Source: Planctomycetales bacterium 10988 (GTDB taxonomy: Bacteria > Planctomycetota > Planctomycetia > Pirellulales > Pb10988). From it: DNA of 64,000 nucleotides. The notes under the pieces were generated by a model, which was given only the letters and a program-made list of their open reading frames with translations, ran no database searches and was not told the DNA's origin. The stretch covers positions 2,446,709 to 2,510,708 of the forward strand of contig CP043547.1 in the NCBI GenBank assembly GCA_009664345.1. Direction: 5' to 3'. Both the position numbers and the translations under genes were made by a program. Positions 1 to 64,000 of this stretch are shown here, piece after piece; the first letter of the stretch is position 1; every line of letters begins with the position of its first letter.

Positions 1-3000
1 CGCTGGAAGAACCGTCTTGGGTGGGCTTGTCCGACTTGGCATTGTCACCACCTTCGGAGCCGGTTTCGCCATCGCCTTCCTCCGGCGCGGCGTTGGCTCC
101 TTCTTGCGAAGAGGTGTTGGTTCCGGCAGTGCCCGTACCTTGATTGTTCGCGGCCTGGCCGCCGCCTTTGCCACCTCCGCCGGCGCGGTCGCCTTCTTGT
201 TCTCCTTCGGAATCCGATTCGCTTTCGCTAATGCTGGAAGAACTGCCTTCCTGCGAATCCTTTTGTTCGCTGTCACTGCCATCGCCAGGTTTTTTCTCAC
301 GGTCGCGGTTCTTGCCTTGGCCTTCGGAGGTCGGCGTGCTTTCCTCTTCGCCGTCGCTAGAGCCTTCGCCGGCGTTCCCTTTGGTATCCGCGGCGTCGCC
401 CCCTTCGGCTTCAGTCGATTCAGATTCGTTCGACTTGCCCGGCTTTTGCGAAGAGGAGCCTTCGGCCTGATCCCCTTTGCCGGAACCTGACTCGGTTTTG
501 TTTTGGGAAGCTTCTTGCCCCGGAGATTGGCCTTGCGGAGTTTGCGATGGCGAAGCACTTTCCGAAGACGGGTCCCCTTCCGATTCGGAATCAGGTTCGC
601 CTTCCGGGTTACTTTGGCTCTCGCCGGATTCGGTCTTTCCTTTTTGATCCGAATTTTGCGAGGCCCCTTCTTGCGATTCGCCTTCGGAATCCCCTTCGGC
701 GGAGCCTTCCATTCCTTCACTCGAAGACTCTTGGCCTTCGCCGGAGGGCTTTTCTTGAGAACCTTCTTGACCTTCTGTTCCCTCCTGTCCCTCGCCTCCT
801 TCTTGGCCTTCCATCCCCTCTTGTTCGGAGGATTCGCCGGAATTTTGTTGCTGCGAAGATTCCCCTTGTTGTTGCTCGCTCGCTTCGGTCCCTTCTTGTG
901 ACTCTGTTCCTTCTTGCGAAGATTCACCTGGTTCGGTGCCGGGTTCCTGCTGTTGCATGGCATCTTGTCCCGGCTCTTGGGAAGGCTCGCCCTGCTCGGA
1001 AGGCTGCGTTTGCGAGTCGCCTGACTCGGTTCCTTCTTCTCCTTCTTTCGAATTTTCTCCGGGCATTTGACCAGGCTCTTGTTGCTCTTGGCTGGAGTTC
1101 TCATCCGGCTCGCTGCTGGGTTCCTTTTGATCAGGATTGGAACGCGACTGATCTTGCGTTCCTTCGCCGGATTGCTCTTGGGAACCTTCCGAACCCTCGG
1201 AGCCTTCGTCCATCGAGTTCTCCCCGGGCTGATTTTCACCGGCGTTTTCTTGATTCTCTTGGTTTTCCTGCGATTGATTCTCTTGTTGTTTTTTCTTTTG
1301 CTCTTCTAGATATTCCTGCAACTCTTCAAAGGCCCGACCGGGATCGAGTTCAGGGTCGATAGGCTCTTCCTCTTCTTGGCTTTCGGGAGGATTCTCGCCC
1401 AGCTTCGCCGCACCTTCTTCCGACGGATCACGGTTCGGTTCCATCGATTCGACAGGTTCGCCATTTTCGGGGTCTTCCGTCAGCTCTTCGCCAGGAACGT
1501 CACCCTCTTCGGTTGATTCCTGATTGGGATCGCCGGGCTGCCGCGGTTCGCGGGTCATGCCCTCACGCGGTTCGTTTTGGGCGAGCCGATCTTGTTCGCC
1601 TTCGGAAGTCTTCACCGGATCGATCACTTCGGCCTGCCATTCGATCGAGCGAACGGTCTGCCCTTCCGGCGTTTTGTTGTCAGTCGCTTCCACCCAATAC
1701 GTCAGAATATCCCCCGGCACTGCACTGATGGTTCGCGGTCGCAAGGTGTAACTTTTTTCCACTGGATCAAAACTCGGAGCCTCCAACAATTCCCCACTAG
1801 CGGAATCAAGCAAGTCCCGACCATTGCGTTGAATCACCAGCTTTAATTGCGAAAGGCCATAATCATCGCTCGCTTCGACCGTGAGCGGCATGGCTCCGTT
1901 GAAGGGAATCTTGCGAAACTCGGCCGGTTCGGTGAATTGCACGCTGGGGAGTTCATCGGGGATGACGCGGATTTGATAGCGGATCGGGTCGGGGTTTTCG
2001 AAGCCGTCTTCATTTTGGAAACGGATCTGATAACTATCGGCTTCCGGCCGGCCATCTTCTCCGATTAATAAGGTGAATGAACCCGCGACGAGTTTGCCAT
2101 CGACGTCGAGGCGAACTTGCCGGCGTTGGCCAAAGGGACGATTCAGCACCAAAAAAGCACTTCGCGGTTTGATGGTTTGATTCGACTTGCCGGTGATGGT
2201 GATCTTCGTTCCTTCAGGACCGACGACATCGCCCAGGCTATCCGAACGGTCTTCCAGCCGGGTGTATTCCGGGTAGTCATAAAAGACCGACTCCACCGCG
2301 ATACTCGGAGCCGGCTGCACTTCAATCCGAAACTCGCGGGTCTGGGCATCTCCCGCTTTGATGGAATAAACAAGGTCTTGGCCCAAACCTTCCGGCGTAC
2401 CGGGCAACTCAACGCGATAATGAGCGCGGGCCGCAGGTTGCTCCATTTCCAACACCTGATCGACAATCGAACCATCGACCGTGGACCAATGCAGTTCGGC
2501 GGTATCTTTTTCCTCCACACCACGAATCGCGGCGGTGATGCGGATGTTTTCGCCAGTGTATTGAACCGAATCGCCGGGAGTGATCTCTCGAATCGTGACT
2601 CGCGTGGGGGCTTCGATCTCGCTCCATGGCAAGATAATGCGGCTAAAGGAAGTAAACGGGTCTTTGGGCGAGAAGAGTTTATAAACACAGAGCAACGTCA
2701 CTAAACCGGCCAAAACATAGCCAATGTGCAACAGTCGCGAACGATCAACCGCACTATCAATCGAAACTTGGCTGAGATCGGTCGCGGCACGATTACTCAA
2801 TTCCCTCAGAATCACCTCCGGCATCGGCTTGGCTTCTTTCCGCAAGAGCAGGAAATTCATCACGCTACTCTTGAGGGTGGGGGCACTTTCTTCGATGGTC
2901 ATCGCGGCAAAGAGCGGATTGATCTTACGAAAACAGAGCGGCAAAATCCGCTGCACCACAAAGAAAATACTCCCCAGGCAAAGGATTCCCAGAGCGATCA

Positions 3001-3223
3001 TTCTTCCCCAAAAGCCGAAACCGCCAGGGATTACCCAATGATCCACAGCGATCATCACCAAGAGAAAGCCCAACACGCCCACCAGCATTTTCAGGATTTC
3101 GCCGATCAGCTCTACCGATTTGATGGCAGCACGGGTTTGTTGGATTTGCTGGGAAATGTAGGTTTCCGTGGCATTTTCCGCAGCCTGAGCAGGTTGAGAA
3201 GAGGGAGCTGTTGGACTGGCCAT
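1..3223 (-). CDS. DUF4175-like giant membrane protein with acidic low-complexity tail (partial)
   Basis: The minus strand is open from an ATG at 3223 to the left edge with no stop, giving at least 1074 codons, so the C-terminus lies outside the window. A GCGAGG ribosome site sits five bases before the ATG. Three hydrophobic segments are seen at about residues 47-62, 74-92 and 166-181. They are followed by a roughly 350-residue region of beta-rich, Ig-like character. From about residue 550 to the edge the protein is almost entirely Glu, Gln, Ser, Gly, Pro and Asp, with repeating EGQEG and SQEG-like units. This layout matches the DUF4175-like proteins of planctomycetes, which usually sit beside moxR/DUF58/VWA genes; those would lie left of this window. 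The role is unknown, perhaps an envelope scaffold. The plus-strand frames across it are composition shadows. Confidence 0.85.
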   Translation of the reverse strand, partial: MASPTAPSSQPAQAAENATETYISQQIQQTRAAIKSVELIGEILKMLVGVLGFLLVMIAVDHWVIPGGFGFWGRMIALGILCLGSIFFVVQRILPLCFRKINPLFAAMTIEESAPTLKSSVMNFLLLRKEAKPMPEVILRELSNRAATDLSQVSIDSAVDRSRLLHIGYVLAGLVTLLCVYKLFSPKDPFTSFSRIILPWSEIEAPTRVTIREITPGDSVQYTGENIRITAAIRGVEEKDTAELHWSTVDGSIVDQVLEMEQPAARAHYRVELPGTPEGLGQDLVYSIKAGDAQTREFRIEVQPAPSIAVESVFYDYPEYTRLEDRSDSLGDVVGPEGTKITITGKSNQTIKPRSAFLVLNRPFGQRRQVRLDVDGKLVAGSFTLLIGEDGRPEADSYQIRFQNEDGFENPDPIRYQIRVIPDELPSVQFTEPAEFRKIPFNGAMPLTVEASDDYGLSQLKLVIQRNGRDLLDSASGELLEAPSFDPVEKSYTLRPRTISAVPGDILTYWVEATDNKTPEGQTVRSIEWQAEVIDPVKTSEGEQDRLAQNEPREGMTREPRQPGDPNQESTEEGDVPGEELTEDPENGEPVESMEPNRDPSEEGAAKLGENPPESQEEEEPIDPELDPGRAFEELQEYLEEQKKKQQENQSQENQENQENAGENQPGENSMDEGSEGSEGSQEQSGEGTQDQSRSNPDQKEPSSEPDENSSQEQQEPGQMPGENSKEGEEGTESGDSQTQPSEQGEPSQEPGQDAMQQQEPGTEPGESSQEGTESQEGTEASEQQQGESSQQQNSGESSEQEGMEGQEGGEGQEGTEGQEGSQEKPSGEGQESSSEGMEGSAEGDSEGESQEGASQNSDQKGKTESGESQSNPEGEPDSESEGDPSSESASPSQTPQGQSPGQEASQNKTESGSGKGDQAEGSSSQKPGKSNESESTEAEGGDAADTKGNAGEGSSDGEEESTPTSEGQGKNRDREKKPGDGSDSEQKDSQEGSSSSISESESDSEGEQEGDRAGGGGKGGGQAANNQGTGTAGTNTSSQEGANAAPEEGDGETGSEGGDNAKSDKPTQDGSSS

Positions 3224-3594
3224 GCGTGCCTCGCGATCACGATTGAAAGGAAAGGAGAACGTTTTGCCGCGATCTCCTTATATTTTATTCGGATTGAAGA
3301 ACGAGAGTGACAGGTTTCTTCAAGCTCTTCTATTTCTATCGACAGATGGATGCTTCCATTATACGAGGTTTTGACGAAAGCAACAGCAAAGAAGTTCCCG
3401 AAACTATTCCATCTTCTCCTCTTTAGGAAATGGCTGAGAAGGCCGTTTGGTTCAATCTTGGCGATTCCCTTTTTCTTTTGATTTGAAAAAAAGTCTTCCC
3501 TTCCACGAACGGGGTTCTCTTGCTTTTTGGCGGGAAGCTCTCCAAACTAGGAGTTCTAGCCTTACCCAGAATACCACCATTGAGGATCGACCAG
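3224..3594. other. Intergenic region between divergent genes
   Basis: This 371-base gap separates two divergent starts and should hold both promoters. An AT-rich stretch near 3278-3292 could supply a -10 element for the leftward gene. No gene, repeat or RNA was recognised in it. Confidence 0.4.
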
Positions 3595-6111
3595 ATGCGA
3601 CAACTGGTTTCTACCCCCCCGGCCTTTTGTTTTTTCCTGCTTACTTTGGGCAGTTTATTTGCGATTTCAAGCTCGCCGGCCTTTGCGGCAGACTCGCCTT
3701 CATCCACGAAAGAACAGGCTCCCGGCAATGCCTTGATCAATCCAGGGACGTTTCAAGGTTGGAATTACGGCGAAAACAGAACCGACGGCTGGCAGGCAAC
3801 CGAACAACCAGCGGGTTTTCAAGGGACCGAACAAGCGGGCGAACTTCTTTCTTCTTATTTATTGCAAGACTTCACCTTCACCTTTCGCTGGAAAGTTTCG
3901 TCGGAAGGTGCCCTCGCTGTTCAATTTCCAACCGAAAACCCGGAACGAACTTGGCAACTGATTCTGCGAGAAGGAAAACCGGGAATCGAATGGATCGCCC
4001 TGCATGGGAAAACCTTTGCCAAGTTGAATCTCCCGCAAACAGGGAAACCGTTACAAGAGCACACCACCACCATCAAGCGTGAACGCGGAATTTTTCAGAT
4101 CACTGTGGATGGGGAAAAGCTGAAGCCAGTGATGAGTCCTTCGGTCCTTGCCCCGCAAATTCAAACGGCCCCCGTCGGACTTTCGCTCAAAGTTTTAAAG
4201 AATGAAGCAAGCTTTCTGGAGCCACGACTCCAAGAACCGCCGGGAAAATCGTTATTTAATGGCAAAGATTTCTCCGGTTGGACGCAACTCAGCAGGCAAA
4301 ATCCTGACGGCGAAATCACCGAATGGGTCATCGAAGACGGCTTGATCAAATGCCCGAAGGATAAGGCAGGCGGAAAATATCTCCGCACGAAAAAGCTTTA
4401 TTCGAACTTCACCCTCTCTTTTGAATACAAAATTGAAGCCGATGGAAACTCCGGAGTTGGCTTCCGCACCCCGGTGCAAGGCTGGCCTTCTCAAGATGGC
4501 TACGAGTTGCAAATCCTGGATGAGCCGGAAGATACGCCACGTAGCCGAAGTTCAACCGCCGCGATTTATGGCAATCTCGAACCCTTTACCCGCAATGATC
4601 GCCAAGAAGCCTGGAATCAAATGACGCTCAAGGTCAATGGGCCGATGATTTCCGCTTGGGTGAATGGGACACTTTGCCAACATGCCAATCAGTTCTGGTT
4701 CCCCGAGTTGCAGTATCGTCCCGATGAGGGATGGATCGGCTTGCAAGATCATAATGCGGAAACCTATTTCCGAAAGATCCGCCTCTTGGAAATGCCAGCA
4801 AGTGAAGGAATCCCTCAATGGCAAGTGAGCAAACGACCGGAGACGCCTTCTTGGCGAATCGCCCGATTGCTCGATCATCCTTTGCTCACCCAGGGGATGC
4901 AGGAACGGTTGCTCATCACGGATCGCACGTTTGGGCCTGGGAAACGTCCTCGGGTCTTTACCAAGTTTCGAGGACCGGGGATTATCTCGCGGATTTCGCA
5001 GTGGCAATCTTCGGCAAAGCTTTCGTTCTATTTTGATGGAGAAAAAGAGCCACGCTTGGAAGGAACGCCGGCGGAGCTTTATGACAAGCTTCCTCAATTG
5101 AGTCCCAATAAGACGCCCTTGATGACTTATCTCCCGTATCAGAAAGAACTTCGGATCGAGGTAGCCGCTGGCAAAAAGCCGGTTCGGATGCAAGTTGAGT
5201 CGATCCGGCTACCAGGGAAGGAGTCCATTGCCTCTTACTCCGACGAGGAAGACCTTATCGCTCGCGGGCTTCTCCCCACGATTTCTTACCGCTGGCATCA
5301 GCAAGGCCACGGCAGTTGGCGAGACTACGACAAAGCCCCCCGCGTGAAGGGCGAAGTTGCGTCGCTTGCTCCAGGAGAGGAAGCCGAACTCGCCGAAATT
5401 TCCGACCTCGGGATGGTTCTTTGGACGCGGCTGCATGCAAAAGGCTCTGTCCTAAAGAACAATGATTTATGGATCAAGGTCTGGATTGATGAACGGGAAG
5501 AACCCGTCATTGCCGCCCCGGCCCGGTATATCTTTGCCGGTTTGGAAGGGGGAAATTGGCCGAATTATGTGGTTCTCTCCAGAGATGGCTTGATCACTCG
5601 GCTGGCGATGCCGTTTGCGAATCAGTGGAAAATCGCCTTGGAAAACCGAGGGAAAAAACCACTCAAAGACCTTGCCATCAGTGCCGCCTATCTTCCGCAA
5701 ACCGACCCTCTTGTCGAAAGAGTTGCCTTCCGCTGGCGTTTACATGGCCGTTTTCAGTCTGGAAAAGACTCCGAATTCTCCGAGCCTTTTATCTCTTTGG
5801 AAGGGCCTTCTCAATGTCTGGGCATCGTCTATCAGACCCCTGCGGATAAGAAACCGCTCCTAACCAGGTTTCTCCGCGAAGGGCAAGAAGTATCGACTTG
5901 GAATGAAGAATCCTTGGCGGCTCTCTCAGGAAATCCGGACCTCAGCGTCGAGCAACGCGGCGTGGTCGGAGGGAATTGGAAAGGTCTAACTTGGCGATAT
6001 TTCCTCTATTGTCCCATGCGAGTTTTCAAATCGATCGAGATCACGGCCGAAACTCCGCAAGCTTTCGGAGATCGATTGATTTGGTATTATTCCCCGGCTT
6101 GGGTAAAATAG
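3595..6111 (+). CDS. Secreted DUF1080 + DUF2961 (GH172-like) protein
   Basis: 838 residues. The frame is open from 3520, but the ATG at 3595 is preferred because GAGG lies ten bases upstream and it begins a clear signal peptide ending near the AFA-ADS cleavage site. Residues about 45-200 look like a divergent DUF1080 laminin-G-like domain. Residues about 220-400 are a clear DUF1080 domain (3-keto-disaccharide hydrolase family), starting LFNGKDFSGW. From about residue 455 the sequence resembles DUF2961/GH172, with GPGIISRI followed by a LSFYFDGEKEP strand. GH172 includes alpha-D-fructofuranosidase and related enzymes. The combination suggests an exported carbohydrate-active enzyme, but substrate and catalytic residues cannot be assigned here. 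It is a single transcription unit ended by the hairpin at 6131-6172. Confidence 0.85.
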   Translation: MRQLVSTPPAFCFFLLTLGSLFAISSSPAFAADSPSSTKEQAPGNALINPGTFQGWNYGENRTDGWQATEQPAGFQGTEQAGELLSSYLLQDFTFTFRWKVSSEGALAVQFPTENPERTWQLILREGKPGIEWIALHGKTFAKLNLPQTGKPLQEHTTTIKRERGIFQITVDGEKLKPVMSPSVLAPQIQTAPVGLSLKVLKNEASFLEPRLQEPPGKSLFNGKDFSGWTQLSRQNPDGEITEWVIEDGLIKCPKDKAGGKYLRTKKLYSNFTLSFEYKIEADGNSGVGFRTPVQGWPSQDGYELQILDEPEDTPRSRSSTAAIYGNLEPFTRNDRQEAWNQMTLKVNGPMISAWVNGTLCQHANQFWFPELQYRPDEGWIGLQDHNAETYFRKIRLLEMPASEGIPQWQVSKRPETPSWRIARLLDHPLLTQGMQERLLITDRTFGPGKRPRVFTKFRGPGIISRISQWQSSAKLSFYFDGEKEPRLEGTPAELYDKLPQLSPNKTPLMTYLPYQKELRIEVAAGKKPVRMQVESIRLPGKESIASYSDEEDLIARGLLPTISYRWHQQGHGSWRDYDKAPRVKGEVASLAPGEEAELAEISDLGMVLWTRLHAKGSVLKNNDLWIKVWIDEREEPVIAAPARYIFAGLEGGNWPNYVVLSRDGLITRLAMPFANQWKIALENRGKKPLKDLAISAAYLPQTDPLVERVAFRWRLHGRFQSGKDSEFSEPFISLEGPSQCLGIVYQTPADKKPLLTRFLREGQEVSTWNEESLAALSGNPDLSVEQRGVVGGNWKGLTWRYFLYCPMRVFKSIEITAETPQAFGDRLIWYYSPAWVK

Positions 6112-6130
6112 CGAAACTTCCTTTGACTTT

Positions 6131-6172
6131 GCGGGTTCTAAAGGTATGCTCCTTCTAGAGCCCGCATTTTTT
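6131..6172 (+). terminator. Intrinsic terminator after the DUF1080/GH172 gene
   Basis: GCGGGTTCTA at 6131-6140 pairs with TAGAGCCCGC at 6156-6165 with one wobble. AAGG/CCTT inside the loop adds pairs, and a run of six T follows. It lies 20 bases after the stop codon at 6111. Confidence 0.85.
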
Positions 6173-6463
6173 GATGGCTCATTCACTTTTCAGATCAAGC
6201 TCATTCTGGGCATTTGTGTTGCGTATTCGCGACACCATGGATAGTGCTAGTTTCTTACTGGCCATTCAAATTCACAATTATAATTTCCCTAAGTTTTTTC
6301 TATATAGCAACTTAGACATATTTCCCCTTCTCATACCCTCGAATTGGTATCAAACCTGCGATTACTCTCTCCCGTTATCCAATTCTATCTAATCTAACAC
6401 GTTGAAGAGAATTCTTGGCTGCTTATCTTTTCTCTTCCAGCACTTTTCGCAGGGGTGCACATC
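6173..6463. other. AT-rich intergenic region
   Basis: About 290 bases, AT-rich, between a terminator and the possible small gene at 6464. A short imperfect hairpin (GTGTTGCG/CGCGACAC) lies near 6218-6235. No gene was recognised; promoter sequence for the downstream ORF or RNA is likely. Confidence 0.35.
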
Positions 6464-6736
6464 ATGATTCAAATGAAAACTCGTTCGTCAATTATGCGGG
6501 AATCGTTCGCAGCTCGGGATTCGTTAGCCTTTCTTACCGTACTACCGATTGATTCGTTCGAAGGAAAATCGACACAGCACTTTCGATATAAGTCGTTTTA
6601 TAGAAAACACTTCTATCGCACCATTCGCCGAATGAACGTTTATCTTCGCTACTATGTTCGTAGCACCACGGCGAAATGGCCACCGTTTATTTTGCCGACG
6701 GTTTTGTTACTTGCCCAAGTGGTCTTTATGGGATAG
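6464..6736 (+). CDS. Possible small membrane protein, unrecognised
   Basis: A 90-codon frame starts at ATG 6464 after an AGGGGT ribosome-site-like stretch seven bases upstream; an in-frame ATG lies at 6455. The product is basic, rich in Arg, Tyr and His in its middle third (RKHFYRTIRRMNVYLRYYVR), and ends in a hydrophobic segment that could be a C-terminal membrane anchor. No family was recognised. The stop codon abuts the first stem of the structured RNA candidate at 6737-6968, so the frame could be chance coding inside an RNA leader. Codon choice is compatible with the neighbours but too short to decide. Confidence 0.35.
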   Translation: MIQMKTRSSIMRESFAARDSLAFLTVLPIDSFEGKSTQHFRYKSFYRKHFYRTIRRMNVYLRYYVRSTTAKWPPFILPTVLLLAQVVFMG

Positions 6737-6968
6737 AGGCGTTTCTCCATCAAGTACGAGCAAGGGGGGAGATTTTGGTTCTTGGTTGGTCTGACCAAAT
6801 CTCCTATTATCTGCTCGGCAAGAAACGCTTCTAGAGGGGGAAATCTCATATGTAGTTGCCAAGTTTCGAAGTTGGACCTTCTCGAATTTGAGCAACTTTC
6901 CACAGTAAGTAACAACCTCGGGAGAGCGCGGTCCTGTATCGGGGAAGTACGGGGCCGCCTCTTTTTTT
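6737..6968 (+). ncRNA. Structured RNA candidate ending in an intrinsic terminator
   Basis: Three nested helices can be drawn. They are GCGTTTCT 6739-6746 with AGAAACGC 6821-6828, CGAGCA 6757-6762 with TGCTCG 6812-6817, and GGAGATTTTGGT 6768-6779 with ACCAAATCTCC 6794-6804 (one bulged base). Further on AGTTGC pairs with GCAACT (about 6856-6898), and the element ends in the terminator at 6928-6968. GAGGCG at 6735-6740 could alternatively pair with CGCCTC at 6956-6961, bringing the ends together. It does not match RNase P, tmRNA, SRP RNA or 6S RNA as far as I can tell. It could be a small RNA or a structured 3' end of the preceding frame. Confidence 0.45.
6928..6968 (+). terminator. Strong intrinsic terminator
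   Basis: GCGGTCCTGTA at 6928-6938 pairs over 11 positions (two wobbles) with TACGGGGCCGC at 6948-6958. A run of seven T follows at 6962-6968. The T-run fixes the strand as plus. Confidence 0.85.
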
Positions 6969-7249
6969 CCTTGAATTCTTTGTTTCCTTTATCATTTTTG
7001 TAATCACCCTGAGTCGCTATTGTATTCAATTTAGCTACATATTCTAGAGTTCCCTCCTTTCAATCCAAACCACCCTATTTACCATAAACTATTTACAGTA
7101 AATAACTTACAACTTTTATCCAGATTCTTCTGCTCGTTTGGCATCCTACCTGCTTTATCTTTCCTGCACAGAAGGCGAACAACGACGATCGCCAAGGTCC
7201 AAAAGATAAACGCTTGAATCACCCCATTTTTCTCGAAGGATGACCAACC

Positions 7250-7768
7250 ATGAACGCTCTGAAATCTTCCCTCCTGGCCGTTGCTGCTTTCGGTTTCTTC
7301 GCTGTCTGCTCGACTGCTTCCGCTCAAGTGCCCCGCTACATTCATCCTGGCAACAGCGGACATCATCACCACGAACAACCGGGCTGGTACTTCGGAGTGT
7401 CAGTGCAAGAAACCCACGAAGGAATGTTGATTACCCAAGTCGTTCATGGCTCGCCGGCTTGCCGAGCCGGGCTGGAACGCGGCGACATCATCCACTCGGT
7501 CAACGGACGCACGGTCGATTGCCACCACATCATGCAACAAGCAATTCAATGCTCCAATGGCCATGTGAATTTGGTTGTCTGCGATTGGCGGCGTCACCGA
7601 GATGTTTGTGTCCACGTTCATCTTGAACCGGTGCAACCCGTTCACCACCATCACTACAGTCGACCCGATTACAACCGTCCTGATTATCGTGAAGCTCGTG
7701 ACTATCGACTCCCCGGTTATCCTTCCGGCTACGATCGCTACCGAGATCATTATCGCTACGGACGCTAG
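7250..7768 (+). CDS. Secreted His-rich PDZ-domain protein
   Basis: 172 residues from an ATG with GAAGGA about ten bases upstream. Residues 1-25 are a signal peptide (cleavage after ASA). A short His run (HHHH) lies near residue 38. Residues about 45-125 form a PDZ domain with a GVSVQE entry strand, GSPACRAGLERGDIIHSVNG and a final valine-rich strand. The tail after residue 130 is rich in Tyr, Arg, Asp and Pro in short degenerate repeats (RPDYNRPDYRE). PDZ domains bind peptide termini; with no protease domain this is probably a periplasmic binding or scaffold protein, and the His clusters may bind metal (inference). It stands alone and converges with the PQQ gene. Confidence 0.85.
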   Translation: MNALKSSLLAVAAFGFFAVCSTASAQVPRYIHPGNSGHHHHEQPGWYFGVSVQETHEGMLITQVVHGSPACRAGLERGDIIHSVNGRTVDCHHIMQQAIQCSNGHVNLVVCDWRRHRDVCVHVHLEPVQPVHHHHYSRPDYNRPDYREARDYRLPGYPSGYDRYRDHYRYGR

Positions 7769-7787
7769 AGAAAACTTTCTCAACATA

Positions 7788-7799
7788 AAAAGTACTTTT
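7788..7799. repeat. AAAAGTACTTTT palindrome, copy 1
   Basis: A perfect 12-base palindrome 20 bases after the PDZ gene stop. Identical copies lie at 10352, 27312 and 33791; see the finding on this motif. Confidence 0.6.
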
Positions 7800-7811
7800 C
7801 GACAAATAACA

Positions 7812-7846
7812 AACGCCTAGGAAAGCAACTGGCAATCCTAGGCGTT
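7812..7846. terminator. Bidirectional intrinsic terminator
   Basis: AACGCCTAGGA at 7812-7822 pairs perfectly with TCCTAGGCGTT at 7836-7846. T-rich sequence follows on plus and A-rich sequence precedes it. It sits between the converging PDZ and PQQ genes and can serve both. Confidence 0.9.
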
Positions 7847-7872
7847 TTTCTTGTTTATTTCAAAAAGTACAT

Positions 7873-9171
7873 TTAAGGTTTTTCGACCGCGTACAGATTT
7901 TCAAACGTTCGCAAATAAATCCGTCCGTCGGAGATCGCCGGCGAAGCGGTCATCGGTTCATCGAGCTCATTTTCCGCGAGGATTTCAAAGTCTTTGCCTG
8001 CCTTGATGACGGTGACTTGCCCATCGCGGGCTGTCAGATAAATCTTTCCATCCGCAAAGACCGGCGAGGCACGATGCTGTTGACGATGGGCACTCTCTTC
8101 ATAAAGCAAATCCCCAGTCTTGCCATCCAGGCAAAGCATAATCCCCGTCTTTCGGCAGAGATAAACGAGGCCATCGTGAATCAATGGCGAAGGAACATCC
8201 GCCGTTAAGCGAAAACGCCAGACAGTTTTCTCCGTCACATCCCCACGTGTATTCGGATCAATGGCCACGGTCGGGCCTTGCTTGGCCGTCGGAACCACAA
8301 TCAAACCGGGCACTGCCACTGGTGACGAAACAAATCGCAAAGTCGGGTTGTAATTGTGTTCGGGATTCAGATCGCCGCAGCGGAAAATTTCCTCACCATT
8401 TTCCAGCTTATGCCCAATCGTGTAATCGGCCCCGTGACTGATGAGGAAGGCTTGCTTGTCATCTTGATAGATGGTCGGCGAAGCGTAAGAGTGTTCGCAT
8501 TCCGCTCTGGCATCACTCTTCCGGTTGTGCTTCCAAACTTCCGTTCCGGTTTCTTTTTCGAGGGCGATCACCCAAGCCCCGGCAGAGTGGAGCAATTGCA
8601 GGTAAAGGTGGTCTTCGTGAAGAAGTGGCGTCGAGGACATGCCAAAAGAAATCTCGAATTCCCCATAGCGTTCTTGCAAATCAACCTGCCAAACGAGTTC
8701 GCCACCGAAATCAAAACAAGCCAAAATGCCGGTGCCGACCATCGCCCAAACATGCTTGCCATCAGTCGATGGAGAAGGCGAAGCCAGGTTCCCTTCATCC
8801 CCTCGCACTTCGCGATTGCCGCTATCGAGGGTGTGTTCCCAACGGATTTTTCCATCCGTCCCCACGCAGATCATGATGAGGTCTTCGCCGCGGGCACTTG
8901 TCAGAAAGATCGAATCGCCCCAAATCACCGGGGTTGATCCACCGGGGCCGGGCATCGGCACTTTCCAAGCAATGTTCTCTTCGGCATCCCACTTCACCGG
9001 AAGATCGGTTTCGTCACAGATCCCATTGCGATGCGGACCTCGCCACGCCGGCCACGGGTCTGCAAGCGCGGCCGAGTTTACCGCAAAAAGCAGAGAAGCA
9101 AAAATTCCCGCTGTTAAAAAGGAAAGACAATTTATGGGAAGAAAAGACGGTCGTCGTAAATAGTGGCTCAT
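7873..9171 (-). CDS. Secreted PQQ-like beta-propeller protein
   Basis: 432 residues. The N-terminus has basic residues, a hydrophobic core and an ALA-DPW cleavage site, so it is exported. The mature part starts WPAWRGPHRNG, the usual opening of planctomycete PQQ-like propeller proteins. It continues with repeated blades carrying DGKIRWEHTLD-, TGTEVWKHN- and DGKTGDLLY-type motifs of the PQQ/BamB-like repeat. No dehydrogenase residues were identified, so it may be a structural or ligand-binding propeller rather than an enzyme. No convincing ribosome site precedes the ATG, as is common in this phylum. It lies 120 bases downstream of cydB on the same strand and could be read through from that operon. 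Confidence 0.85.
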   Translation of the reverse strand: MSHYLRRPSFLPINCLSFLTAGIFASLLFAVNSAALADPWPAWRGPHRNGICDETDLPVKWDAEENIAWKVPMPGPGGSTPVIWGDSIFLTSARGEDLIMICVGTDGKIRWEHTLDSGNREVRGDEGNLASPSPSTDGKHVWAMVGTGILACFDFGGELVWQVDLQERYGEFEISFGMSSTPLLHEDHLYLQLLHSAGAWVIALEKETGTEVWKHNRKSDARAECEHSYASPTIYQDDKQAFLISHGADYTIGHKLENGEEIFRCGDLNPEHNYNPTLRFVSSPVAVPGLIVVPTAKQGPTVAIDPNTRGDVTEKTVWRFRLTADVPSPLIHDGLVYLCRKTGIMLCLDGKTGDLLYEESAHRQQHRASPVFADGKIYLTARDGQVTVIKAGKDFEILAENELDEPMTASPAISDGRIYLRTFENLYAVEKP

Positions 9172-9291
9172 CCGCGATCACCCAAGCAAAGGAAGGAATG
9201 GAAGGACCAGGCACGCCCCGAATCATGGAACGTGAATCAACCATTTTATAGTGATGCTTGGATCGTCCGGGGTCAAGAGAACCACGGCAGT

Positions 9292-10314
9292 CTAATACCC
9301 GATCTGATCGAGATCGACCTTCCCGCGAAAAGTCCAATAAACAATCCCCGTATAAGTAATGACAAACGGCATCCCGAGCCCGGCGATGATTGTCATGATC
9401 CACAGCGTCCCTTCGGAAGAAGCCGCATTGTAAATCGTAAGGCTATGATCGGGGTTCGGCTGCGAAGTAATGAGATTGGGAAAGAGTGCCACCCCAAAAA
9501 GAAAGACCAACCCGGCGATCGTGCAGCCGGAAGAGACAAACCCTTGCACCGGCTTTCGCAAATAAATACAGCGAGGGATATTCGCAATCGCCAGCAAATT
9601 CAAAACGACCACAATCCACGCCCAGGGGAAATGCTTGAAGTTATCGACCGACCGCGGGATCGTCACAATGGTAACAATCGTCACGGCGATATACATCACC
9701 AGAAAGAAAATAAAGCCCCGCCACTTCCAGCGGTAAAGATGTTCCAAGAGTTCGCCTTCGGTCTTCAGGCCCAGGTACAAAGCCCCGTGCATCATGAACA
9801 TCGCCACAGTCATCACCCCGACCATCAGCGGATAAACCCCGATTTGATCGACAAACTCCCCAATAAAGATACCCCGCTTATTGAGTGGAACGCCCTGCAT
9901 TGCCGCCCCGACGGCGACCCCAAAAAGCAACGATGCCAGCGTACTTGAGCCGAAGAAACAGAAATCCCACACCCTTCGCCATGCGATGGAATGCATCTTG
10001 TGACGAAATTCAATCGAGATCGCCCGAAAGATCAAACAGAAAAGAACTAGCATGAAGGCAATGTAAAAGCCGGAAAACGAAGTGGCATACGCTTCTGGAA
10101 AGGCCGCGAAGAGTGCCCCGCCGAAGGTCACGAGCCAGACTTCATTCCCATCCCAGATCGGCCCGATGGCATGAATGAAGGTCTGCCGGTCCTTTTCGGT
10201 CTTGGTCGTCAGATGCAAAATTCCGACGCCGAAATCAAACCCATCCAGCACGGCATAACCAGCGAGCAACACGCCTAACAGGACAAACCACAATACATGC
10301 AGATCGAGGGCCAT
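9292..10314 (-). CDS. cydB: Cytochrome bd oxidase subunit II
   Basis: 340 residues, the usual CydB length, with eight or nine hydrophobic segments. The N-terminal [22 protein letters not shown] segment and [13 protein letters not shown] are diagnostic for the family. CydB is the structural partner of CydA in the quinol oxidase of the inner membrane, which reduces oxygen at high affinity. GAGAGGAT lies five bases before the ATG. The gene follows cydA by 74 bases in the same direction. The gap holds the palindrome AAAAAGTACTTTTT, which may shape the transcript. No cydX-like small ORF was seen after it. Confidence 0.97.
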
Positions 10315-10350
10315 CGGTATCCTCTCGCTTGAGCAGGCTGGAGCAAATAC

Positions 10351-10364
10351 AAAAAGTACTTTTT
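10351..10364. repeat. AAAAAGTACTTTTT palindrome, copy 2 (cydA-cydB gap)
   Basis: A perfect 14-base palindrome in the 74-base gap between cydA and cydB. It contains the 12-base core found elsewhere in the window. Confidence 0.6.
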
Positions 10365-10388
10365 ATTAAAAAAGGCGTATCAATCAGG

Positions 10389-11852
10389 CTATTCTTTTTC
10401 CGCTTCGGTCATCGTCGCTTTGTGCCCAACTAGTTTGGCAGCAGCATCGAGGAAGCCTTTGCCGGTATGTTCGGCTTTCTGTTCGTCGGTCAGCGGTTCG
10501 GGACCTGCTTGGATTTTATGATTTAAGATGACTACCCAGAGAACGAACAGCAGGAGATAGACGACTCCGAACATGATGATCGAGCCGAGAACCTGTTCCG
10601 CTTTGACCGCTTCGGAAACAGCATCGGAAGTCCTTAACCCGCCATGCAATTCACCATTGACCATCGTTGGGTAAACAATCCACGGCTGCCGCCCGACCTC
10701 CGCCGCAACCCAGCCTACCTCATTGGCAATGATCGCGAGGCCGAACGCAAAGACATAGAACCACAACAGCCACCGCGTGGTGTAAAGTTTCCCTCGCCAC
10801 AAAAGATAGCAAGAATAGAGCGTGACCGCGATGAAGAGCATCCCGATGGCGACCATGAGGTGATAGGCTTGAAAGGTCAGCCATACCGGCGGTTCGCCCC
10901 ATGTCGGCTCCAACTCATTCAGACCAGTGACCTCCGCCGCCGGATCGCCGTAGAGCATGAAACTCAACGAACCGGGAATGCCAAAAGCGTATTTTAACTT
11001 TCGTTCCTCCTCATCCGGCCAGCCGAAGAAGTTGAGCGTGGCATACGTTTCGTTTTCGTAAATCCCTTCGAACGCCGCAAACTTCGCCGGTTGATGCTCG
11101 GCAACCATCTTCACCTGCAAGTCGCCGGATACCAGTTGGGCCAAGCTCGAAAAGGTCGCCATCAGCAAGGCCCCGCGAAACGAACGCTTGGCGAATTCCT
11201 CATGTTTTCCCTTGAGCAAGTACCATGCAGAGATACTCATCACAAAGAAGGCACCCACAATAAAGGCCCCGAGCCAGACATGCACCAGCCGATGAACGCT
11301 GGAAGGATTGAAGACCATCGCCCAAAAATCGACGATCTCCGCCCGCATGAAGGGCTCGCCGTTGACCATATGTTCCCGCAGGACAAACCCGGCCGGTGTC
11401 TGCTGCCAACTGTTGGCAATCACAATCCAAACCGAGGAAAAAATCCCTCCCAAGGCCACCATCACCGTGGAAAAGAAGTGCATCTTCGGCCCGACGCGAT
11501 CCCAACCAAAGAGCAACACGGCCAAGAAACCACTTTCCAAGAAGAAAGCAAAGATACCCTCCGCGGCCAACGCAGAGCCGAAAACATCACCAACATAGCG
11601 GGAATAGACCGCCCAATTCGTGCCGAATTCGAACTCCATCACAATTCCCGTCACGACCCCCAGGGCGAAGTTCAGCCCAAAAATCCGGGTCCAAAACTTC
11701 GTGGCGTTTTCGTAAAGCGGGTCTTTTGTGCGGAGATACATCCCTTCGAGATAGACAAGAATCACGCCCAAGCCGATCGTCAGCGGCGGGAAGAGATAGT
11801 GGAACATGATCGTAAAAGCGAATTGCAACCGCGACAGGAGAACGACGTCCAT
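10389..11852 (-). CDS. cydA: Cytochrome bd oxidase subunit I
   Basis: 487 residues with the multi-helix plan of CydA. Likely haem ligands are His18 ([12 protein letters not shown]), His191 (HRLVHVWLG) and Met333 (AYHLMVAIG), equivalent to E. coli His19, His186 and Met393. The [11 protein letters not shown] motif is present. The quinol loop between the HVW and AYHLM helices is short compared with the E. coli protein, the short-Q-loop form common outside enterobacteria. AAGGGA lies eight bases before the ATG. It is the first gene of cydAB; the complex couples quinol oxidation to oxygen reduction and supports growth at low oxygen. Confidence 0.97.
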
Positions 11853-11943
11853 CTAGCTTTCCCTTCGATTAAAAGGTAGGGCATCCGAATAGGTACAAAC
11901 CGGAAGAAATCGTCGGCGGGCGAAGGAAAGAGCGGTGTCTCAA

Positions 11944-11993
11944 TAAAAAAGACCCTCGTGCTTTCCTCTCAAGGTCCAGCATAAAGGGTCTTT
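11944..11993 (-). terminator. Intrinsic terminator of the DUF1501 gene
   Basis: AAAGACCCT at 11948-11956 pairs with AGGGTCTTT at 11985-11993, with TGCT/AGCA inside the loop. On the minus strand the stem is followed by a run of six T. It lies 40 bases past the stop of the DUF1501 gene and upstream of cydA. Confidence 0.85.
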
Positions 11994-12032
11994 GGCATTT
12001 CCGCTAGCGCGGCAGGTTGTCGCAGGTGGCTG

Positions 12033-13508
12033 CTAACTAATGATTTCGCGAATCGGTGAGGTATGCTCCACGCCGACCAGTTTGCGATCGAGACCAGCAT
12101 AAAAATAGGCAAGATGATTCGGATCAAGCCCTAACTGATGAAGGATCGTCGCATGAAGGCGTTTGACATGGAAAGGTTTTTCGATCGCCGCCGAACCAAG
12201 TTCATCCGTCTCGCCGACCGAGGCCCCGCCTTTGATGCCACCACCGGACATCCACATCGTGAAGCCATAGGAATTGTGATCGCGTCCGGTTCCCTCAGCA
12301 TATTCCGCCGTCGGTTGGCGGCCGAATTCCCCTCCCCAAATCACCAGCGTTTCATCGAGCAAGCCGCGTCGTTTCAAGTCTTTCAAAAGACCTGCAATCG
12401 GCTTGTCGGTACGTCCGGCGTGATAGGAGTGATTCTTTTCCAGATCGCCGTGGGCGTCCCAATTGCTATCGTTGTGGGCACCACCGGCATAAAGTTGAAT
12501 GAAGCGAACGCCCCGTTCGACCAAGCGGCGAGCTAACAAACAACGGCGACCAAACTCGGCTGTTTCCGGCTGATCGACGCCATAAAGCGAAAGCGTTTTT
12601 TCGTCTTCCTTTGTAAGATCAACCGCTTCGGGGGCGTGCTGCTGCATCTTGTAAGCAAGCTCATAACTCGCGATGCGAGCGGCGAGATTGCTATTATCCG
12701 AACGCGTGGCGAAATGCTCTTGATTGGCGGCCTGCAAGGAATCCAGCAACTCCCGCTGGACCGCATCGGTCATTCCCTCAGGTGGATTCAAATTCAAGAT
12801 CGGCGTCCCTTTCGAACGCACGACCGTCCCTTGAAAACTGGCCGGCATGTACCCACTCGACCAGTTCTTGGCCCCACTGATCGGGCCGCCGGTCGGATCG
12901 AGCATCACCACGAAACCGGGGAGATTTTCGTTTTGCGTGCCGAGTCCATAATTCACCCAAGAGCCAAGGGCCGGGCTACCGCTAAGAATTTGCCCGCTGT
13001 TCATTTGCAACATAGCCGAGCCATGAATGGGGCTATCAGCGGTCATGCTTTTGATGAAAGCCAGGTCATCGGCACACTCGGCCAAATGCGGAAAGAGGGA
13101 ACTGATCTGATGCCCGCTCTCGCCATATTGCTTGAATTTCCACTTCGGCCCGACGATGCGACCTTGATTCTTCTCGCCACCGCGGCCTTTCGTCTTTACA
13201 TCGACGGTCTTGCCATCGAGGCGAAACAACGTCGGCTTGTAATCAAACAGATCAACGTGACTTGGCCCGCCATACATAAAAAGAAAGATGACGCTCTTTG
13301 CCTTGGCGGGATAATGCGGGGGCTTCGGGGCGAGCGGATTGGCCGAAGGTCCATTCGTTGTGGCACCGTATGCTTGCTGGAAAAAGCCATCTTTGGCCAA
13401 GAGTCCCGCAAGGGCAACCGAGGTGAAACCACCACCGGCCTGCCAGAGAAATTCGCGGCGGGTACGTCCACAGAAAGTATTCGGAACGGGGCGTTTAAAG
13501 AATGCCAT
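12033..13508 (-). CDS. DUF1501 protein, Tat-exported
   Basis: 491 residues. The N-terminus carries a twin-arginine signal, TRREFLWQ, followed by a hydrophobic stretch, so it is exported folded. The body matches DUF1501, an alkaline-phosphatase/sulfatase-fold family abundant in planctomycetes. Features include FLFMYGGPSHVDLFDYKP near the start, SPIHGSAMLQMNSG, RFIQLYAGGAHNDSNWDAHGDLEKNH, TLVIWGGEFGRQP and GRDHNSYGFTMWM with several likely metal-binding His and Asp residues. The function is unproven. It follows the PSCyt1/PSD1 gene by about 160 bases on the same strand; the two families nearly always occur as a pair and probably act together in the envelope. A terminator follows. Confidence 0.93.
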   Translation of the reverse strand: MAFFKRPVPNTFCGRTRREFLWQAGGGFTSVALAGLLAKDGFFQQAYGATTNGPSANPLAPKPPHYPAKAKSVIFLFMYGGPSHVDLFDYKPTLFRLDGKTVDVKTKGRGGEKNQGRIVGPKWKFKQYGESGHQISSLFPHLAECADDLAFIKSMTADSPIHGSAMLQMNSGQILSGSPALGSWVNYGLGTQNENLPGFVVMLDPTGGPISGAKNWSSGYMPASFQGTVVRSKGTPILNLNPPEGMTDAVQRELLDSLQAANQEHFATRSDNSNLAARIASYELAYKMQQHAPEAVDLTKEDEKTLSLYGVDQPETAEFGRRCLLARRLVERGVRFIQLYAGGAHNDSNWDAHGDLEKNHSYHAGRTDKPIAGLLKDLKRRGLLDETLVIWGGEFGRQPTAEYAEGTGRDHNSYGFTMWMSGGGIKGGASVGETDELGSAAIEKPFHVKRLHATILHQLGLDPNHLAYFYAGLDRKLVGVEHTSPIREIIS

Positions 13509-13610
13509 GGCAAACCCTTTCAGCTTGAACCTCTTGTTTGGATAGAATGTTCGGCAAGAGATTCATGGGGTAAAGGTTGTTTGGATTGATAGTTATTTTA
13601 AATTATTTTC

Positions 13611-13650
13611 AAAAAGTAGTTTTTAGATCGAAAGCCAAAAGTGCTTTTTT
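13611..13650. repeat. Two variant copies of the short palindrome
   Basis: AAAAAGTAGTTTTT at 13611-13624 and AAAAGTGCTTTTTT at 13637-13650 are near matches to the AAAAGTACTTTT motif. They lie in tandem in the gap between the PSCyt1/PSD1 gene and the DUF1501 gene. Confidence 0.4.
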
Positions 13651-13667
13651 GTTTATCGAATGATTTC

Positions 13668-16148
13668 TCAATCGAGATATAAAAACTCATTGAGATTCAA
13701 GGTGACCAAACAGAAGTAAGTGAGGGCCTGCTCCTTGGAAAGGCTGTGTTCTTCTTGCAAGCGTTCGATCAAGTCAACGCCGCGAGTCACCTCTTCTTCC
13801 GAAGGGAGTCGCGAGAGGGCCAGTTCCAAGGCCCAAGTCACTTGATCCGCCGGATTGCTGCCGGCCTCTTCTTGCAGGCGTTCGGCAAAGCGGGCCGATT
13901 GCTCTTGCAAAAACGGGCTATTCATGAAGGCAAGGGCCTGCGTCGGCTGTGTGGTACTGAAGCGAGCAGCACACGTGCGATCGGTTTCGGCAAAGTCGAA
14001 CTCGGCCAATATCGGAGTAATAAGCGAGCGTTTGACAAAGATATAGACGCTGCGGCGGGCTTGTTCGGTTTCGCTTGAATTGCCCCAACCTTTGCCGGGA
14101 CGCGATTGCCCCGCGAGGACTTCCGCCGAAATCTCCGGATAAATACCAGGGCCGAACATCTTCGGATTCAGTTCCCCGGTCACAGCATGAATGGCATCGC
14201 GGACCTCTTCCGCATCGAGCCTTCGCATATTGAATCGCCAGAAAAGATCATTCGCCGGATCAAGCGAAAGCTCCGGCTCGCGGGCTTCACTGGAAAGTTG
14301 ATAGACCTTCGATTGCATGATCAGCCGGTGGATCGGCTTCAATTTCCAATCGTTTTTCACAAGTTCATAAGCCAGCCAATCAAGCAATTTCGGATGGGTC
14401 GGCGGGTCACCCAGTTGTCCGAAGTTATTCGTCGAACGGACAATCCCGCGACCGAAATGATGCTGCCAAAGACGATTCACCATCACGCGGGCGGCGAAGA
14501 GATTTTCATCAGACGCGATCCACTCGGCCAAGGCTCGGCGACGGCCAGAGGATTCGGCATTGCCAGGAAGCTCCGGGAAGTCCGGAGTTTCTGCTTCAAA
14601 AAGTTCGGGAAAGCCAGGCGTTACCTCTTCGCCCAAGACATGCGGATTGCCACGGAGCATCACATAGGTCGGTTCCGGATTCGGATTCGTCCCATTGACC
14701 GCGAGCGTCACTTCGCGGGGGGGAAGCTCTCGCGATTCGACCTTTTCCAACTCCGCCTTTAACGCCGTGTAAGTCTGCCAATCTTCCTCATTGAGATAGT
14801 CGTCCAATTTCGCGGCAAGGAGCTTCTCTCGCCGGGGGCCTTCGGTCGCGCGCTGTGCGGCACCGGGCATCTTGCTGATTCCCTTTTGTTCCAAGGGAAG
14901 GATTTGATCCCGCAAGGCTTGTTTCTCCGCCTCCCACGCTTCGTAAATCTGCTCGGTTTCCGCCGAGGTGATATCGCGTTGACTGAAGTTCAAAAGGGTT
15001 TCTTCCTTCCGACCAATTGCATAAGGAGGCAATCCTCGGAAGAAGGCCAAGAGACGATAGTAATCCGTTTGCGGAATCGGATCGATTTTGTGATCGTGAC
15101 AACGGGCACAATCGACGGTCAGCCCCAGAAAGACCTGGCTAGTGGTCGCGACGATATCATCGTATTGATCGAATTGATGCAAGAGCGGATCGGCCGGTTC
15201 ATCATCAAAGAGACCCAAACGATAATAGGCGGTCGCCGTGATCGTTTCCGGGGTCACCTCGTCCAACTCATCTCCGGCAAGCTGCTCTTTGACGAATTGA
15301 TTGTAAGGCTTGTCTTCATTGAACGAGCGAATCACGTAGTCGCGATAACGCCAGGCATTTGGTTTATCGCCATCTCGCTCGAAACTATTCGTATCGGCAT
15401 AGCGAACCAAATCGAGCCAGTGCCGTGCCCAGCGTTCGCCGTAATGGGGCGAAGCCAGTAAGCGATCGAGCAGGTCCGACCACGCATCCGAGGATTCGTC
15501 TCGAAGAAAGGCATCGACTTCCGCCGGCGTCGGGGGCAGGCCGGTGAGATTAAAATAGGCCCGACGAATGAGCGTTTGCTTGGTGGCCAAGGTGGTTGGC
15601 TGAAGGTGTTGTTCTTCCAAACGACTTAATATAAAAGCATCGATCGGGTTATTGATCCACTCCGGGTCGGAGACTTCCGGGATTTCCGGCTGAATGGGTT
15701 TGCGGAATCCCCAGTGCTTTTCCCATTCGGCCCCTTCCTCGATCCACCGCGTTAGAAGCTTCACCTCTCTGGGCTTGAGCGGTTCACCTTCGGGCGGCAT
15801 TCGCATGTATTCATCATCTGTCAGAATTCGCTCGATGATCAAACTTTCTTCCGGCTCACCGGCAACAATGGCAAAGCCTCCGGAATGCGTTTCCACGAAG
15901 GCCCCCTCTTCAGTATCCAGCCGGAAGCCGCCTTCTTGCTCATCGGGACCGTGACAGGAATAACAACGCTTGGCCAAGATCGGTTGAATTTGTTTGGCAA
16001 ATTCGATGGAGTCCGATCGTTTCGCGGGAGCGGGGGCTTGCGACTGCTTTTCTTCTGCGGAAAGCCACGGAGTCATCCCAATGAGAAGCAACAAAGCACC
16101 AAGGAAAAGTTTGAAACTAGGAAGATTTTTGGGGGAAATCTGTTTCAT
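13668..16148 (-). CDS. PSCyt1/DUF1549/DUF1553 cytochrome-like protein
   Basis: 826 residues from the ATG at 16148; the frame extends seven codons upstream to a TTG at 16169, but the ATG begins the signal peptide. Domains in order are PSCyt1 with a haem-c motif RCYSCHGPDE (Cys62, Cys65, His66), DUF1549 (about 150-360, with a second CARCHDH motif) and DUF1553/PSD1 (about 520-800). The last contains LAEWIASDENLFAARVMVNRLWQHHFGRG and NNFGQLGDPPTHPKLLDWLA. It is an exported, probably haem-binding protein typical of planctomycetes. It is the first gene of a pair with the DUF1501 gene. Suggested roles in polysaccharide use are not proven. Confidence 0.93.
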   Translation of the reverse strand: MKQISPKNLPSFKLFLGALLLLIGMTPWLSAEEKQSQAPAPAKRSDSIEFAKQIQPILAKRCYSCHGPDEQEGGFRLDTEEGAFVETHSGGFAIVAGEPEESLIIERILTDDEYMRMPPEGEPLKPREVKLLTRWIEEGAEWEKHWGFRKPIQPEIPEVSDPEWINNPIDAFILSRLEEQHLQPTTLATKQTLIRRAYFNLTGLPPTPAEVDAFLRDESSDAWSDLLDRLLASPHYGERWARHWLDLVRYADTNSFERDGDKPNAWRYRDYVIRSFNEDKPYNQFVKEQLAGDELDEVTPETITATAYYRLGLFDDEPADPLLHQFDQYDDIVATTSQVFLGLTVDCARCHDHKIDPIPQTDYYRLLAFFRGLPPYAIGRKEETLLNFSQRDITSAETEQIYEAWEAEKQALRDQILPLEQKGISKMPGAAQRATEGPRREKLLAAKLDDYLNEEDWQTYTALKAELEKVESRELPPREVTLAVNGTNPNPEPTYVMLRGNPHVLGEEVTPGFPELFEAETPDFPELPGNAESSGRRRALAEWIASDENLFAARVMVNRLWQHHFGRGIVRSTNNFGQLGDPPTHPKLLDWLAYELVKNDWKLKPIHRLIMQSKVYQLSSEAREPELSLDPANDLFWRFNMRRLDAEEVRDAIHAVTGELNPKMFGPGIYPEISAEVLAGQSRPGKGWGNSSETEQARRSVYIFVKRSLITPILAEFDFAETDRTCAARFSTTQPTQALAFMNSPFLQEQSARFAERLQEEAGSNPADQVTWALELALSRLPSEEEVTRGVDLIERLQEEHSLSKEQALTYFCLVTLNLNEFLYLD

Positions 16149-16606
16149 GAATTCGCCGTGATCTAGCAAGAGGAAGTCTTAGCAAGCTCTATGAAAGGGA
16201 CTTTAAGAAGACTAAAAGTCTCAAAGGTGAGAGATTTCGCCTTCAATCCAGGGGGTTGCCCGAGCCACTAAGGAGATCTCAAGGACTAAGCATGCTTATA
16301 GTTTGCAGCACATCGGATAAGAAAGCAATGAATATCAACATATTTTGATTAATTCTCTTTGCGGCCACCGAATCACCCATTTTTCTGCGAAGAAATTTAA
16401 ATAGGGGCAGGTTTTCGAAGAAATGATTCCTCCTGAATTGAGTTTATTATCGATGTGCTTGAACTTTTTAAAACAAGAACGGAGTGTGAAAGGTGGCTTA
16501 CAAGACAAAACTCCACCTTGTAAGAAATGCTTGAAGGCCAATGCCAAGGTGGAGCGGGTGAGACAATGAGTCAAAAGCCGTTGGGATTTTGAAAGTGCGA
16601 GCGGGC
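16149..16606. other. Intergenic region with a repeat copy and a hairpin
   Basis: A gap of about 460 bases. It holds a probable copy of the dispersed repeat at 16220-16268 and a perfect 8-base inverted repeat, CTTACAAG at 16498-16505 with CTTGTAAG at 16519-16526. The minus frame 16335-16574 has no recognisable protein character, so no gene is called. Confidence 0.4.
16220..16268 (+). repeat. Dispersed repeat, module 2, probable degenerate copy
   Basis: Starting TCAAAGGTGAGAG and ending GCCCGAGCCAC, this aligns by eye with the 3' half of the copy at 22941-23040 at roughly 70-75% identity over about 50 bases. Confidence 0.4.
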
Positions 16607-17113
16607 CTATTTTTGGCTGAGCCAGACCTCTCCGGCTTGGCTAAACCATTCCGGATAAGATTCCAAGAGGTCTCGAACTCGATCGCCGTTGATCTTGGTC
16701 GCCACCGAAATTTGCAAAACAGTCGCCCCTTCCACTTGAGATTTGAGGTATCTCACGATCTCTTCCAGGTCATCGCGGTCGGCTTCATAGGAGCGGCCTT
16801 CGATGGAAGAAGATGCCCGTGAAGAAGCTTCTTCGCGAGCGGCGGCAACTCGGTCATTATTGTTATTGTCAGCCGATTCCTGGAAGAAAATATCCCCATC
16901 TTCCGCCGTGACGAAAAGCGAACCGATCAATCCTCCGCAAGTGATTCCAAACAAAAGAGTTGCGGCAAAGACTGCTACCCAAATCATCGGATATTGCACG
17001 GTCCCCTGATCGGAATCCTCTCTCCCGTCATCGTCAAATTCGTGTTCGAATTCCTTGGTTCGGTCGAGTTCCTCTTCCGGCATCTCTTCTTGGTTTTCGT
17101 TGATTTCACTCAT
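16607..17113 (-). CDS. Small acidic single-pass membrane protein
   Basis: 168 residues; GGAGAAGAG precedes the ATG. Residues 1-40 are strongly acidic (EEMPEEELD, EFEHEFDDDGRED). Residues 41-68 form one membrane segment. Residues 75-110 are Ser, Ala and Asn-rich. The C-terminal 50 residues (DLEEIVRYLKSQVEGATVLQISVATKINGDRVRDLLESYP) look like a helix-turn-helix or winged-helix fold with a closing WLSQK strand, by eye only. No named family was recognised. If the acidic N-terminus is cytoplasmic, the C-terminal domain lies outside and is more likely protein-binding than DNA-binding. Confidence 0.7.
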   Translation of the reverse strand: MSEINENQEEMPEEELDRTKEFEHEFDDDGREDSDQGTVQYPMIWVAVFAATLLFGITCGGLIGSLFVTAEDGDIFFQESADNNNNDRVAAAREEASSRASSSIEGRSYEADRDDLEEIVRYLKSQVEGATVLQISVATKINGDRVRDLLESYPEWFSQAGEVWLSQK

Positions 17114-17194
17114 TGACTCTTCTCCGGCTGGCTCGACTGCCTATTCCTAAACGGTGTTCTGATTAGCGTTTACGGTTCACAAACGTTCTCGTCC

Positions 17195-17797
17195 TTAATC
17201 CGACTCAGGAGCATTTTCCCGTACCAAGTCACGAATCCCCGCCTTCCAGGCAGGAGCAGCGGCCGATTGACACCACTCGAACAAAACCGCTTCGGCCGTG
17301 GTCAAGATGACCCCGCTGCTTTCCATACGACGTAAAGCCCATTCATAGTCCAACTTATGGCGACTTGAAACGGCATCAACGGCGACATACACCCGAAAAC
17401 CCATCGTCTGTAAATCAAGGGCGGTCTGTTGAATACAGACATGGGCTTCAATCCCAGTCAGCAGAATTCGAAAGATATCCTTTTCCCGTAATTCCCGAAA
17501 AGGCTCAAGACATTCTATCGCACTAAAGCATTTCTTTTCAAAGGCTTGCGGCAAACTCTCCGACAAAATCGAAACCGTTGGGCCAAGCCCTTGCGGATAT
17601 TGTTCGGTGGCAATCACGGGATTCTCGACCAACCGGGCGGCATCAACGAGCCGACGAATTTGCCAAATCAATGCGTGATAATTCGGGATGACAGGCACAA
17701 GTTTTTCCTGAACATCGACCACAACCAAGGCCGTTTCGCCGGCAGACATCAAATCGGGATGCCGAGTAGAGAGAGGATTGACTGCTGGGTGGTCCAT
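17195..17797 (-). CDS. Isochorismatase-family cysteine hydrolase
   Basis: 200 residues; AGGAAG lies seven bases before the ATG. The catalytic triad of the family is visible: Asp28 in VVVDVQ, a Lys at 88/89 in FEKKCFSA, and Cys121 in TGIEAHVCIQQ. The cis-peptide region after the nucleophile strand is conserved. Enzymes of this fold hydrolyse isochorismate, nicotinamide, carbamates and other amides, and the substrate cannot be read from sequence. The protein lacks a signal peptide and should be cytoplasmic. The next upstream gene on the same strand is bshB1, 70 bases away, so joint transcription is possible. Confidence 0.88.
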   Translation of the reverse strand: MDHPAVNPLSTRHPDLMSAGETALVVVDVQEKLVPVIPNYHALIWQIRRLVDAARLVENPVIATEQYPQGLGPTVSILSESLPQAFEKKCFSAIECLEPFRELREKDIFRILLTGIEAHVCIQQTALDLQTMGFRVYVAVDAVSSRHKLDYEWALRRMESSGVILTTAEAVLFEWCQSAAAPAWKAGIRDLVRENAPESD

Positions 17798-17867
17798 CGA
17801 ACTATCTTCCTAACTTCTTTATTTTTCGAACTTACGTCAATTTCGTCACGAACCGCACAAGATGGAC

Positions 17868-18557
17868 TCAGACTAAATCACGCATACTTTTGAGTGCCAA
17901 AGGTTCTCTGGTGGCAAAGGGTTCCCCATATTTTCGACCGATCAAACCTCCCCAATAGGCCGCTTGATGATGCAGTTGATCCAGGAATGTCGGCGGTTCG
18001 GTAGGTCTGCCCGTGATAAACTGGCTTTCGTAGGCCCTGATAGAAGCAATTTTCTGCTCCCAAGTGTCGCTGATGTCCAAAATGAAACTCGGCTGATAAG
18101 CCAATTTTAGATGGACACAATAATAATAGTAGATTCGCTCTGGAAAGTGCCGCTCTCCAGGCAAGTCACTCTTACTTAGTTTAGACCAAAACCTTGCAGC
18201 TTCAATCAGTTCGGTCGCGGCTACGTGATCCGGGTGGGCGTCTTCCCAATACGGGGCAAAGAGCCAACGAGGGCGGGTTTCTCGAATGACGCCGGTGATC
18301 TTTCGCCTAGCTTCCAGGTCGGCGACCAAGCTCCGGTTTGGCAGTCCCAAGTTCTTCCGCCAAGGAGAACCCAACGCCTGATTCGCCACTTCCGTCTCTT
18401 GAACGCGGGTCTCTCGATCTCCGTAAGGAGTTGGTTCTCCAGTAGTTAGATCGATAATCCCAACTTGCACGCCCGTCTTGGTCCACTGGGCGATTGCCCC
18501 GCCCATTCCCAATTCCGCATCATCGGGATGTGGGGCAATAACTAAGATATCTAACAC
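17868..18557 (-). CDS. bshB1: Bacillithiol biosynthesis deacetylase BshB1
   Basis: 229 residues with a GTG start preceded by AGGG. The PIG-L/LmbE fold is shown by [13 protein letters not shown] (zinc ligands His10 and Asp13) and a third His in [28 protein letters not shown] and NLGLPNRSL match the BshB1 subgroup. BshB1 removes the acetyl group from N-acetylglucosaminyl-malate in bacillithiol synthesis. Bacillithiol genes are known from planctomycetes and Bacteroidetes as well as Firmicutes, though bshA and bshC are not in this window. An alternative is another LmbE-type deacetylase, but the length and motifs fit BshB1 well. Confidence 0.88.
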
Positions 18558-18585
18558 AATCCCTGTGTACTCCTTATATATACAT

Positions 18586-18804
18586 CTATTTTGTTATTGA
18601 AGTTTTCACCAAATTGGCCAGGCCGACAGATCGAATCTGTTGTGCAATTTCGACCTTTTTGGACAAAATCCTCTTCAAAATCGGAAAGGCCTCCCATGGC
18701 AAGCCCTCCAGTTCCTTTAAAATTTTGAAAAAGAACTCAAGTTCCCCAACTGGCCCAACGATATAAGGGATAAGGTCTTTTCTCCGAGTACTTCCCAACA
18801 CGTT
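18586..18804 (-). CDS. Possible small protein upstream of bshB1, unrecognised
   Basis: A 72-codon frame from ATG 18804 ending 28 bases before bshB1. The same frame stays open up to 18963, where it would overlap the divergent lipoprotein gene. The product has a plausible amphipathic composition ([31 protein letters not shown]), and GAAG lies just before the ATG. No family was recognised. It may be a real leading gene of the bshB1 unit or simply its leader region. Confidence 0.25.
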
Positions 18805-18877
18805 CATTTCTTCTGGAAGTCTCAGGTCTTGTTCATTTCTCTTCAGACGACTCGTTGTGAACAATCCACAACCTGTC

Positions 18878-19138
18878 ATGAGTAATTCTATGAAACGCCC
18901 CTTTTGGACACTTTGTCTGCTTGTCACCTTGGCTGCCTGTTCGGGCTGTTCAACTCTGACCACTTGGAAAGAGAATTGGCAGGCCCGCTTTGATGAAAAG
19001 AATTCAGGCTTCTCCGAAGAATCGCAGCAAATGAGTGGTTGGGCAGGAAACTATCGCCAGCGGGATGCCAGCTCCAAAGGCTGGAGTTTTTCCACCAAAG
19101 GCCAGCAAATCGAAAGCTCACTCGGCGTCGGTCGGTAA
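18878..19138 (+). CDS. Small lipoprotein
   Basis: 86 residues from ATG 18878; ATG 18890 is an equally possible start, and a GTG at 18857 is open in frame. The N-terminus KRPFWTLCLLVTLAACSGCSTL contains two candidate lipobox cysteines (LAAC and CSGC), predicting export and lipid attachment. The mature part is short, hydrophilic and rich in Ser, Gln, Lys and Trp. No family beyond small planctomycete lipoproteins was recognised. It reads divergently from bshB1 and away from the carboxypeptidase by about 250 bases. Confidence 0.6.
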   Translation: MSNSMKRPFWTLCLLVTLAACSGCSTLTTWKENWQARFDEKNSGFSEESQQMSGWAGNYRQRDASSKGWSFSTKGQQIESSLGVGR

Positions 19139-19393
19139 AAGTTTTCTGTTCCAAGTAGACTTTTCGTTGCTTTGCATTCTGACCCACGGGGTCCCTTCCA
19201 TCAACTGGCTGACTTCCAAGGTCCGCTGGCCTCCCTCTCTTTGTCTATCTTTCCCGAAAACTTCTTCTTTTTCATTATTTCGGGTAGACGGAAGAAAAAC
19301 CTTCTCTAAATTGAGAAATGACACTTTCGCTGATCTTTTCGCGAAGTGAAACCGCAATCCTCTTTTGCATCCCTCCCCCGAGGTACTTGCCGC

Positions 19394-20914
19394 ATGTCGG
19401 CCACTGACCAAGCGAACTATCAAGAACTTCGCAGCCGCGCGATGGAATTGTCCCTTCTTGGCTCGATTGAATCCGTCCTTGGCTGGGATGAACGGGTCAT
19501 GCTGCCAGAGTTAGGGGCTCCGTATCGGGCGGAGCAAATGACGATGCTGGCGGGGAAAATTCATCAAAGCTGGACCGATCCTCGGATGGGGGAATTAATC
19601 GAAAGCCTTGCAGAAAGCGAACTTGCAAACGATCCGGAAAGCGACAGCGGAGCGACCATTCGAGAGTTGAAAAAAGATTACGATCGTCGCAAAAAGCTGC
19701 CGGAAGCCTTGGTGAAAGAGCTGACTCGGCTTTCGGTGCTAGGGCAGCAGGCTTGGCAAAAGGCCAGAGAAACGAATAATTGGAATCAGTTTTCCCCGTT
19801 CTTGGCTCAAATTGTTGAGAAGAAGCGGGAGGAAGCCCAAGCCATCGGCTATGAAGAATGCCCGTATGATGCCTTGCTCGATGAATATGAGCCTGGCGAA
19901 AAGACCTCCCAAGTCGCCGCGGTTCTGGCCGGTCTCAAAGAGGATTTGGTTCCCTTTATTCAGCAGATTGCGGATTCCGGGAAACAAACGCCGGTTGAAA
20001 TCCTGAGCCGATATTATCCGGCGGCGGTTCAAGAATCCTTTGGGAAAGAAGCTGCCAACGCCATCGGATTTGATTTTCAACGCGGAAGGCTGGACGAAAC
20101 CGCCCATCCTTTCTGTTCGGGCATGGGGCCGAATGACTGCCGGATCACGACTCGCTATAATCCTAACTTCTTTAATGAAGCCTTCTTCGGAATCCTGCAT
20201 GAAGCCGGTCACGGGCTTTATGATCAAGGATTAAGGGCGGATGAATATGGTTTGCCGCTGGGGAGTGCGGTTTCCTTAGGAATTCACGAATCGCAATCCC
20301 GGATGTGGGAAAACTTTGTCGGGCGAAGCTTGGCCTTTTGGAAGCATTTTTACCCCGCTGCTCAGTTGGCATTTCCGGAAGCCTTAGGGAATGTGAAGCT
20401 GGAGTCCTTTTACTTTGCCATCAACGCGGTGGAACCATCGCTGATTCGCGTCGAAGCCGATGAGGCAACCTACAATCTCCATATATTAGTCCGTTTTGAA
20501 CTGGAACAGGCTTTAATCAACGATGGGCTGTCCGTCGCGGATTTGCCGCAAGCCTGGAATAGTAAATATGAAAGCTATCTCGGCCTGACCCCGCCAAGCG
20601 ATACCCTGGGAGTGCTACAAGATATCCATTGGAGTGGCGGAGCGATTGGCTACTTCACCACGTATTCTCTGGGAAATCTCTACGCGGCACAGTTCTTTGA
20701 ACAGGCAGACCGGGAAATCGGCCCTTTGCAAGAACAGTTCGCCGCGGGTGTCTTCCAGCCGCTCAAAGAATGGTTGCAAACCAAGATTCATCAACAAGGA
20801 CGGCGATATTCTGCTGCCCAACTGGTGGAAAAAGTCACCGGAAAGCCGTTATCTCACCAGGCCTTGATGCGTCACTTACATACGAAATTAGACCCCTTGT
20901 ATGACTTGAATTGA
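19394..20914 (+). CDS. M32 family carboxypeptidase (Taq type)
   Basis: 506 residues from ATG 19394, chosen because GAGG lies ten bases upstream and the length fits the family; a GTG at 19346 is open in frame. The zinc-protease motif HEAGH occurs in GILHEAGHGLYDQG, followed about 30 residues later by GIHESQSRMWENFVGRS, which supplies the third zinc ligand and the M32-specific IHESQSR signature. DCRITTRYNPNFF upstream is also conserved. M32 enzymes are cytoplasmic metallocarboxypeptidases that trim C-terminal residues from peptides. No signal peptide is present. The gene is monocistronic. Confidence 0.95.
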   Translation: MSATDQANYQELRSRAMELSLLGSIESVLGWDERVMLPELGAPYRAEQMTMLAGKIHQSWTDPRMGELIESLAESELANDPESDSGATIRELKKDYDRRKKLPEALVKELTRLSVLGQQAWQKARETNNWNQFSPFLAQIVEKKREEAQAIGYEECPYDALLDEYEPGEKTSQVAAVLAGLKEDLVPFIQQIADSGKQTPVEILSRYYPAAVQESFGKEAANAIGFDFQRGRLDETAHPFCSGMGPNDCRITTRYNPNFFNEAFFGILHEAGHGLYDQGLRADEYGLPLGSAVSLGIHESQSRMWENFVGRSLAFWKHFYPAAQLAFPEALGNVKLESFYFAINAVEPSLIRVEADEATYNLHILVRFELEQALINDGLSVADLPQAWNSKYESYLGLTPPSDTLGVLQDIHWSGGAIGYFTTYSLGNLYAAQFFEQADREIGPLQEQFAAGVFQPLKEWLQTKIHQQGRRYSAAQLVEKVTGKPLSHQALMRHLHTKLDPLYDLN

Positions 20915-21408
20915 AAACAAGATTGAAATCGAAAAAATTGGGCGAACCATTTCGCCTATATCTTGCGTATTCAATCCAAACCTACCGGTTAGTTTAAGAA
21001 AGGAACTCAATCCTTCTATTAAGTGCTATCTTTTTCGACTGCCTCTTACAGTCAAGCCACCTAGGATCTGATGGACATGGACGATTCCATCACGTTGCCA
21101 AAGTAGACGCCGGGGAATTGGGATATCTCCTCGGTAATCACAGAAAACTTCTGGGGTTTCTTTTTGCGAAGCCTCCGCAATCGTGCTAAACTGAGACAAT
21201 TCTCAGCGGCAAGTTCAAACTTTGGAAGACCTTGGCGACTGCTAAAAGTCCCTTGCTCTTGTTTTATGTGTCATGATTCTCATTGATGAGATCCTCCCGA
21301 GGACAACAATCCAGGATGGTTAGCCGCTAGTCGGTGTTAGCCCTGTTTGCTTTGTCCGTTTAAAATACCCCCCTTGCGCCACTACCTGGACCGGATTTGA
21401 GACTGCCC
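20915..21408. other. Intergenic region holding a short ORF
   Basis: About 490 bases between the carboxypeptidase and the zinc-ribbon gene. It contains the 57-codon minus-strand ORF described separately. The rest (21200-21408) should carry divergent promoters; GCGAA/TTCGC near 20943-20955 could form a weak hairpin after the carboxypeptidase. Confidence 0.4.
21026..21199 (-). CDS. 57-residue ORF with TTG start, unrecognised
   Basis: The minus frame from a TTG at 21199 to a TAG at 21026-21028 encodes 57 residues. A stop codon two codons before the TTG means no upstream start is possible in this frame. The product has the look of a real compact protein: an N-terminal half STIAEASQKETPEVFCDYRG and then PRRLLWQRDGIVHVHQILGG, with a basic tail ending RKR. 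Codons resemble those of the neighbours. No strong ribosome site is present (GAGA just before the TTG). No family was recognised. It may instead be the remnant of a longer broken gene. Confidence 0.4.
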   Translation of the reverse strand: MSQFSTIAEASQKETPEVFCDYRGDIPIPRRLLWQRDGIVHVHQILGGLTVRGSRKR

Positions 21409-22818
21409 ATGCCTGTTATTTCGAATTGTCCTGAATGCGAGCATTCCGTACGACTCTCTGATCAATGGAATGACCCTTCGCAAAAGATGCGATGCCCTTA
21501 TTGCAAAGCGATCTATCCGCTCTCGAAAGTCTTAAGCCAAGCCAAAGATCAAGAAGACGACGAAGATTCCGCCATCATCGAACCAGCCTTCGACTTTTCC
21601 AAATTCAATCCCGATGCGGCAGACGAGGCTTCGGAGGAAAACCCTGCTCCGAGTTTTCCATCCGCAGCGTATGATGACGAGGATGAGAAATCCACGAGCT
21701 TTCCCAACTTTGATGGACCTTCCTTTGGAAACAGCGGAGGTTCTTCGACAGCGGTCGCAACGATGGAATCCGGCGTCAAATTGGAAGTGGACGAAAAGGA
21801 CGCCACCCCGGACACTTTGGCCGAAGCCGCGGTTCGCCGTCAAGAACGGATGAAACCGAACGTCATGAAGCAATTAGGGGGGATTGTCGGAGGAGGAGCT
21901 GCCGGCATCTTTATCGCTTATTGCTTGCTGTTGGCCTATGATCCGCCTCGTTTTAATTACCTCGGCTTGCCCATTCCTTGGGGTTACGGCGACGACAACG
22001 CCCAGGGAGCCGCCTTCGATGAAGAAGCTTGGGAAAAAGCGAGTGCGAAATTTAGCTCGGATTATTACGAGAATGACTCGACTATTAAACCTGTTTCCTC
22101 GAAGAACACAACCAAAACTCCTGTCCCGGAGGTCTTTGTCGATACGGAAGATGTTCAGGACGACTTCGAAGTTTCTTCGGAACAATATCAATCTATCCAA
22201 GGCATGTTCGGCGGCGGGGCTCAGGAAGCTACTCCTCCGAAGCCCATCTTTCAAGAGGAACCAACTCGCTTCTCCGCGGACGAAGTGAAAACCGCCTACG
22301 AAAAAGCCAACGCGTCGATGGCCATTCCAAGCTTCGATGGCAAAGGAACGAACTATTTATTTCAGTCTCAGCATTTTGCTTTGCTCGGTGACTTGGCTGA
22401 AAAAGTGACTTTCCCTGTTTCCGCCGCCGAAAGTATCTCGGAAGAAACGAACGCCCGGCAAATGATGATGGCCACCTTCAATGACTATGCGGCCTCGGAC
22501 CTGCTCGCCGATCAGTTTCAAACCGCTTGGTCGGAGCAAAATGAAGGCGGAATCGCCATGGCGGGGATCATTCAATCGGTGGAACCGGCGGACGAAATCA
22601 CCGTCATCAAGTTCATTCCCGACAACAGCACCATCCCGGTGGAAGTCGTCACCAAAACTCCGACAAAGCTCCAAAGACGGAAACGATATGCCTTGCTCGG
22701 CGTCGTCTATTCTGAACCGAATGACAAAATCACCGCCTATTCAAGCAGTGAAGAGAAGGTCATTTGGCTCGGAGTTGCCGGCGAAGTGAAACGCATGTCG
22801 CGGCTCATTTCCAAATAA
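21409..22818 (+). CDS. Zinc-ribbon membrane protein, function unknown
   Basis: 469 residues from ATG 21409; a TTG at 21397 is open in frame. The first 35 residues form an MJ0042-type zinc ribbon with CPEC and CPYC pairs (Cys7, Cys10, Cys29, Cys32). Residues 45-130 are acidic and disordered (Asp, Glu, Ser, Pro). A single membrane segment lies at about 158-178 (GGIVGGGAAGIFIAYCLLLAY). The C-terminal 280 residues contain another acidic linker and a beta-rich globular domain of unknown type. Such zinc-ribbon plus transmembrane proteins are common in planctomycetes without known function. It is ended by the terminator at 22882. Confidence 0.82.
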   Translation: MPVISNCPECEHSVRLSDQWNDPSQKMRCPYCKAIYPLSKVLSQAKDQEDDEDSAIIEPAFDFSKFNPDAADEASEENPAPSFPSAAYDDEDEKSTSFPNFDGPSFGNSGGSSTAVATMESGVKLEVDEKDATPDTLAEAAVRRQERMKPNVMKQLGGIVGGGAAGIFIAYCLLLAYDPPRFNYLGLPIPWGYGDDNAQGAAFDEEAWEKASAKFSSDYYENDSTIKPVSSKNTTKTPVPEVFVDTEDVQDDFEVSSEQYQSIQGMFGGGAQEATPPKPIFQEEPTRFSADEVKTAYEKANASMAIPSFDGKGTNYLFQSQHFALLGDLAEKVTFPVSAAESISEETNARQMMMATFNDYAASDLLADQFQTAWSEQNEGGIAMAGIIQSVEPADEITVIKFIPDNSTIPVEVVTKTPTKLQRRKRYALLGVVYSEPNDKITAYSSSEEKVIWLGVAGEVKRMSRLISK

Positions 22819-22881
22819 ATAGCATCGAATGTTCGCGGAGCAATCCGAACGAAGCGTCTAACCTTATCGTTCAAATTCAAT

Positions 22882-22928
22882 AAAGTCCCCCGGAGTTGTT
22901 GCAAAACTTCTTTGTTGGGGACTTTTTT
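22882..22928 (+). terminator. Intrinsic terminator after the zinc-ribbon gene
   Basis: AAAGTCCCC at 22882-22890 pairs with GGGGACTTT at 22917-22925, followed by a T-run to 22928. Confidence 0.88.
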
Positions 22929-22940
22929 GTCGTTAGGATA

Positions 22941-23040
22941 GAAACAAACTGAGAAGGTCTGACAAGACTGATTTGAGATTAGCCTAAATTATTCAAACGC
23001 AAGTGTTTTGCTTTGAATCAGGAGGTCTTGTCTGAGCCAC
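22941..23040 (+). repeat. Dispersed repeat, module 2
   Basis: Aligns by eye with 33503-33603 at about 70-75% identity. Shared blocks in order are ACAAACT..GAGAAG, ACTGATTT, TCAAA.GCAAG.GTT, TGAAT..GAGGT.TTGTC and GCCAC. It lies just upstream of the gene at 23086, so it forms part of that gene's leader. Confidence 0.55.
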
Positions 23041-23085
23041 GAAAAAACGCACCCTTTCTTCTTTATCATTTTAGAAGGTTACCCC

Positions 23086-24345
23086 ATGAGTTCCCCCGAT
23101 CTTCCTTCGGAACAACCCAGCGAACCTTCCCCGGAAACCGCATCTCCAGAAAACACACAAACCCAACGAGAAGGGGCCGATCAACTCCCCGCGAATCCCG
23201 CTCCCGGGGCCTCCGCCGCCAAACCGCTCGGCATGCCGGCTTCCGAAGAAGAAGCATCGCTTCTCTCGATGGCTCATGTCAAAAGTTATTTGATGTATTC
23301 CCTGAGCTTGCCGGAACGTGCCCTCCGCAGCGGAGTGAGTCTCGCAGGCGGAATGGTCCAAGAATCGACGGAACTGCTCGTTCCCCAGGCATTTCAAAGC
23401 TCCTCGGTTTATAAAGCCTTTGTCAGTCAATCGCTGGAGTTTTTGCTCCATGACATCGGAGGCGTCAAAAAAGGGGCCGATGCCGAACAAGGGGCCGTGC
23501 CGGAAAATTTCGTCGCTCGCAAGGCCGTCGGGAACTTTGTGGAACTCGCCGGCTTGGCCTCTTTACATCTCTCGCCGATGCTGGTGTTGGCTTCGCTGAG
23601 CGATATCGCTTACGGTTCGAAAGCCTATGTTTTGGAACTCGCCGAGGAGTTGGAAAAACAGGGCGTCATTGATGATACCTCGACAATCCACCACGTCGAT
23701 GACTTAGCCGATGCCATCGCTCGGGCAACGGGAACCGCCGCGGGAGCCTTCAATACCCCGCCGCTTTCGGTCGATGGAATTTATGCCACGATCAATGAAA
23801 CTCAAAGCTCTGTCCGAGAAATCAACCCCACCAAACTCCTCCCCAAAGCGGAAGTGCAACGGATGTGGGAAGAGATGCGCGAGATCGCCGAGAAAGAGAA
23901 TGTCAGCCTCCTTGATGTCTCCAGCGCGATGACACTTCATTCCATGAACAAGATTGGCATTGCCGGCAAAGGTGCCCTCTGCACCGTCAAGGCAGCCGGA
24001 AACTTGGTCGATCGGCATGTCTTCGCCCATTATCAAAATGCGATTGCCGACCTGCGAAACAACGGTTTTTACGCCACGGTTGCCGAATCGAGCAAACCTT
24101 ATATCGAAGCGGTTTACGAAAATTTTTCGACCGACAAAGAAACCCTCACCGAAGATATGCTCTCCGGACGGCTTGTCGGAAGGATGTGGAAATCGATGAA
24201 CAACTGGTGGAAAGGCACCCCGCCGGTTGCCGACAAAGAAGCCCCGGTTGCCCCGGAGAAACAAGCCGAGATCGAGGAGAAGATGGCCGATCCCCACGAA
24301 GAAGTCCTCTCCGACGACCCACCGGCGGATGCTTCAGAGAAATAA
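23086..24345 (+). CDS. Conserved-looking protein of unknown function
   Basis: 419 residues; AGAAGGT lies a few bases before the ATG. The first 50 residues and last 45 residues are Pro, Glu, Ala and Asp-rich and probably disordered. The centre (about 60-370) is alpha-helical, with long amphipathic stretches such as SLLSMAHVKSYLMYSLSLPERALRSG and AVGNFVELAGLASLHLSPMLVLASLSDIAYG. The hydrophobic runs are short for membrane helices, so peripheral membrane association is possible. No named family was recognised. It lies 200 bases before the symporter gene on the same strand. Confidence 0.75.
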   Translation: MSSPDLPSEQPSEPSPETASPENTQTQREGADQLPANPAPGASAAKPLGMPASEEEASLLSMAHVKSYLMYSLSLPERALRSGVSLAGGMVQESTELLVPQAFQSSSVYKAFVSQSLEFLLHDIGGVKKGADAEQGAVPENFVARKAVGNFVELAGLASLHLSPMLVLASLSDIAYGSKAYVLELAEELEKQGVIDDTSTIHHVDDLADAIARATGTAAGAFNTPPLSVDGIYATINETQSSVREINPTKLLPKAEVQRMWEEMREIAEKENVSLLDVSSAMTLHSMNKIGIAGKGALCTVKAAGNLVDRHVFAHYQNAIADLRNNGFYATVAESSKPYIEAVYENFSTDKETLTEDMLSGRLVGRMWKSMNNWWKGTPPVADKEAPVAPEKQAEIEEKMADPHEEVLSDDPPADASEK

Positions 24346-24543
24346 AACTCTTACGAAAAAATCGGAAAAATCGCCAAGAAACAAAGATTGATTGCAAGAG
24401 CTACTTGATTCACGTCAAGACTCCCCTCTATCTTGTCCAAGTCAAGGAAGGGAAGGAAGTAGCTCCGTTGACTCCTTCCATCGCAAACGTTTACAGGGCC
24501 GCCGATCGAAGATTATCGCTCAACGTCTCAGGAAGGAAATGCT

Positions 24544-26025
24544 GTGTCTGATACTCCCCCGCCTGTCGATCCGGATTCTCCCCTCGACCCTTCCCCCGAG
24601 CTGCCGCCTGAAACCCCGACCACTCCTCCTGCGGACCCTCCCGCGAAAGCCAAAGATTCAAACGGTCACGGCCCCGGCAGCCACCTGACTTATTACATTA
24701 TTGGGGCAATCGTCTTGGCGGTCCTGCTCGCCTTAGGAGCCCCGCTCTTGGCCGAAGCAAACGCCGAAGGCAAAGTCACCCCCGAAGACAATCCTTGGCT
24801 GTTCGGCCTCTTTGACTTGCTCGATCTTGGCGGACATATCTTCCTCAATATTTTGAAAATGATCGTCGTTCCGCTGGTGATTGCCAGCGTGATGAGCGGC
24901 ATCCTTGGCCTCGGAGACATCCGCAAGCTCGGCAAACCCGGCGGGTATACGGTCCTTTATTATTTCACTACCACGATGCTGGCCGTTGGCGTGGGAATGA
25001 TCGTGGTCAACATCATTCAACCAGGAGTCGGCTTTGATCAGGAACAAGTACAAAAAGCTGAGATCGAAGGAAAACAGAAGCTCCAAGAACTCGACGAAAA
25101 GCTGGAAGCCGAAGGAACCGACCGCGAGGAACAATCCAAGATTAGTGTGATTCTCAAGAACCTGATTTTAAAACTCTTTACCGACAACCTCCTTCAATCC
25201 GCCGTCGAAGCCGATCTCCTGCCGCTGATTCTGTTTAGTATCGTCTTTGCGGGGATGCTCACGACGATGGGCAAAAGGGCGGAGACCATCACAAAACTTG
25301 TGGTCGCGGCTAATGATGCGCTGTTGAATTTCGTCCTTCTGTTGATGAACGTCGCTCCGATCGGGATCTTCTGCCTAGTAGCAGGTCGTTTTGGTGAGGC
25401 ACAACTACAAGGGGAATTTCTCACGGTACTCGGACAACTCGCTTGGTACGTGATTACGGTCTTGGTCGGACTTTCGATTCATGCCTTCATTACGTTGCCG
25501 ATCATCATGTGGATTTTCGCCCGACGGAATCCCTTCCTGTTTATCCGGCAAATGTCCGACGCCCTGTTGACCGCGTTCTCTACCGCGAGTTCTTCGGCAA
25601 CCTTGCCGCTGACCATTGATGTGGCGGAAAAAGAAGCCGGCGTCTCCCGCCGAAGTGTGGAATTTGTGCTGCCGCTGGGAGCGACCATCAACATGGACGG
25701 GACCGCACTTTATGAAGCCGCCGCCGCCATGTTCATCGCTCAGGCCCTCGGCTATGAATTCACCTTGGCCCAACAGTTGACCGTTTCGATCACCGCCACG
25801 TTGGCCGCGATCGGAGCCGCAGGCATTCCCGAAGCGGGCCTCTTCACCATGATCATTGTGTTGAAAGCGGTCGGCCTTCCGCTGGAATACGTTTCTCTCA
25901 TTGTCACGGTGGATTGGTTCCTCGATCGCTTCCGCACGACCGTCAATGTCCTGGGCGATGCGATGGGTTCGGCGGTGGTCGAAAAAGCCTTCCCTCCCGA
26001 AGAAGAAACTATCACCGCGGATTAG
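24544..26025 (+). CDS. Dicarboxylate/amino acid:cation symporter (DAACS family)
   Basis: 493 residues with a GTG start seven bases after GGAAGG. After a Pro-rich cytoplasmic N-terminus of about 40 residues come eight or so hydrophobic segments and the two re-entrant hairpins of the GltPh fold. The first serine-rich loop is STASSSATLPLTIDVAEKEAGVS. The substrate and sodium-site strand is LPLGATINMDGTALYEAAAAMFIAQ, the NMDGT signature. GAAGIPEAGLFTMIIVL and DWFLDRFRTTVNVLGDAMG complete the core. A roughly 50-residue charged insert near 165-205 is longer than usual. It should import glutamate, aspartate or C4-dicarboxylates with sodium or protons. Confidence 0.93.
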   Translation: MSDTPPPVDPDSPLDPSPELPPETPTTPPADPPAKAKDSNGHGPGSHLTYYIIGAIVLAVLLALGAPLLAEANAEGKVTPEDNPWLFGLFDLLDLGGHIFLNILKMIVVPLVIASVMSGILGLGDIRKLGKPGGYTVLYYFTTTMLAVGVGMIVVNIIQPGVGFDQEQVQKAEIEGKQKLQELDEKLEAEGTDREEQSKISVILKNLILKLFTDNLLQSAVEADLLPLILFSIVFAGMLTTMGKRAETITKLVVAANDALLNFVLLLMNVAPIGIFCLVAGRFGEAQLQGEFLTVLGQLAWYVITVLVGLSIHAFITLPIIMWIFARRNPFLFIRQMSDALLTAFSTASSSATLPLTIDVAEKEAGVSRRSVEFVLPLGATINMDGTALYEAAAAMFIAQALGYEFTLAQQLTVSITATLAAIGAAGIPEAGLFTMIIVLKAVGLPLEYVSLIVTVDWFLDRFRTTVNVLGDAMGSAVVEKAFPPEEETITAD

Positions 26026-26077
26026 AACGACTCACAGCACGATCTTGTTTCAATCTAAACAGAACTTCAGGCGAACG

Positions 26078-27286
26078 ATGTTTACAAAGAATTTCATGAC
26101 CTTCACCGGCTTTCCACAAAAGTTCCTGGTACTTGCCCTCCCTCTTTTGTTGTTCCCCGGTGGTTTGTTAACTGCGGAAGAAAAACCCAACACGCTGACA
26201 ACTTCCGAAGTTCAAAATGGTTGGATTCTGCTCTTCGATGGAGAAACCGACTACGGCTGGCGGGCGGCTTCGAAAGCAAATTGGGAAGTGAAAGACGGCA
26301 CGATCACCGTTTCTTCTGGAGATCAAGGACTTTTCTATACGACAAGTCAATTCGCCAATTATATTTTAAAAGTTGATTTCGAGGCCGACCCAGAAACCAA
26401 TAGTGGAATCTTCCTCCGCACCAGCCCCAAGCCGCGAAATCTCGGCGAAGACACTTATGAACTAAATATCGCGCCCAACAACAACCCTTTCCCAACAGGC
26501 GGCTTTGTCGCTCAGAAGAAAGCGGATTCCATCTCCCCGAAATCGGGCTGGAATACTTTTGAAGTTTGGGCGGTCTGGGGCCGCTTTCAGGTCTTTTTAA
26601 ATAGCGAGAAAGTCTTGGAATTCACCGATCCGAACCCGATCGGTCGCGGCTACATTGGACTTCAACACAATAGCGGCCGTGTCGCCTTTCGCAACATTAA
26701 ATTGAAGCCGATGGAAGGCAAACGCATCTTCAATGGCACCGACCTAACCGGCTGGGAAATCTTTTCTGAAAACGAAAGTGAATGGTCGGTCACCGAAGAA
26801 GGTTATCTTCATGTCGAAAATGGCCCCGGCCAACTTGAAACCACCGAAACCTTTGGCGACTTTATTTTACAAATGGATGTCTTGACTAAAGGGAAACACC
26901 TCAATTCCGGCGTCTTCTTCCGCTCGATTCCCGGCGAACGCTGGAACGGCTATGAAAGTCAAATCCATAACGGTTACGAAGACGGCGATCGTACAAAGCC
27001 TTTGGACTACGGCACCGGAGGTTTTTATCGCCGCCAACCTGCCCGCAAGGTTGTCGCGGATGATTTTGAATGGTTCACGACAACCTTGGTCGTCACGGAT
27101 AACCGGATGGCCACGTGGGTCAATGGGATTCAAGTCAATGACTGGGGCGACAACCGAGATCGTGACGAAAACCCCCGCCGCGGTCGTCGCGATGAAGCCG
27201 GTACGCTCATCTTGCAAGGGCATGACCCGACCACAAATATTCTCTTTAAAGAGTTAAAAGTTTATCCCGTTCCTCCGCGGCGATAA
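26078..27286 (+). CDS. Secreted tandem DUF1080 protein
   Basis: 402 residues from ATG 26078, where the signal peptide begins; the frame is open further upstream inside the symporter gene, but that part is a shadow. The signal peptide ends near LLTAEEK. Two DUF1080 (3-keto-disaccharide hydrolase) domains follow: about 45-205, starting WILLFDGETDYGW and ending RGYIGLQHNSGRVAFRNIKLKP, and about 210-400, starting RIFNGTDLTGWEIF. The family hydrolyses 3-keto-glycosides or acts as a carbohydrate-binding concanavalin-like fold. The gene converges with the desaturase gene with only 36 bases between the stops, which include the AAAAGTACTTTTT palindrome. Confidence 0.9.
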   Translation: MFTKNFMTFTGFPQKFLVLALPLLLFPGGLLTAEEKPNTLTTSEVQNGWILLFDGETDYGWRAASKANWEVKDGTITVSSGDQGLFYTTSQFANYILKVDFEADPETNSGIFLRTSPKPRNLGEDTYELNIAPNNNPFPTGGFVAQKKADSISPKSGWNTFEVWAVWGRFQVFLNSEKVLEFTDPNPIGRGYIGLQHNSGRVAFRNIKLKPMEGKRIFNGTDLTGWEIFSENESEWSVTEEGYLHVENGPGQLETTETFGDFILQMDVLTKGKHLNSGVFFRSIPGERWNGYESQIHNGYEDGDRTKPLDYGTGGFYRRQPARKVVADDFEWFTTTLVVTDNRMATWVNGIQVNDWGDNRDRDENPRRGRRDEAGTLILQGHDPTTNILFKELKVYPVPPRR

Positions 27287-27311
27287 CTTTCAACTGAAAC
27301 ACTCAAAAGCC

Positions 27312-27324
27312 AAAAGTACTTTTT
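27312..27324. repeat. AAAAGTACTTTTT palindrome, copy 3
   Basis: Lies between the converging DUF1080 and desaturase genes and overlaps the desaturase stop codon. Identical core to the copies at 7788, 10352 and 33791. Confidence 0.55.
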
Positions 27325-28126
27325 ACTTCTTTTGAATGTTGATTTTTCTCAAAGGCGTGAGCAATAACCCTTTGAGCGTTTGCCAGTGTGTCTCTTGCCA
27401 GCCATCAACGCCGAACTGAATGGAAGTTAAATCTTCACGCGTTCGCCAGGAACCTGCCAACAGGTCCCAATAAGGCAAGATCGATCCATAATTCGAATTC
27501 GTCTCCGCCCTCTCTCGGCTGTGATGCACCCGGTGCATGGCCGGTGTCACGACAAAAAAATTCAATACGTGATCGAGCTTTCGCGGCAAAGTAATATTGG
27601 CATGATGAAAGAGAATGACCGGCAACAGCAGCGTTTCATAAAGTAAAAGTTGCCAGAGTTCCATCCCGAGTAGCGGCAAAACGATCAATCGAGCGGCTGC
27701 CGAGAGCAGGATTTCCCCTGGATGAAAACGAATCCCCGTGGTCGCATCCATCGCCGGATCGGAGTGATGCATCCGGTGAAATCTCCACAAGAACGGAATC
27801 ACATGATTGATGCGATGCCAGGCATACATCCACCCATCAAAGAGAATCAACACTATAATGGTTTCCGACGTCGGTCCCCAATCGACTTGGCGTAAAATTC
27901 CTACATGGTATGCCTCAGCCCACTGCTGTTGATAGAAAAAACCTGCACCAATCAAGACCGCTCCCAGCGTAGCATTCATCATCGCCAAGGCCATGTTTCG
28001 CCCATCATGCAACACTCTTTGTTTCCAAGAGCCTTTAAAGTGCGAATAAAAGGGCATCCACGTTTCTAACAACAAAAGAACAAGGATGACCCCGGTCACG
28101 ACTCCGGTTTTAAAATAACTTTCCAT
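27323..28126 (-). CDS. Sterol desaturase/fatty acid hydroxylase family membrane protein
   Basis: 267 residues with about four hydrophobic segments. The eight-histidine di-iron pattern is present: HRINH at 104-108, HRMHH at 117-121, FHHAN near 173 and HRVHH at 198-202. The family hydroxylates or desaturates lipids at the membrane surface; substrates include sterols, fatty acids, carotenoids and alkylglycerols, and which applies here cannot be told. Its ATG begins one base after the stop of the 2H-phosphoesterase gene, so translation is coupled. A carotenoid substrate would fit the operon at 37-44 kb but there is no direct link. Confidence 0.9.
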   Translation of the reverse strand: MESYFKTGVVTGVILVLLLLETWMPFYSHFKGSWKQRVLHDGRNMALAMMNATLGAVLIGAGFFYQQQWAEAYHVGILRQVDWGPTSETIIVLILFDGWMYAWHRINHVIPFLWRFHRMHHSDPAMDATTGIRFHPGEILLSAAARLIVLPLLGMELWQLLLYETLLLPVILFHHANITLPRKLDHVLNFFVVTPAMHRVHHSRERAETNSNYGSILPYWDLLAGSWRTREDLTSIQFGVDGWQETHWQTLKGLLLTPLRKINIQKK

Positions 28127-28127
28127 C

Positions 28128-28589
28128 TTATCGATCGGCTTCTTTCAATGGGGCTCCTTGAGAACGTCGTTTCTTTGTATGCCCAAACGAAAGATGAAGT
28201 GGATAATAAGGCTGCCGCGGCAAGCCCAACTCCGTTCGGAGACTTAACAAAAAGTCACATTCAACATTCAGCCACCAATATTCCCCATTCGTCTTTGGAT
28301 GGGATTGATAATAAAACTCGATCTTGCTTCCGTGATATTTTTCCCAAAGCAACTTTCTTTCAGGAGGTGGCTCTTCATCCCGGACCACGGTGATATGTTC
28401 ACTCCAGGCGGGCCTGCGAATTTGAGCCGTTTTATATTTGCTCAAAGAATACAAGTGACGATAATACTTGCCGAGTTCCGGATCGCAATCGACGACCAGC
28501 CACCAGTTCTCCGAAGATTGCTGCCCTAAAAGTTTGGGGCTATACCTCAAGGTTCCGGTCGAACGATTTAATTTTGACAGTTTCGTCAC
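28128..28589 (-). CDS. 2H phosphoesterase-like protein (2'-5' RNA ligase-like)
   Basis: 153 residues. Two HxT/S motifs about 67 residues apart, HIT at 65-67 and HLS at 132-134, sit at the ends of strands as in the 2H phosphoesterase superfamily. These enzymes open cyclic phosphates or act on RNA ends. Two similar WWL segments (NWWLVVDCD and EYWWLNVEC) hint at an internal duplication, as in the two-lobed 2H fold. The match is by motif only, so the assignment is moderate. It is the first gene of a pair with the desaturase (TAA-g-ATG junction) and diverges from the TctC-TctB gene. Confidence 0.6.
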   Translation of the reverse strand: MTKLSKLNRSTGTLRYSPKLLGQQSSENWWLVVDCDPELGKYYRHLYSLSKYKTAQIRRPAWSEHITVVRDEEPPPERKLLWEKYHGSKIEFYYQSHPKTNGEYWWLNVECDFLLSLRTELGLPRQPYYPLHLSFGHTKKRRSQGAPLKEADR

Positions 28590-28699
28590 TTTGAGTTCCC
28601 GCCGAGGTGTTGGGTAGACAAAGGCTTTTTTCGTCGCCTACAATAGCTGGTTCGCAGAAAATTGAACACACAAAAGCGAACCTTTTATCACGGTCTTCT

Positions 28700-30052
28700 A
28701 TGTCGATTCAGCATTCCTATCCATGGCTTGTTTTTTTACTTCTTGGATTGATCCTCTCAGGATGTTCCTCGTATTCGCCGGAAGACGAAAGTGCGGACTA
28801 CCCGAACCGGCCTATCGAGGTGGTGGTCCCTTTTGCAGCCGGCGGAGGGACGGACACGTTTGCCCGGATTATTAAAAAGGCGATCGACGATCAAAACCTC
28901 TTGCCGCAACCTTTGGTGATTGTCAATCGAGACGGAGCCGGGGCCACGATCGGCAGTCGTGCGGTGAAGAACGCTCCGCCCGATGGCTACACCGTTCTCA
29001 TTCTACACGATGCCATTTTTACGGCAAAATATTATGGAAAAGTCAACTTCGGCCCGGAAGCCTTTGAAGCCGTGGCCGGAACCGGCGAAGGGGCACCGCT
29101 CTTGGTAGCCGGACCGGAGGTCGACTTTGACAACTTGGAAGAGCTGATCGCGTTTGCCAAGGAGAAACCGGAAGAAGCGACCTTCGCAGTGAACTTAGGA
29201 GCTTCAAGCCACTTCGTCGCCCTGGCGATTGAAAAGGCCCTCGGCGTTCAATTCCGCATGGTGCAAACAGGCAGCGGGGCCAAACGCTTCGCCCATCTGA
29301 CCGGGGGGCACGCGGCTTTGTCGATCTTTACGCCGGCGGAATTTTTGCAATTTCGCGATGCCGGCTTGAAGGCGATTGTCTGCTGCGGAGAAGAACGCCA
29401 CCCTGCTCTTCCCGAAGTCCCCACGGCGACGGAACTCGGCTACGATGTCATCGGCAGTAATATGTATTATTGGTGGGTGCCGAAGGGGACGCCGCCTGCC
29501 CGCGTCGAGGTGCTTGCCAAGGCCCTCAAAGCTGCGATGGAGACCGATTACGTCATTCAAAAGATGGAAGAAATTCAAAGCGAAACAACTTATCTGTCAG
29601 GGGATTCCCTTCAACAAAAGTTGACCAAAATCGATCAACGTACCGCCGCCATCCAACCCCGCAAAATCATGGACCTGTCCTTTTTTCCGTGGACGCTTCT
29701 TTCATTGACCGTAGCATTTGCCGGACTTGTTTATGGCCAAACTTGGTTTGAAAAGAAACAACCTACCGAAGTTCAGCAACTTCATGAAACTCATCCCGAA
29801 GCGGAACTCCCTACGAACCGAATCGATCTTGCTATTTTTTCACTTCTCTGGGTGATCCTCTACATTCTTGTTCTTCAATGGGAAGTGATCGATTTCCGCT
29901 TGGCTACGATCGGTTTTATTGTTGCTTGTGGAGGAACATTGTTAAGAAAGCACCGAAGTGCTTGGCTTTGGCTCTGCCTGGTAGCCGTTCTCTTCGGACT
30001 TGGTCTCCACTATATCTTTACTTCTCTCTTCTGGATTGACTTGCCTTCCTAA
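28700..30052 (+). CDS. TctC-TctB fusion: tripartite tricarboxylate transporter binding protein with membrane subunit
   Basis: 450 residues from ATG 28700, chosen because it begins the signal sequence; a GTG at 28607 is open in frame. LILSGCSS is a lipobox with Cys22. Residues about 30-320 are a TctC/Bug solute-binding domain, starting YPNRPIEVVVPFAAGGGTDTFARII and including NRDGAGATIGSRAVKNAPPDGYT. A membrane segment lies near 331-350. From about 372 there are three or four hydrophobic segments resembling the small subunit TctB (IDLAIFSLLWVILYILVLQ through HYIFTSLFWIDLPS). In usual tctCBA operons these are separate genes. No tctA follows; the next 650 bases lack a gene. It should bind a carboxylate and pair with a TctA encoded elsewhere. 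Confidence 0.85.
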   Translation: MSIQHSYPWLVFLLLGLILSGCSSYSPEDESADYPNRPIEVVVPFAAGGGTDTFARIIKKAIDDQNLLPQPLVIVNRDGAGATIGSRAVKNAPPDGYTVLILHDAIFTAKYYGKVNFGPEAFEAVAGTGEGAPLLVAGPEVDFDNLEELIAFAKEKPEEATFAVNLGASSHFVALAIEKALGVQFRMVQTGSGAKRFAHLTGGHAALSIFTPAEFLQFRDAGLKAIVCCGEERHPALPEVPTATELGYDVIGSNMYYWWVPKGTPPARVEVLAKALKAAMETDYVIQKMEEIQSETTYLSGDSLQQKLTKIDQRTAAIQPRKIMDLSFFPWTLLSLTVAFAGLVYGQTWFEKKQPTEVQQLHETHPEAELPTNRIDLAIFSLLWVILYILVLQWEVIDFRLATIGFIVACGGTLLRKHRSAWLWLCLVAVLFGLGLHYIFTSLFWIDLPS

Positions 30053-30263
30053 ACTTCTTTATTTAATCGTTTATCAGAGTTATTTCACTCGCCGCATTTT
30101 AACAATTAAAATAATCAATTCGATTAAACAAATAAAAGTTTTTACAATTATCTTATCAACAAACTCACCTGAAAGCCCCGTCTTTACTATTGGTCCAAAA
30201 AAATCATCATTCCTGAAGACATTTCCTATTCCTTCCTTCCTCAAATAGACGAATGGAAGAGAT

Positions 30264-30295
30264 AGCCTCAAGAATTCATGGCAGGGCTTGAGGCT
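30264..30295 (+). terminator. Candidate terminator downstream of the TctC-TctB gene
   Basis: AGCCTCAAG at 30264-30272 pairs with CTTGAGGCT at 30287-30295. Only GTTTG follows, and it lies 210 bases past the stop codon, so the call is tentative. Confidence 0.35.
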
Positions 30296-30336
30296 GTTTG
30301 CAATCTTTAGAGAAATTATCCATGAGGGATAAGACG

Positions 30337-30410
30337 TTAGAGCCCGTGATCAAAACCTGACAGAAACGGAGATACACTTAGAAAGTGACTCTCAAGCACC
30401 TGTTGATCAC
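30337..30410 (+). repeat. Dispersed hairpin repeat, module 1, copy 1
   Basis: TTAGAGCCCGTGATCAAAA at its left end and TGTTGATCAC at its right end correspond to the ends of the copy at 33429-33506 in the same orientation. The interior is diverged. The continuing ACAAACTCT after the right end is also shared. Confidence 0.5.
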
Positions 30411-30470
30411 AAACTCTAAAAACTCTGACAATGGCATCAATGACCAAGCTAGTTCATAAACAGCTGAATA

Positions 30471-30536
30471 CCGATGATCAAAACCTGACAGAATACACAT
30501 AGGCCTTTGAAACAGAAACTGTCAGAAAACTTTTGA
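30471..30536 (+). repeat. Partial second copy of the hairpin repeat
   Basis: Carries the same 18 bases gatcaaaacctgacagaa (30476-30493) as 30348-30365 and ends in an ACTTTTGACGA block like the right end of module 1. Confidence 0.4.
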
Positions 30537-30711
30537 CGATCTCTTAAAAGATGCCACTCAGAGAAGAAAACAATTAAGGAAATCCTCTGCTGAGCAATCA
30601 GAACATAATCTCCTAACAAGGTTGATGATGAAACCTTGGTAACAACCGATGGTTATGTTCCGATCCACTCCTTGCTACGAATTCAATAAAATAAGTTTCA
30701 TGGGGGGACAC

Positions 30712-32064
30712 ATGAAATACTCACCTAAAGTTTTATTTGCAACGTTTATTGCCGCAAACATGGGGTTCGCCAACCTCGCTGTTGCTCAATATCCTTGTCC
30801 GACTTGTCCAACTTGCCCGCCAAATGTTCCATCGTATCCCGGTTATACGGAAGTCATGCCTTCGACGCCGCTTCCAACTCCACCGGAACCCATGGAAGTA
30901 GAAACGGAAGAAACGACTGAAATCCCCCCTGCTCCGGAAGTTGGAACCTTTACACCACCTCCAATGCCGGCCCCTTCGACTCCGATACAACAAGTGACCA
31001 CCACGGCTTCGAGCCAAACGACTTTACTCCCTAACACCTTTGGGGATATTTTTGACACTGGTACTTATTTATTTAATGGAGCCACGATTGTCACCAGTCC
31101 TGGCGGCGGCGGGGTTGTCGGGCGAAACAAAATTAGTGAAGCCAGTAATCCGATTCCTCGTGATCGCTTCTTCTTTAATTTTGATTACTTTTCCGAGACA
31201 CAGCTTTCCCCGGAAGACCCTTGGGTAGCTCGATTTAGTCCTGGGCTCGAACGGACCATCCTTTGTGGTGCTGCCTCGATTGAAGCCCGACTTCCTTTTG
31301 CAGCTACCTTTGATGCCGACTTCAGTACCACCACCGCTGATGATCGTGACTTTGAATTGGGGAATCTTCAATTCATTTTTAAAGGCATTCTTTATAATGA
31401 AGAAGGTTTTTACTTCACTGGTGGAACCGGTCTTGTTTTACCAACCGCATCGGATGCGGATCTATTTGATCCTTTCACTGGCGAACAACTGTTAACGATC
31501 GAAAATGAAAGTGTTTTGCTGGAACCTTATTTAGCAATTGTCATGTTGCCTACCGATCGTACTTTTGTACAACTTTGGACACAAGCTAGTTTTGATGTTC
31601 GAGGAAGTGAAGTCTTTGCAAGTGAACCTATGATTGGAACGCCTCTGACAAGTTTCAATGAAATTGGTCGCCTTCAATCAGCCAACTTACTTCAATTTGA
31701 TGTGCAAGTAGGTTATTGGTTGATGGAACAATCGAACTGTCGTTGTAAGCGAGGTCTTTTCGATATTGATGGTCTCGCGGTCTTTGCCGAATATCACTAC
31801 AACACAACGATAGGAACTCCTGATTTCATCGGTTCTCCCGGTTCTGCCAGCACGTTGGTAAGTACTTCTGGAAGCATTGACGAAATGAACCTCACTTTAG
31901 GCGGAACCGCCTTAATCGGGGATCGCTCTTCGCTTGCTTTAGGGGTGGTTTTACCTTTGAAAGGTGGAGACGACGAACGGTTTGATTATCAACTCGGCGT
32001 TCGCTACAACCTTTACTTCGGAGATTCCGTTCGTCAACGCAACCGCACTGTCAATATGTTTTAA
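30712..32064 (+). CDS. Secreted protein with Cys/Pro-rich start and likely beta-barrel
   Basis: 450 residues from ATG 30712, just after a GGGGGG stretch; an upstream in-frame ATG at 30649 is less likely. A signal peptide ends near AVAQ. The mature N-terminus has a CPTCPTCPP motif, then a Pro, Thr and Glu-rich linker to about residue 110. The remainder has alternating hydrophobic strands with aromatic residues and turns (FFFNFDYFSETQ, LGNLQFIFKGILYNEEGFYFTGGTGLVLPT, LTLGGTALIGDRSSLALGVVLPL, FDYQLGVRYNLYFG). This suggests an outer-membrane beta-barrel of a type frequent in planctomycetes. It is noticeably more AT-rich than flanking genes. A strong terminator follows. Confidence 0.78.
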   Translation: MKYSPKVLFATFIAANMGFANLAVAQYPCPTCPTCPPNVPSYPGYTEVMPSTPLPTPPEPMEVETEETTEIPPAPEVGTFTPPPMPAPSTPIQQVTTTASSQTTLLPNTFGDIFDTGTYLFNGATIVTSPGGGGVVGRNKISEASNPIPRDRFFFNFDYFSETQLSPEDPWVARFSPGLERTILCGAASIEARLPFAATFDADFSTTTADDRDFELGNLQFIFKGILYNEEGFYFTGGTGLVLPTASDADLFDPFTGEQLLTIENESVLLEPYLAIVMLPTDRTFVQLWTQASFDVRGSEVFASEPMIGTPLTSFNEIGRLQSANLLQFDVQVGYWLMEQSNCRCKRGLFDIDGLAVFAEYHYNTTIGTPDFIGSPGSASTLVSTSGSIDEMNLTLGGTALIGDRSSLALGVVLPLKGGDDERFDYQLGVRYNLYFGDSVRQRNRTVNMF

Positions 32065-32088
32065 GAACCAAATCTGACAGCTAACATA

Positions 32089-32127
32089 AAACCAGGGAAT
32101 CGCTCATCATGAACGATTCCCTGGTTT
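32089..32127. terminator. Bidirectional intrinsic terminator
   Basis: AAACCAGGGAATCG at 32089-32102 pairs perfectly over 14 bases with CGATTCCCTGGTTT at 32114-32127, with T-rich sequence after it on plus. It separates two converging genes. Confidence 0.92.
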
Positions 32128-32153
32128 CTTTTCTAGAACGATCTCACACCAAG

Positions 32154-33122
32154 CTAAGCAGTTTTCTTCAGTTTAAGTTCATCTACAAACTGCTCGGTGA
32201 TTTTATCGATTTGTTGTTGTAAATCTCGATATCGGAGTTCTTGTTGAGTGACATGCTTTTCTAAATCAACAACTTGCTTTTCTAAATGTTCATTTTCAAA
32301 GCGAAGCTTTTCTAGTTCTAAGCTGGCCTCGAACAACGCCTCCGAATGCCTTTCTAATAATTCATCTAGTCGCAGATTGCTTTCAAAAAAAGATTGTAGT
32401 CTTTTAAGAATCGACTCGATTTGATCGAAATCAGTGGGCAGGCAAATTCCTAACTGACTAAAATACAGAGAGTAATGCAAATCTCGTAAATAGAGATAAG
32501 AAGTGTTCTGAAGAGAGAGATTCAAGGACTCTTCATCTGCTTGATTAAATTCTCGGGTTCGAAAATCTTTTGACGGCTCCGTGTAGAGCATAATACGACG
32601 TTTGGACAGTTGTTCTATTTGCTGAAGAACCTCACCACTCAGTTCTTCTTGAAGTGGAAGAAATGGCAGATCCACTAAAATTGAATGAGATAGATTTTGT
32701 TCTTCAAACACCTCTCTTGTAAAGGCTTCTTCATCAAAAGGAGATAGTTCCGGCAGAGGACTTATATATTCCTTTTCATGACTGGAAGCCTTTTGTCTAG
32801 ATCGAATTTCTTGTTGAAAATCGGCGATCCATTCTTTGGAATAGTTAGGAAGCCAAACTTTCTTTAGCCGTGGTTGTGATCCCCAGTAAGCCGCGGTCAC
32901 CCCTTGAACGTATGGAGAGGTTAAGTCAACTACTGCATCTATATTAAACACCTCAATCAGTAGTCCACGCAAGAAGATATCAACTGGCTCTATTTTGAGT
33001 TGTTCCCACTCTCCACTATTGAATTGTTTCTTGGAACAACTGGCTAGATAATGTTCGACAATCTGGTATTCACTCCAAATTGTTTTTTGATTCCAACCAA
33101 GATTATCTCGTTGATCTGACAT
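32154..33122 (-). CDS. Coiled-coil protein, unrecognised
   Basis: 322 residues, no signal peptide. Residues 1-215 form a globular part with alternating strands and helices (IDAVVDLTSPYVQG, KVWLPNYSKEWIADFQQEI, HSILVDLPFLPLQEELSGEVLQQIEQL), possibly a Rossmann-like fold. Residues about 235-315 are a long coiled coil (LRLDELLERHSEALFEASL and following heptads). No family was recognised. The gene is AT-rich and lies upstream of nothing on its strand except the terminator. Its nearest neighbours are the glycosyltransferase block, so a role in surface glycan assembly is possible but is inference from position only. Confidence 0.65.
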   Translation of the reverse strand: MSDQRDNLGWNQKTIWSEYQIVEHYLASCSKKQFNSGEWEQLKIEPVDIFLRGLLIEVFNIDAVVDLTSPYVQGVTAAYWGSQPRLKKVWLPNYSKEWIADFQQEIRSRQKASSHEKEYISPLPELSPFDEEAFTREVFEEQNLSHSILVDLPFLPLQEELSGEVLQQIEQLSKRRIMLYTEPSKDFRTREFNQADEESLNLSLQNTSYLYLRDLHYSLYFSQLGICLPTDFDQIESILKRLQSFFESNLRLDELLERHSEALFEASLELEKLRFENEHLEKQVVDLEKHVTQQELRYRDLQQQIDKITEQFVDELKLKKTA

Positions 33123-33428
33123 GGTTTACCCATTCACAATCAATAAAAAGAACAAAGAAAACATATCCCTTCTTGAGTAGAGTGGATACGATCTTCTTTC
33201 GATGTGATTTCATTCTCCGTACAGATTAGTACTATCCCTAACCAAGAATTACCGGCTAGGGTTACCTCTAAACTGTAAACTTTGAATGGAATAGAAATGA
33301 GACTTTTTGAGCTTATGGTTAAAGCTTTTTTTGATAAACACTTATAACAAATGTTTATCTGTAACTTCCGAGCTTGACCGCTAGCTCTGAGAGATGATGT
33401 CGCGAAATGTATTTCTTTCCTACAAGAT

Positions 33429-33506
33429 TTAGAGCCAGTGGTCAAAGCACTTCAGCAACAGAGGTAAACACCTGGAAAAGGTGACTTCCAATTTACTTTT
33501 GACCAC
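33429..33506 (+). repeat. Dispersed hairpin repeat, module 1, copy 2
   Basis: The ends form an inverted repeat: GTGGTCAAAG near 33438 with CTTTTGACCAC at 33496-33506, and an inner CACCT/AGGTG stem. The reverse complement aligns with 37175-37250 at about 80% identity by eye, so the two copies are in inverted orientation 3.7 kb apart. Confidence 0.65.
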
Positions 33507-33603
33507 AAACTCTGAGAAGCTCCGCCAAAACTGATTTCAATATATCACAAACACTCAAATGCAAGAGTTGTTGTACTGAATTGAGAGGTTTTGTCCGCGC
33601 CAC
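33503..33603 (+). repeat. Dispersed repeat, module 2, directly joined to module 1
   Basis: Matches 22941-23040 across about 100 bases at 70-75% identity. Joined end to end with module 1, showing that the two modules can form one element of about 175 bases. Confidence 0.6.
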
Positions 33604-33618
33604 TTAGAAACTTTCCAA

Positions 33619-34524
33619 CTACACACTTCCAATCGCTGGATGATACACAAGGTGATTGGATTGATGTTTCATTAATGCCCTTAATTTTTCTTGATCAAAC
33701 TTTCGATACATCGCTTCAATCTCTGGGCCATGATTTTGAGCAATGAGAGAATTTTTTAGACGAAAGTAACAACCGAGAACAACAGGTACAAAAAGTACTT
33801 TTCGACCTTGACTAATAAAAGAAAGCCACAGTTCCCAGTCCGCTAATGCGGGATGCTCTTGATCATAACCACCATGATCGAGCAACTGTTGCCGATCGAA
33901 TAGTGCCATCGCATCGACATAGTTCCCTTGAAAAATTTTATTTTGAATAGCCTCTGCACTGAGAAATTGCTTGACGGATGACTGCAAGGAAGAAGAGGAA
34001 TAGAGAAGCAAATTACCAAAGACAGCAGCCCCTTCATTCTCGCGCATCGCCTGATAGTGAATCGGCAAATTTTCAGGAACGACCAAGTTGTCCGAATCTA
34101 GAAAAAGAATCCCTCGAAAGAGAGCAAGTTTTAATCCTTTATTTCTCGATTGCGTTAATCCCAAATTCTTTTCATTATAAATAACTTTTAGTTGATCTTG
34201 ATAATATAATGCTTCGAGTTGTCGCAGAAGATTTCGTGTTCCATCACGAGAGCAATTGTCCAAGACGATCACTTCGCCTTTGTAACCTTCTTGTTGAAGG
34301 GCCTTCACAGCTTGGATCGCCGATCGCACCGCACGTGCGATTGTCAGTTCATGATTCCACACAGGAATGATGATCGAAACACCTTCTTGCACTCGGTTCC
34401 CTCTAAATTTTATTATTTCGCGGAGTGAAACTTCTGATTTTAATCGTAAACACTTAGTTCTGTGATTTAAGCGACTGACCTTCTCGGAGTTGAAGAGGCG
34501 GAAGTATAATAATTTTCTATCCAA
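33619..34524 (-). CDS. Family 2 glycosyltransferase
   Basis: 301 residues. The GT-A fold begins at about residue 49 with VSIIIPVWNHELTIARAVRSA, followed by VIVLDNCSRDGTRNLL. The metal and nucleotide-binding DSD lies in GILFLDSDNLVVPENL, and a later acceptor-side motif is ALADWELWLSFISQG. There are no membrane segments, so it is cytoplasmic and should add a sugar to a lipid or protein acceptor for surface glycan. The first 48 residues overlap the end of the upstream gene by 58 bases, so either the overlap is real and coupled or the start is further in. AT-rich compared with the rest of the window. Confidence 0.88.
   Translation of the reverse strand: MDRKLLYFRLFNSEKVSRLNHRTKCLRLKSEVSLREIIKFRGNRVQEGVSIIIPVWNHELTIARAVRSAIQAVKALQQEGYKGEVIVLDNCSRDGTRNLLRQLEALYYQDQLKVIYNEKNLGLTQSRNKGLKLALFRGILFLDSDNLVVPENLPIHYQAMRENEGAAVFGNLLLYSSSSLQSSVKQFLSAEAIQNKIFQGNYVDAMALFDRQQLLDHGGYDQEHPALADWELWLSFISQGRKVLFVPVVLGCYFRLKNSLIAQNHGPEIEAMYRKFDQEKLRALMKHQSNHLVYHPAIGSV
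33791..33802. repeat. AAAAGTACTTTT palindrome, copy 4 (inside a gene)
   Basis: The same 12-base palindrome as the intergenic copies, here within the coding sequence of the glycosyltransferase, where it encodes part of KVLFVP. Confidence 0.5.
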
Positions 34525-35468
34525 TCCGCCAAGGTAATTTTTAATGGCAGCAATGAGTGTCCTAAGTTATGGATTTTTTTTCGACACTCTAAATCGGATT
34601 GAGAATCTTTATTGATTAAATCTTCCCTGCCGCAATTTAAAAAGTGAAGCGGAGAGGCATTTTCCTCGTTGCATTCGGTAGTTCTTGGTGTTGATGTGAT
34701 GAACCGAGGCAAACAATCCGCATGGAAACAAAGCTGTAACCATTTATAGTCCGGAGTCGAGGCACTCTCTTCCGTTGCTTGAACCAATATTTGAGATTTT
34801 TCTAAGATCGATAAATAATCGCGATCGGCAATTCTCGGCTGGCTAATTTCCGAGGATTGAAATAAGATAATTCCCTTTGCGTCATAGTTCATGACCAACC
34901 ACGCCGCTAATTCACATTGCCGGGGAGTTTGTTTTCCTAACATCACCCAAGGGACGGGACGATCCGCAGGCGCAAGCGATGTCTTTAGCGGTTGTAGTTG
35001 ATGATTTTTTAAGCCCACTTCACAAAAATGATATCGTATTCCCGAGTCCTCAGCCCACATCTTCTTTTGATTGACTAAGCCAAGGTCTAGATAATCTTTT
35101 ATTTTTAACTCAGCTCCAAAACTACAATTGAGTTGACAATCTTCTCGCCGCACTTCTCCTGTTCCGACCATGACAACTTTTGTCATATTCTTCAATACAT
35201 CTCGAAGCAGTTTTTCCGCCCAACTCCGTCTGTTTCGATTGCGATCCAAAGAGCAAATCATGGAATAGGGTGAGAAACACAAACAGAGATCGTATTTCGC
35301 TGTTCGATAGGTACGCAGCGTCGCCACATCGATTTTACAGTCGATATCGGTAAGTACTTCATAGATATCTTCCGCCAATTCAATCGTACGCGTGTGTTGC
35401 TCATCAGGAATCAAACAAAGAATCCTCATTTGCTTCAATTTCGCACGAATAAGCTTGGAAGATGTCAT
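34467..35468 (-). CDS. Unrecognised protein, possibly glycosyltransferase-like
   Basis: 333 residues from the ATG at 35468; an ATG at 35429 (MRILCLIPDEQHTR) is a good alternative start. The N-terminal strand MRILCLIPD, the segment AKYDLCLCFSPYS and the C-terminal GHSLLPLKITLADWIENYY have the rhythm of a two-lobed GT-B or CgeB-like protein, but no signature residues could be confirmed. It overlaps the downstream GT2 gene by 58 bases, implying one transcript. AT-rich like its neighbours. I treat the function as unknown with a glycan context. Confidence 0.6.
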   Translation of the reverse strand: MTSSKLIRAKLKQMRILCLIPDEQHTRTIELAEDIYEVLTDIDCKIDVATLRTYRTAKYDLCLCFSPYSMICSLDRNRNRRSWAEKLLRDVLKNMTKVVMVGTGEVRREDCQLNCSFGAELKIKDYLDLGLVNQKKMWAEDSGIRYHFCEVGLKNHQLQPLKTSLAPADRPVPWVMLGKQTPRQCELAAWLVMNYDAKGIILFQSSEISQPRIADRDYLSILEKSQILVQATEESASTPDYKWLQLCFHADCLPRFITSTPRTTECNEENASPLHFLNCGREDLINKDSQSDLECRKKIHNLGHSLLPLKITLADWIENYYTSASSTPRRSVA

Positions 35469-35929
35469 CTAGTCAGGACTCTTTCTATTTAACACCTAAG
35501 CTCTCAGGCCTTGCTTTCGAAATAATGGCCTTCGAGTCTCTTTCATAAGGGCAGTATAAATAGTAGAAATTTGTCCCGAGTGTCAAGAGGAATCTTTCCT
35601 AAACCTTTTGTATTTTGGATGCGCTAACCAAGATTTGAATTCCGTAGGATTCTTTATCTTCGGGGGCTTTGTAGTTCGCCTCTTTTTCCCGGAGTTCCTA
35701 AATTTAAATGAACTCTACACAGAAGTAATTCTCAATATCCTAGCCTGTGAAGTTTTGAACTTCATTCTTTCTTCATCTTGATTGGTTTCTGAATGGTCGA
35801 AGATAGGAGAGCGCGAATTGGCTGGCCGGTAGAAGTGAACACGGTAGAGGGTTTGTTATTGACTCCTCTACCGTGTTTATTTAGAAGGCTGACGGAAACT
35901 CCGTATACACTTTGTTTCATTATTAATGT
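35469..35929. other. Intergenic region with one hairpin
   Basis: About 460 bases between two same-strand genes. The only clear element is the 13-base hairpin at 35838-35877. The region upstream of 35468 should hold the promoter of the two-gene glycan unit. No gene recognised. Confidence 0.4.
35838..35877. terminator. Hairpin, probable terminator of the TPR gene
   Basis: AACACGGTAGAGG at 35838-35850 pairs with CCTCTACCGTGTT at 35865-35877 over 13 bases. It lies about 50 bases past the stop of the minus-strand TPR gene, but the T-rich side is better on plus, so efficiency on minus is uncertain. Confidence 0.55.
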
Positions 35930-36787
35930 TTAATTGTCAAAGCCAGGCAAGTTAAAGTCGAAGCTAGGCTCTTCGAAGGTTGGAAGGCTGTTATCGTCTT
36001 CCATTTTTTCTTTCTCCTCCTCTTCGATTTCTTCCTCGGTGTCTGTTGGCTCTCGCATTTGTGGAACGGCTTCCTCTGCGACTTGTCGCTCTTCCAATTC
36101 CATTTCGAGTTCGTCGAGGGCCTGCGTTTCTGGATTGAGCGGCGAAAGTTCACTATCGGCGGGGCTTGCAAGTGGCTGTGAGGCAATCGGATTGCGAGGC
36201 TCGACCGGAGCCATGGGAACAATTTCCAAAACATCGCCCGGCGTATCTCCAAAGAGGTCAACTCGAGGGTTGATAATTTCCGATCGATCCAGCTCTTCCA
36301 TTCTTCCTCGAAGAACGGTCACTTGTTGATCCACTTCGTCCAGCAGCTTCTGCTCTTCCGCGATGGCTTCTTGCTGAGAACGAATCGCTCGGACTTTCGC
36401 TTCGGCACGAAATTTCTCCAGCTCAACCCGAGGCATTCCCTGCACGCGTTCCAAGGATCGGTCGACCGCGTAGATAATTCCGGCATTGGCGGCTTCCAAT
36501 TCAGCGGCTTCTTCAAAGTTTTCTCTGGCTAAATCTTCATCGCCTTGCATCCAATAGATCACGCCACGGTAATAAAAAGGGCGAGGATCAAGCGTACCCA
36601 TGTCGATCGCTTCGTCGATCAAGGAGATTGCCTCTCCAAGATCATTCTGATGAAAGGCATGAATCCCTTTGCCATAGATCGTTTGAGGGTCGAGCAGTTG
36701 AGCATCGGAGGGGCTCACGAAGACCGCCAATGTACAACAACCGATGAGTTTGCAAAGAACCGAAGTGATGGATTTGGATTGAAACAT
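35930..36787 (-). CDS. Secreted TPR-like protein with acidic tail
   Basis: 285 residues; AGGGAG lies before the ATG. A signal peptide ends near SPSDAQ. Residues about 35-105 contain two to three TPR units (GIHAFHQNDLGEAISLIDEAIDMG, PFYYRGVIYWMQGDEDLARENFEEAAELE). A coiled-coil stretch follows at about 115-170 (EKFRAEAKVRAIRSQQEAIAEEQKLLDEVDQ). The last 80 residues are Glu and Pro-rich, ending in a run of acidic residues and LPGFDN. It is probably a periplasmic scaffold protein. No specific family was recognised. Confidence 0.75.
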   Translation of the reverse strand: MFQSKSITSVLCKLIGCCTLAVFVSPSDAQLLDPQTIYGKGIHAFHQNDLGEAISLIDEAIDMGTLDPRPFYYRGVIYWMQGDEDLARENFEEAAELEAANAGIIYAVDRSLERVQGMPRVELEKFRAEAKVRAIRSQQEAIAEEQKLLDEVDQQVTVLRGRMEELDRSEIINPRVDLFGDTPGDVLEIVPMAPVEPRNPIASQPLASPADSELSPLNPETQALDELEMELEERQVAEEAVPQMREPTDTEEEIEEEEKEKMEDDNSLPTFEEPSFDFNLPGFDN

Positions 36788-37385
36788 AGCGAACTCCCTG
36801 GACGAACGCTGACTGATGCATGCTTAGTTTGATAAAGAGACTCTTTCTATCGTAGGTTACAAAATCTTTCATCGCAAGAAATCTCTGAAACCAGGGCATT
36901 CAAGCCTCCGGCAAAAAGACAAACCCCCAAAACCGGCGAATCCCGCCCATCGAGCTTAACCCTCTCAAGAATAGTCAATAGCGGCTCAGCAAGAAGTCCA
37001 GAGATTATTGAAAATATTTGTTATCAAAACAGGATACCGCACGGTTAGAATGGTTTAACAATTTTTTTCATTAAATAGAAACGTTGTTAAGTCCTGTAAA
37101 AAATTAAATTTAAAACGATTGACGTTTGAAGGTCCATGGTAATAAAGCTTACTGACACAACTTTCTAACAGTGCATGGTCAAAAGTAAATTGGGAGTCAC
37201 CTGTTCCGAATGTTCACTTGGTTCCGAAGAGTTTTGACCACTGGTTCTAACTTTGATCGATGAAATTGAATGTTTTGTGAAACTTTAACGGCAAGCTTTC
37301 TGACATTCCTTTCTGACAAAGCCTCGATTGTTTTAAACATTGAGCATTCTCTTAACTCTCTCCAATCGTTAGTGATGGTTTCCTT
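36788..37385. other. Intergenic region upstream of the carotenoid operon
   Basis: About 600 bases, AT-rich at 37010-37150, between divergent genes. It holds the inverted copy of hairpin module 1 at 37175-37250. The operon promoter is probably between there and 37385, but no clear box stands out. Confidence 0.45.
37175..37250 (-). repeat. Dispersed hairpin repeat, module 1, copy 3 (inverted)
   Basis: Begins ATGGTCAAAAGTAAATTGG and ends TTTTGACCACTGGTTCTAA. It is about 80% identical to the reverse complement of 33429-33506 with one two-base gap. It lies 135 bases before the first carotenoid gene. Confidence 0.65.
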
Positions 37386-38930
37386 ATGAAAGTTACCATT
37401 GTCGGTGCAGGACCTGGCGGACTTGCTTCAGCGTTATTGCTTGCTCATGCAGGTGCGGAAGTGGATTTGTTTGAGCGTTTGCCTCGGGTGGGAGGCCGTT
37501 GCTCGGCGATCGAGGAAGAGGGCTTTCGATTCGATCTGGGACCGACCTTCTTTTTGTATCCACGCGTTTTGGGAGATATCTTTCAAACGATTGGCCGCGA
37601 CTTGTGGCAAGAAATCCCGATGACAAAGCTCGATCCGCAATATCGGATTGCTTTTGGTTCCGGAGGCCAGATCGATGCCACCCCGGATGTGGAACGGATG
37701 GAAGCCGAGATTACGAAACTTTCGCCGCAAGACGCTGGAGCCTTTCGACGCTACATGAACGAGAACCGGACCAAGCTGGCTCGCTTTCGTCCGATTTTAG
37801 AATCCCCTTTTTGTGAGTGGGCCGATCTGTTCAATCCGGCTTTGGCTCAGTCGCTCCCTTGGCTCAAGCCATGGCGATCGCTTGGGCAGGAGTTGCAAAC
37901 CTTCTTCCGGGACCCTCGCTTGGTGATTGCGTTTTCATTTCAATCAAAATATTTGGGTATGAGTCCGTTTCGCTGTCCGAGTCTCTTCTCAATTCTTTCC
38001 TTTTTAGAATATGAACACGGCGTTTTTCATCCGACTGGCGGATGCAATGCGGTCTCGGAGCGGATGGCCGCCATTGCCGAAGAGATGGGCGTTCGCATCC
38101 ATTTAAATGAGCCTGTTGAGGAAATTCTTTTTGAAGGGAAACGAGCCGTCGGGGTGAAAACAAAGCAACGGGAATGCCGTAGCGATGCAATGGTGGTCAA
38201 TGCGGACTTCGCCCGAGCAATGGAGAAGCTGATTCCGAATCGTTTGCGAAACCGCTGGACCGATGAAAAGATTGCCAAGAAGAAGTTTTCTTGTTCGACT
38301 TTTATGCTGTATCTGGGGGTGGAGGGAACCTATCCCGAGGTGCCTCATCACACAATTTACATCGCGGAAGATTACCAACGCAATCTGGACGAGATCGAGC
38401 GGCAGCATATCCTTTCTAAAGACCCTTCCTTTTATTTACAAAACGCCTGCGTGACCGATCCGAGCTTGGCTCCGCAAGGGATGAGTACCTTTTATATGCT
38501 TCTTCCGGTGACGCACCAGCATCCGAATGTGAACTGGAATCAACAGAAAGCGGCCTTCCGCAAGTTGGCACTCAAGCAATTGGAGAAGATTGGAATCTCT
38601 GACATCGAATCGAAAATTCGTGTGGAAAAGATGGTCACGCCGGACGATTGGGATCAACAATATCAGGTCTATCGCGGGGCGACTTTTAATCTCGCCCACG
38701 GGTTGGATCAAATGCTCTTTCGGCGGCCACGCAACCGTTTCGAAGATTTACAAGGCGTTTATTTAGTGGGAGGGGGAACCCATCCGGGGAGTGGACTTCC
38801 GGTCATTTATGAATCGGCCCGGATTACTTCGCGGCTGGTGGCCCGTGATTTTGGACTTGATGCGAACCTCGAACCGCTAGCCGGAGAAGCTTCCACGATT
38901 GCCCCGAAACTCGCGGAACTTCGTCCTTAA
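37386..38930 (+). CDS. crtN: CrtN-like carotenoid (squalene/diapophytoene) desaturase
   Basis: 514 residues. The N-terminal FAD dinucleotide fold VTIVGAGPGGLASALLLAHAG is followed by the CrtI-family GGRCSAIEEEGFRFDLGPTFF. The C-terminal FAD motif is LVGGGTHPGSGLPVIYESA. The family introduces double bases of conjugation into carotenoid precursors; in the C30 pathway the substrate is diapophytoene or squalene. Assignment as CrtN rather than CrtP rests on its first position and on the next two genes completing a staphyloxanthin-type set, so the two paralogues could be swapped. It opens a same-strand run of five genes with gaps of 23, 25 and 39 bases and a final overlap. No clear ribosome site is seen. 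Confidence 0.8.
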   Translation: MKVTIVGAGPGGLASALLLAHAGAEVDLFERLPRVGGRCSAIEEEGFRFDLGPTFFLYPRVLGDIFQTIGRDLWQEIPMTKLDPQYRIAFGSGGQIDATPDVERMEAEITKLSPQDAGAFRRYMNENRTKLARFRPILESPFCEWADLFNPALAQSLPWLKPWRSLGQELQTFFRDPRLVIAFSFQSKYLGMSPFRCPSLFSILSFLEYEHGVFHPTGGCNAVSERMAAIAEEMGVRIHLNEPVEEILFEGKRAVGVKTKQRECRSDAMVVNADFARAMEKLIPNRLRNRWTDEKIAKKKFSCSTFMLYLGVEGTYPEVPHHTIYIAEDYQRNLDEIERQHILSKDPSFYLQNACVTDPSLAPQGMSTFYMLLPVTHQHPNVNWNQQKAAFRKLALKQLEKIGISDIESKIRVEKMVTPDDWDQQYQVYRGATFNLAHGLDQMLFRRPRNRFEDLQGVYLVGGGTHPGSGLPVIYESARITSRLVARDFGLDANLEPLAGEASTIAPKLAELRP

Positions 38931-38953
38931 AGTACTTTGGATCAAAGCCCCCT

Positions 38954-40525
38954 ATGAATGCCTCTTCCGCTGAGATTATTGATACGTCCCCTTCGCAGGA
39001 AGAAAAAGTTCCTGTCTTTGCCAAGGATCAACTTGCGGAACGTCTCGAGTTAGCCCGTTCAGCACAAGCCAAGTGGGGAGGAACTTCCTGGACGAAGCGT
39101 CGACAGATTTTTCAGCGATTCCGAGAATTATTGGCAACACGAGCCAAGGAAGTGGCCGCACAAATCACCCTGCCGCAACGAAAAAATATCGCGGAATCAC
39201 TCGCTGCGGAGGTCCTTCCCTTGGCGGATGCCTGCCGATTTTTGGAACGCCGCGGAGCTTCGATCTTATCGACAAAATCATTGAGCACGCGAGACCGACC
39301 TTGGTGGCTGCCGGGCGTGACGGTCCATGAACGAAGGGCTCCCTGGGGAACAATTCTCGTTCTCGGCACTTGGAACTATCCGTTGTTGTTGATCGGAGTG
39401 CAAACGCTGCAAGCTTTATACGCCGGCAATGCGGTTCTGCTAAAGCCGGGAAAAAATAGTTCGGCGGCCGCGAAAATCTTCACGGAATTACTGTATGAAG
39501 TGGGCCTTGAGCCTGACCTTTTGACCTTGCTTGATGAGTCCAACGAAACCGCTCAGGCAGCGATTCATGCGGGCGTGAACAAAGTCGTGATGACCGGATC
39601 GGCCCGAGGCGGCGAGGCTGTCCTGTCGGAATGTGCCGGCGAATTGATTCCGACCACGATGGAACTTTCAGGGAATGACGCCGTTTTTCTCCTGCCGAGC
39701 GCGGCCCCGGAAGTGGTTGCCAAGGGGTTGGCTTTTGGCCTGACGATCAATGGCAGTGCCACCTGTATTGCTCCGCGCCGCGTGTTTGGAACTACTGATC
39801 AATTGCAAAAAGTCGGTGATCTGCTGAAAGAAAAGCTTGCGGACTGCCCAGCGCTCCCCATCGAACCGGCTGCCTATGATCTCTTTTGCGAACTAAAGGA
39901 AGAGGCCCTTCAACAAGGAGCGACTTCTCTACTTCCCGAGAAAACGATTTTCTCCAGCATCGAACCAACGGACGAGGAACAACCTCGGGCCTATCCGACA
40001 ATCTTAAAAGGCGTCACGCCGGAGATGCGGGTCTTTCGGGAAGAGTACTTCGCTCCGCTGATGGTTTTGGTCGAGGTCAACTCGATGGAGGAAGCGTTAC
40101 GCTTTGATGAACAATGCCCGTATGCCTTGGGGGCCTCGCTCTTTGGCTCCTTGCCGGATTGCTCCCGCTGGATGGCCAAAGTCAAAGCCGGCTGCATTAC
40201 CGTGAATGATCTGATTATGCCGACCGCCGATCCCCGCGTCGCCTTCGGGGGTTGGAATCGGAGCGGCTTCGGAGTCACTCGTGGCAAGGAAGGATTGTTG
40301 GAGATGACCCGGCCGCAAAGTCTCATCCTCCGTCGAGGAAAGTGGCTACCGCATCTCGATCCCCCTAGCCCACACCAAGAGGATTTGTTGCTCGGCCTCT
40401 TGACTTGGAGCCACGCCCCGACTTGGTCCGCACGATGGCAAGGCTTGAAGCAATTTCTCTCAGCAGTCTGGCAAGAAGGCAAAGTTCGGCGGCAGCAATC
40501 CAAAGAATTGAAACAAGGAAAATAG
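38954..40525 (+). CDS. Aldehyde dehydrogenase, probably carotenoid aldehyde (AldH-like)
   Basis: 523 residues. Catalytic Cys271 lies in NGSATCIAPRR and the general base Glu237 in TTMELSGNDA, with the usual 34-residue spacing. GTWNYPLLLIGVQTL is the conserved cofactor-side motif, and GNAVLLKPGKNSS gives the cofactor-binding Lys. The closing part FGGWNRSGFGVTRGKEGL is typical. In staphyloxanthin synthesis an aldehyde dehydrogenase oxidises diaponeurosporenal to the acid, and its place between the two desaturase-family genes supports that role here. The C-terminal 40 residues extend beyond the usual end and are basic. Confidence 0.85.
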   Translation: MNASSAEIIDTSPSQEEKVPVFAKDQLAERLELARSAQAKWGGTSWTKRRQIFQRFRELLATRAKEVAAQITLPQRKNIAESLAAEVLPLADACRFLERRGASILSTKSLSTRDRPWWLPGVTVHERRAPWGTILVLGTWNYPLLLIGVQTLQALYAGNAVLLKPGKNSSAAAKIFTELLYEVGLEPDLLTLLDESNETAQAAIHAGVNKVVMTGSARGGEAVLSECAGELIPTTMELSGNDAVFLLPSAAPEVVAKGLAFGLTINGSATCIAPRRVFGTTDQLQKVGDLLKEKLADCPALPIEPAAYDLFCELKEEALQQGATSLLPEKTIFSSIEPTDEEQPRAYPTILKGVTPEMRVFREEYFAPLMVLVEVNSMEEALRFDEQCPYALGASLFGSLPDCSRWMAKVKAGCITVNDLIMPTADPRVAFGGWNRSGFGVTRGKEGLLEMTRPQSLILRRGKWLPHLDPPSPHQEDLLLGLLTWSHAPTWSARWQGLKQFLSAVWQEGKVRRQQSKELKQGK

Positions 40526-40550
40526 TTCGATAGAAGTAAAAGGAAACGAA

Positions 40551-42107
40551 ATGGGCGAGGCAGAGAAGCGACGGATTGGTGTCATCGGGGCGGGGCTTGG
40601 CGGATTAGCGGCGGCCTGTACGCTCGCGGCTCGCGGTCATCAGGTGATTCTGTTTGAGCGAAATCCCTGGCTCGGAGGTAAGGCCGCCCTCTTGGAACAA
40701 GATGGTTTCCGCTTCGATATGGGGCCGACGATTCTGACGTTGCCTTCGGTGTTGAAACGGATCTTCAACGAAGCCGGCAAGCGAATTGAGGATTATCTTG
40801 AACTCATCCCCCTCGATCCGCAGTGGCGATGTTTCTTCGAAGATGGTAGCGTGCTCGACCTGACGGCGGACCTTGCCGAGATGAAACAGGCCTTGGAAAC
40901 TTTTAGTTCCAAAGAAAACGTCGCCGCGGGGTACGAACGCTTTTTGAATATTTCCGAGCGATTGCATGAAATCTCGGATCGTTTTTTCTTTTGGAAGAGT
41001 GTCGGCTCGATCCGCGATACGATGGATATGAAAGGGACGTTCAGCCTCGCCGTGTTGAAGGACTTGCTGGAACTTCGCATGGGGAAGACCGTCGCGGGCA
41101 CCGTGCGTTCGTGCATTCCGGATGAGCGAGTCGCCCAGATGGTCGATCATTTCACCCAATATGTCGGTTCCTCGCCGGACGCTTCTCCGGCGGTCCTTTG
41201 CGGCATCGCCCACATGCAAACCGAAGAGGGAATCTGGTATCCCCAAGGAGGAACGAGGGCGATTCCGCTCGCGCTGACAAAACTTGCCGAAGACCTCGGG
41301 GTCGAAATTCGCTACGAAACGCCGGTCGCCAAGATACTGACAAACGGCCGAAATGTTACCGGCATCCGCACGGAAGAGGGGGAAGAGATTGCCCTGTCCG
41401 CGGTTGTTTCCAATTCCGATGCCGTGTTAACGCACCGAGAATTGCTCGAAGAACCGATCAAGTCGCGATTCGAAAAACGCCGCAAGTACGAACCGGCCTG
41501 CTCTGGCATCGTCCTTTATTTGGGTCTCGACCGGGCCTACGATCATCTCTTGCACCATAACTTCGTCTTTTCGAGAGATGCCGAAGAGGAATTCGAGGCC
41601 ATCTATGAAAAGGGCGAGCCGGCCCCTGACCCGACTTGTTATGTTTGTGCCCCGGCGCAAAGCGAACCGGAAGTGGCCCCGCCGGGTGGAGAGGCCCTTT
41701 ATATTCTTGTGCATACACCTTACTTGCGGCCCCATCATGATTGGCAAAAGATGCTGCCCGAGTATCGCGAGGTGATCTTGAACAAGCTCGCTCGCACCGC
41801 AGGGATGGAAGACCTCCAGGATCGCATCGTCACCGAGGCTAGCTTGACACCGGAGGGGATTCGCGATCGCTATCATGTTTTAGATGGGGCCATCTATGGT
41901 CTGGCGAGTCATGGTCGCTTCTTCGGGGCCTTTAAACCGGCGAATCGCAGCCGCGACCTAGACGGTTTTTATCTGGCCGGAGGTTCCGCCCACCCTGGTC
42001 CCGGCATGCCGATGGTGTTGATGAGTGGTTGGATTGCCGCCGACTCCCTCGATCAAGATGCTGCCGGCCTGAGATCGAAAAAGGCGAAACTCGTTTCCAA
42101 CCCATAA
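40551..42107 (+). CDS. crtP: CrtP-like carotenoid oxidase/desaturase
   Basis: 518 residues; AAGGA precedes the ATG. FAD-binding IGVIGAGLGGLAAACTLAARG opens the protein, then LGGKAALLEQDGFRFDMGPTILTLPSVL. The C-terminal motif is LAGGSAHPGPGMPMVLMSGWIAADSL. It is a second, clearly distinct CrtI-family protein. In C30 pathways the paralogue CrtP (CrtNb) oxidises the terminal methyl group to an aldehyde, which the neighbouring dehydrogenase would take to the acid. Function inferred from the operon; a second desaturase is the alternative. Confidence 0.78.
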   Translation: MGEAEKRRIGVIGAGLGGLAAACTLAARGHQVILFERNPWLGGKAALLEQDGFRFDMGPTILTLPSVLKRIFNEAGKRIEDYLELIPLDPQWRCFFEDGSVLDLTADLAEMKQALETFSSKENVAAGYERFLNISERLHEISDRFFFWKSVGSIRDTMDMKGTFSLAVLKDLLELRMGKTVAGTVRSCIPDERVAQMVDHFTQYVGSSPDASPAVLCGIAHMQTEEGIWYPQGGTRAIPLALTKLAEDLGVEIRYETPVAKILTNGRNVTGIRTEEGEEIALSAVVSNSDAVLTHRELLEEPIKSRFEKRRKYEPACSGIVLYLGLDRAYDHLLHHNFVFSRDAEEEFEAIYEKGEPAPDPTCYVCAPAQSEPEVAPPGGEALYILVHTPYLRPHHDWQKMLPEYREVILNKLARTAGMEDLQDRIVTEASLTPEGIRDRYHVLDGAIYGLASHGRFFGAFKPANRSRDLDGFYLAGGSAHPGPGMPMVLMSGWIAADSLDQDAAGLRSKKAKLVSNP

Positions 42108-42146
42108 TCTGCTTAAAACATAGTCTGTAGTATAAAGGAAGATGGA

Positions 42147-42935
42147 ATGATGCCGGGCGATTTGCCCTCCACGTCTCCTTGGCTGGTCAAGTGGTTCACA
42201 TGGTGGTTGAATCGATACCTCCGCAAGCATTTCCAAACGCTCTGCATTGCCCCGCGGCAACGCCCGGACCTCCCGCCGGAGTTGCCTTTGGTGGTCTACG
42301 TGAATCACCCCTCCTGGTGGGACCCGCTCGCGGCCCTGATTGTGCGGAGTAAGCTGTTTCCGGAACGCAGCTTTTACGCCCCGATGGATGCGAGGGCTTT
42401 GGCACAATACCCGATATTCGAAAAGCTCGGCTTTTACGGAGTCGAACAAAATTCGCGACGAGGGGCCATGCAATTTTTAAAGATCAGCAAAACCATTCTC
42501 GCACATCCAAAAACCAGTATTTGGATGACCCCGACCGGAAGGTTCGCTGACCCGCGAGAGCTTGACGTTCCTTTTCAACCGGGACTCGCCCACTTGGCCC
42601 ATTCGCTGGAGCATGGAATCCTTTTGCCGATTGCCTTAGAATATCCCTTTTGGGAAGAACGCAAGCCGGAGATCTTGGCCCGCTTGGGCGAACCGATCGA
42701 GGTGGCGGACCATCCGGAGTTAACGAAAGAAGCGTGGCAAGACTTTTTGCAAACTCGACTTCGCGCGACGCAAGAGCAGTTGACCCAGGATGCCATCGGG
42801 CGTTCCTACGAACCGTTTGAAATTCTCCTGGCAGGCAATCCCGGCATCGGCGGGCTTTATGACTTTTTCCGTTGGGTGAAAGCCAAACTTCGCGGCGAAT
42901 CTTTTCGTGCAGGACATGGATCATCATGGAATTAA
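42147..42935 (+). CDS. PlsC-type acyltransferase, likely carotenoid acyltransferase
   Basis: 262 residues; AAGGAAG lies just upstream. The acyltransferase motif NHPSWWD (His54 to Asp59, HX4D) is clear, and WMTPTGRFADPRE takes the place of the usual EGTR block. There is little hydrophobic sequence besides the first 25 residues. In the S. aureus pathway the acyltransferase CrtO adds a fatty acid to the glycosylated carotenoid. Here the position next to the glycosyltransferase suggests the same step, though the family is the 1-acylglycerol-phosphate type. The last ten bases overlap the next gene. Confidence 0.75.
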   Translation: MMPGDLPSTSPWLVKWFTWWLNRYLRKHFQTLCIAPRQRPDLPPELPLVVYVNHPSWWDPLAALIVRSKLFPERSFYAPMDARALAQYPIFEKLGFYGVEQNSRRGAMQFLKISKTILAHPKTSIWMTPTGRFADPRELDVPFQPGLAHLAHSLEHGILLPIALEYPFWEERKPEILARLGEPIEVADHPELTKEAWQDFLQTRLRATQEQLTQDAIGRSYEPFEILLAGNPGIGGLYDFFRWVKAKLRGESFRAGHGSSWN

Positions 42936-44086
42936 CCGGCTTCATCTTAGCAGCAACCGCGTGCCTCTTCGCAAGTATTCCCACCATTGTCTTCCTGCGA
43001 AACCTGCCGCACTTCCACCCTGCTCCGAGCTTCGAAGATTCAAAAAGCACTTTTGAAGAAAAGAAACAGCTGCAAGTATCGGTCTTGATCCCTGCTCGCA
43101 ATGAAGAAACAAGTATCGGTCCGGCGGTCGAATCGGTCCTGGCGAATCAAGCGGTCGAGCTGGAAGTGATCGTCTTGGATGATCATTCCGAAGACCGAAC
43201 CGCCGACGTTGTGCAAGAACTTGCGGCAAAAGACAATCGCGTGCGGCTTGAAGAGGCCCCTGCTCTGCCCGAAGGTTGGTGCGGCAAACAGCATGCTTGT
43301 TGGCAATTGGCCCATCTTGCGACTTTCGACAACCTGGCTTTTTTGGATGCCGATGTTCGTTTGGCTCCGGATGCCTTGGCTCGTTCAGTGGCCTTGATGG
43401 AAGCCAAAGAGGTTGATTTGCTGAGCGGTTTCCCCCGGCAGATCACCGGGACTTTTTTCGAAAAGCTGCTGATCCCGCTGATTCACTTTATTTTGTTAGG
43501 CTTTCTTTCCCTGCAAAGAATGCGGAGCAATCCGCAACCGGTCTTCGCGGCGGGGTGTGGACAATTCTTTCTGACAAACAAGAACGCTTACTGGCAGGCG
43601 GAGGGGCACAAGGCGATTCGCTTGTCATTGCATGATGGTTTGAAGCTGCCGCGTTCCTATCGCCGGGCTGGCCTGAAGACGGACCTTTTCAATGCCACCG
43701 ACTTGGCAACTTGCCGGATGTATCGCACCGCCGGAGAAGTCTGGTCCGGATTGGGAAAGAACGCCACCGAAGGCGTCGCGAACTCTACCTTGATCCTGCC
43801 CGTTACCATCATCCTCTTCCTTGGACAACTTCTTCCCTTTCTTCTGATTCCCTTCGGGTTGGCGGGCGGACTTTGCTGGGCCGGTTGGCTGATGACCGGC
43901 ATTGATCTATGCATTGTTTATTTGCCACGATTCTGGGCAGCGGTTGCTTTTCGGCAGTCCTGGCTTGGGGCGATCCTGCACCCCCTGGGAATTCTTTGCT
44001 TTTTAATGATACAATGGGTAGCCTGGATAAGATCGCTCCTCGGAGTTTCCGCCCATTGGAAGGGTCGCCCTTATCCCGCTACCTGA
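42926..44086 (+). CDS. Membrane GT2 glycosyltransferase, CrtQ-like
   Basis: 386 residues from ATG 42926, which overlaps the acyltransferase stop by ten bases with GCAGGA upstream; the frame is open from 42872. One membrane segment lies at the N-terminus (about 3-24). The GT-A domain starts VSVLIPARNEETSIG, with VIVLDDHSED and the DAD motif in LAFLDADVRLAP. C-terminal membrane segments follow (about 185-205, 290-335 and 345-375). This is the architecture of CrtQ, which glycosylates the C30 carotenoic acid. It completes the operon. Other hopanoid or lipid glycosyltransferases share the plan. Confidence 0.8.
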   Translation: MELTGFILAATACLFASIPTIVFLRNLPHFHPAPSFEDSKSTFEEKKQLQVSVLIPARNEETSIGPAVESVLANQAVELEVIVLDDHSEDRTADVVQELAAKDNRVRLEEAPALPEGWCGKQHACWQLAHLATFDNLAFLDADVRLAPDALARSVALMEAKEVDLLSGFPRQITGTFFEKLLIPLIHFILLGFLSLQRMRSNPQPVFAAGCGQFFLTNKNAYWQAEGHKAIRLSLHDGLKLPRSYRRAGLKTDLFNATDLATCRMYRTAGEVWSGLGKNATEGVANSTLILPVTIILFLGQLLPFLLIPFGLAGGLCWAGWLMTGIDLCIVYLPRFWAAVAFRQSWLGAILHPLGILCFLMIQWVAWIRSLLGVSAHWKGRPYPAT

Positions 44087-44189
44087 GCTTCGTCCCCGAA
44101 TGGACCTTTTGTTCTTCTCCAAAAATTCACTAAGGGTGGGAAAAACAGAACGGTTTTCGAAAAAATGGGGAAGATTGCGTCTGCCTCCA

Positions 44190-44216
44190 TTGAAATGATG
44201 GCTATTTCGCTACAAT
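44190..44216 (+). promoter_or_regulatory. Possible promoter of metY
   Basis: TTGAAA at 44190-44195 and TACAAT at 44211-44216 resemble sigma-70 boxes, but the spacer is only 15 bases. It lies 130 bases before the metY ATG in a leader showing no SAM riboswitch consensus. Confidence 0.3.
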
Positions 44217-44345
44217 ATCAGTTTTGGATTTCCCGAAAATTTGCTGCCTGGGTGACAGCCACGCCACACGAATTCGAAGCTACCTGCTTGTCACCCTCTT
44301 TAACCCCCACCACCTTCTTGCTTTCATCAACAAGGAACTGACATC

Positions 44346-45662
44346 ATGAGCGACATGCAGGAAGACTATCGCCTGGGCACGTTAGCCGTCCATGGCGGCC
44401 AAGAACCTGATTCCGCCACCAATGCCCGCGCGGTCCCGATTTATGCCAGTACTTCGTTCGTTTTCAATGATACGGATCATGCGGCGAATCTCTTTGCCCT
44501 CAAAGAGTTTGGGAATATTTATTCCCGCCTGATGAACCCGACGTGCGATGTGTTGGAAAAACGCATCGCCGCGATGGATGGCGGAATTGCCGGCCTGGCG
44601 TTTGCTTCCGGCCAAGCCGCGATCACGGCCTCGATTTTGACCTTGTGTGAAGCAGGGCAGAACTTCGTTTCGGCCACCAGCCTTTATGGCGGAACGTGGA
44701 CCCTCTTCTCCCAAACCTTGAAGAAACTCGGCATTGAAGTCCGTTTTTTCGACCCGCATCACCCTGAACAAATTGATGATCTGGTCGATGAAAATACGCG
44801 ACTGGTCTACATGGAAAGCATGGGCAATCCGAAAAATGATGTGCCTGATTTCCGTGGAATCAGCGATGTTGCCCACAAACACGGGCTGCCGGTGATTTGC
44901 GATAATACTGTCATGACGCCGATGTTGTTGCGTCCGATCGAGCATGGAATCGATATCGTTGTCTACTCGACGACCAAGTTCATCGGCGGACATGGAACCC
45001 ACATCGGCGGGGTGATTGTCGATAGCGGTAACTTCCCTTGGGCGGAAAATCCGGAAAAATGGCCGCAATTCTGCTCACCCGATCCTTCCTATCACGGCGT
45101 GGTCTTCGAAGAAGCCCTGCGACCGATGGGAAATCTCGCGTATATTATTCACATTCGCACCCATTGGCTGCGTGATACCGGGGCGGCCATGAGTCCCTTC
45201 GCGGCGTTTCTCTTTTTGCAAGGATTGGAAACGCTCCACTTGCGGATGCCGCGACACTGCGAAAACGCCCTGAAAGTGGCCCAGTTCCTCGAACAACATG
45301 AAGATGTCGAATGGGTCAACTATCCTGGTTTGGAAAGTCACAAAGATCATGCCTCCGCTGAGAAATATCTGACTTCCGGCAGCGGTGCCATCGTCGGCTT
45401 CGGAATCAAAGGCGGCCAAGAAGCAGGCATTCGCTTTATTAATAAGGTGAAACTCGCCAGCCATTTGGCCAACATCGGCGATGCCAAGACCTTGGTGATC
45501 CATCCTTCTTCGACCACGCATCAACAACTTTCCGCCGAAGAGCAAATGAACGCCGGAGTAACCCCGGAATACATTCGACTTTCGATTGGGATTGAAGATG
45601 CCGACGATATCATTGCCGATCTCAACCAAGCCTTGGCTGCGGCTCAGGCCGTTGGGGTCTAG
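44346..45662 (+). CDS. metY: O-acetylhomoserine aminocarboxypropyltransferase (sulfhydrylase)
   Basis: 438 residues; AAGGAA lies ten bases before the ATG. It is a Cys/Met-metabolism PLP enzyme: the PLP lysine is Lys211 in VYSTTKFIGGHG, with IYSRLMNPTCDVLEKR and FASGQAAITASILTL upstream and LVIHPSSTTHQQLS near the end. The length and the GTHIGGVIVDSG insert favour MetY over cystathionine gamma-synthase. It converts O-acetylhomoserine and sulfide to homocysteine, using the product of the MetX domain encoded next door. A strong terminator separates the two genes, so they have their own transcripts or partial readthrough. Confidence 0.93.
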   Translation: MSDMQEDYRLGTLAVHGGQEPDSATNARAVPIYASTSFVFNDTDHAANLFALKEFGNIYSRLMNPTCDVLEKRIAAMDGGIAGLAFASGQAAITASILTLCEAGQNFVSATSLYGGTWTLFSQTLKKLGIEVRFFDPHHPEQIDDLVDENTRLVYMESMGNPKNDVPDFRGISDVAHKHGLPVICDNTVMTPMLLRPIEHGIDIVVYSTTKFIGGHGTHIGGVIVDSGNFPWAENPEKWPQFCSPDPSYHGVVFEEALRPMGNLAYIIHIRTHWLRDTGAAMSPFAAFLFLQGLETLHLRMPRHCENALKVAQFLEQHEDVEWVNYPGLESHKDHASAEKYLTSGSGAIVGFGIKGGQEAGIRFINKVKLASHLANIGDAKTLVIHPSSTTHQQLSAEEQMNAGVTPEYIRLSIGIEDADDIIADLNQALAAAQAVGV

Positions 45663-45713
45663 CCGTCCCTTCCAACGAGCGATCGTGGTCACTTGACCGC
45701 ATCACGATTCTTC

Positions 45714-45766
45714 ACTTTCATGGGGAAAGGTATTTTCGCCCTTCCTCATGAAAGTCTCTTTTTTTC
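45714..45766 (+). terminator. Intrinsic terminator after metY
   Basis: ACTTTCATG at 45714-45722 pairs with CATGAAAGT at 45747-45755, with GAAAGG/CCTTC pairing within. A run of seven T starts at 45759. Confidence 0.85.
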
Positions 45767-45788
45767 GCCTCCTTAGGGAGCCCACACG

Positions 45789-47609
45789 GTGACGATGACC
45801 GATTCTTCGTTTACGAGTACTGACTCGGTACGCAATGCCGAACCTTTAAAATATGCCCAGGTTTATGAATTGCCACAGCCGCTCCAGCTTGAGGCCGGTG
45901 GCACCTTGGAGCATGTGGCAGTAGCGTATGAAACGTATGGTCAACTCACCGACGCTCGGGATAATGCGATTCTTGTTTGCCATGCGATCAGCGGTGATTC
46001 GCACGTGGCGGCACATGACGAGCAAGACACTTCCGGGTGGTGGGATTTATTGGTCGGTCCCGGCAAGGCGATTGATACCGATCGTTACTTTGTTATCTGT
46101 TCGAATGTGCTCGGTGGTTGTCGCGGCACGACGGGGCCAAGTTCCCTCAATCCCCACACGGGTCGACCGTATGGCCCGGAATTCCCGACGATCACGCTTT
46201 CCGATATGGTTTATGTGCAGCGGGAGTTGATTCGCTCGTTGGGCATTGACCAGCTCTTGGCGGTGGTCGGCGGTTCCTTGGGCGGGCATCAAGCCTTGAC
46301 CTGGGCGACGCAATATCCGGAGAGTCTGCAAGGTTGTCTGGCGATTGCGACGAGTCCCCGACTTACTAGTCAGGCTTTGGCTTTTGATGTCGTTGCCCGC
46401 AATGCGATTCTCCGCGATCCGTGTTTTCACGGGGGCCAATATTACGACAAGCCAACGAAGCCGGAAGTCGGACTCGCCCTCGCGCGGATGCTGGGGCATA
46501 TCACGTATCTTTCGCCGGAGTCGATGCAACATAAGTTCGATCCAAGCCGCATGCAGCCGCGACAGTTGCAAACCGCGTTTGAAAGTAAATTCTCGGTCGG
46601 TTCTTATTTGGCTTATCAAGGAGATAAGTTCGTCGAACGGTTCGACGCCAACAGCTATATTGTGCTTTCGATGGCGATGGACTTGTTCGATCTCGGCGAT
46701 ACTCCAGAGAAGTTGCAAGCGACTTTTTCCGAGGCGAAGTGCGATTGGCTAATGCTTAGCTTTGCCAGTGATTGGCTTTTCTCCCCGGAGCAAAGTCAGC
46801 AGATGGTCGATGCTTTGATTGCCGAAGGGAAGAAGGTGAGCTATTGCAACATCGATAGCCCTTGCGGACATGATGCCTTTTTGCTCGATGATCGCATTGA
46901 GCTTTACGGTGGTTTGGTCGAATCCTTCCTGCATCATCTGCTTTTGCCGGAAGAAAAGCCTTCTGAAGAGCTGGAAGAAAATGCCATCCCCGTGGGGCCG
47001 ACAAGTATCTTTCACGGGCAGCGATTAGATTATGATTTGCTCTTGGACATTCTTCCGAAAGACGCTTCCATCTTGGACTTAGGTTGCGGCAGTGGCGAAT
47101 TGCTCTCGCTGTTGCAGGAGCGGGGAAACGAGCAACTCATGGGAATCGAAATCGACCCTGAGCGTGTACTGGCCTGTCTTCGCAAAGGGCTTTCCGTGCT
47201 TCAAGCCGACCTTAATCGAGGACTTTCTTCGTTTCTCACCGGACAATTTGATGCGGTTGTTCTCTCGAAAACCTTGCAAACCATCGAAGATACCGAAGGG
47301 GTTTTGCGGGAGATGTTGCGAGTTGGGCGACTAGCGATCGTCAGCTTTCCGAACTTCGCCCAACGGCAAATGCGGGAGATGCTCCACGAAGGAGGCCGCT
47401 GTCCGAAGGCTCCGGGATTGTACGATTATGAATGGTACAACACGCCAAATCGCCGGTTCCCATCGATTACCGACTTCCAAGAGTTCTGTCAAACCAAAGG
47501 GATTCGAATCGAGCAAGAGATTTATTTAGATACCGAGACCAATCAGCAAGTCACTGAAGACCCGAATCTCAACGCCCACTTAGCTATCTTCGCTCTAAGA
47601 AATGAATAA
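45789..47609 (+). CDS. metX: Fused homoserine O-acetyltransferase and MetW-like methyltransferase
   Basis: 606 residues. The GTG at 45789 is eight bases after AGGGAG and is preferred over the ATG two codons later. Residues about 25-390 are MetX, an alpha/beta hydrolase with nucleophile Ser163 (GGSLGGHQAL), Asp328 (ASDWLFSP) and His361 (SPCGHDAFLL). It acetylates homoserine. After a Glu-rich linker, residues about 410-606 are MetW, with the SAM-type motif SILDLGCGSGELLSLL and a closing LNAHLAIFALR. MetW is encoded next to metX in many bacteria and is needed for MetX activity in some; here the two are one chain. The gene converges with the kinase gene with 14 bases between stops and no terminator. 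Confidence 0.93.
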   Translation: MTMTDSSFTSTDSVRNAEPLKYAQVYELPQPLQLEAGGTLEHVAVAYETYGQLTDARDNAILVCHAISGDSHVAAHDEQDTSGWWDLLVGPGKAIDTDRYFVICSNVLGGCRGTTGPSSLNPHTGRPYGPEFPTITLSDMVYVQRELIRSLGIDQLLAVVGGSLGGHQALTWATQYPESLQGCLAIATSPRLTSQALAFDVVARNAILRDPCFHGGQYYDKPTKPEVGLALARMLGHITYLSPESMQHKFDPSRMQPRQLQTAFESKFSVGSYLAYQGDKFVERFDANSYIVLSMAMDLFDLGDTPEKLQATFSEAKCDWLMLSFASDWLFSPEQSQQMVDALIAEGKKVSYCNIDSPCGHDAFLLDDRIELYGGLVESFLHHLLLPEEKPSEELEENAIPVGPTSIFHGQRLDYDLLLDILPKDASILDLGCGSGELLSLLQERGNEQLMGIEIDPERVLACLRKGLSVLQADLNRGLSSFLTGQFDAVVLSKTLQTIEDTEGVLREMLRVGRLAIVSFPNFAQRQMREMLHEGGRCPKAPGLYDYEWYNTPNRRFPSITDFQEFCQTKGIRIEQEIYLDTETNQQVTEDPNLNAHLAIFALRNE

Positions 47610-47623
47610 TTGCCGGAGTGTCG

Positions 47624-49045
47624 TTACAGATTAAAGGACTGGTAAGCAACGAAGCAAAGTCCAGCGACGATGGCAAGAAAAAGAATTCCAAGGACAACAT
47701 TCCAGGTTCGGTTCGGGAACGGGAAACGTCGCTCATTCACCTGAACGGAGACGAGCTGCGAACGCAATCGCCCTGATTTCCCCATCAGGGTATCTTCGCT
47801 GAAGTCGTCGTAAGCCTCTTCGTCTAGCTCTTCTCCGGTGAAACTAATCGGCGTCGCTTCGCTATCTACTTCGAAGGCATCCGGCCCTGGCAAGTTCCGG
47901 GGCGTTGGGATCGAATTTCCGGTCGGCGTAGGAGTGGGCGTCGGAAGCTCTGTTGCCGAATCCATCTGATTGAATCCGGCTGGAGCCATGCGATAGGCAA
48001 AAGGTTCTAAGGCGTGAACCACTTCCATCGGCGTTTGGAAGCGTTCATCAGGATCGCGGGCGAGCATCTTCGCAATCACCGCATCCAGCCCTTCGGAAAC
48101 TTCCGACCGGACACTACTCATCAGCGGTGGCTCTTTGTGCAGTCGAGCACGGATTTTCTCGACGGTGTTCTTGCCTTCGAAAGGAAATTTCCCGGTGATC
48201 ACCCGAAAGGCCGTGCAGCCGAGACTATAAATATCCGAACGAACGCTGGCGGTTTTCGTATTGGTGATTTGCTCAGGAGCGATATATTCCGGCGTTCCAA
48301 GGACTTGCCCATCACGTGTGATCCCACGCGGGGTATCTTCAAAGGTATTTTCCAAATCTTCTCGCTCAAAGGCAACACGGGCCAAACCAAGATCAAGGAG
48401 TTTTACCTTCGGCGGGCTGTACGGATTATCGGCCACGACCAAGAGATTGCCGGGTTTGATATCGCGGTGAACGAGCCCTTGCTCGCTTGCATATTGCAGG
48501 GCCAAGGCCGATTGCCGGATACATTCACAAACCCAATCAATGGGCAAAGGTTTATAATGTTTGAGCCAATGACTCAAGTTATAGCCAGGGACATATTCCA
48601 TCTCAATGAAATAACTGTCATCGGCCCAAAAAGCATCATGGGCGGAAACGATATGGTCGTGATGCAGCCGAACCACCATGAGGGCTTCCCGCTTGAAGCG
48701 AGCTTTCGCCTCTTCGCTGGTCAGCAGGTCTTTGGAAAGAACTTTCAGGGCAACGATCACGCCGAGCGGGGTCTTTTCGGCTTTGAAAACTTCACCCATT
48801 CCGCCGGCACCGATTGGCTCCAGCAGCTTGTATCTACCCAGAAAAAACTTGGTGCGACCTTCCAGAATCTGCCGGGCTTGCCATTGAGTCAGCCAACCAC
48901 GACGGAGCATTTCCGAGGCAACTTCCACAGGGCGCGTGAAGTTACGTTCCGCGATCGTCGCCTGAACGCGGGCGAGATGGTCTAATCCCAATAATTGGGT
49001 CTTCTCCAAATGGGCGAAGAAGTCCTCCGTGGTACTAATCGCCAC
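47624..49045 (-). CDS. PknB-type Ser/Thr kinase with C-terminal membrane anchor
   Basis: 473 residues from a GTG at 49045, chosen because AGGGAGAGGA lies just upstream; an ATG at 49120 is open in frame. An N-terminal region of 70 residues precedes the kinase (WLTQWQARQILEG is a motif often seen before planctomycete kinases). The kinase has a GAGGMGEV loop, Lys101, HRDIKPGN with catalytic Asp195, DLG in place of DFG at 218-220, and PEYIAPEQI. A linker with PTPTPTPT repeats and acidic stretches leads to one membrane segment near the C-terminus (VVLGILFLAIVAGLCFVAYQ). It should be active and membrane-bound with little outside the membrane, so it likely senses through partners. Confidence 0.93.
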   Translation of the reverse strand: MAISTTEDFFAHLEKTQLLGLDHLARVQATIAERNFTRPVEVASEMLRRGWLTQWQARQILEGRTKFFLGRYKLLEPIGAGGMGEVFKAEKTPLGVIVALKVLSKDLLTSEEAKARFKREALMVVRLHHDHIVSAHDAFWADDSYFIEMEYVPGYNLSHWLKHYKPLPIDWVCECIRQSALALQYASEQGLVHRDIKPGNLLVVADNPYSPPKVKLLDLGLARVAFEREDLENTFEDTPRGITRDGQVLGTPEYIAPEQITNTKTASVRSDIYSLGCTAFRVITGKFPFEGKNTVEKIRARLHKEPPLMSSVRSEVSEGLDAVIAKMLARDPDERFQTPMEVVHALEPFAYRMAPAGFNQMDSATELPTPTPTPTGNSIPTPRNLPGPDAFEVDSEATPISFTGEELDEEAYDDFSEDTLMGKSGRLRSQLVSVQVNERRFPFPNRTWNVVLGILFLAIVAGLCFVAYQSFNL

Positions 49046-49486
49046 GGTCCTCTCCCTTGCTCTGTATTCTCGGAAACTTGCTGAGGTGCCAACCGTTCTG
49101 CGATTTTCTACTGATTCCAATAAAAAAACGAAGTTCTGTCCAGGAAATGCTTGTGCCTGTCATCGTTTGAAAGGAAATGGAAACTGGCGAGGCGCTAGGT
49201 CGAGAGAAGGGTAAGTCCTGGAAATTCCAGAAAAAATCTTGCTCCGTCTGCTAGTTCTGCTGCCTCCTACTTCGCTTATTCTAACCACAACCCCTCAAGG
49301 TGAAAACAACTTATCACAGAAAAGGGAATCTCAAAGAAAGAAAATTTAAATCGCGATCAGGCAACGGATAAGATAACTTACAGATAATGTAGGTATTATT
49401 GGATACACTTGGCAAGGTGTTTTTGCAAACAACTTCGGAAATACCTGGGATTCTTACACGAACGGAAAGAAAGGTGGCCAGGTTAG
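49046..49486. other. Intergenic region between kinase and sigma-54 activator
   Basis: About 440 bases; 49315-49420 is AT-rich and would fit a promoter for the kinase gene. No gene, repeat or terminator was recognised. Confidence 0.35.
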
Positions 49487-50914
49487 CTAGTAGGTCGGGA
49501 AGAGCCCATGCCGTCGCATTTTGTTGTAAATGCTCTTCTCGCTGATTCCTAACTGCCGTGCAGCAGCGGCTTTATTGCCTTGACAGTAGCGGAGGGTTTC
49601 GCGAATGGCCTCCCGTTCGATTTCCGCCAAAGTCATGCCGGCGAGACCTAGCCCCTCTCCAGGGGTGCGTTTTGGAACAGGGGCTTCCAAAAGAAAATTC
49701 GAACGCCGCAAGATGCCATCTTCACAAAAGGCGGCCGCTCGCTCAAGTTCGTTCTCTAATTCTCGCAAATTGCCGGGCCAAGGATGATCGAGCAAGGCGG
49801 CCATCGCCTCGCCACTGACCCGGAAGGGAGGGATCCCTCGCCGAGTCGTAATCCGATCAAGAGTCGCTTCGATGAGTTCCGGCAAATCTTCCCGGCGTTT
49901 GGCCAAAGGCGGGAGCCGCAAATTCAAGACATTCAAGCGATAGAACAAATCTTCACGAAATTCTCGCTCCTGACACATCTTCTCCAGGTCTTGATTGGTG
50001 GCGGCAATCACCCGAACATCGACTCGCCGGGCTTTGTTGCTTCCGATTCTTGTGACAACTCGGTCTTGAAGAAAGGTCAGCAGTTTCGGTTGTAATTCAA
50101 GCGGCAGTTCGCCGATTTCATCCAAGAAGAGCGTGCCTCGATGGGCGATTTCCGCACGACCAGGCCGATCATGCGTGGCACTGGTAAAGGCCCCTTTTTG
50201 ATGTCCAAAGAGTTCCGATTCGATCAGCTCACGAGGTAAAGAAGCACAGCTGACCATGACAAGAGGTTGATGGGCACGCGGACTTTGAGCATGAATCCAA
50301 CGAGCGAGGGTGGTTTTCCCAGTTCCACTTTGCCCAGTGATTAACAAGGAAGAATCCAAGTCAGCCACTTGATGGGCCTGTTGCATCAGTTTTTGCATCC
50401 GCGAGGAGCGAGCAACCAAGTGGACTTCGCCTACCGGATCGCCAAGTGCCAACCGCAGTTGACGATTATCCTGAGTCAGTCGCGTTTTGTTTTCGATTCT
50501 CCGCCTGAGCCGCGAGAACTCTTTCGGCAAATTCAAAGCCTGAATGACTTCCCAATCATACATCTCCAAGAGTGTTTGCATGGTCTCCGAGATACTCTTT
50601 TTGGAGGTATAAGCAACCTGGACCGCATCGGGGAGAACACGCTGGACTTCGGCAAACAGGTCTTGCGGAGAAGCTTCGGACGCATCAATGGCAAACAAGA
50701 CGATCGCGATATCCGGATTGAGCGTATCGGGCAACGCACCTGAATGGTGTACGCGCGTGACTTGATATCCTGCCTCACGCAGGTTCGTCTCAAGCGAATC
50801 ACCTTTGGAACTCGGATCAAGGTAGAGAAGATTGAGTGCTTCGGTCTGGACACTACTCACTGTACTCACAGCATCCTCTTGAGTTGAGGGAGAAGCAAAA
50901 GTGGGAAGGATCAT
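49487..50914 (-). CDS. Sigma-54-dependent activator with pseudo-receiver and GAFTSA loop
   Basis: 475 residues from ATG 50914; a GTG at 50869 with AGAGGA four bases upstream is an alternative. Residues 27-140 fold like a response-regulator receiver (LNLLYLDPSS, PDIAIVLFAID), but the phospho-acceptor Asp position appears replaced by a hydrophobic residue. The AAA+ domain follows: Walker A GQSGTGKT at 194-201, LFGHQKGAFTSA at 236-246, Walker B GTLFLDEIGELP, and an R-finger region EFREDLFYRLNVL. The Fis-type helix-turn-helix (NKAAAARQLGISEKSIYNKMRRHGL) closes the protein. It should activate sigma-54 promoters. The standard sigma-contact loop GAFTGA reads GAFTSA. It is divergent from the caspase-VWA gene. 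Confidence 0.92.
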   Translation of the reverse strand: MILPTFASPSTQEDAVSTVSSVQTEALNLLYLDPSSKGDSLETNLREAGYQVTRVHHSGALPDTLNPDIAIVLFAIDASEASPQDLFAEVQRVLPDAVQVAYTSKKSISETMQTLLEMYDWEVIQALNLPKEFSRLRRRIENKTRLTQDNRQLRLALGDPVGEVHLVARSSRMQKLMQQAHQVADLDSSLLITGQSGTGKTTLARWIHAQSPRAHQPLVMVSCASLPRELIESELFGHQKGAFTSATHDRPGRAEIAHRGTLFLDEIGELPLELQPKLLTFLQDRVVTRIGSNKARRVDVRVIAATNQDLEKMCQEREFREDLFYRLNVLNLRLPPLAKRREDLPELIEATLDRITTRRGIPPFRVSGEAMAALLDHPWPGNLRELENELERAAAFCEDGILRRSNFLLEAPVPKRTPGEGLGLAGMTLAEIEREAIRETLRYCQGNKAAAARQLGISEKSIYNKMRRHGLFPTY

Positions 50915-51681
50915 TCAGGAAAGGCCCCTAATGATATCTCCTCGTACCGGAGACCCTCCTCCGCTACTCCAAAGATGGTCCTTATCATAACTCGGACAAA
51001 CGCTCGCGTATGCGTGTTTTTGTCACCATCAAGTCAATTTTGTCAGAGCTTTTGGTTCCGTTGAACGTCGCTGGACGGTCTACCAGGTGAAATGGTCTGA
51101 ATGAGTCAGGAATCCCTTCCTCGGAACCTCCAGCAGCCAGCATTCTTATTAACCCCTCAAAAGGGGAGAAGTTTCGCTTTTCCAAGCTCCAGAATAAAAA
51201 GAATAGATATTCAGGAGAATCAAAAATAGAACTTTGTTTGATCGATTTAATCTTTTTTTGCAAATATCGAGTCTTTCCTAAACGAACTGCCCTTGATTCA
51301 CTACACGTTAGTTTACTAAACGAACCAACCTAAACAGAGTCCTTTGATCAAGGAAATCTTTGTTTTTGACTACTTTTTAGGTAGCAATGAGGAACTTGAT
51401 CCCGTTTTGTGGGTGAAAGCATGTCGCCATCTCTATTGAAGAGACGCTCCAAGCCGGAAAAAGTTCGACAATCCCGCTCAATCAGCGATTGAGTCCGAAG
51501 GGGAATTCTGAGTAAGATACAGAAAGCCGACGATGGAAGCTTGCGGTCTCTGCCTTGATTCAATCATCTTGCCAGAGATTTTGAAAAGCTGTTTCAATCG
51601 CCCTTCCAGCCAGAAACCGATCTGGGTGCTGAACCGGCTTCAAGACAGTCTTCGCTAATATTATCGCTCTAGGGGATGTCA
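50915..51681. other. Large intergenic region between activator and caspase-VWA gene
   Basis: A 767-base divergent gap, long for this window. On the minus strand, about 51056-51000 resembles module 2 of the dispersed repeat (AAAGCTCTGACAAAATTGAC). The minus frames 50985-51263 and 51348-51563 have no protein character. I found no clear sigma-54 -24/-12 promoter by eye. Regulatory DNA for both genes is expected here. Confidence 0.4.
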
Positions 51682-54600
51682 ATGACTTCTCAAGTTCCGG
51701 ATTCTCCGCCAGATACGCTTCCCCGCAAAAAAAAGGGATGGCGAAGCAAGCATGCGAAACGCCGTCCGGTGGAAACGCAACATCGTTGGCAGAAAACCGA
51801 GCGTGTCCCGGAAGACATCAATCGCTGGCGATCGCGGCGGATCTGGTATCAATCGAAGATCGGTCTGTTGTTGGCTTTGGTGCTTGGCTTGCTGGGCCTG
51901 TTCATTGCAATCTTGGTCTATGCCCCTGCAAAGACGGTCCTCATCACCAATACCAGTATTCATTATGGAGCGCCGCTGCCTCCGAATACCTATGCTTCGG
52001 AAGACCTCCGTAGGTTGCAAGCACTCGATGGAGATACCTTCGATGTCGTGGCTCTCACGGATCAGTGGCGAAGTGCCGGCGTCGGGATGCGGCATCTGGA
52101 ATTACAAATCCAAAAAGCGGTTACGAACAATCACCGGCAGCAAGTCATTGTCCTTTGGTTCAGCATGCACGGGGCAATCGACGATCAAGGCGAACCTTGC
52201 TTGGTCCCACCAGGAAGCCAGCCGACGAACAGCGCGACTTGGTTACGTGTTCGCAATGTTCTCTCCCTCCTCAAAACTCCGCAAGTTCCTTCAGAATTCA
52301 AGAAGCTCGTCCTTTTTGACTGCAACCGGATTCGCGTCGATCCGGATTTGGGACTGGTCTACAACGACTTCGCCGAACAATTGATCGATGTGGTGGAAGA
52401 ATCCGGCGTTCCCAATTTAGCGGTGATCAACTCGGTCAGTCCAGGACAAGCCGCCTGGGATTCGCCGGATTTGCGGGCGAGCGTCTTCGGCTTCTTTACT
52501 CAACAAGCCCTGCAAGGAGCCTGCGATCTAGCCAGTGAAATGGGAAACGAAGATCAATCCGTTTCGGTGGCTGAAATCTATCGCTTCCTGCGACACCATG
52601 TGAGCCAGTGGGTCCGCAAGAATCGGCAAGACATCCAAGAGCCGATGCTTTTGCCGTCCGATGCTCAGAATTTTGAAGTCTCTTGGGCACTCAATCCCAG
52701 CTTTCTTGCCCTGGATACCCAACCGCTCAACAACGAGATTCCGCTATCCGTCAGCACAAAACAACTCGATACCCTTTGGAAAACGCATGACTCGCTTGAA
52801 CGGAAGGCAAGTGAATTTCCTCCGCTGAAGTGGCGAGATTATCAACAAGGGCTGATGCGGCTGGAACAGCTTGCGTTGGCCGGGATGGCCTACGAGTCCG
52901 ATGCGAATTCCTTAATGGTCAATCTCAATCGGCAAGCGAGTCAATTGAAGCCGCGTTCTTCTTCGCTTTCCCTCGCGGCTCATAATTTACCGCTGGCGGA
53001 GAAACTCGGCCGCCTGCCGGAATCGCCGGAAGAGATTTTAAAGCTCAGAGCGCACATCGATCCGACGATGGAAAAACCGAAGGACCCGCCTGGCCCGACT
53101 AGTTATCCGGCCCGCGTGAAAGCGGCTTGGGAAACCGTTCTGGAAACCCGCGATCTAACGCCGGACCTTTTGCAGAGCATTTTAAAGTTCGTTGCCCTGC
53201 CGAGTGCCGACTTTGCCCCTGGCTTGATCGAGCATCATTATCTTCGCATGCTCCAAGAAAATCTGGCCTCGAACGCTGGAGATTGGCCAGGCACGCCGTC
53301 GCTGAAATCCGGCTCGCTCTTGCAACAATCTTTCCAAAGCCGAAATCTGGCGGAAACGCTCTCGACCCCGAACGATGTCCGAACTCATTACTGGTTGATG
53401 CAGCAGATCGATCAGGGGGACACTTCGCGTCGGTTGGCGGAGGACTCCCTCTTTATTGGTCAAAAGCCTTATCTCATCGATGCGGAAAAGTATTGGAAGG
53501 AAGCCCAGACGACGTATCAATCCGCCACGAGCCGGGAGCAAATTGTCTCCGCGGCCTACACCGCCAGGGATATCGCCAGGGCGGAGATTCCGTATTTGGC
53601 CGATTGGCTGATGACGCCACTGCCGCCGAGCGAACGAAAGTTCGCTTTGGATCGCGATCGAGAGATCAATCAAAAACTGTTGCCGCTGATTGATGCGACC
53701 GATGAACTCGACCAGCTTTTGCAAAACTCCCTGCAAACCGCCGCCGAGAATGTCGAGGGTTTTCAAGAGCAGACCGATCGCGTGAACAGCCAGCTAACCT
53801 CTTTGCGTCAGGTGTTCTTTGACGAATGTAATCGCCTCGCCTCGCAGGCTCCCTTCAGTCCAGAAACCTATCGTGATATCACTTCGGTCTTAGCCATTCC
53901 GCTGGTTCCAGCGACGCAACGAAATCAACTTCGCCAGAAAGCGTTGAATTTCTCGCACAAGCTGGCCATTGGATTTCTCCCAACATCAACGGCCTCCGGC
54001 GAACGGGATGAAATACTCAAACGGCTGAAGTTGGCCGAGGTCGAATCGGAATGGAGTTACCTCGATCGACAGACCGAATCTTGGAAAATTCACCCGGTGA
54101 TTCGTATTCTCTCGACCAAGGAACAAGTCGCCTTCAATGCGGACTTGCCTCCGCGACCGCAGAATCCTAACGCGACCCAACTTGCCCAGTGGCGAGCCGA
54201 TCAACTCACGGTAACGCATCGTCGCGGGCAGGCGATTCGCCGCTGGTTGGGAAGCATTTCCAGCGATGTCCAGCAGCTTCTTAAAGATAGCGATCTGCGT
54301 CTGACCGACCCGAATCAACGGACCTTCGATGTCCGCGATCTCCGCAGCCGGGCCGCGCAACAGGTGCAAAAGGCGGCCTGCTATTCGTTCCCGCTGCCGC
54401 CGCAAAATCCATTGGATGAACTGTTCAAGTTCGATTTACATCACCTTTTGGTGTGGCAAGCGGAGCGAACGATCCGCGACTTCTGGGGTGCCGCCGAAGG
54501 TCAGCCCGAAGATTTCTTCATGCAGGCCGGAGCAGGGTATCTCGATTCCAGCCGTCGCCTCTGTCAGAGCGAAACCGGCTTGGCTCCGTTGCAAGACAAG

Positions 54601-56799
54601 CCAATCTCTCAGCTTTGGGAGTCTTATCGAGAAGTCGCCAAAGTCGGCATTCAACCGCAAGTTTCGAACTTGCTCTTCTTCGGCGAAGCCGCGCAAGTCG
54701 CTCATTCCGCCCTATTGAAAGTCCCGCCGGGGCTACCCGATGGCCGTGCTGCTTTCTTCTTGGAATCACTCTCGGAACAATCGATTCCGGTCGCCGAGCC
54801 GAATCGCGATCCGGTCGCCCGCCTCGGAGTGGAGGTCCCTCTCGGTTCGCGGAGTGATGACGAACTGAGCGTTCCCTTCGTCCTGAGTACCCAAGTGCTG
54901 TTGGACAAAGGCCCCAGCATGAATGCCCTGACGCTCTATCGGGGGCATCGCTGGACGACTCCTTTTTATAGTCAGCCGAATCAAGGGACGGAGATCGTTT
55001 ACAATCAGCCCAAGTACCCCGACCCGATCATCACGGCTTACGGGAATGCCCAACGCCCGGCGTCGCTGGTGGTGATTCTGGACTGCTCCGCCAGCATGGC
55101 CCAACCGGCTCAATATGACGAAGGTCGACAAGAAGGCGGGCAAGGGAACAATCGCCCCATCACGCGGATGGATGTTGCCAAGCAGGCCCTCTCCGCGATG
55201 CTTGCTCAGATGTCCCAAAAAGGCAATTACCGCGTCGGCGTTTATTTCTACGGGCACCGGGTCGGGCGAGATACCAGTCGGCCGCCTTATCCCATTTTGG
55301 AACAGACCACTTATGGCCGACCGATTCCGCCGAATTTAATTCCGCCGGAGGATGTCGAAGAAATCTTGCCGCTAGGCCGCTTTGAAGATGCCCAACTCAA
55401 CGAAGTTCAGTCGCTTTTGCAAACCGTCAAAGCCTGGGGAGAGACGCCTCTTTATCTTTCGATTATCGAAGCGATCGGGGCCTTTGCCCAAGAAGACCCT
55501 CAGCGAAATCAAAACATCATCGTCATCACCGATGGCCGAAACGATGTCTACAACGCGACCGATCCGAAGACCTTACAAGATGTCCTCTCCCTGTTGAATC
55601 GGCGAAATATCTCCGTCGATATCGTCGGGTTCCAATTGGAAGATTCTCAGCGGGACGCCGCCGAACGCGAATTCAACCGCATTGCCAGTCAATCCGGTGG
55701 CGATTTCTATCGGGCACAGACCGCGACCAGTTTGCTGCAAGCCCTCCAAAAGCGACTCGGCCCGACACAGTATTATATTAAGGACTCGATGGGTCGGGTG
55801 GTGCTGGATGACAATGCCCGGCAAGTGGGCCGCCAACCGCTGGGGTATCCGGTGCAAATTCCGCTCAATCGCCCCAATGAATTGCGGTTTTCAACGAAGA
55901 ATGAATACAGCGTCTTGGTCGATACCGAAAGTGCCAACGTCCGGTCCGATGTCGAATTGGAAGGAGGCGAAGGTCTCGAACTTTTCCTTACTCCGGATAA
56001 TAAGAAGTTGGTCTTCCGCCGTTACGACAAAGGCGACCCGCTTTTCAGCGACCCGATTCCCAGCCAACCGGAAGCTCCCCGCCGCTTCATTGTCGGGGCA
56101 CACCGGCCGACTTGGTTGCGAGGGGATTTAAACTTCCCCATCTCCTTACAACGGTTCGATGCCACACAGTTCACCCCGCGTCCTCCAGAGGTCTGGATTG
56201 AAATCACTCCGATTCTCTCCGGCGGATTGCCTGGGGATCCTTATACCTTTTATCAAAGAAACTTTGTCGTCGGAGAATCCGTGCCGATCCTCCAAGCGAC
56301 TGCCCGAAGTTGGCCGCAAGCCGCGAAGAAGGCGGATGTCAATTTCTGGTGGAATGAAAGTCGCACGAATCCGAATATGCGGATCAAGGTCAGCGATGCC
56401 ATTGAACGCCAAAAATCCTATCCGGACGGCATGCCGGTGACGGCCATTCCCAACGTCACATTCAAAGTGCAGTTGCGACCGCCTCCAGAAGACAGCCCCA
56501 ACGAACCACTCCGCGTAGTGGTGATCGAGGACTTCACCCAAGATGCCGAAGATATTTACATGATGCGAACGGAGATGAATCCGCCAGCCGCCCAAACGAC
56601 GCACCGCTACGATGCGGAACATCGGCTGGTCGTGCATACCTTCCTCTATCCGAATATCTCCGAATCGATCGTGCAGAACTATCAGATTCTCTTCACCAGC
56701 CGACGGGATATTCAGAAAGACGCCTGGCATGTCGCCAAGCCGCTCCGCATTGATATTCCAGAGCTTACCGACGTAATCCCCTTCAGCACGGGGAATTAG
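51682..56799 (+). CDS. 1705-residue membrane protein with caspase-like and VWA domains
   Basis: The ATG at 51682 lies six bases after AGGGG; an ATG at 51676 has no space for a ribosome site. Residues 1-55 are basic (KKKGWRSKHAKRRP). A single membrane segment spans about 57-80. A caspase-like (peptidase C14) domain lies at about 85-325. The likely catalytic His163 is in VIVLWFSMHG and Cys214 in KLVLFDCNR, 51 residues apart as expected for a caspase fold. A long alpha-helical region follows to about 1080. A VWA domain at about 1128-1345 has the metal-site motif DCSAS (1134-1138) and IIVITDGRNDVY. The C-terminal 350 residues are beta-rich. By topology the large part should be periplasmic. The substrate and trigger are unknown. 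Confidence 0.88.
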   Translation: MTSQVPDSPPDTLPRKKKGWRSKHAKRRPVETQHRWQKTERVPEDINRWRSRRIWYQSKIGLLLALVLGLLGLFIAILVYAPAKTVLITNTSIHYGAPLPPNTYASEDLRRLQALDGDTFDVVALTDQWRSAGVGMRHLELQIQKAVTNNHRQQVIVLWFSMHGAIDDQGEPCLVPPGSQPTNSATWLRVRNVLSLLKTPQVPSEFKKLVLFDCNRIRVDPDLGLVYNDFAEQLIDVVEESGVPNLAVINSVSPGQAAWDSPDLRASVFGFFTQQALQGACDLASEMGNEDQSVSVAEIYRFLRHHVSQWVRKNRQDIQEPMLLPSDAQNFEVSWALNPSFLALDTQPLNNEIPLSVSTKQLDTLWKTHDSLERKASEFPPLKWRDYQQGLMRLEQLALAGMAYESDANSLMVNLNRQASQLKPRSSSLSLAAHNLPLAEKLGRLPESPEEILKLRAHIDPTMEKPKDPPGPTSYPARVKAAWETVLETRDLTPDLLQSILKFVALPSADFAPGLIEHHYLRMLQENLASNAGDWPGTPSLKSGSLLQQSFQSRNLAETLSTPNDVRTHYWLMQQIDQGDTSRRLAEDSLFIGQKPYLIDAEKYWKEAQTTYQSATSREQIVSAAYTARDIARAEIPYLADWLMTPLPPSERKFALDRDREINQKLLPLIDATDELDQLLQNSLQTAAENVEGFQEQTDRVNSQLTSLRQVFFDECNRLASQAPFSPETYRDITSVLAIPLVPATQRNQLRQKALNFSHKLAIGFLPTSTASGERDEILKRLKLAEVESEWSYLDRQTESWKIHPVIRILSTKEQVAFNADLPPRPQNPNATQLAQWRADQLTVTHRRGQAIRRWLGSISSDVQQLLKDSDLRLTDPNQRTFDVRDLRSRAAQQVQKAACYSFPLPPQNPLDELFKFDLHHLLVWQAERTIRDFWGAAEGQPEDFFMQAGAGYLDSSRRLCQSETGLAPLQDKPISQLWESYREVAKVGIQPQVSNLLFFGEAAQVAHSALLKVPPGLPDGRAAFFLESLSEQSIPVAEPNRDPVARLGVEVPLGSRSDDELSVPFVLSTQVLLDKGPSMNALTLYRGHRWTTPFYSQPNQGTEIVYNQPKYPDPIITAYGNAQRPASLVVILDCSASMAQPAQYDEGRQEGGQGNNRPITRMDVAKQALSAMLAQMSQKGNYRVGVYFYGHRVGRDTSRPPYPILEQTTYGRPIPPNLIPPEDVEEILPLGRFEDAQLNEVQSLLQTVKAWGETPLYLSIIEAIGAFAQEDPQRNQNIIVITDGRNDVYNATDPKTLQDVLSLLNRRNISVDIVGFQLEDSQRDAAEREFNRIASQSGGDFYRAQTATSLLQALQKRLGPTQYYIKDSMGRVVLDDNARQVGRQPLGYPVQIPLNRPNELRFSTKNEYSVLVDTESANVRSDVELEGGEGLELFLTPDNKKLVFRRYDKGDPLFSDPIPSQPEAPRRFIVGAHRPTWLRGDLNFPISLQRFDATQFTPRPPEVWIEITPILSGGLPGDPYTFYQRNFVVGESVPILQATARSWPQAAKKADVNFWWNESRTNPNMRIKVSDAIERQKSYPDGMPVTAIPNVTFKVQLRPPPEDSPNEPLRVVVIEDFTQDAEDIYMMRTEMNPPAAQTTHRYDAEHRLVVHTFLYPNISESIVQNYQILFTSRRDIQKDAWHVAKPLRIDIPELTDVIPFSTGN

Positions 56800-57031
56800 G
56801 AGGAGGGGCGAGAGGTGAGGGATCAGGGGTTAGGGAGCTTGATCCCCATACCCCCTCGCTGGCGAAAACTAAAAAGTGCTTTTAGGCTAAAAGGATTTCT
56901 TCGAAATAGTTTTCGATAGGATTGAGATTCTATCGCTAAGAAGATGTTCCTTTGGTGCGACCGAACACTGAAAACCGAACACGCTTCATCACCCTGGTGT
57001 TTGTGCAACCCCGCTAAAGCGAGCTTCTCCC

Positions 57032-58273
57032 CTATTTCCCATGATACCGGCGATTGAACACTTCTGGATCAAATGGGTCTTTCGGAGTGAAAGACGCCGG
57101 GGCTTTCGGAGTGTGCGGCTGTGCGAGTTGTTCTTCGATCGTGAGCCCTCGCTGTTCACGTTCGGGGGCTTCGACATTGATCGGGATGGAATCGGTGCGG
57201 GGGATCGGAGGAGTCGAGTTTTCTTCCACTGCCGAGGTTTGTTGAGTCGCTGGCAAGGAAGAAGTAGAAGCCGTATTCGTCGGCGAGGTGGCTTCCCCCT
57301 GTTCGTTGATTTGTTGCACCGTGGCAACGGCCTTACTGTTCGCAACGTACTGCACCCAATAGGCCAACGCACGATAGCCTTCCCGGTCTTTGATTTCCAT
57401 CGGGGCTTTTTCAGAGCCGCCATGGGCCTCGATTGCCTTGGTCAAAAGTGGACTACTGGTGTAATCGCTTGAATCAATCCAATTCAGGGTCTCTTGCAAA
57501 TTCCGTTGACTCAGACGCAATTGCGGCGGTTGATCGGGCGGCATTCGCCAGAGTTGCCACTTGGCCTCACTGAACGAACCATGACATTGAGCGGTCGAGC
57601 AATGGTTGAGCAGGAGCGGTTGCACCCGTTGGGTATAATAGGCCATCGCCCCTTCGGGAAGTTGCTTGACGAGGGCATCCAATAATTCACCTTCGTTTTG
57701 TTGAGGCGTTCGTTGGGGTTGAAGCATCGTGGGAGATTCCACAGGCATTTCAGTAGTCGTGACCTTCGTGGAAGTCGGTTTAGCTGATTCGGTCGGCGTC
57801 GCGGGCTTCCGTTGGTTTTCAAAAGCCCACCGTAGCTGTCGCTCCAGGATCGGGATTTTGGGGTGATGCGCATCAAGCTCCAAGGAGATACGCAATTCGG
57901 TCGCCGCCTGCCGCAACAGTCGATGCGTCAAACACCATTGAGTCAGTTCAAGGTGATCCTCCACCCTGGTTTGATCCATGGTTTCGCGTTTTCGCCAATA
58001 GCCTTCTTCCAAAGACTGGCAAACGAATTCCACTTGCTGCGAAGTCAGTTGAATTTCACCTTGAGGCAAAACGACGAAGTAGCGATCCCCCGAGCGGCTG
58101 ATTCTTCCGGAAAGAACCTGACCGTTCTTTAAAAAGACCATTCCCTCTTGAGGGCCTAATTGATAATCACTTTCCTGCTGGGCCTGGACCGGAAGTAAAC
58201 TTCCTCCACACAGAACCAGAAATCCGCAGAGAAACAATCGGGCCGCCCTGTGTTGGAATGTCTTCGTGTTCAT
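57032..58273 (-). CDS. Secreted protein with CX4CH motif, unrecognised
   Basis: 413 residues from ATG 58273, where GAGGGACGG lies just upstream and the signal peptide begins; the frame is open to 58306. After the signal peptide (cleavage near VQA-QQE), residues about 33-80 form a small beta domain (GMVFLKNGQVLSGRISRSGDRYFVVLP). Residues 85-155 are helical. A Pro and Thr-rich linker follows. Around residue 225 comes HCSTAQCHGS, a CX4CH variant of the haem-c motif, in a segment like planctomycete cytochrome-type domains. The tail is Pro, Thr and Ser-rich. It converges with the caspase-VWA gene. Haem binding is possible but unproven. Confidence 0.75.
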   Translation of the reverse strand: MNTKTFQHRAARLFLCGFLVLCGGSLLPVQAQQESDYQLGPQEGMVFLKNGQVLSGRISRSGDRYFVVLPQGEIQLTSQQVEFVCQSLEEGYWRKRETMDQTRVEDHLELTQWCLTHRLLRQAATELRISLELDAHHPKIPILERQLRWAFENQRKPATPTESAKPTSTKVTTTEMPVESPTMLQPQRTPQQNEGELLDALVKQLPEGAMAYYTQRVQPLLLNHCSTAQCHGSFSEAKWQLWRMPPDQPPQLRLSQRNLQETLNWIDSSDYTSSPLLTKAIEAHGGSEKAPMEIKDREGYRALAYWVQYVANSKAVATVQQINEQGEATSPTNTASTSSLPATQQTSAVEENSTPPIPRTDSIPINVEAPEREQRGLTIEEQLAQPHTPKAPASFTPKDPFDPEVFNRRYHGK

Positions 58274-58672
58274 ATCCGTCCCTCTTCCGTCTTTCCCATG
58301 TGCCAAGGCGAAGGTATTTGTGTCGAAATCGTAGCGAATATTCTATATTAAGGATACGAGAGTTTTTCACTGAGGCTCTCGGTCCCTTGTTCTCACCGTC
58401 ATGGAGGAAGTTTCAGCCCTGGAAAACTCCAAAAGCTACTATCTTCCTCCAAAAATCTCATTCTGCCAGTACTGAAATAGTTTCAAAAAATGCTAGCATT
58501 GATTGAAAGCTTTACTGATGCGCGACGCGTTTTTAACCGATCTACTTACAATAGTCACCTTCAGTGAGCCTCCCCTTCTTGCGAGGGAGAGAGTAACCGG
58601 AGAAATACGATGTTTCGAGAAACTGGATAGGATTCCAACTTCTCGGTACTCTCGGATGCGGGAATCAATGGC
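58274..58672. other. Intergenic region upstream of fliW
   Basis: About 400 bases between divergent genes. The stretch near 58330-58360 is AT-rich, and TACAAT occurs at 58547-58552. No gene or clear promoter pair was fixed. Confidence 0.35.
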
Positions 58673-59137
58673 ATGGAAGCCGAATCTCACCTTTTGACCA
58701 TCGCTTCAACGCGGTTTGGGGAACTTCAGTTGGAGGAAGATGACCTCCTCTACTTTCCTGACGGACTCTTGGGATTAGAGTCTTGCCAGCGTTGGATTTT
58801 ACTGATCGATTGGGATCATGCCGCTTGTGGATGGTTGCAATCGGCAACGGTGCCGGAAATTGCCCTGGCCGTTGTCAGCCCACGCCGGTTTGTTCCAGAT
58901 TATCAAATTCGAACCACGCCTGCGGAGCTTCAATCCCTACAACTAGAAAATCTTACCGAAGCCCAAGTATTAGTCATTGTCGGTAAAAACAGTTGTGGAC
59001 AAACACTAAATCTGAAAGCTCCTTTGATCTTGAATCCTACCCACCGCCTCGGACGGCAAATTATTGCCAAAGGGGACCTGCCTGTGCGTTATGTCCTGCC
59101 GCTCAGCCCTACCCAATTACTCAAGCTTGCCTCCTAA
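58673..59137 (+). CDS. fliW: Flagellar assembly factor FliW
   Basis: 154 residues, the normal FliW size. The compact beta-rich sequence matches the family: TRFGELQLEEDDLLYFPDGLLGLESCQRWILL near the start, DYQIRTTPAELQSLQL in the middle, and NLKAPLILNPTHRLGRQII then YVLPL near the end. FliW binds CsrA and stops it repressing translation; it also binds flagellin in motile bacteria. csrA follows 324 bases downstream on the same strand, the classic pairing. No flagellar structural genes lie in this window. Confidence 0.92.
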   Translation: MEAESHLLTIASTRFGELQLEEDDLLYFPDGLLGLESCQRWILLIDWDHAACGWLQSATVPEIALAVVSPRRFVPDYQIRTTPAELQSLQLENLTEAQVLVIVGKNSCGQTLNLKAPLILNPTHRLGRQIIAKGDLPVRYVLPLSPTQLLKLAS

Positions 59138-59219
59138 ACGAAGCAAGAGCATTGGAAACCCTTTCGACCTAGGGATTTGGGGAAGAAGGGTATTGTCGAC
59201 ATGAGAAGCGACTCGATTC

Positions 59220-59242
59220 AGGAATCTTTGCCAGGGATTCCT
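59220..59242 (+). terminator. Possible terminator after fliW
   Basis: AGGAATC at 59220-59226 pairs with GATTCCT at 59236-59242, followed by moderately T-rich sequence. Short stem, so tentative. Confidence 0.4.
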
Positions 59243-59267
59243 TCTCTGTTTTATAGTTTGTTATTTT

Positions 59268-59297
59268 TTGCCCAAGAAGCGAAGAAGAAGCTATAAA
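59268..59297 (+). promoter_or_regulatory. Candidate csrA promoter
   Basis: TTGCCC at 59268-59273 and TATAAA at 59292-59297 are separated by 18 bases, a reasonable sigma-70 type arrangement. It lies between the fliW hairpin and the csrA start at 59461. Confidence 0.35.
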
Positions 59298-59460
59298 ATA
59301 GACCTGAAGACACCTTTCAGCTTTTGCCGCGGATCAAGAGGATCAGCGGGAATGCTGACAACGAGCCATGGGACATGCCGCTGCGCCCAGCCATTCGCTC
59401 CGTCCGAATGGAGGGCGTGATTTCGTCCCGACACTAGAAGATTCAAGAGAGGATGATTGG

Positions 59461-59682
59461 ATGCTTGTATTATCGAGGCAACGTGATGAGAGCATCATGA
59501 TCGGTGATCAAATCGTGGTCACCGTGGTGGATGTCCGAGGAGACAAGGTCCGATTAGGCATTAAAGCTCCGGCGAAAATTCCCGTTCATCGCAATGAAAT
59601 CTATGAAGCCATTCAACGAGAAAACCTCGAAGCAGCCAAATTGAAACCTGCCGATACGAAATCCTTTCATCCCCAAGCTTAA
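59461..59682 (+). CDS. csrA: Carbon storage/translation regulator CsrA
   Basis: 73 residues from ATG 59461, where the family always begins (MLVLSRQRDESIMIGDQIVV); the frame is open upstream to 59368. GDKVRLGIKAPAKIPVHRNEIYEAIQRE completes the dimeric beta-fold, including the RNA-contact Leu4 and Arg near 42-44. CsrA binds GGA-containing leaders and blocks ribosome access. Two GGA triplets flank its own start (AGAGGATGATTGGATG), so autoregulation is plausible. FliW, encoded upstream, is its protein antagonist. Confidence 0.96.
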   Translation: MLVLSRQRDESIMIGDQIVVTVVDVRGDKVRLGIKAPAKIPVHRNEIYEAIQRENLEAAKLKPADTKSFHPQA

Positions 59683-59694
59683 TGGAGAACGCCT

Positions 59695-59730
59695 CCCCTT
59701 CCAGAGTTAAAGAGGGATTTCTGGAAGGGG
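59695..59730 (+). terminator. Terminator hairpin after csrA
   Basis: CCCCTTCCAG at 59695-59704 pairs perfectly with CTGGAAGGGG at 59721-59730. The T-rich tail is poor (CATTCACTTCTTTG), so it may be Rho-assisted. Confidence 0.65.
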
Positions 59731-60106
59731 CATTCACTTCTTTGTCGGCCCCCTTGTCAGTTCTTCAGTCCAAGGGGTTTTCTAGCGACTTCTCCGCATT
59801 CATCTCTTCTTACTTAACTCTTGAATGGTGTGAAAGTTAGACGAATTCACATCTCAAGAATTTCTAGAGTTTTTTTGAAAATGGCTCGAAGAATCGTCCC
59901 GCGATGAGTAAAATAAGCAAATAGCTTCATGGGATCGTTTCGTTTCATCATCAAATATCTCAGTGGTCTCTTCCCGATCGGAGACTGTTCCCTTTCTCCT
60001 GCTTCTTCGCTTCCGTGATGGTAGCCCACTGCTGGACACCTCTTCTTCTTGGTCTAGCAAGGGTTTTGAGACCAACCTCGCTCTCCTTCCCTCTCTAGGA
60101 ACTGCA

Positions 60107-61018
60107 ATGTCTTCATCTCTATCCGTGGATCAAAATTCGGTAGCTACGTTAAAGACAACCGAGCAAGAAGGAGCCCCTCCATCCACGACGCCCTTGGTCA
60201 AAGTGGAAAACTTCAGCAAAGCCTATCGCGACTTGATCGCGGTTCATCGGCTGAATTTTGAAATCCAAGCAGGCGAGATTCTTGGTCTCGTCGGTCCGAA
60301 CGGTGCCGGAAAGACCACGACCTTGCGAACCCTGGCGGGAATCATTCCTCCGACTTCCGGGAATCTTTGGGTCGCAGGTCACGACATTTCCGCCGAACCG
60401 GTTGCCGCCAAACAAAAACTCGCCTATGTCCCGGTGGACCCACATCTCTTCGATGCCTTGACCGTGCGTGAACATCTGGAGTTCATGGCTTCGATCTATC
60501 AATTGAAAAATGTGGAAGACGACATCGATCGCCTCCTGGAGCAATTCGATCTCTATGAAAAACGCCAGGCGGTTGTCCAAGAGCTTTCCCGTGGAATGCA
60601 ACAAAAAGTCGCGATCGCCTGTGCCTATCTCCATTCGCCCAAAGTGATTTTCTTCGACGAACCGCTGACCGGACTCGATCCGCGTGGCATTCGTACCTTA
60701 AAAGATTCCATCGTTCGGCAAGCCGAAGAAGGAACCGCGGTCATTCTCAGTTCCCATCTGTTGAATTTGGTGGAGGACCTTTGCACAAGTCTTTTGATTT
60801 TGCATCAAGGGAAACGTCTCTTTTTTGGCTCCATCCGCGAAGTCCGTCAGGCGTTCAAGCACCTTCCTTTGAGCGATGATGCGACGTTAGAAGAAGTTTT
60901 CCTGCATGCCACCGAACATCCGGAGTTGCTCAATGAATTGAAAGGGCTAGAGGAAGTCGCACAACAAACGTCAGCGGAATCGCTTCCCACCCATGAATCC
61001 TCGGAGGGAGAAGGCTAA
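60107..61018 (+). CDS. ABC transporter ATP-binding protein
   Basis: 303 residues from ATG 60107 with AGGA upstream; the frame is open to 59963 but that part has no domain. After a 30-residue Ser and Thr-rich start comes the nucleotide-binding domain: Walker A GPNGAGKTT at 63-71, a Q-loop region, signature ELSRGMQQKV, Walker B VIFFDEPLTGLDP and the switch His in ILSSHLL. The CcmA/NatA-like subgroup pairs with multi-pass permeases for export. The stop TAA overlaps the permease ATG by one base, so the two are translationally coupled. Confidence 0.93.
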   Translation: MSSSLSVDQNSVATLKTTEQEGAPPSTTPLVKVENFSKAYRDLIAVHRLNFEIQAGEILGLVGPNGAGKTTTLRTLAGIIPPTSGNLWVAGHDISAEPVAAKQKLAYVPVDPHLFDALTVREHLEFMASIYQLKNVEDDIDRLLEQFDLYEKRQAVVQELSRGMQQKVAIACAYLHSPKVIFFDEPLTGLDPRGIRTLKDSIVRQAEEGTAVILSSHLLNLVEDLCTSLLILHQGKRLFFGSIREVRQAFKHLPLSDDATLEEVFLHATEHPELLNELKGLEEVAQQTSAESLPTHESSEGEG

Positions 61019-62649
61019 TGCACCCTGCTCTCTTCCGGCTCATTTCTTTACGTGTGCAAGGTGTCGTTCGCCGTATTTTCAATGGCCTGCATACCGTGCG
61101 TGGGCTAGCCTTTCTGGTTTTAGGGCTGGGCGTCTTGGGGGTGTGGATTGCTCCACTCCTCTTATTGCAAACGGTCGATACCCTGATTCCCGTCGATGGA
61201 CGCTCCTTAGGAGATATCATTCCTGCTGGATTGTTTGTTGCCTGCGTGCTGACCGTTCTACTTGGCGATGATACCTCGATCCGTTTTCAACCGGCGGAAG
61301 TTGACTTTCTCTTCTCCGCTCCGATTCCCCGACGAGATTTGATCACTTTCAAACTTTTGTCGCATGTGGCCGGGGCGATCGTGGCCGGGTCTTTTTTCTT
61401 CGTCTGGCTGATTCCATACTCGCCGATGGTTCTGTCCGCCTGGATTGGCTGCATCATGGCGTTTTGGTTTTTGCAGCTTTTTCAAATGACCTTCGTGCTG
61501 GCTTGCACCACTTTTTCCACGATCTCTCAAGGCAAAGTCCGCCTGATTATCGGTGGTGTCTTTCTGGGATTGGTCTCCATCTTTTTGGTAGAGACTTGGA
61601 TCGCCCAAACGGCATCGGGAAGTAGTTGGCTCGCAGCCACCCAAGCCTCTTGGGTAGCCTATCTTGTTCTGCTCCCTTTTGCCGCTTTTGGAAAGATCCT
61701 TACCTCGGAGCGTCTCTTTCCCGAACTGCTTGGCTGGACGCTGCTTGGGGTCGCGATCAACCTGGGAATGACGCTTTTGATTCGCCGCCTCGATTACTAT
61801 TACCTTGAGGCCGCACTCTCCAGCAGTCAGAGGTTCTATCAAATCATTCAACGTGCCCAACGCGGCGGTGCCCTCTCCGCCTTGGTAACGCCATTTTCTT
61901 CGCGGACGAAACTTCCGAAGTTGCCCTTTCTCGGAGGGGCAGGACCGATCGCCTGGCGACAACTCTCGGCTGCGAGCCGCAGCTTGCCCACCGTGTTGGG
62001 AGTTGTCGGGCTTTGTCTCTTTGCCATCTTTACTCCCCTTCTGCTTCCCAAAGCGGATACGGAAGTCGTCGAACTGGCCAAAGTCGCTGCCGGGGCCGCC
62101 GTACTTCAGCTCACGATTCTCTTCACGATGCTCCTTCGTTTTGACTTTCGAGGCGATCTCCACCAGATGGACACGCTCAAGAGCTTACCGATTTCCGCCT
62201 ATTCGATCGTGCTTGGGGAATTATTTGCCCCGATTCTGATTGCCTCCCTTGCTCAGCTCACCCTCCTGACAGGGATGGCGATGCTCTCCGATAATCCGAT
62301 GCTCTTGCTATATGCTTTGTGGTTTGTCATTCCTTTGAACTTCCTCTTTTTCGGCCTGGAAAACCTTCTCTTCTTGCTCTTTCCGGTCCGCTCGGTGATG
62401 TTCAATCCCGGCGATATTCAAGGTTTCGGGCATAATGTCGTCATGTTTGCCGTCAAAATGATGCTGCTAACGGTCTGCCTAACGATCGCATTCCTTCTCG
62501 GTGGCATGGCTTATGTAGCTTTTAAAAGCAACGTAGATGTCTTCGTTGGCGTCAGTTGGACCATCATCACTCTCTTTGCCTTAAGTACTTTGCCACTCAT
62601 CGCTTGGGCGTTTCAACGATTCGATCCGAGTATGGATCATCCTACTTAG
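61018..62649 (+). CDS. ABC exporter permease, 543 residues
   Basis: The ATG overlaps the stop of the ATPase gene. About twelve hydrophobic segments are spread over the length. The cytoplasmic motif FQPAEVDFLFSAPIPRRDLITFKLL is typical of the putative ABC exporter family (PF16962-like), in which it occurs after the second membrane segment. The second half, QMDTLKSLPISAYSIVLGELFAPILI, repeats the same kind of coupling segment, which suggests an internal duplication. The exported substrate is unknown. There is no third gene, so the pair should form the full transporter. Confidence 0.85.
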   Translation: MHPALFRLISLRVQGVVRRIFNGLHTVRGLAFLVLGLGVLGVWIAPLLLLQTVDTLIPVDGRSLGDIIPAGLFVACVLTVLLGDDTSIRFQPAEVDFLFSAPIPRRDLITFKLLSHVAGAIVAGSFFFVWLIPYSPMVLSAWIGCIMAFWFLQLFQMTFVLACTTFSTISQGKVRLIIGGVFLGLVSIFLVETWIAQTASGSSWLAATQASWVAYLVLLPFAAFGKILTSERLFPELLGWTLLGVAINLGMTLLIRRLDYYYLEAALSSSQRFYQIIQRAQRGGALSALVTPFSSRTKLPKLPFLGGAGPIAWRQLSAASRSLPTVLGVVGLCLFAIFTPLLLPKADTEVVELAKVAAGAAVLQLTILFTMLLRFDFRGDLHQMDTLKSLPISAYSIVLGELFAPILIASLAQLTLLTGMAMLSDNPMLLLYALWFVIPLNFLFFGLENLLFLLFPVRSVMFNPGDIQGFGHNVVMFAVKMMLLTVCLTIAFLLGGMAYVAFKSNVDVFVGVSWTIITLFALSTLPLIAWAFQRFDPSMDHPT

Positions 62650-62957
62650 TGGCTCCCGGAGAAGGAGAGCCTTTCATCGATCGAACCCGCCATGGTCAAT
62701 AAAAAAGCCATTGAATAGCTTGCTAACTCAACTTTTCTTGGGAAAAAGCAATTCCTACCCTTGTCAGTCCTACCTTGGCCCTTCAACAATAAGTAATGAC
62801 ATCACGCCCAACGACCAAGATATCCATTCTTCAAGTCAGGTAGGAAGTGTCAAAGGAACCACCGCCTTTGAGAAGTCTAACAGGGGAGACCTCTCATTGA
62901 GGCGACGTTCCTGCTCGGTTTACCCTTTTTCTGACATAACTTTCAAAGGATGTATGT
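62650..62957. other. Intergenic region before the right-edge gene
   Basis: About 310 bases. GGCTC/GAGCC near 62652-62672 could form a weak hairpin after the permease. No gene or repeat copy I would trust was seen; promoter sequence is expected. Confidence 0.35.
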
Positions 62958-64000
62958 ATGAAAGCGTCAAACTTGCCAATGGGTCGTCAACCTCTGGCCC
63001 TCATCATGACCCTTCTGGTGCTGACCGCCGCCACGTCCCTTCCCGCCCAAGAGACCGGGACAGCTTCTGTTCAAAAAGAGCAGATGATTACCAAAGCGAT
63101 TCAGTACTTGGAAAAAGCTCAGCTCGAAGACGGTTCTTATCAAACCGCGATGAAGCTCCCCGTGACCGCGATCGTCACCACCGGGGTGTTGCGTTCGGGC
63201 CGCTCCGCCAGTGATCCCTTAGTTGCCAAGAGTCTTTCCTACATTCAAGGCTTCGTTCAAGAAGACGGGGGAATCTACGCTCCGGACAGCACGCATCGCA
63301 ACTATGAAACGTGCATCGCCTTGCTCTGTATGTCGGAAGCCAATCGAGATGGCCGTTTCGACAAACTGATCCAAAATGCCAAAACCTTTATCACCGGGAT
63401 GCAATGGGATGAAGAAGATGGCACCGAGGTCACCGATCCCGCTTACGGCGGAGCAGGTTATGGACGCCATCGCCGCCCGGATCTTTCCAACACCCAATTC
63501 TTCATTGATGCCCTGCATGCCGCTGGGGTCGGCCCCGAAGAGGAAGCCATGAAGAAGGCGTTGGTCTTTATTTCTCGCTGCCAAAACCTGGAATCCGAGC
63601 ACAACACCTCGCCCTTCTCCGCCAAGGTCAATGATGGTGGGTTCTATTACACTGTTGCCGCCGGTGGCTCTAGCCAAGCTGGCGAAACCGAAGATGGCGG
63701 GCTGCGAAGTTATGCCTCGATGACCTACGCTGGTTTGAAGAGTATGATCTTCGCCGGGGTCGATGAAAGTGATCCGCGAGTCGAAGCCGCTTACAAGTGG
63801 GCCTGCAAGCATTACACCTTGGAAGAAAACCCCGGCATGGGGACCTCGGGACTCTTCTACTATTACCACACGTTCTCCAAAGCCCTTGATGCGATGGAAG
63901 TGGAAACGATGGTCGAAGAAAACGGCACCAAGCACGATTGGCAAGCCGAACTCGCAAAAGAGCTGGCCGAACGTCAAAACCCGGATGGTTCTTGGACCAA
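62958..64000 (+). CDS. Secreted prenyltransferase/squalene-oxidase repeat protein (partial)
   Basis: Starts at ATG 62958, seven bases after AAAGGA, and is open to the right edge (347 codons). A signal peptide ends near LPAQ. The mature part has alpha/alpha-toroid repeats of the PF00432 type: AIQYLEKAQLEDGSYQ, LSYIQGFVQEDGGIY, ALVFISRCQNLE with NDGGFYY, and AAYKWACKHYTLEENPGM, closing in-window with RQNPDGSW. The same fold occurs in terpene cyclases, but here the protein is exported. The catalytic DXDD of squalene-hopene cyclase is not seen in the part present. In planctomycetes such exported proteins are common and of unknown role. Confidence 0.85.
   Translation, partial: MKASNLPMGRQPLALIMTLLVLTAATSLPAQETGTASVQKEQMITKAIQYLEKAQLEDGSYQTAMKLPVTAIVTTGVLRSGRSASDPLVAKSLSYIQGFVQEDGGIYAPDSTHRNYETCIALLCMSEANRDGRFDKLIQNAKTFITGMQWDEEDGTEVTDPAYGGAGYGRHRRPDLSNTQFFIDALHAAGVGPEEEAMKKALVFISRCQNLESEHNTSPFSAKVNDGGFYYTVAAGGSSQAGETEDGGLRSYASMTYAGLKSMIFAGVDESDPRVEAAYKWACKHYTLEENPGMGTSGLFYYYHTFSKALDAMEVETMVEENGTKHDWQAELAKELAERQNPDGSWT

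Follow-up and report, generated by a model that had tools for sequence, protein, structure and literature searches.

A 1705-residue planctomycete protein that carries a caspase fold and a VWA domain behind one predicted membrane helix belongs to a family with a strong link to the type VI secretion system (T6SS), and this link rests on co-inheritance and gene order. Genes of the family recur with those of a giant partner and an exported third protein, and we infer that this trio probably forms the envelope-spanning part of the planctomycete T6SS membrane complex. The window, meaning the whole 64-kb stretch of DNA analysed here, comes from a source genome of 6.65 Mb in one contig.

Gene, domain layout and metal site

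The gene of the caspase-VWA protein is an unbroken open reading frame of 1705 codons that begins at ATG 51682 and ends with its stop at 56799, in agreement with the initial annotation. This start appears, on inspection of the sequence, better placed after AGGGG than the in-frame ATG 51676. The features are listed below.

51682..56799, + strand: gene of the caspase-VWA protein, 1705 aa, linked to the T6SS by its relatives and by co-occurrence
51671..51675, + strand: AGGGG, by sequence reading the probable ribosome-binding site of the 51682 start
51682..51858, + strand: N-terminal basic tail, residues 1-59, predicted cytosolic by the positive-inside rule (16 K/R and 6 D/E in residues 1-58)
51859..51915, + strand: transmembrane helix, residues 60-78, by hydropathy; also a helix in the structure model
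51925..52695, + strand: caspase-fold domain, residues 82-338 (81-338 align), by model and structure search; predicted periplasmic from the topology
52168..52170, + strand: His163, in the catalytic-His register by alignments
52318..52329, + strand: D213-C214-N215-R216, with Asn215 in the catalytic-Cys column
52756..54645, + strand: helical region, residues about 359-988, by structure model; no Foldseek match at E <= 0.001
54652..54981, + strand: beta-sandwich-like domain, residues about 991-1100, by structure model
55066..55749, + strand: VWA domain, residues 1129-1356, by Pfam
55792..56781, + strand: C-terminal tail, residues 1371-1700, by profile matches to distant relatives; beta-rich according to the initial annotation

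Chance is excluded for this protein, because 15 full-length relatives were found at 18-34% identity. A sequence search of the PDB with the full protein returned two myosin coiled-coil matches, at E 0.5-0.6. The single membrane segment described earlier corresponds to one hydrophobic stretch, residues 60-78, and exactly one N-terminal hydrophobic segment was found by hydropathy in 49/60 caspase-VWA proteins, the other 11 differing. The envelope location proposed earlier was judged right, and the predicted topology would place about 1620 residues in the periplasm. Some 750 helical residues had been claimed as well; the helical part itself stands (residues about 359-988), and its length is nearer 630, since the beta-sandwich-like part begins at about residue 991. 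When the helical region was compared with the PDB by Foldseek, TssM was absent from the best 50 of the 1223 matches weaker than E 0.001, and this outcome gives no sign of a new fold. Pfam showed no match to an IcmF domain in the window protein. The tail is recognisable by profile in distant relatives.

The VWA domain matched Pfam VWA_2 (E 4.6e-7, 30.9 bits, cut-off 27) and VWA (E 7.8e-7, 29.9 bits, cut-off 23.8). Its metal-site residues, which we take from the MIDAS motif (DxSxS, T, D) to be D1134, S1136, S1138, T1255 and D1284, were examined in two sets of sequences. Among the 16 sequences from the whole-protein search, a count free of pattern selection, D1134, S1136 and D1284 are present in 16/16, S1138 in 15/16 (one Thr), and position 1255 is T or S in 16/16. 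All five positions are likewise kept in the second set of 47 sequences (window protein plus 46), with T or S at 1255; this conservation is partly selected, because the two peptide patterns that found the second-set loci fall in two VWA metal-site motifs, so that D1284 is its only independent count. With Pfam above the gathering score and the MIDAS residues conserved, the VWA domain with an intact DCSAS metal site was recognised correctly in the initial annotation.

VWA-related frames of other layouts were also seen. A 1737-aa protein (G049:C254, L161:90-5303) in a genome without TssK has a similar VWA and no caspase or tail match. Short frames of 446-447 aa (G001:C17:140090-141028 and G009:C241:5356-6051) match the VWA part only, at 162-190 bits, and both of these genomes have a T6SS.

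Co-inheritance and gene neighbourhoods

Among the 57 genomes of the order, TssK (PF05936) was found in 19, the source genome included, and it is precisely in these 19 that the caspase-VWA protein matched above 480 bits; in the other 38 the best match reached 139 bits, and the matches cover short caspase or VWA stretches. The one-sided Fisher test of TssK against caspase-VWA gave p 1.6e-15 over the 57 genomes, a value inflated by its disregard of relatedness. Families f2, f5, f6, f12 and f20 and genus g12 each contain some genomes with both genes and some with neither. Two complete TssK genes accompany two caspase-VWA genes in each of three genomes (G003, G013, G030), and G036, a fragmentary genome, has gene pieces that point to two copies of both as well. 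The partner scored at least 128 bits in 19/19 TssK genomes and at most 98 bits in the other 38. The core of the third protein was present in 18/19, weakly in G005 and G047 (60-68 bits), with G014 lacking it (30 bits only); the 38 genomes without TssK match the third-protein profile at most from position 248 on.

The same pattern was seen in the class sample, where the caspase-VWA protein matched at E <= 1e-20 in 6/6 TssK genomes and 0/6 genomes without TssK. Four of these matches are strong, and G192 and G248 reach just 80-85 bits over the VWA; the stretches examined in these two show the VWA and tail and stop short of the N-terminus. In the phylum sample, TssK was found in 48/199 genomes and TssJ in 25 (24 above cut-off), all 25 among the 48. 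The phylum search for the caspase-VWA protein covered 63 genomes, namely all 48 with TssK and 15 without, and 7/63 matched at E <= 1e-20, consisting of the six class TssK genomes and G106 (VWA stretch only). It matched in 0/25 TssJ genomes and 0/15 genomes without TssK. Outside the class there are 17 TssK genomes without a TssJ match, and one of them, again G106, has a caspase-VWA match over the VWA stretch; because the other 16 have none, other solutions must exist.

The T6SS of the order also differs in its known membrane parts. No TssJ was detected in any of the 57 genomes, while the E. coli control was positive. IcmF_N was above cut-off in 18/19 TssK genomes, missing in G036 (73% complete); it was also above cut-off in G018, which has no TssK, and below it in G010. 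Of 20 IcmF_N/TssM matches in TssK genomes, 19 (two of them 5'-open) continue for 0-14 residues past their last hydrophobic segment and the 20th (G047) ends at its last membrane helix, so that no periplasmic domain follows. In G018, which has neither TssK nor TssJ, an IcmF of canonical length was observed (G018:C97, L159:997-5070), with 1357 aa in a 1382-aa open frame and four hydrophobic segments.

An alignment-based contig search found 56 loci of relatives, where the single-sequence contig search had found none. By name, 53 of the 56 are planctomycete, one is from Deltaproteobacteria, one from Bacteroidales and one from a plain "bacterium". Alignment A5 leaves out 6/47 sequences and alignment A6 leaves out 7/47. 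Three ORF families recur around the relatives, namely the caspase-VWA protein, the partner and the exported third protein. The partner has about 1400-1900 aa and, by sequence, an N-terminal caspase-like region; its C-terminus is CarboxypepD_reg-like in those scanned that gave a match, the partner at L048 having no Pfam match, and exactly one N-terminal hydrophobic segment was found in 32/36 partner proteins, with the rest differing. The third protein is exported and Cys-rich, with weak HEAT matches and once a weak Rotamase_2 match. A strict lipobox rule holds for 21/34 third proteins; by eye, some of the others have a variant lipobox and some an ordinary signal peptide. The trio occurs together in 30/73 gene strings (the window and three partner-only loci included), and in 24 of these 30 the order is partner, third protein, caspase-VWA. 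The initial annotation had called a single chain of this size with both domains unusual; the protein is nevertheless no one-off fusion, in view of its many full-length Planctomycetota relatives, the recurrent partner and exported third protein, and a distribution that follows the T6SS.

Other recurrent neighbours are VgrG, FHA together with DUF6931, VipA/VipB, IcmF_N, TssK, TssL, TssF, TssG and ImpE, and genes for FHA/DUF6931 proteins and for kinases are found close to those of the T6SS or the trio. Counted by matches to representatives, a T6SS gene was present in the examined stretch of 37/67 relative loci as a raw count (32/67 without FHA-only loci) and absent from 30/67; the 67 exclude four loci that share a contig with another locus. 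Among loci of at least 19 kb, the raw count was 29/41 (25/41 without FHA-only loci). In six genomes (G001, G004, G007, G009, G025, G036) the partner gene adjoins TssK in divergent orientation. In G005, one stretch carries TssK, G, F, E, two small unassigned ORFs, C, B, A, L, a short TssM, the partner, the caspase-VWA gene and VgrG; about 5 kb past VgrG there is a third protein with a weak match. A separate observation is a 1884-aa protein with a beta-helix and RTX repeats that adjoins a caspase-VWA gene (L044:1147-6801).

A search of the 64-kb window with T6SS representatives gave no match, and the caspase-VWA gene there is solitary, so that the T6SS link is invisible from the window. Its distance to the remaining T6SS genes identified in this genome is roughly 3 Mb, and to the partner about 2.9 Mb. 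The partner and third gene are at 5.406-5.414 Mb, near a VipA/VipB-like gene and a VgrG-clustering gene; TssK and TssL occupy 5.861-5.865 Mb together with a TssM of 633 aa; and TssF, TssG, TssE, TssB, TssC, Hcp-like and ClpV-like genes are at 5.871-5.884 Mb. TssA was not identified at these T6SS genes (5.861-5.884 Mb).

Several further genes were noted in this genome. At about 5.399 Mb, near the partner and third gene, a 524-aa protein (L054:1289-2863) gave matches to VipB (E 9.7e-55) as well as VipA (E 1.9e-14). The genome has this protein besides TssB and TssC, which are separate genes at 5.88 Mb; members of its BLAST cluster occur at ten loci, and it is possibly a second, fused sheath protein. 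A Scramblase-family protein (L143:14353-14940) stands with protein kinases beside the T6SS genes. Within the window, a sigma-54 activator (Sigma54_activat, HTH_8) at 49487-50914 is divergent from the caspase-VWA gene; no sigma-54 promoter was found near the caspase-VWA gene, and the two one-mismatch matches lie at about 39.7 kb, against a chance mean of 1.85. The 606-aa ORF at 45789-47609 looks, on visual inspection, like a fusion of a homoserine acetyltransferase with a MetW-like methyltransferase.

A possible envelope-spanning role

A T6SS must cross the inner membrane, the peptidoglycan and the outer membrane, which it canonically does through TssM and TssJ. We propose that the caspase-VWA protein, its giant single-pass pseudo-caspase partner and the exported Cys-rich protein would together make up the envelope-spanning part of the planctomycete machine. 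The caspase-VWA protein would be anchored in the inner membrane by its one N-terminal helix, with about 1620 residues reaching into the periplasm, and the trio would stand in for the periplasmic domain absent from the local TssM and for the undetected TssJ lipoprotein. Of the canonical parts, TssL is retained, as is the portion of TssM that lies in the membrane and the cytosol. The caspase fold would then serve as a binding or scaffold domain with no proteolysis, and the VWA, with its metal site kept, would make a metal-dependent protein contact inside the complex. The size, anchors and distribution of the trio are consistent with such a replacement; the formation of a complex and the binding roles of the two domains are part of the proposal. 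With somewhat less assurance, we lean towards the view that Planctomycetia possess a T6SS subtype whose trans-envelope channel or anchor consists of two giant single-pass pseudo-caspases and an exported Cys-rich protein, taking over from TssJ and the TssM periplasmic domain.

To our knowledge, there is no account, outside Proteobacteria and Bacteroidota, of envelope crossing by a T6SS that lacks TssJ and whose TssM is cut short. Among the matches listed in a literature search, seen as titles and starts of abstracts from mostly open-access literature, none concerned a planctomycete T6SS membrane complex or T6SS parts with a caspase fold. The trio thus offers candidate genes for envelope crossing in a phylum with an unusual envelope. 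If the proposal is true, the caspase fold is a structural part of a secretion nanomachine, which suggests that it was recruited for a structural role.

Against the proposal count the isolation of the window gene, with its partner about 2.9 Mb away, and the 30/67 relative loci whose examined stretch shows no T6SS gene; co-occurrence, moreover, would suit a regulator, an accessory or a surface protein dependent on the T6SS just as well. The trio could instead be an accessory or regulator of the T6SS, with a part in sensing contact at the envelope, in positioning the machine, or in the control of firing or effector loading. Co-occurrence and neighbourhood fit regulation as well as structure, the FHA/DUF6931 genes and kinases near T6SS or trio genes would suit it, and VWA domains bind ligands. 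However, a regulator leaves the undetected TssJ and the cut-off TssM of the same genomes unexplained, and a trans-envelope structure would fit the size, the single-pass topology and the export of the third protein, so we regard this account as possible rather than likely.

VWA and beta-rich domains also occur in adhesins, and the window copy is isolated, as would suit a VWA adhesin or surface protein that is unrelated to the T6SS and shares genomes with it through lifestyle. Against this stand the exact match with TssK in 57 genomes, the two copies where TssK has two, and the repeated physical linkage to T6SS genes, and such an unrelated protein seems improbable.

The caspase fold and comparison with known systems

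The AlphaFold2 model of the caspase domain, built from 41 aligned sequences with the window protein first, has a pLDDT of 94.5. Its Foldseek matches are caspases, CED-3, MALT1 and metacaspase (best E 1.4e-9), and VIA-align against procaspase-6 gave Z 21.2 and rmsd 3.2 over 220 residues. For the fold of this domain, the structure check suggested in the initial annotation came out as caspase in model, Foldseek and VIA-align alike. The profile search against peptidase C14, also suggested there, did not: the window protein gave no Pfam C14 match up to E 10, with HMMER filters dropping most weak matches.

The register of the active site was determined with hhalign, using for comparison seven of the genome's own canonical caspase paralogs, which carry (S/A)GHG and DACRN (two tested match Pfam Peptidase_C14 at 67-69 bits). 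The result showed that F-D-C-N-R pairs with V-D-A-C-R at 99.5% probability; hmmsearch gave the same register, D213-C214-N215-R216 against D-A/M-C-R, and so did a weak MALT1 match (E 0.33; LLDMCRK). The profile alignments shift Cys214 one residue before the catalytic column, therefore the column residue is Asn215 and there is no catalytic Cys. A His163/Cys214 dyad had been reported; both residues are present, 51 apart, and His163 is in register, but Cys214 is one residue off. By this reading of the residues the window protein is a pseudo-caspase, and of the two options left in the initial annotation the pseudo-enzyme is the one backed by the register.

Conservation was counted in 60 readable caspase-VWA rows, window included, leaving out sequences with an A1 score of at most 250 bits, those 5'-open and shorter than 1600 aa, those identical over residues 200-600, and one more row with a gap at the site. 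Asp213 is kept in 60/60 and the catalytic His163 in 45/60, and the catalytic-Cys column holds Cys in 6/60. His and Cys are both in register in 2/60 (L049 and L075), and in 1/16 sequences from the whole-protein search alone. Position 214 is Cys in 22/60 and elsewhere A, S, T, V, M and others; the letters H163 and C214 occur together in 20/60, out of catalytic register. In the partner family, Cys stands in the catalytic column in 0/35 readable rows. Taken with the VWA counts, these numbers indicate that the metal site is kept and the protease site is not.

An active membrane-bound caspase-like protease with altered specificity, the option favoured in the initial annotation, can claim the caspase fold (Z 21) and the frequency of His163 and of Cys214. 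Nevertheless, Cys214 is out of register, the in-register dyad is rare, position 214 is variable, and no partner row carries the column Cys, so this protease is very unlikely; the register and the conservation counts led to its rejection.

The same genome (G000:C1) also has caspase paralogs whose GHG and DACRN motifs are intact, at 4.80 Mb, 5.93 Mb and 1.68 Mb (L003-L007, L175-L177); some have, by eye, a signal-peptide-like start, and one has Sel1 repeats. According to a 2012 survey (PMC3501461), the dyad is intact in 64% of the metacaspases of planctomycetes.

Membership of an EACC1-caspase two-gene or MoxR-vWA conflict system is scarcely credible: NCBIfam NF047832 (caspase_w_EACC1) matched at E 2.6e-5, and one study (PMC7159879) reports a MoxR-independent vWA as one of the domains that EACC1 systems carry fused after their caspase, but the match scored 23.8 bits against a cut-off of 140, no catalytic Cys is in register, no plausible EACC1 gene lies upstream in the window (the longest same-strand ORF in the gap 50915-51675 has 42 aa), and no MoxR was named among the selected neighbours scanned. 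PADLOC gave no match up to E 0.01 for the three trio proteins, and a defence system was rejected.

As described in PMC7159879, EACC1-caspase systems resemble the window protein in an N-terminal caspase joined to other domains and in membrane association; they differ in that the window locus has no EACC1 gene, a score far below cut-off, an off-register Cys and linkage to the T6SS. Peptidase C14 is alike in fold and in profile similarity to the canonical paralogs of the same genome, whereas the window protein has Asn in the catalytic-Cys column and no Pfam C14 match. Compared with canonical TssJLM, TssL/DotU and the N-terminal IcmF domain of TssM are present in the same genome, and the trio would by hypothesis occupy the same place in the machine; unlike TssJLM, TssJ is undetected in 57/57 genomes, TssM ends after its last TM, and the trio is added.

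The nearest precedent, by analogy, is TssNQOPR. According to PMC10781749, TssNQOPR replace TssJLM in the Bacteroidota T6SSiii, TssR has a vWA-like domain, and each of TssN, Q, O, P and R is needed for competition and Hcp secretion. As is proposed for the trio, a TssJ-less T6SS there uses lineage-specific inner-membrane and lipoprotein components, and three TssNQOPR components are single N-terminal TM proteins with periplasmic domains, as the trio giants are by prediction. TssR and the window protein, likened by domain type alone, both carry a vWA/VWA domain; TssR has a lipoprotein signal, whereas the window protein has an N-terminal TM helix behind a 59-residue basic tail. The word caspase is absent from that paper. 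Unlike TssNQOPR, the planctomycete system retains TssL and a shortened TssM, and its caspase-VWA and partner proteins have about 1400-1900 aa. The presence of a VWA in the Bacteroidota replacement complex as well hints at convergent or shared use of this domain in T6SS anchors.
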